6,694 bases of DNA from Cellulomonas sp. (lineage in GTDB: Bacteria > Actinomycetota > Actinomycetes > Actinomycetales > Cellulomonadaceae). A model generated the notes under the pieces. The model did no database searches, was not told the DNA's origin, and saw nothing but the letters and a program-made list of their open reading frames with translations. A program made the position numbers and the translations under genes. The stretch is from NCBI GenBank assembly GCA_027451305.1, contig DAIDJQ010000177.1, forward strand, positions 1 through 6,694. Reading direction: 5' to 3'. Shown one piece after another: positions 1 through 6,694 of this stretch; positions within the stretch are counted from its first letter, which is position 1, and each line of letters starts with the position of its first letter.

Positions 1-6
1 AGGGGG

Positions 7-36
7 TTGGTCAACGGCGGTGCAGCCCGTTATGGT
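7..36 (+). promoter_or_regulatory. Putative sigma-70-type promoter of the carboxypeptidase gene
   Basis: A -35-like TTGGTC (7-12) and a -10-like TATGGT (31-36, fitting the actinobacterial TANNNT form) are separated by 18 nt. They lie about 70 nt upstream of the GTG at 107, which leaves an untranslated leader of roughly 60 nt. The boxes are read directly from the sequence. Promoter function is inferred from spacing and position only. Confidence 0.4.
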
Positions 37-106
37 TCCGTGACCAGGGGCAGGGATCGTTGTCGCCACGCCGTGACCGGACGGCACGCAGGGACTCGGA
101 GGTGTC

Positions 107-913
107 GTGGGGTCGCATCGCGACAAGCCCGCCTCGCCTCGTCGTGCGCGCGCAGCGCGCGTCCCCGAGGCGCACGCGGCACCCCGCCGGCGCCACGGCG
201 CCCGCCTGGCGGGGCGCATCGGCATCCTCGCGGCCCTCACCGGCATCACCGTGGTGCTCCCCGTCTCGCAGTCCGCGCTCGCGGCGGCCGGGGTCCCGCT
301 CGCGTTCGCGACGCACGTGGCCCTACCCTCGACGCTCGACGCGCTGACCTCGGTGCCGCCCTCGCAGCAGACGCCCGCCTCGCTCCTGGCCATGCCCGGC
401 GCACGGACGGCGCTCGACGTGTCGAGCGCGCAGCGGGTGTCTCGCTCGGTCGAGCGCAGCCCCCTGCCGGGGTGCGACGGCATCGCGCGCCCCGAGGGCA
501 AGAACGGGCTGGTTCCGGCCGCCGATCTGTGCACGCTCTTCGACGGCCACACGCAGATGCGCGCCGACGCCGCCGTCGCGCTCGCAAACCTCAACGAGGC
601 CTACGTCGCGAAGTTCGGCTCGGACATGTGCCTCGAGTCGGGCTACCGCACGCTCGCACAGCAGTACGCGGTCAAGGCCGAGCGGGGCAACCTCGCCGCG
701 GTCCCCGGCACGAGCAACCACGGCTGGGGCCTGGCGGTCGACTTCTGCTCGCGCGAGACCTCCGGTGCGCGGTGGGCCTGGCTCAAGGAGAACGGACCGC
801 TCTACGGCTTCCAGAACCCGCCCTGGGCGCAGATCGGCGGCGGTGGCCCCCACGAGCCCTGGCACTGGGAGTTCGTCAAGGGCGTCCAGGCCAACGGCGC
901 CTGGTTGGGCTGA
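107..913 (+). CDS. M15 family (VanY-type) D-alanyl-D-alanine carboxypeptidase, membrane-anchored or secreted
   Basis: This 268-residue zinc peptidase of the M15B/VanY family is expected to act outside the membrane on D-Ala-D-Ala ends of peptidoglycan stem peptides. The GTG start at 107 is preceded by GGAGG (98-102). The N-terminal 38 residues are rich in Arg and basic, followed by a hydrophobic stretch (about 39-61) that is either a signal peptide ending near SALAA or a membrane anchor. A low-complexity linker leads to the catalytic domain at about 120-268. Visible motifs are SGYR (178-181), S-x-H-x2-G-x-A-x-D with zinc ligands H205 and D212, and EPWHWEF with the probable catalytic E250 and zinc ligand H253. 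The key residues are therefore all present. Four cysteines (123, 142, 175, 214) could form disulfides, which fits an exported domain. It may be housekeeping wall trimming rather than glycopeptide resistance, since no vanHAX-like genes are nearby. It ends directly against the convergent epimerase gene. Confidence 0.9.
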   Translation: MGSHRDKPASPRRARAARVPEAHAAPRRRHGARLAGRIGILAALTGITVVLPVSQSALAAAGVPLAFATHVALPSTLDALTSVPPSQQTPASLLAMPGARTALDVSSAQRVSRSVERSPLPGCDGIARPEGKNGLVPAADLCTLFDGHTQMRADAAVALANLNEAYVAKFGSDMCLESGYRTLAQQYAVKAERGNLAAVPGTSNHGWGLAVDFCSRETSGARWAWLKENGPLYGFQNPPWAQIGGGGPHEPWHWEFVKGVQANGAWLG

Positions 914-1822
914 TCAGCGCAGCTGCAGTCCCCAGGTGAGCGTGTGCGACGCGCCCGGGGCGAGCTCCACCAGGTCGTCACCGGTGCGGAACGCGTCCGC
1001 GACGCACGTCATGGGCTCGGCCGCCACCGCGGTGCGCCGGATGGCCTCGACCTCGTCGCCCGTGCAGACCTGCCACGCGCGCGCCGCGCCGTCGGCCCAC
1101 ATCGCCACCGTGGTGCCGTCCGGGCGGCCCAGGAGCAGCCAGGACAGGCCGTCGGCGTCACGGACCAGGTCGGTCCAGGCGTCGTCGTACGCGTGGCCCG
1201 CGAGGGCGACCGGCGTGCGCAGGTCGAAGCCGTTGGTCACCGGCTCGGTGCCGGTGGGCAGCAGGCGGTTGTCGACGGTGACGTGGCGTGCGGCGTCGAC
1301 GCGCAGCGTGCAGGCGTCGAGCTCGGCCCCGGCGGTGGACAGCCACGGGTGGACGCCCGCGCCGTAGGGCGCGGTCGACGTGCCGCCGTTGGTCGCGGTG
1401 ATCGTCGCGCGCAGGCCGGACTCGCCGAGCGAGAAGGCGGCGACGAGCCGCAGCGGCCACGGGTACCCCGTGGTGGGGACGATGGTGTGCGTGAGCTCGA
1501 TCGACGTGCCGTCGTCGGACACGCCGGCGGTCTCCCAGCGCACGTGCGTGACGAGCCCGTGCAGCGCCGTCATGCGCGCCGGCTCGCTCACCGGCACCTG
1601 GTGCACCGTGCCGCCGTACTCGTACAGGCCGTTGGCCAGCCGGTTCGGCCACGGCGCGAGGACCATGCCGGAGAACGCGGGGGCCAGCTCGGCCTCGTCG
1701 TACGGCCGGACGACGTCCGCCCCGCCGACGCGGTAGGACCGGAGCGAGGCGCCGACCTCCGTGATCACGGCCTCCTGGCCGCCGGAGCGCAGGACGTACT
1801 GGCTGCCACTGGGGAGAGTCAC
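914..1822 (-). CDS. Aldose 1-epimerase family protein (GalM/YihR-like mutarotase)
   Basis: This cytosolic sugar mutarotase-fold protein is predicted to interconvert alpha and beta anomers of an aldose or a sugar derivative. The exact sugar cannot be told from the sequence. Counting from the GTG at 1861 (315 residues), family landmarks are APWPNR (69-74), LHG with H101, GVHPW with the probable general acid H171, a D226/D227 pair, and A-E-P-M-T with E282 as the probable catalytic base, followed by the DAF motif and a C-terminal TWGL strand. I prefer the internal GTG at 1822 (302 residues). The family-like sequence begins there (TLPSGSQY), the 13 extra residues are basic and unlike the family, and a TANNNT box lies 8 nt upstream of that GTG. 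Neither start has a clear ribosome-binding site. The stop codon (914-916) abuts the stop of the convergent carboxypeptidase gene. The gene is divergent from the CpaF-type gene. Confidence 0.88.
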   Translation of the reverse strand: MTLPSGSQYVLRSGGQEAVITEVGASLRSYRVGGADVVRPYDEAELAPAFSGMVLAPWPNRLANGLYEYGGTVHQVPVSEPARMTALHGLVTHVRWETAGVSDDGTSIELTHTIVPTTGYPWPLRLVAAFSLGESGLRATITATNGGTSTAPYGAGVHPWLSTAGAELDACTLRVDAARHVTVDNRLLPTGTEPVTNGFDLRTPVALAGHAYDDAWTDLVRDADGLSWLLLGRPDGTTVAMWADGAARAWQVCTGDEVEAIRRTAVAAEPMTCVADAFRTGDDLVELAPGASHTLTWGLQLR

Positions 1823-1830
1823 AAGCCGAC

Positions 1831-1836
1831 ACCGTA
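1831..1836 (-). promoter_or_regulatory. Putative -10 box for a leaderless epimerase transcript
   Basis: On the minus strand the hexamer reads TACGGT (TANNNT) and is followed by 8 nt and then the GTG at 1822. Transcription would then begin at or next to the start codon. No convincing -35 box is visible. The hexamer is observed. Leaderless initiation is inferred from spacing and from the absence of a ribosome-binding site. Confidence 0.3.
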
Positions 1837-1878
1837 CCTGGACGTGTGACCGCTTCCGCACACCGGGGGTCCCGGGCG

Positions 1879-1908
1879 GTCACCCGATCGGGTGCGCAGC
1901 CGGGTGAC
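1879..1908. promoter_or_regulatory. Operator-like palindrome in the divergent intergenic region
   Basis: A perfect 14-bp palindrome, CACCCGATCGGGTG, occupies 1881-1894. Overlapping it, GTCACCCG (1879-1886) forms a second perfect 8-bp inverted repeat with CGGGTGAC (1901-1908). CGGGTG recurs at 1889, 1901 and 1921. The site sits between the divergent epimerase and CpaF-type genes, about 45 bp behind the putative epimerase -10 box. This is where a dimeric repressor or activator would be expected. The binding protein is unknown, and a cruciform or chance GC-rich symmetry remains possible. Confidence 0.4.
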
Positions 1909-2021
1909 GCGTGCGTGGCCCGGGTGAATCCGGTGGAGGACGAACCACGCGTTCCGTGCGAATGCCCTACCGTCCGGCCCATCGGGCTGCGGTGGCAGAC
2001 GACAGACCGAGGGGTGGGGGC

Positions 2022-2759
2022 ATGTCCTGGGACGGGGCGGCCCTCGTCGAGCGTGAGGTGCGCGAGCTCATCCGCCGGCGGGGGCTGGATCCGGCGCGCG
2101 ACCCCGACGGGGTGCGGGCGCTGGTGTCGGCGGCGATCGCCGACTACGACGAGCGGTCGGTGCTGGGCGCCGTACCGCCGCTCGACGACGCCGCGGCGGT
2201 GCACAAGCAGGTGGTCGACGCGGTCGCCGGGCTCGGGCCGCTGCAGCGGTACCTCGACGACGAGACCGTCGAGGAGATCTGGATCAACTCGCCGTCCCAG
2301 GTGTTCGTGGCCCGCGGCGGCGTCGCCGAGCTCACCACGACGATCCTGTCCGAGACGCAGGTGCGCGACCTCGTGGAGCAGATGCTCAAGACCACCGGCC
2401 GGCGCCTGGACATGTCGAGCCCGTTCGTCGACGCGCAGCTGCCGGGGGGCGAGCGGCTGCACGTGGTCATCCCGGACGTGACCCGGCGCTGGGCCGTCAA
2501 CATCCGCAAGCACGTGGTGCGCGCCACCAGCCTGGACGACCTCGTGGTGCTCGGGTCGATGCCGCCGCAGGCCGCCGCCTTCCTCGCCGCCGCCGTACGG
2601 GCCGGCCTCAACGTGCTCGTGTCGGGCGCCACCCAGGCCGGGAAGACCACGGCGCTCAACGCGATGGCGGGCGCGATCCCGGCGCGCGAGCGCGTCATCA
2701 GCTGCGAGGAGGTGTTCGAGCTCAGGAAGGCGGCCCTGGTGCATACTTGCCGATCGTGA
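2022..2759 (+). CDS. cpaF: CpaF/TadA-type secretion ATPase, 5' fragment interrupted by the integrated element
   Basis: This is the N-terminal part of a type II/IV secretion (Tad pilus type) hexameric ATPase, which powers pilus assembly or secretion from the cytoplasmic side. The ATG at 2022 has GAGGGG at 2009-2014 with 7 nt spacing and opens with MSWDG. The N-terminal domain includes LGPL (71-74), EEIWINSP (84-91) and FVDAQLPGGERLH (135-147). Walker A is GATQAGKT (202-209), and the acidic strand RVISCEEVFEL (224-234) follows. After R235 the family sequence stops. The last ten residues (KAALVHTCRS) are unlike the family and end at a TGA overlapping the integrase start. Only 245 residues remain, while family members are roughly 400 or more. 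Walker B and the His box needed for ATP hydrolysis are absent, so this copy is almost certainly inactive. The AGG and AAG codons near the break also look unlike the host gene. It was broken by integration of the downstream element. The missing half is not in this window. Confidence 0.85.
   Translation: MSWDGAALVEREVRELIRRRGLDPARDPDGVRALVSAAIADYDERSVLGAVPPLDDAAAVHKQVVDAVAGLGPLQRYLDDETVEEIWINSPSQVFVARGGVAELTTTILSETQVRDLVEQMLKTTGRRLDMSSPFVDAQLPGGERLHVVIPDVTRRWAVNIRKHVVRATSLDDLVVLGSMPPQAAAFLAAAVRAGLNVLVSGATQAGKTTALNAMAGAIPARERVISCEEVFELRKAALVHTCRS
2700..2756. other. Probable attL (hybrid attachment site)
   Basis: The CpaF-like coding sequence continues to about the CTC codon at 2721-2723 or the AGG at 2724-2726, and non-family sequence starts right after. 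Serine integrases recombine sites of about 40-50 bp at a 2-bp core, so the core should lie near 2720-2730. The left half of the site (attB-derived) would be ATPase-coding sequence and the right half (attP-derived) would reach into the integrase start. The exact core cannot be fixed without an uninterrupted homologue or the attR sequence. Confidence 0.5.
2742..2747 (+). promoter_or_regulatory. Putative -10 box of the integrase gene
   Basis: CATACT resembles the TATAAT consensus and is followed by 8 nt and the GTG at 2756. A leaderless integrase transcript would fit, since no ribosome-binding site stands at a useful distance (AGGAAGG at 2724-2730 is 25 nt away). Any -35 box would fall at the attB-derived side of the junction. 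No recognisable -35 is seen. Confidence 0.3.
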
Positions 2760-4138
2760 GGGCGACGCGGAGACCAGAGGCGGTCATCTACGTGCGGCTC
2801 TCGTTCGACCGACGCGGCGATGAACTCGGTGTCGAGCGTCAGGAGGCCGAGTGCCGGGCGCTCGCGGAGCGCCTCGGGTTGACGGTGAGCAAGGTCTATC
2901 GGGACAACGACGTCTCCGCAACGACCGGGAAGCTCCGCCCAGGTTTCGAGGCGCTGCTGCGGGACCGGCCCGCGGTGGTGATCTGCTGGCATCAGGACCG
3001 GCTGCTCCGGATCTCGAAGGACCTGGAACGGGTGCTCGACGCAGGGTTCACGGTGTACCAGGCGACCGCAGAGAAGACGCCTCTCGACTTGGCCACGCCT
3101 ACGGGTCGCGCGGTTGCTCGAACGATCACCGCCTGGGCGACCTATGAGGGTGAGCACAAGGCGGAACGTCAGCGGGCAGCGAACCGTCAGCGCGCAGCGA
3201 TGGGGCTTCCGCCGGCCGGCGGGCCGCGGTTGTTCGGTTTTGAGAAGGATGGGATCACGCACCACCAGGTGGAGGCGCCGCTCGTCCGGAAGGCCGCAGA
3301 GGGGCTGCTGGCGGGGTCGTCGGTGCGCTCGCTGGCGCGGGCCTGGAATGAGGCTGGCTGCGTCACCTGGCGGGGGAATCCCTGGGACGCGTCCTCGGTG
3401 CGCCGTGTTCTGCAGAACCCGCGCATCGCAGGCCTCGCGAGGTACGACCACGCTGAGCTCCCGGGAGTGTCGACGGTCTGGGAGCCGATCGTCGACGAAG
3501 CCATGTGGCGGGCTGTCCAGGCGATCCTGGCCGACCCACGGAGGCGCAGGGTATGGGACCAGCATGCCCGCTATCTGCTGACCAGCATCGCGCTGTGCGG
3601 GCGCTGCCAAAGTGACGGCATCCTGGCCACGGTGGGGACCGCGCACACCCAGCACAAGGTGCGCATCTACAAGTGCGCCGAGAGGGCCGACCTGGCGAGG
3701 AAGGCCGCCGACATCGACGCGTTCGTCACTGAGGCGGTGCTCAGCCGGCTCGAGCATCCGGGCTTCGCTGCTGCCCTGGGCGGTGGGGGATCAGCGGACG
3801 AAGAGCCGGACTACGCGGCAGAGGCGGCAGGGATCAGAACCAGCCTCGATGAGCTGGCGACCGCGTTCGGGAGCGGCGCGATCAGCCTCACGCAGCTGAC
3901 GACAGCTTCAGCGGTCCTCAACGAGCGGCTCGAGGCCGCGGAAGCGGCCATGAAGGGGCGCGCTGGCGACGTTCTCGGCGCTTTCGTGGGACGGGACCCC
4001 CACGAGGTGTGGCGAAGCCTAGAGCTGGTGCAGAAGCGGGCTGTCGTGCGTGCGGTGACCGCCAGGGTCGTTCTGTTGCCACCGAAGATGGGCCGACAAC
4101 GACTCGACCCAGACAGCATCGTCATCGACTGGCGATAG
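2756..4138 (+). CDS. Large serine recombinase (site-specific integrase)
   Basis: This cytoplasmic DNA recombinase is predicted to catalyse attP x attB integration, and excision with a directionality factor. It is 460 residues from the GTG at 2756. An in-frame TTG at 2747 would add three residues, and the numbering below includes them. The N-terminal catalytic domain starts YVRLS with R17 and nucleophile S19, then ERQ (30-32), and W-H-Q-D-R-L-x-R (81-88). The recombinase domain opens near GPRLFGF (159-165), with VLQNPRIAG (221-229) and WEPIVDEAMW (245-254). A zinc ribbon follows with C284-x2-C287 and C310, but the position where HLSR-type relatives carry the fourth ligand appears to be D315. 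A helical, probably coiled-coil segment spans about 356-402. The length is typical of the family. The start overlaps the stop of the truncated ATPase as GTGA (2756-2759), so translational coupling is possible. Some stretches use more A/T at third positions than the host genes, consistent with foreign origin. It looks intact, though activity is unproven. Confidence 0.93.
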   Translation: MRATRRPEAVIYVRLSFDRRGDELGVERQEAECRALAERLGLTVSKVYRDNDVSATTGKLRPGFEALLRDRPAVVICWHQDRLLRISKDLERVLDAGFTVYQATAEKTPLDLATPTGRAVARTITAWATYEGEHKAERQRAANRQRAAMGLPPAGGPRLFGFEKDGITHHQVEAPLVRKAAEGLLAGSSVRSLARAWNEAGCVTWRGNPWDASSVRRVLQNPRIAGLARYDHAELPGVSTVWEPIVDEAMWRAVQAILADPRRRRVWDQHARYLLTSIALCGRCQSDGILATVGTAHTQHKVRIYKCAERADLARKAADIDAFVTEAVLSRLEHPGFAAALGGGGSADEEPDYAAEAAGIRTSLDELATAFGSGAISLTQLTTASAVLNERLEAAEAAMKGRAGDVLGAFVGRDPHEVWRSLELVQKRAVVRAVTARVVLLPPKMGRQRLDPDSIVIDWR

Positions 4139-4328
4139 CGGCTCGGACCGCTGCCACAACGTCCGGGTCCGGGGCAGGTGCTGAGCGGCCGCGGGCGCGA
4201 GCCTGGGCCAGGACATCAGCAGTCAGCACCGTCTCGCCCACCGGTGGCCGCTGTGTCGGGATGGTGAGCAGGCGCGGTGCTGTCCGCTGTCGCGGCGTTA
4301 GGGACTGTCGCAAAGCCCTCGCGGGCAT
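4122..4328 (-). CDS. Possible small protein of 68 residues, unknown function
   Basis: I do not recognise this reading frame. It has an ATG at 4328 preceded on the minus strand by GGAGAG (4337-4342) with 8 nt spacing, which is one of the better ribosome-binding sites in the window. The predicted protein is basic, with many Arg and Pro residues in its first half and an Ala-rich, probably helical C-terminus (VVAAVRAAIASR). No membrane helix or known motif is visible. Its 3' end overlaps the convergent integrase gene by 17 bp. Third positions are only moderately GC-rich, weaker than in clear genes here. It could be a real small gene or an antisense artefact of GC-rich DNA. Confidence 0.2.
   Translation of the reverse strand: MPARALRQSLTPRQRTAPRLLTIPTQRPPVGETVLTADVLAQARARGRSAPAPDPDVVAAVRAAIASR
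4137..4152 (+). terminator. Small hairpin at the integrase stop codon
   Basis: AGCGG (4137-4141) and CCGCT (4148-4152) form a 5-bp stem with a 6-nt loop that starts within the integrase TAG stop. There is no T-run after it, so it is at best a weak or Rho-assisted terminator. It may be chance in such GC-rich DNA. Confidence 0.2.
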
Positions 4329-4478
4329 GATTGTCGCTCTCCGGCCGAGGAACCGGCGGGTGTGTGTCTCGACGGACTCCACGATACCGATGCGTCTATA
4401 CGGGGACCTCCAGAGGCAGGCAAGACGTCGGGCCGCAGTCAAGGAACGACGACCTCACGCCGAAGCAACCTCGTGACG
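4139..4478. other. Stretch without a convincing gene between integrase and membrane protein
   Basis: Beyond the hairpin at the integrase stop and the doubtful 68-residue minus-strand frame, no gene is supported here. The stretch contains a 10-bp palindrome CCACCGGTGG (4238-4247) and a -10-like TATACG (4397-4402) that could serve the downstream membrane-protein gene, but no matching -35 box was found. The plus-strand frames across it read as Arg-rich low-quality protein. A longer start for the membrane protein at GTG 4362 was considered less likely. Confidence 0.4.
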
Positions 4479-4904
4479 ATGACGACCCTGCTGCCGGTGA
4501 TTGCATCCCTGCTGGCAGCTGGCCTCGGCGCCCTGGGGAGTGCCGGATGGACAGCCGACGCCCGACTGCTTCGACGGGCAGATCAAGCCCTCCAGTTGGC
4601 GGCGAAGACCCAGCGGCGGGACCTGCGGGTCAAGCTCCGGGACGCCGCACATGCAGACATCGAGGAGGCCCTGAAACGTCGCGGCGCGCTGCGCCCACTA
4701 CTCGCGGTGGGCAGTGCGTCTATCGGAGCGACGCTCGCCGCGGTGTGGCTTATCCCGTGGTGGATCACTCAGCACCCCCAACAGGCCGCCGGATGGCTCG
4801 GCACCGTCTGGCTCGTGCTTCTCGCGTCCTACGGTCTCGGCGCGATCGTCGGCTGGGCCATGCTCGCAACGATGTGGATGGCCCGACACTCAGCCCTCAA
4901 GTAG
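4479..4904 (+). CDS. Hypothetical small membrane protein with three predicted helices
   Basis: This 141-residue protein is not recognised as a named family. Helix 1 lies at about residues 3-22, followed by a charged, probably helical cytoplasmic segment (28-72) with many Arg/Lys and Glu/Asp residues. Helix 2 is at about 73-96 and includes WLIPWW (90-95), and helix 3 at about 107-133. The positive-inside rule puts the charged segment in the cytoplasm and the N-terminus outside. The start is uncertain: ATG 4479 is where the membrane protein begins, GTG 4473 lies two codons upstream, and neither has a strong ribosome-binding site. An in-frame GTG at 4362 would add 39 low-quality residues. The gene is 340 bp downstream of the integrase in the same orientation and is therefore probable element cargo. 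A role as a phage-type holin, exclusion or immunity protein can be imagined but nothing in the sequence shows it. Confidence 0.55.
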   Translation: MTTLLPVIASLLAAGLGALGSAGWTADARLLRRADQALQLAAKTQRRDLRVKLRDAAHADIEEALKRRGALRPLLAVGSASIGATLAAVWLIPWWITQHPQQAAGWLGTVWLVLLASYGLGAIVGWAMLATMWMARHSALK

Positions 4905-4987
4905 AGCGAGCGAGGTCCACGGCCTCGGCCCGGGCCCGGCGTCCGCACCAACGCCAACCTGTATGCGGTGCTCCACTCCGACAAGCC

Positions 4988-5018
4988 CCAGGCTCGGGCG
5001 GCCGCGTGTTGAGCCTGG
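4988..5018. terminator. Inverted repeat, possible bidirectional terminator
   Basis: CCAGGCTC (4988-4995) and GAGCCTGG (5011-5018) form a perfect 8-bp stem around a 15-nt loop that itself contains the palindrome GCGGCCGC. It sits 84 bp past the membrane-protein stop on the plus strand and 4 bp past the stop of the doubtful minus-strand frame at 5022. There is no T-run on either side, so a Rho-independent terminator of classic form is not shown. A protein-binding site is another possibility. Confidence 0.35.
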
Positions 5019-5021
5019 CTA

Positions 5022-5237
5022 TCAACCGCGGATCAAGACAGGACCGGGGGTCGGCGGCCAGCCGTCGGCGCCGGGCACCACCGCGGTGCTCATCCGGCTG
5101 GCATATCCGCGCGGGAGAGCCCTGGTCGTGGCGACCTGGGCCCGCCACACACCGGCGAGGTCGGTGATCAGCCTGGCTGGCGGGCGGGCGCGAGCATCTC
5201 CACCGTGCACGTCCTCCGCTGTGCAAGGTCTGGACAC
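5022..5237 (-). CDS. Possible small or remnant coding frame, 71 residues, unknown
   Basis: I do not recognise this frame. From about residue 23 (LITDLAGVW) to its end, third positions are almost all G or C and the translation looks protein-like. The first 20 residues are poorer and the GTG at 5237 has no ribosome-binding site. It may be the tail of a decayed gene. An 8-bp-stem inverted repeat lies just past its stop. Against it, the plus-strand frame over the same bases shares the same third positions, so the codon signal is ambiguous as to strand. Confidence 0.2.
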   Translation of the reverse strand: MSRPCTAEDVHGGDARARPPARLITDLAGVWRAQVATTRALPRGYASRMSTAVVPGADGWPPTPGPVLIRG

Positions 5238-5357
5238 GCGCTCTGAACCCGGCGCATGTGCACCCTAGGCATCTCTCACCTGCACGGATAGTCCTACGTC
5301 CATACGCGGGCCCTCGGGGTGCGACCTCCTGCGGCGTGCGCGCGCCGGCGTTTGCGG

Positions 5358-5386
5358 TTCTCTACAGTCTCTACGGTTCTTCACGG
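5358..5386 (+). repeat. Short direct repeats of a CTCTACRG-like motif
   Basis: Three adjacent units read TTCTCTACAG (5358-5367), TCTCTACGG (5368-5376) and TTCTTCACGG (5377-5386). The phasing of about 9-10 bp, close to one helical turn, lies about 80-110 bp before the HNH start. This could be a regulator-binding cluster. The first two units also contain TANNNT boxes (TACAGT at 5363-5368 and TACGGT at 5372-5377). Function is unknown. Confidence 0.3.
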
Positions 5387-5452
5387 CCCCCGCGGTTGTC
5401 GCTGCACCGCTTGTTGGTCGCTGAACTGGCACACAGCGGGTTCATAGCCGCG

Positions 5453-5458
5453 TACCTT
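5453..5458 (+). promoter_or_regulatory. Putative -10 box for a leaderless HNH gene transcript
   Basis: TACCTT (TANNNT) is followed by 6 nt and the ATG at 5465. No Shine-Dalgarno sequence precedes that ATG, so a leaderless transcript is plausible. A clear -35 box is not seen at 16-18 nt upstream. Confidence 0.3.
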
Positions 5459-5464
5459 CGAGCC

Positions 5465-6532
5465 ATGTCTGGCATGGGGGCGGGGCAGCCGGGTGGGGGC
5501 GTCGGGCGACGGGGTGGTCCCCGCAGGTGGCGAACCTCGCAGGTCGTGGGGCTGTCCGCCTTCGTCGTGGTGGCCCTGCTGGGGTTGACCAGCGGGCTGG
5601 GCGGGGTGCTGATCTGCGGTGGCCTGTACCTGATGGGTACGGGCTTGTATGCGGTGGCGCGGCATCGGTCGTGGCTGGGCAGCCTGAGCCGGACCACGGC
5701 GGTCGGTGTGCTGGCTGGTGGGCTGGTGGTGATGATGGTCGGCGGCGCGGTCGCCGGCACTCCACCCAGCAAGCCCGTCACGGCTACTGCCCCGTCGGCC
5801 ACGGCGAGCTCGAGCGGCACGCCGCGGCCGTCGACGTCCCCGCCGGCCACACCCACGCCGACGCCGACGCCGACCGCGGCGAGCTTGGCGGATCAGGCCG
5901 CTGCGTTGCCGGCACCGGAGCTGGCGCCGCAGGTCGACGTCGCCGCCGCCGGCACCAACGCCGCTCCGCAGTCGGCACTGGCCACGGCGCTGCTGCTGCA
6001 GGTGAAGGGACGAGCTCCCAAGACCGGGTACAGCCGGGACCAGTTCGGCCCGGCGTGGCAGGACACCGACGGCAACGGCTGCGACCAGCGCAACGACGTG
6101 CTGGCCCGGGACCTGACCGCGATCACCCTGGAGGCTGGTTCGTGCGAGGTGCTGACCGGCACCCTGGCTGATCCGTACAGCGGCACGACGATCGCGTTCG
6201 TGCGCGGCGTAGAGACGTCCAGTGCGGTGCAGATCGACCACGTCGTGGCCCTGTCCGACGCCTGGCAGAAGGGCGCCCAGCAGTGGGACGCCGCCACGCG
6301 CGTGAAGTTCGCCAACGACCTGGTCAACCTGCTCGCGGTGGACGGGCCGTTGAACGTGCAGAAGGGCGACGGCGACGCGGCGACCTGGCTGCCGCCGCAG
6401 CGTGGCTACCGGTGCGTGTACGTGCTGCGGCAGGTGCGCGTGAAGGCGGCGTACGGGCTCTGGGTCACTGCCGCCGAGCGTGACGCGATGGGTCGGGAGC
6501 TCAACCGCTGCGTGGTCGCACCTGGGCACTGA
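5465..6532 (+). CDS. Membrane-anchored HNH endonuclease family protein (DUF1524/GmrSD C-terminal type domain)
   Basis: This 355-residue protein joins a membrane module to a nuclease-like domain. Residues 1-24 are Gly/Arg-rich. Predicted helices are at about 26-44, 45-64 and 78-97, with a basic loop (R66, R68, R76) between helices 2 and 3. The positive-inside rule then places everything after residue 98 outside the cell. Residues 99-139 form a Pro/Thr/Ser linker ending in alternating Thr-Pro. The C-terminal domain (about 175-355) has GRAPKTGYSRDQFG (182-195), the HNH core IDHVVALSDAW with D258 and H259, N284 and N288, and LNVQKGD (296-302). Four domain cysteines (206, 227, 317, 349) could form disulfides, in keeping with an external location. 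Homologous secreted actinobacterial HNH proteins are known, but their substrates are mostly uncharacterised. Outward-facing DNA degradation for nutrition, competition or DNA-uptake control is inference. The start ATG 5465 was chosen because the coding character begins there, and upstream in-frame residues from 5258 look non-coding. The gene may be cargo of the integrated element. Confidence 0.85.
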   Translation: MSGMGAGQPGGGVGRRGGPRRWRTSQVVGLSAFVVVALLGLTSGLGGVLICGGLYLMGTGLYAVARHRSWLGSLSRTTAVGVLAGGLVVMMVGGAVAGTPPSKPVTATAPSATASSSGTPRPSTSPPATPTPTPTPTAASLADQAAALPAPELAPQVDVAAAGTNAAPQSALATALLLQVKGRAPKTGYSRDQFGPAWQDTDGNGCDQRNDVLARDLTAITLEAGSCEVLTGTLADPYSGTTIAFVRGVETSSAVQIDHVVALSDAWQKGAQQWDAATRVKFANDLVNLLAVDGPLNVQKGDGDAATWLPPQRGYRCVYVLRQVRVKAAYGLWVTAAERDAMGRELNRCVVAPGH

Positions 6533-6537
6533 CGGGC

Positions 6538-6694
6538 GGACGGGACAGGGACAAGTGCCACCGTCGGACGTGGGTCACCGCCCGTGCAGGGGACGGGACA
6601 GGGACCGGCGCCACCGTCGGACGTGGGTCGCCGCCCGTGCAGCGGACGGCGCCGCCGCCGGACGGGGGCACCGCCCGGCCACCGTCACGGTGCG
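6538..6694 (+). repeat. Tandem array of 53-bp GC-rich units, running off the window
   Basis: Unit 1 (6538-6590) and unit 2 (6591-6643) both begin GGACGGGACAGGGAC and match at 48 of 53 positions by direct comparison. A third, shorter and diverged unit begins at 6644 with GGACGG and shares the GGACG and CACCGCCCG blocks. The array starts 6 bp after the HNH stop codon. At the unit 1-2 border CCCGT (6581-6585) pairs with ACGGG (6593-6597) as a small hairpin, so the array may also attenuate or end transcription. Units are contiguous with no spacers, which rules out a CRISPR array. Confidence 0.65.

Follow-up and report, generated by a model that had tools for sequence, protein, structure and literature searches.

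The contig analysed here passes from an actinobacterial chromosome into foreign DNA. In the window, by which we mean the whole 6,694-nt stretch of DNA, the host side is made up of genes for a VanY-like D-Ala-D-Ala carboxypeptidase, an aldose 1-epimerase and the pilus ATPase CpaF, and these are followed by a large serine integrase gene and two cargo open reading frames (ORFs; Table 1). Among the genomes compared at the DNA level, the nearest relative with an uninterrupted cpaF (G187) is 83% identical to the window over bases 1-913 and 87% over bases 914-2722, and its epimerase gene adjoins cpaF as well. Downstream of cpaF in G187 lie genes for two T2SSF proteins (tadB and tadC) and one TadE protein, and because of these the locus is assigned to a Tad/Flp pilus operon. 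Synteny with G187 supports an insertion inside the cpaF gene of this operon.

Table 1. Features of the window, with coordinates and the evidence for each.
Feature	Position	Strand	Basis
VanY-like D-Ala-D-Ala carboxypeptidase gene, host flank	107..913	+	Pfam PF02557, 4.7e-13
Aldose 1-epimerase gene, host flank	914..1861	-	Pfam PF01263, 5.1e-41; synteny with G187
5' part of cpaF/tadA pilus-ATPase gene, residues 1-234, Walker A kept	2022..2722	+	Pfam T2SSE, 2.5e-17; 88-91% identical to P0123-P0126; 87% DNA identity to G187
Probable 2-bp crossover core CT in the Leu234 codon (CTC)	2721..2722	+	Inferred from end of similarity at 2722, CTG core of G103 and attP dyad on CT
Element arm of attL, supplying RKAALVHTCRS and a stop to cpaF	2723..2759	+	Unlike uninterrupted relatives; P0122 tail related
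Large serine integrase gene; alternative TTG start at 2747	2756..4138	+	Pfam PF00239, 1.2e-20, and PF07508, 9e-17; PHROG 95, 9.8e-82
Cargo ORF, 180 aa, C-terminal half hydrophobic by eye	4362..4904	+	ORF call
Cargo ORF, C-terminal GmrSD_C domain, N-terminal hydrophobic stretch; start maybe at about 5465	5258..6532	+	Pfam PF07510, 4.1e-20, for 5465-6529

A cpaF gene cut at the Leu234 codon

No stop interrupts the cpaF reading frame (2022-2759) between its ATG and the stretch CEEVFEL; the gene retains Walker A (GATQAGKTT, residues 202-210) and lacks Walker B and the C-terminal half. Four uninterrupted relatives (P0123-P0126), each of 409 aa and 88-91% identical to the window protein, read FELRLxARDWVAM here; the window protein reads FEL, then 11 foreign residues (RKAALVHTCRS) and a stop. 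The DNA alignment with G187 ends at base 2722, inside the Leu234 codon and between Walker A and Walker B. As it runs from 914 to 2722 and then stops, we place the break at about 2722/2723. Alignment to uninterrupted relatives, by which the original prediction had proposed to fix the breakpoint, thus puts it at the Leu234 codon, four bases from the position (about 2726) at which the prediction had an otherwise intact ATPase frame, with Walker A and the acidic strand, turn into unrelated residues. The alignments, the domains and a second genome (G103, below) give good support to its central claim, the insertion of an element with a serine integrase between the Walker A and Walker B parts of cpaF. 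The element arm holds the hexamer CATACT (2742-2747), which from consensus we take to be a possible -10 element; a promoter scan of window positions 1800-5500 found no sigma-70-type promoter.

A tblastn search found no 3' piece of cpaF within the 6,694-nt window. The contig stops before the right junction of the element, and the 3' half would lie past the contig end. By eye, a GC-rich unit (ACGGGACAGGGAC...CACCGTCGGACGTGGGTC) occurs twice in similar form within the last 150 bases (6541-6694), and because of these copies the assembly may have stopped there. A window that ends before the right junction leaves room for an assembly chimera, a deletion or a naturally short CpaF, and the original prediction had named relatives ending at the same point as a sign of this. 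One relative shows this in part: P0122, which is 96% identical to the window cpaF product, also ends at 245 aa, at the same residue, with a related but different tail (RKAGRVHTCPP). However, P0122 is encoded on another contig, the relatives at 88-91% identity have no such truncation, and an element flanked by both cpaF halves is present in G103, so that an artefact or a short natural form is very improbable. In view of the full-length relatives and of G103, which keeps both halves of a cpaF split at this very codon, we read P0122 as an apparent second insertion by a similar element.

The integrase gene looks intact and encodes Resolvase and Recombinase domains (Pfam), with a match to PHROG 95, annotated as 'integrase'. 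Its start is probably GTG at 2756 or TTG at 2747, 24-33 bp past the break, in agreement with the predicted distance of less than 35 bp; the GTG overlaps the stop of the broken cpaF (GTGA). In an alignment of 12 proteins (the window integrase and 11 relatives), Y15, R17, S19, C284, C287 and C310 are invariant, and S19 is presumably the catalytic serine. The zinc ribbon model PF13408 does not match the window integrase, though the three cysteines are invariant; it does match the integrase of G103. Models for XisF and CcrB match the window integrase far under their cut-offs. The large serine integrases of the actinophages phiC31, Bxb1 and R4 have the same domain order and the same short-core logic, and differ in target gene.

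The complete arrangement is seen in G103 (locus L082), where cpaF residues 4-239 match before, and residues 234-405 after, a 7.7-kb element. Its integrase, 41% identical to that of the window, begins just inside the left junction. The trinucleotide CTG is common to the left and right junctions, at the very codon where the window cpaF is cut, and a join at this shared 3-bp core restores the cpaF frame. In the rebuilt attP of G103 the best dyad is centred on CT, with 12 paired positions versus 10 for the next best. The crossover core in the window is therefore probably the CT of the Leu234 codon. For G140, the inferred core and the best attP dyad are 3 bp apart; G001, G006 and G063 were not used in the dyad comparison. 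G359, read on one side and kept outside the counts below, breaks at the Leu234 codon too. Besides its integrase, the G103 element (1747-9459) encodes an HK97-type capsid protein and a tape-measure/endolysin-like protein, and it resembles a satellite or a small element with its own capsid gene.

The window would then hold the left end (attL) of an element that recombined within the Leu234 codon, with CT as the probable short core. The cut would remove Walker B and the C-terminal half of the ATPase, and would separate the start of a cpaF-tadB-tadC-pilin operon from the genes downstream. With cpaF truncated and the operon start cut off in this manner, no Flp/Tad pilus should be active for as long as the element stays integrated.

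Split cpaF genes across related genomes

The window is one of many cases. A census covered 200 genomes of Cellulomonadaceae, with a cpaF orthologue in about 170 by our reading of the matches (30 genomes without), and cpaF is split in 15 of them (G001, G115, G091, G023, G065, G119, G166, G140, G203, G103, G137, G144, G099, G063 and G102). The halves lie on one contig in 13 and on two contigs in G119 and G166. Two splits are not clean: G137 has a decayed 5' half and a transposase-type rve ORF inside, and G065 has an extra partial 3' copy of cpaF at a contig start, 62 kb apart from the copy followed by tadC, which lies by the other contig end. An order-level sample of 297 genomes added at least 11 splits (G396, G463, G461, G322, G329, G260, G427, G471, G462, G344 and G253), a lower bound as the 30 intermediate scorers were those followed; ten are on one contig and that of G253 is on two. 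Two more came by other routes, from Schumannella soli (G006) and from a virus record (G014) that also carries a portal protein and whose integrase is of the tyrosine type. Nine assemblies with a broken, odd or one-sided cpaF (G164, G076, G118, G457, G421, G299, G310, G326 and G359) were excluded from the insertion count. A serine integrase ORF lies in the fetched element ends of 14 of the 15 splits in Cellulomonadaceae, G137 being the one in whose ends none was found, and of 10 of the 11 at the order level (all except G461).

The word common to both junctions varies from 0-2 bp up to 10, 11, 15 and 16 bp. When the halves were joined and no shared core was required, 14 of 17 pairs gave a near full-length open frame (at least 398 reference residues); G014 and G065 were limited by the sequence ends, and G137 failed. 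All 11 pairs whose junctions had to share a core of 2 bp or more could be joined as well, with 365 to 405 reference residues aligned and 1 to 8 gap positions. Since an open frame was the condition for choosing each join, these figures show only that restoration is possible: exact excision could restore cpaF in the relatives.

The original prediction likened the locus to active lysogeny, a type of gene control in which excision restores a host gene. On that reading the element would be a switch under regulation, leaving cpaF at set times so that the pilus comes on to the benefit of the host. Such excision is known from comK. In both SP-beta in spsM (PMC4191935) and skin in sigK (PMC5025042), going by the available text of these papers, an element interrupts a host gene whose restoration would follow from exact excision, as here, and regulated excision is demonstrated for both, whereas the present case is known from sequence. 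The part of the prediction that concerns rejoinable frames stands, with both halves kept in the relatives. The window integrase also lies just downstream of the broken cpaF on the same strand, and since its GTG overlaps the cpaF stop, expression of cpaF could feed that of the integrase. Regulated excision is thus possible in form. However, the sequences revealed no excisionase, inducing condition or excised form, and the integrase faces the other way at five loci (L072, L076, L077, L079 and L081). Values of pN/pS do not separate the split halves from the nearest intact genes, with no clear relaxation in a measure dominated by the time before insertion. A switch kept for the host is hence a distinctly improbable explanation.

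Break points in cpaF cluster near residues 90, 131-143, 153, 205-208, 234 and 297, and coincide with conserved motifs, at least six in number, among them WINxPT, GRRLDLS, VIPDVT, GATQAGK, EEVFEL and GVPGM. From the integrase trees it is evident that different integrase lineages target cpaF; as mostly integrases picked for lying in cpaF were included, the trees show convergence, not preference. Both observations would be expected if cpaF were a landing site of convenience, a dispensable gene with strongly conserved GC-rich motifs whose loss brings no gain. Our controls for target preference are weak. The aldose epimerase gene, which is matched in 192 of the 200 genomes, gave no complete control with another conserved gene: all of the matches listed are near full length, but these are the best-scoring ones, among which halves would not show, and the 21 genomes with a best E above 1e-80 lie outside the follow-up. 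CpaF paralogues, on the other hand, are split in 1 case (G210) and contiguous in 75, versus 15 splits in about 170 orthologues (Fisher p 0.026, counted by hand), a fragile difference since the count omits seven short fragments and the weakest GspE-like rows, and counting the fragments as splits would erase it. This difference, and the insertions into tadC, a pilin-like gene and comEC described below, lead us to regard pure convenience as unlikely, if still the most serious competitor to the reading that we prefer, in which loss of DNA uptake favours the target.

Individual loci show the range of these insertions. In G203 (L081), cpaF is interrupted in its Walker A codons by a 5.2-kb element (1593-6810) that encodes a serine integrase and a rolling-circle-type replication protein (REP_ORF2-G2P), a pairing that makes it unlike an ordinary tailed phage. 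At the VIPDVT site, the cpaF halves are about 7 kb apart in G322 (L144) and about 105 kb apart in G260 (L154/L155), the latter perhaps with more than one element between them. The split paralogue in G210 (L157/L156), about 40% identical to the query, is cut near residue 300, with its parts about 40 kb apart and a serine integrase at one junction.

Integration targets beyond cpaF

A one-per-species genome collection was scanned with an integrase alignment chosen by sequence alone, which gave 18 loci. Ten of these lie in cpaF (2: L001 and L011), tadC (5), a Flp-like pilin gene (2) or comEC (1). The cpaF insertion L001/L072 belongs to the type strain of Cellulomonas chitinilytica. The tadC gene is cut near residue 281, with both parts in view in L004, L008 and L012 and one part in L005 and L013; in L013 another ORF lies between the tadC break and the integrase. 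The small pilin-like gene of the tad operon is cut in L014 and in L016, the closest of the 18 to the window in integrase sequence (65% over residues 10-146). The intact 62-aa form of this gene has no pilin match in Pfam or NCBIfam, and from its position and sequence features we take it to be a probable Flp pilin. L015 cuts comEC, recognised by its Competence and Lactamase_B domains, with a score of 155 bits for the NCBIfam ComEC/Rec2 model (cut-off 190). When three Agrococcus loci are counted once, 8 of 16 lie in pilus or uptake genes, which has a probability of about 1e-15 under a uniform-target model, into which neither relatedness nor a preference of integrases for conserved coding motifs enters. 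Among 52 relatives on viral contigs, three (L049, L053 and L067) adjoin a CpaF-like fragment, 39-43% identical, that starts at Walker A.

The remaining eight of the 18 lie elsewhere: by an AMP-binding enzyme (L003 and L007), an amidohydrolase (L002), a DNA glycosylase neighbour (L010) and, for four, without an identified target. L003 and L007 are related integrases in two Streptomyces genomes that adjoin fragments of AMP-binding enzyme genes, the kind of gene that the R4 integrase targets.

In the Cellulomonadaceae, tadC was matched in 177 of the 200 genomes, of which 14 were followed, and is split in five: on one contig in G150, G107 and G135, and across two contigs in G160 and G123. The element in tadC of G150 has no recognised integrase. 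The comEC gene was matched in 187 of the 200, with 10 followed, and is split in two. The element in G078 is 17.5 kb long with a serine integrase 15 bp from its right junction; no integrase was recognised in the 9.4-kb element of G074. Four further genomes (G065, G181, G201 and G210) gave two comEC matches each, which proved to be adjacent pieces, hence no insertion. Altogether cpaF, tadC or comEC is split in 22 of the 200 genomes, none counted twice and doubtful ones included.

Phage genes in some of the elements (the capsid and tape-measure/endolysin-like genes of G103, the portal protein of G014) would agree with superinfection exclusion, in which the pilus is a phage receptor and the resident element gains by its removal. 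However, comEC, which is not known to be part of the pilus, is targeted too. Because of comEC, even with few cases (L015, G078 and G074), we favour a block to DNA uptake over the loss of a phage receptor, which we consider improbable.

A possible block to DNA uptake, and the cargo genes

The insertion itself is real; its function we infer. The wider pattern of targets (cpaF, tadC, a Flp-like pilin gene and comEC) points to the blocking of Flp-pilus-dependent DNA uptake, a reading that the original prediction did not contain. The Flp pilus and ComEC may together form the DNA-uptake machine of these actinobacteria, and an element that disables uptake would escape removal by transformation with element-free DNA. 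Our best explanation is that an integrative element entered cpaF by means of its own large serine integrase, that it disables DNA uptake through the Flp pilus, and that the target is favoured because an element that switches off uptake cannot be removed by natural transformation. We give this reading a probability of roughly 0.54. The block would in principle be reversible, as excision could restore the gene exactly.

The link to transformation comes from Micrococcus luteus, where transformation was lost when a tad ORF was deleted, one ORF being the exception, with polar effects not excluded (Angelov et al., 2015, PMC4322843). In that system the operon is of the same type as in G187 (cpaF, tadB, tadC and a TadE gene) and the phylum is the same; no mobile element is described in the accessible part of the paper, and for the host of the window, as for Cellulomonas in general, natural transformability would be a prediction. 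Among the systems considered, M. luteus is the only one in which the available text shows tad genes to be needed for DNA uptake, and these genes serve adhesion too (PMC4322843).

Mobile elements in comYC, comK, comFA, comM and comEC are an established case in other phyla, as set out in the portion of Croucher et al. (2016, PMC4774983) available to us. The elements described there resemble ours in that they insert into coding sequences of DNA-uptake or competence genes, at conserved sites, with divergent integrases converging on one gene. They differ from ours in the genes hit, which here comprise comEC, a pilin-like gene, tadC and, cut at six or more motifs, the ATPase gene of an actinobacterial Tad/Flp pilus, and in the integrases, which here are mostly large serine integrases. 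A search of the open-access literature found no report of integration into actinobacterial cpaF or tad genes.

A broader claim would be that elements of several kinds (phages, small capsid-bearing elements and one with a rolling-circle replicon) have repeatedly evolved integrases for different conserved motifs of Flp-pilus and ComEC genes, cpaF above all, leaving the host reversibly non-transformable and the element safe from curing. We hold this more tentatively, at somewhat less than an even chance. If true, the sabotage of natural transformation by mobile DNA would extend to a phylum with little-studied competence, and cpaF would be the gene most often targeted among the three counted. A split cpaF, tadC or comEC would then be a genomic sign of actinobacteria that may use Flp pili for DNA uptake. 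The recurrent hits suggest that mobile DNA may be disarming a system able to remove it. The serine integrases, with their different landing sites within a single gene, are useful for comparing target choice.

About 4 kb of the element is in view in the window, and in a PHROG scan of its three ORFs the integrase alone was matched. The 180-aa cargo ORF has no match in Pfam, PHROG or NCBIfam. The second cargo protein (5258-6532) combines an N-terminal hydrophobic stretch, a Thr/Pro-rich linker and a GmrSD_C domain, which we take to be of the HNH type, an architecture that would suit a nuclease exported to the surface or secreted. Degradation of DNA outside the cell, if this is its role, would fit a block to uptake. 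In a plasmid collection, four records match the window, all of them within this cargo nuclease region.
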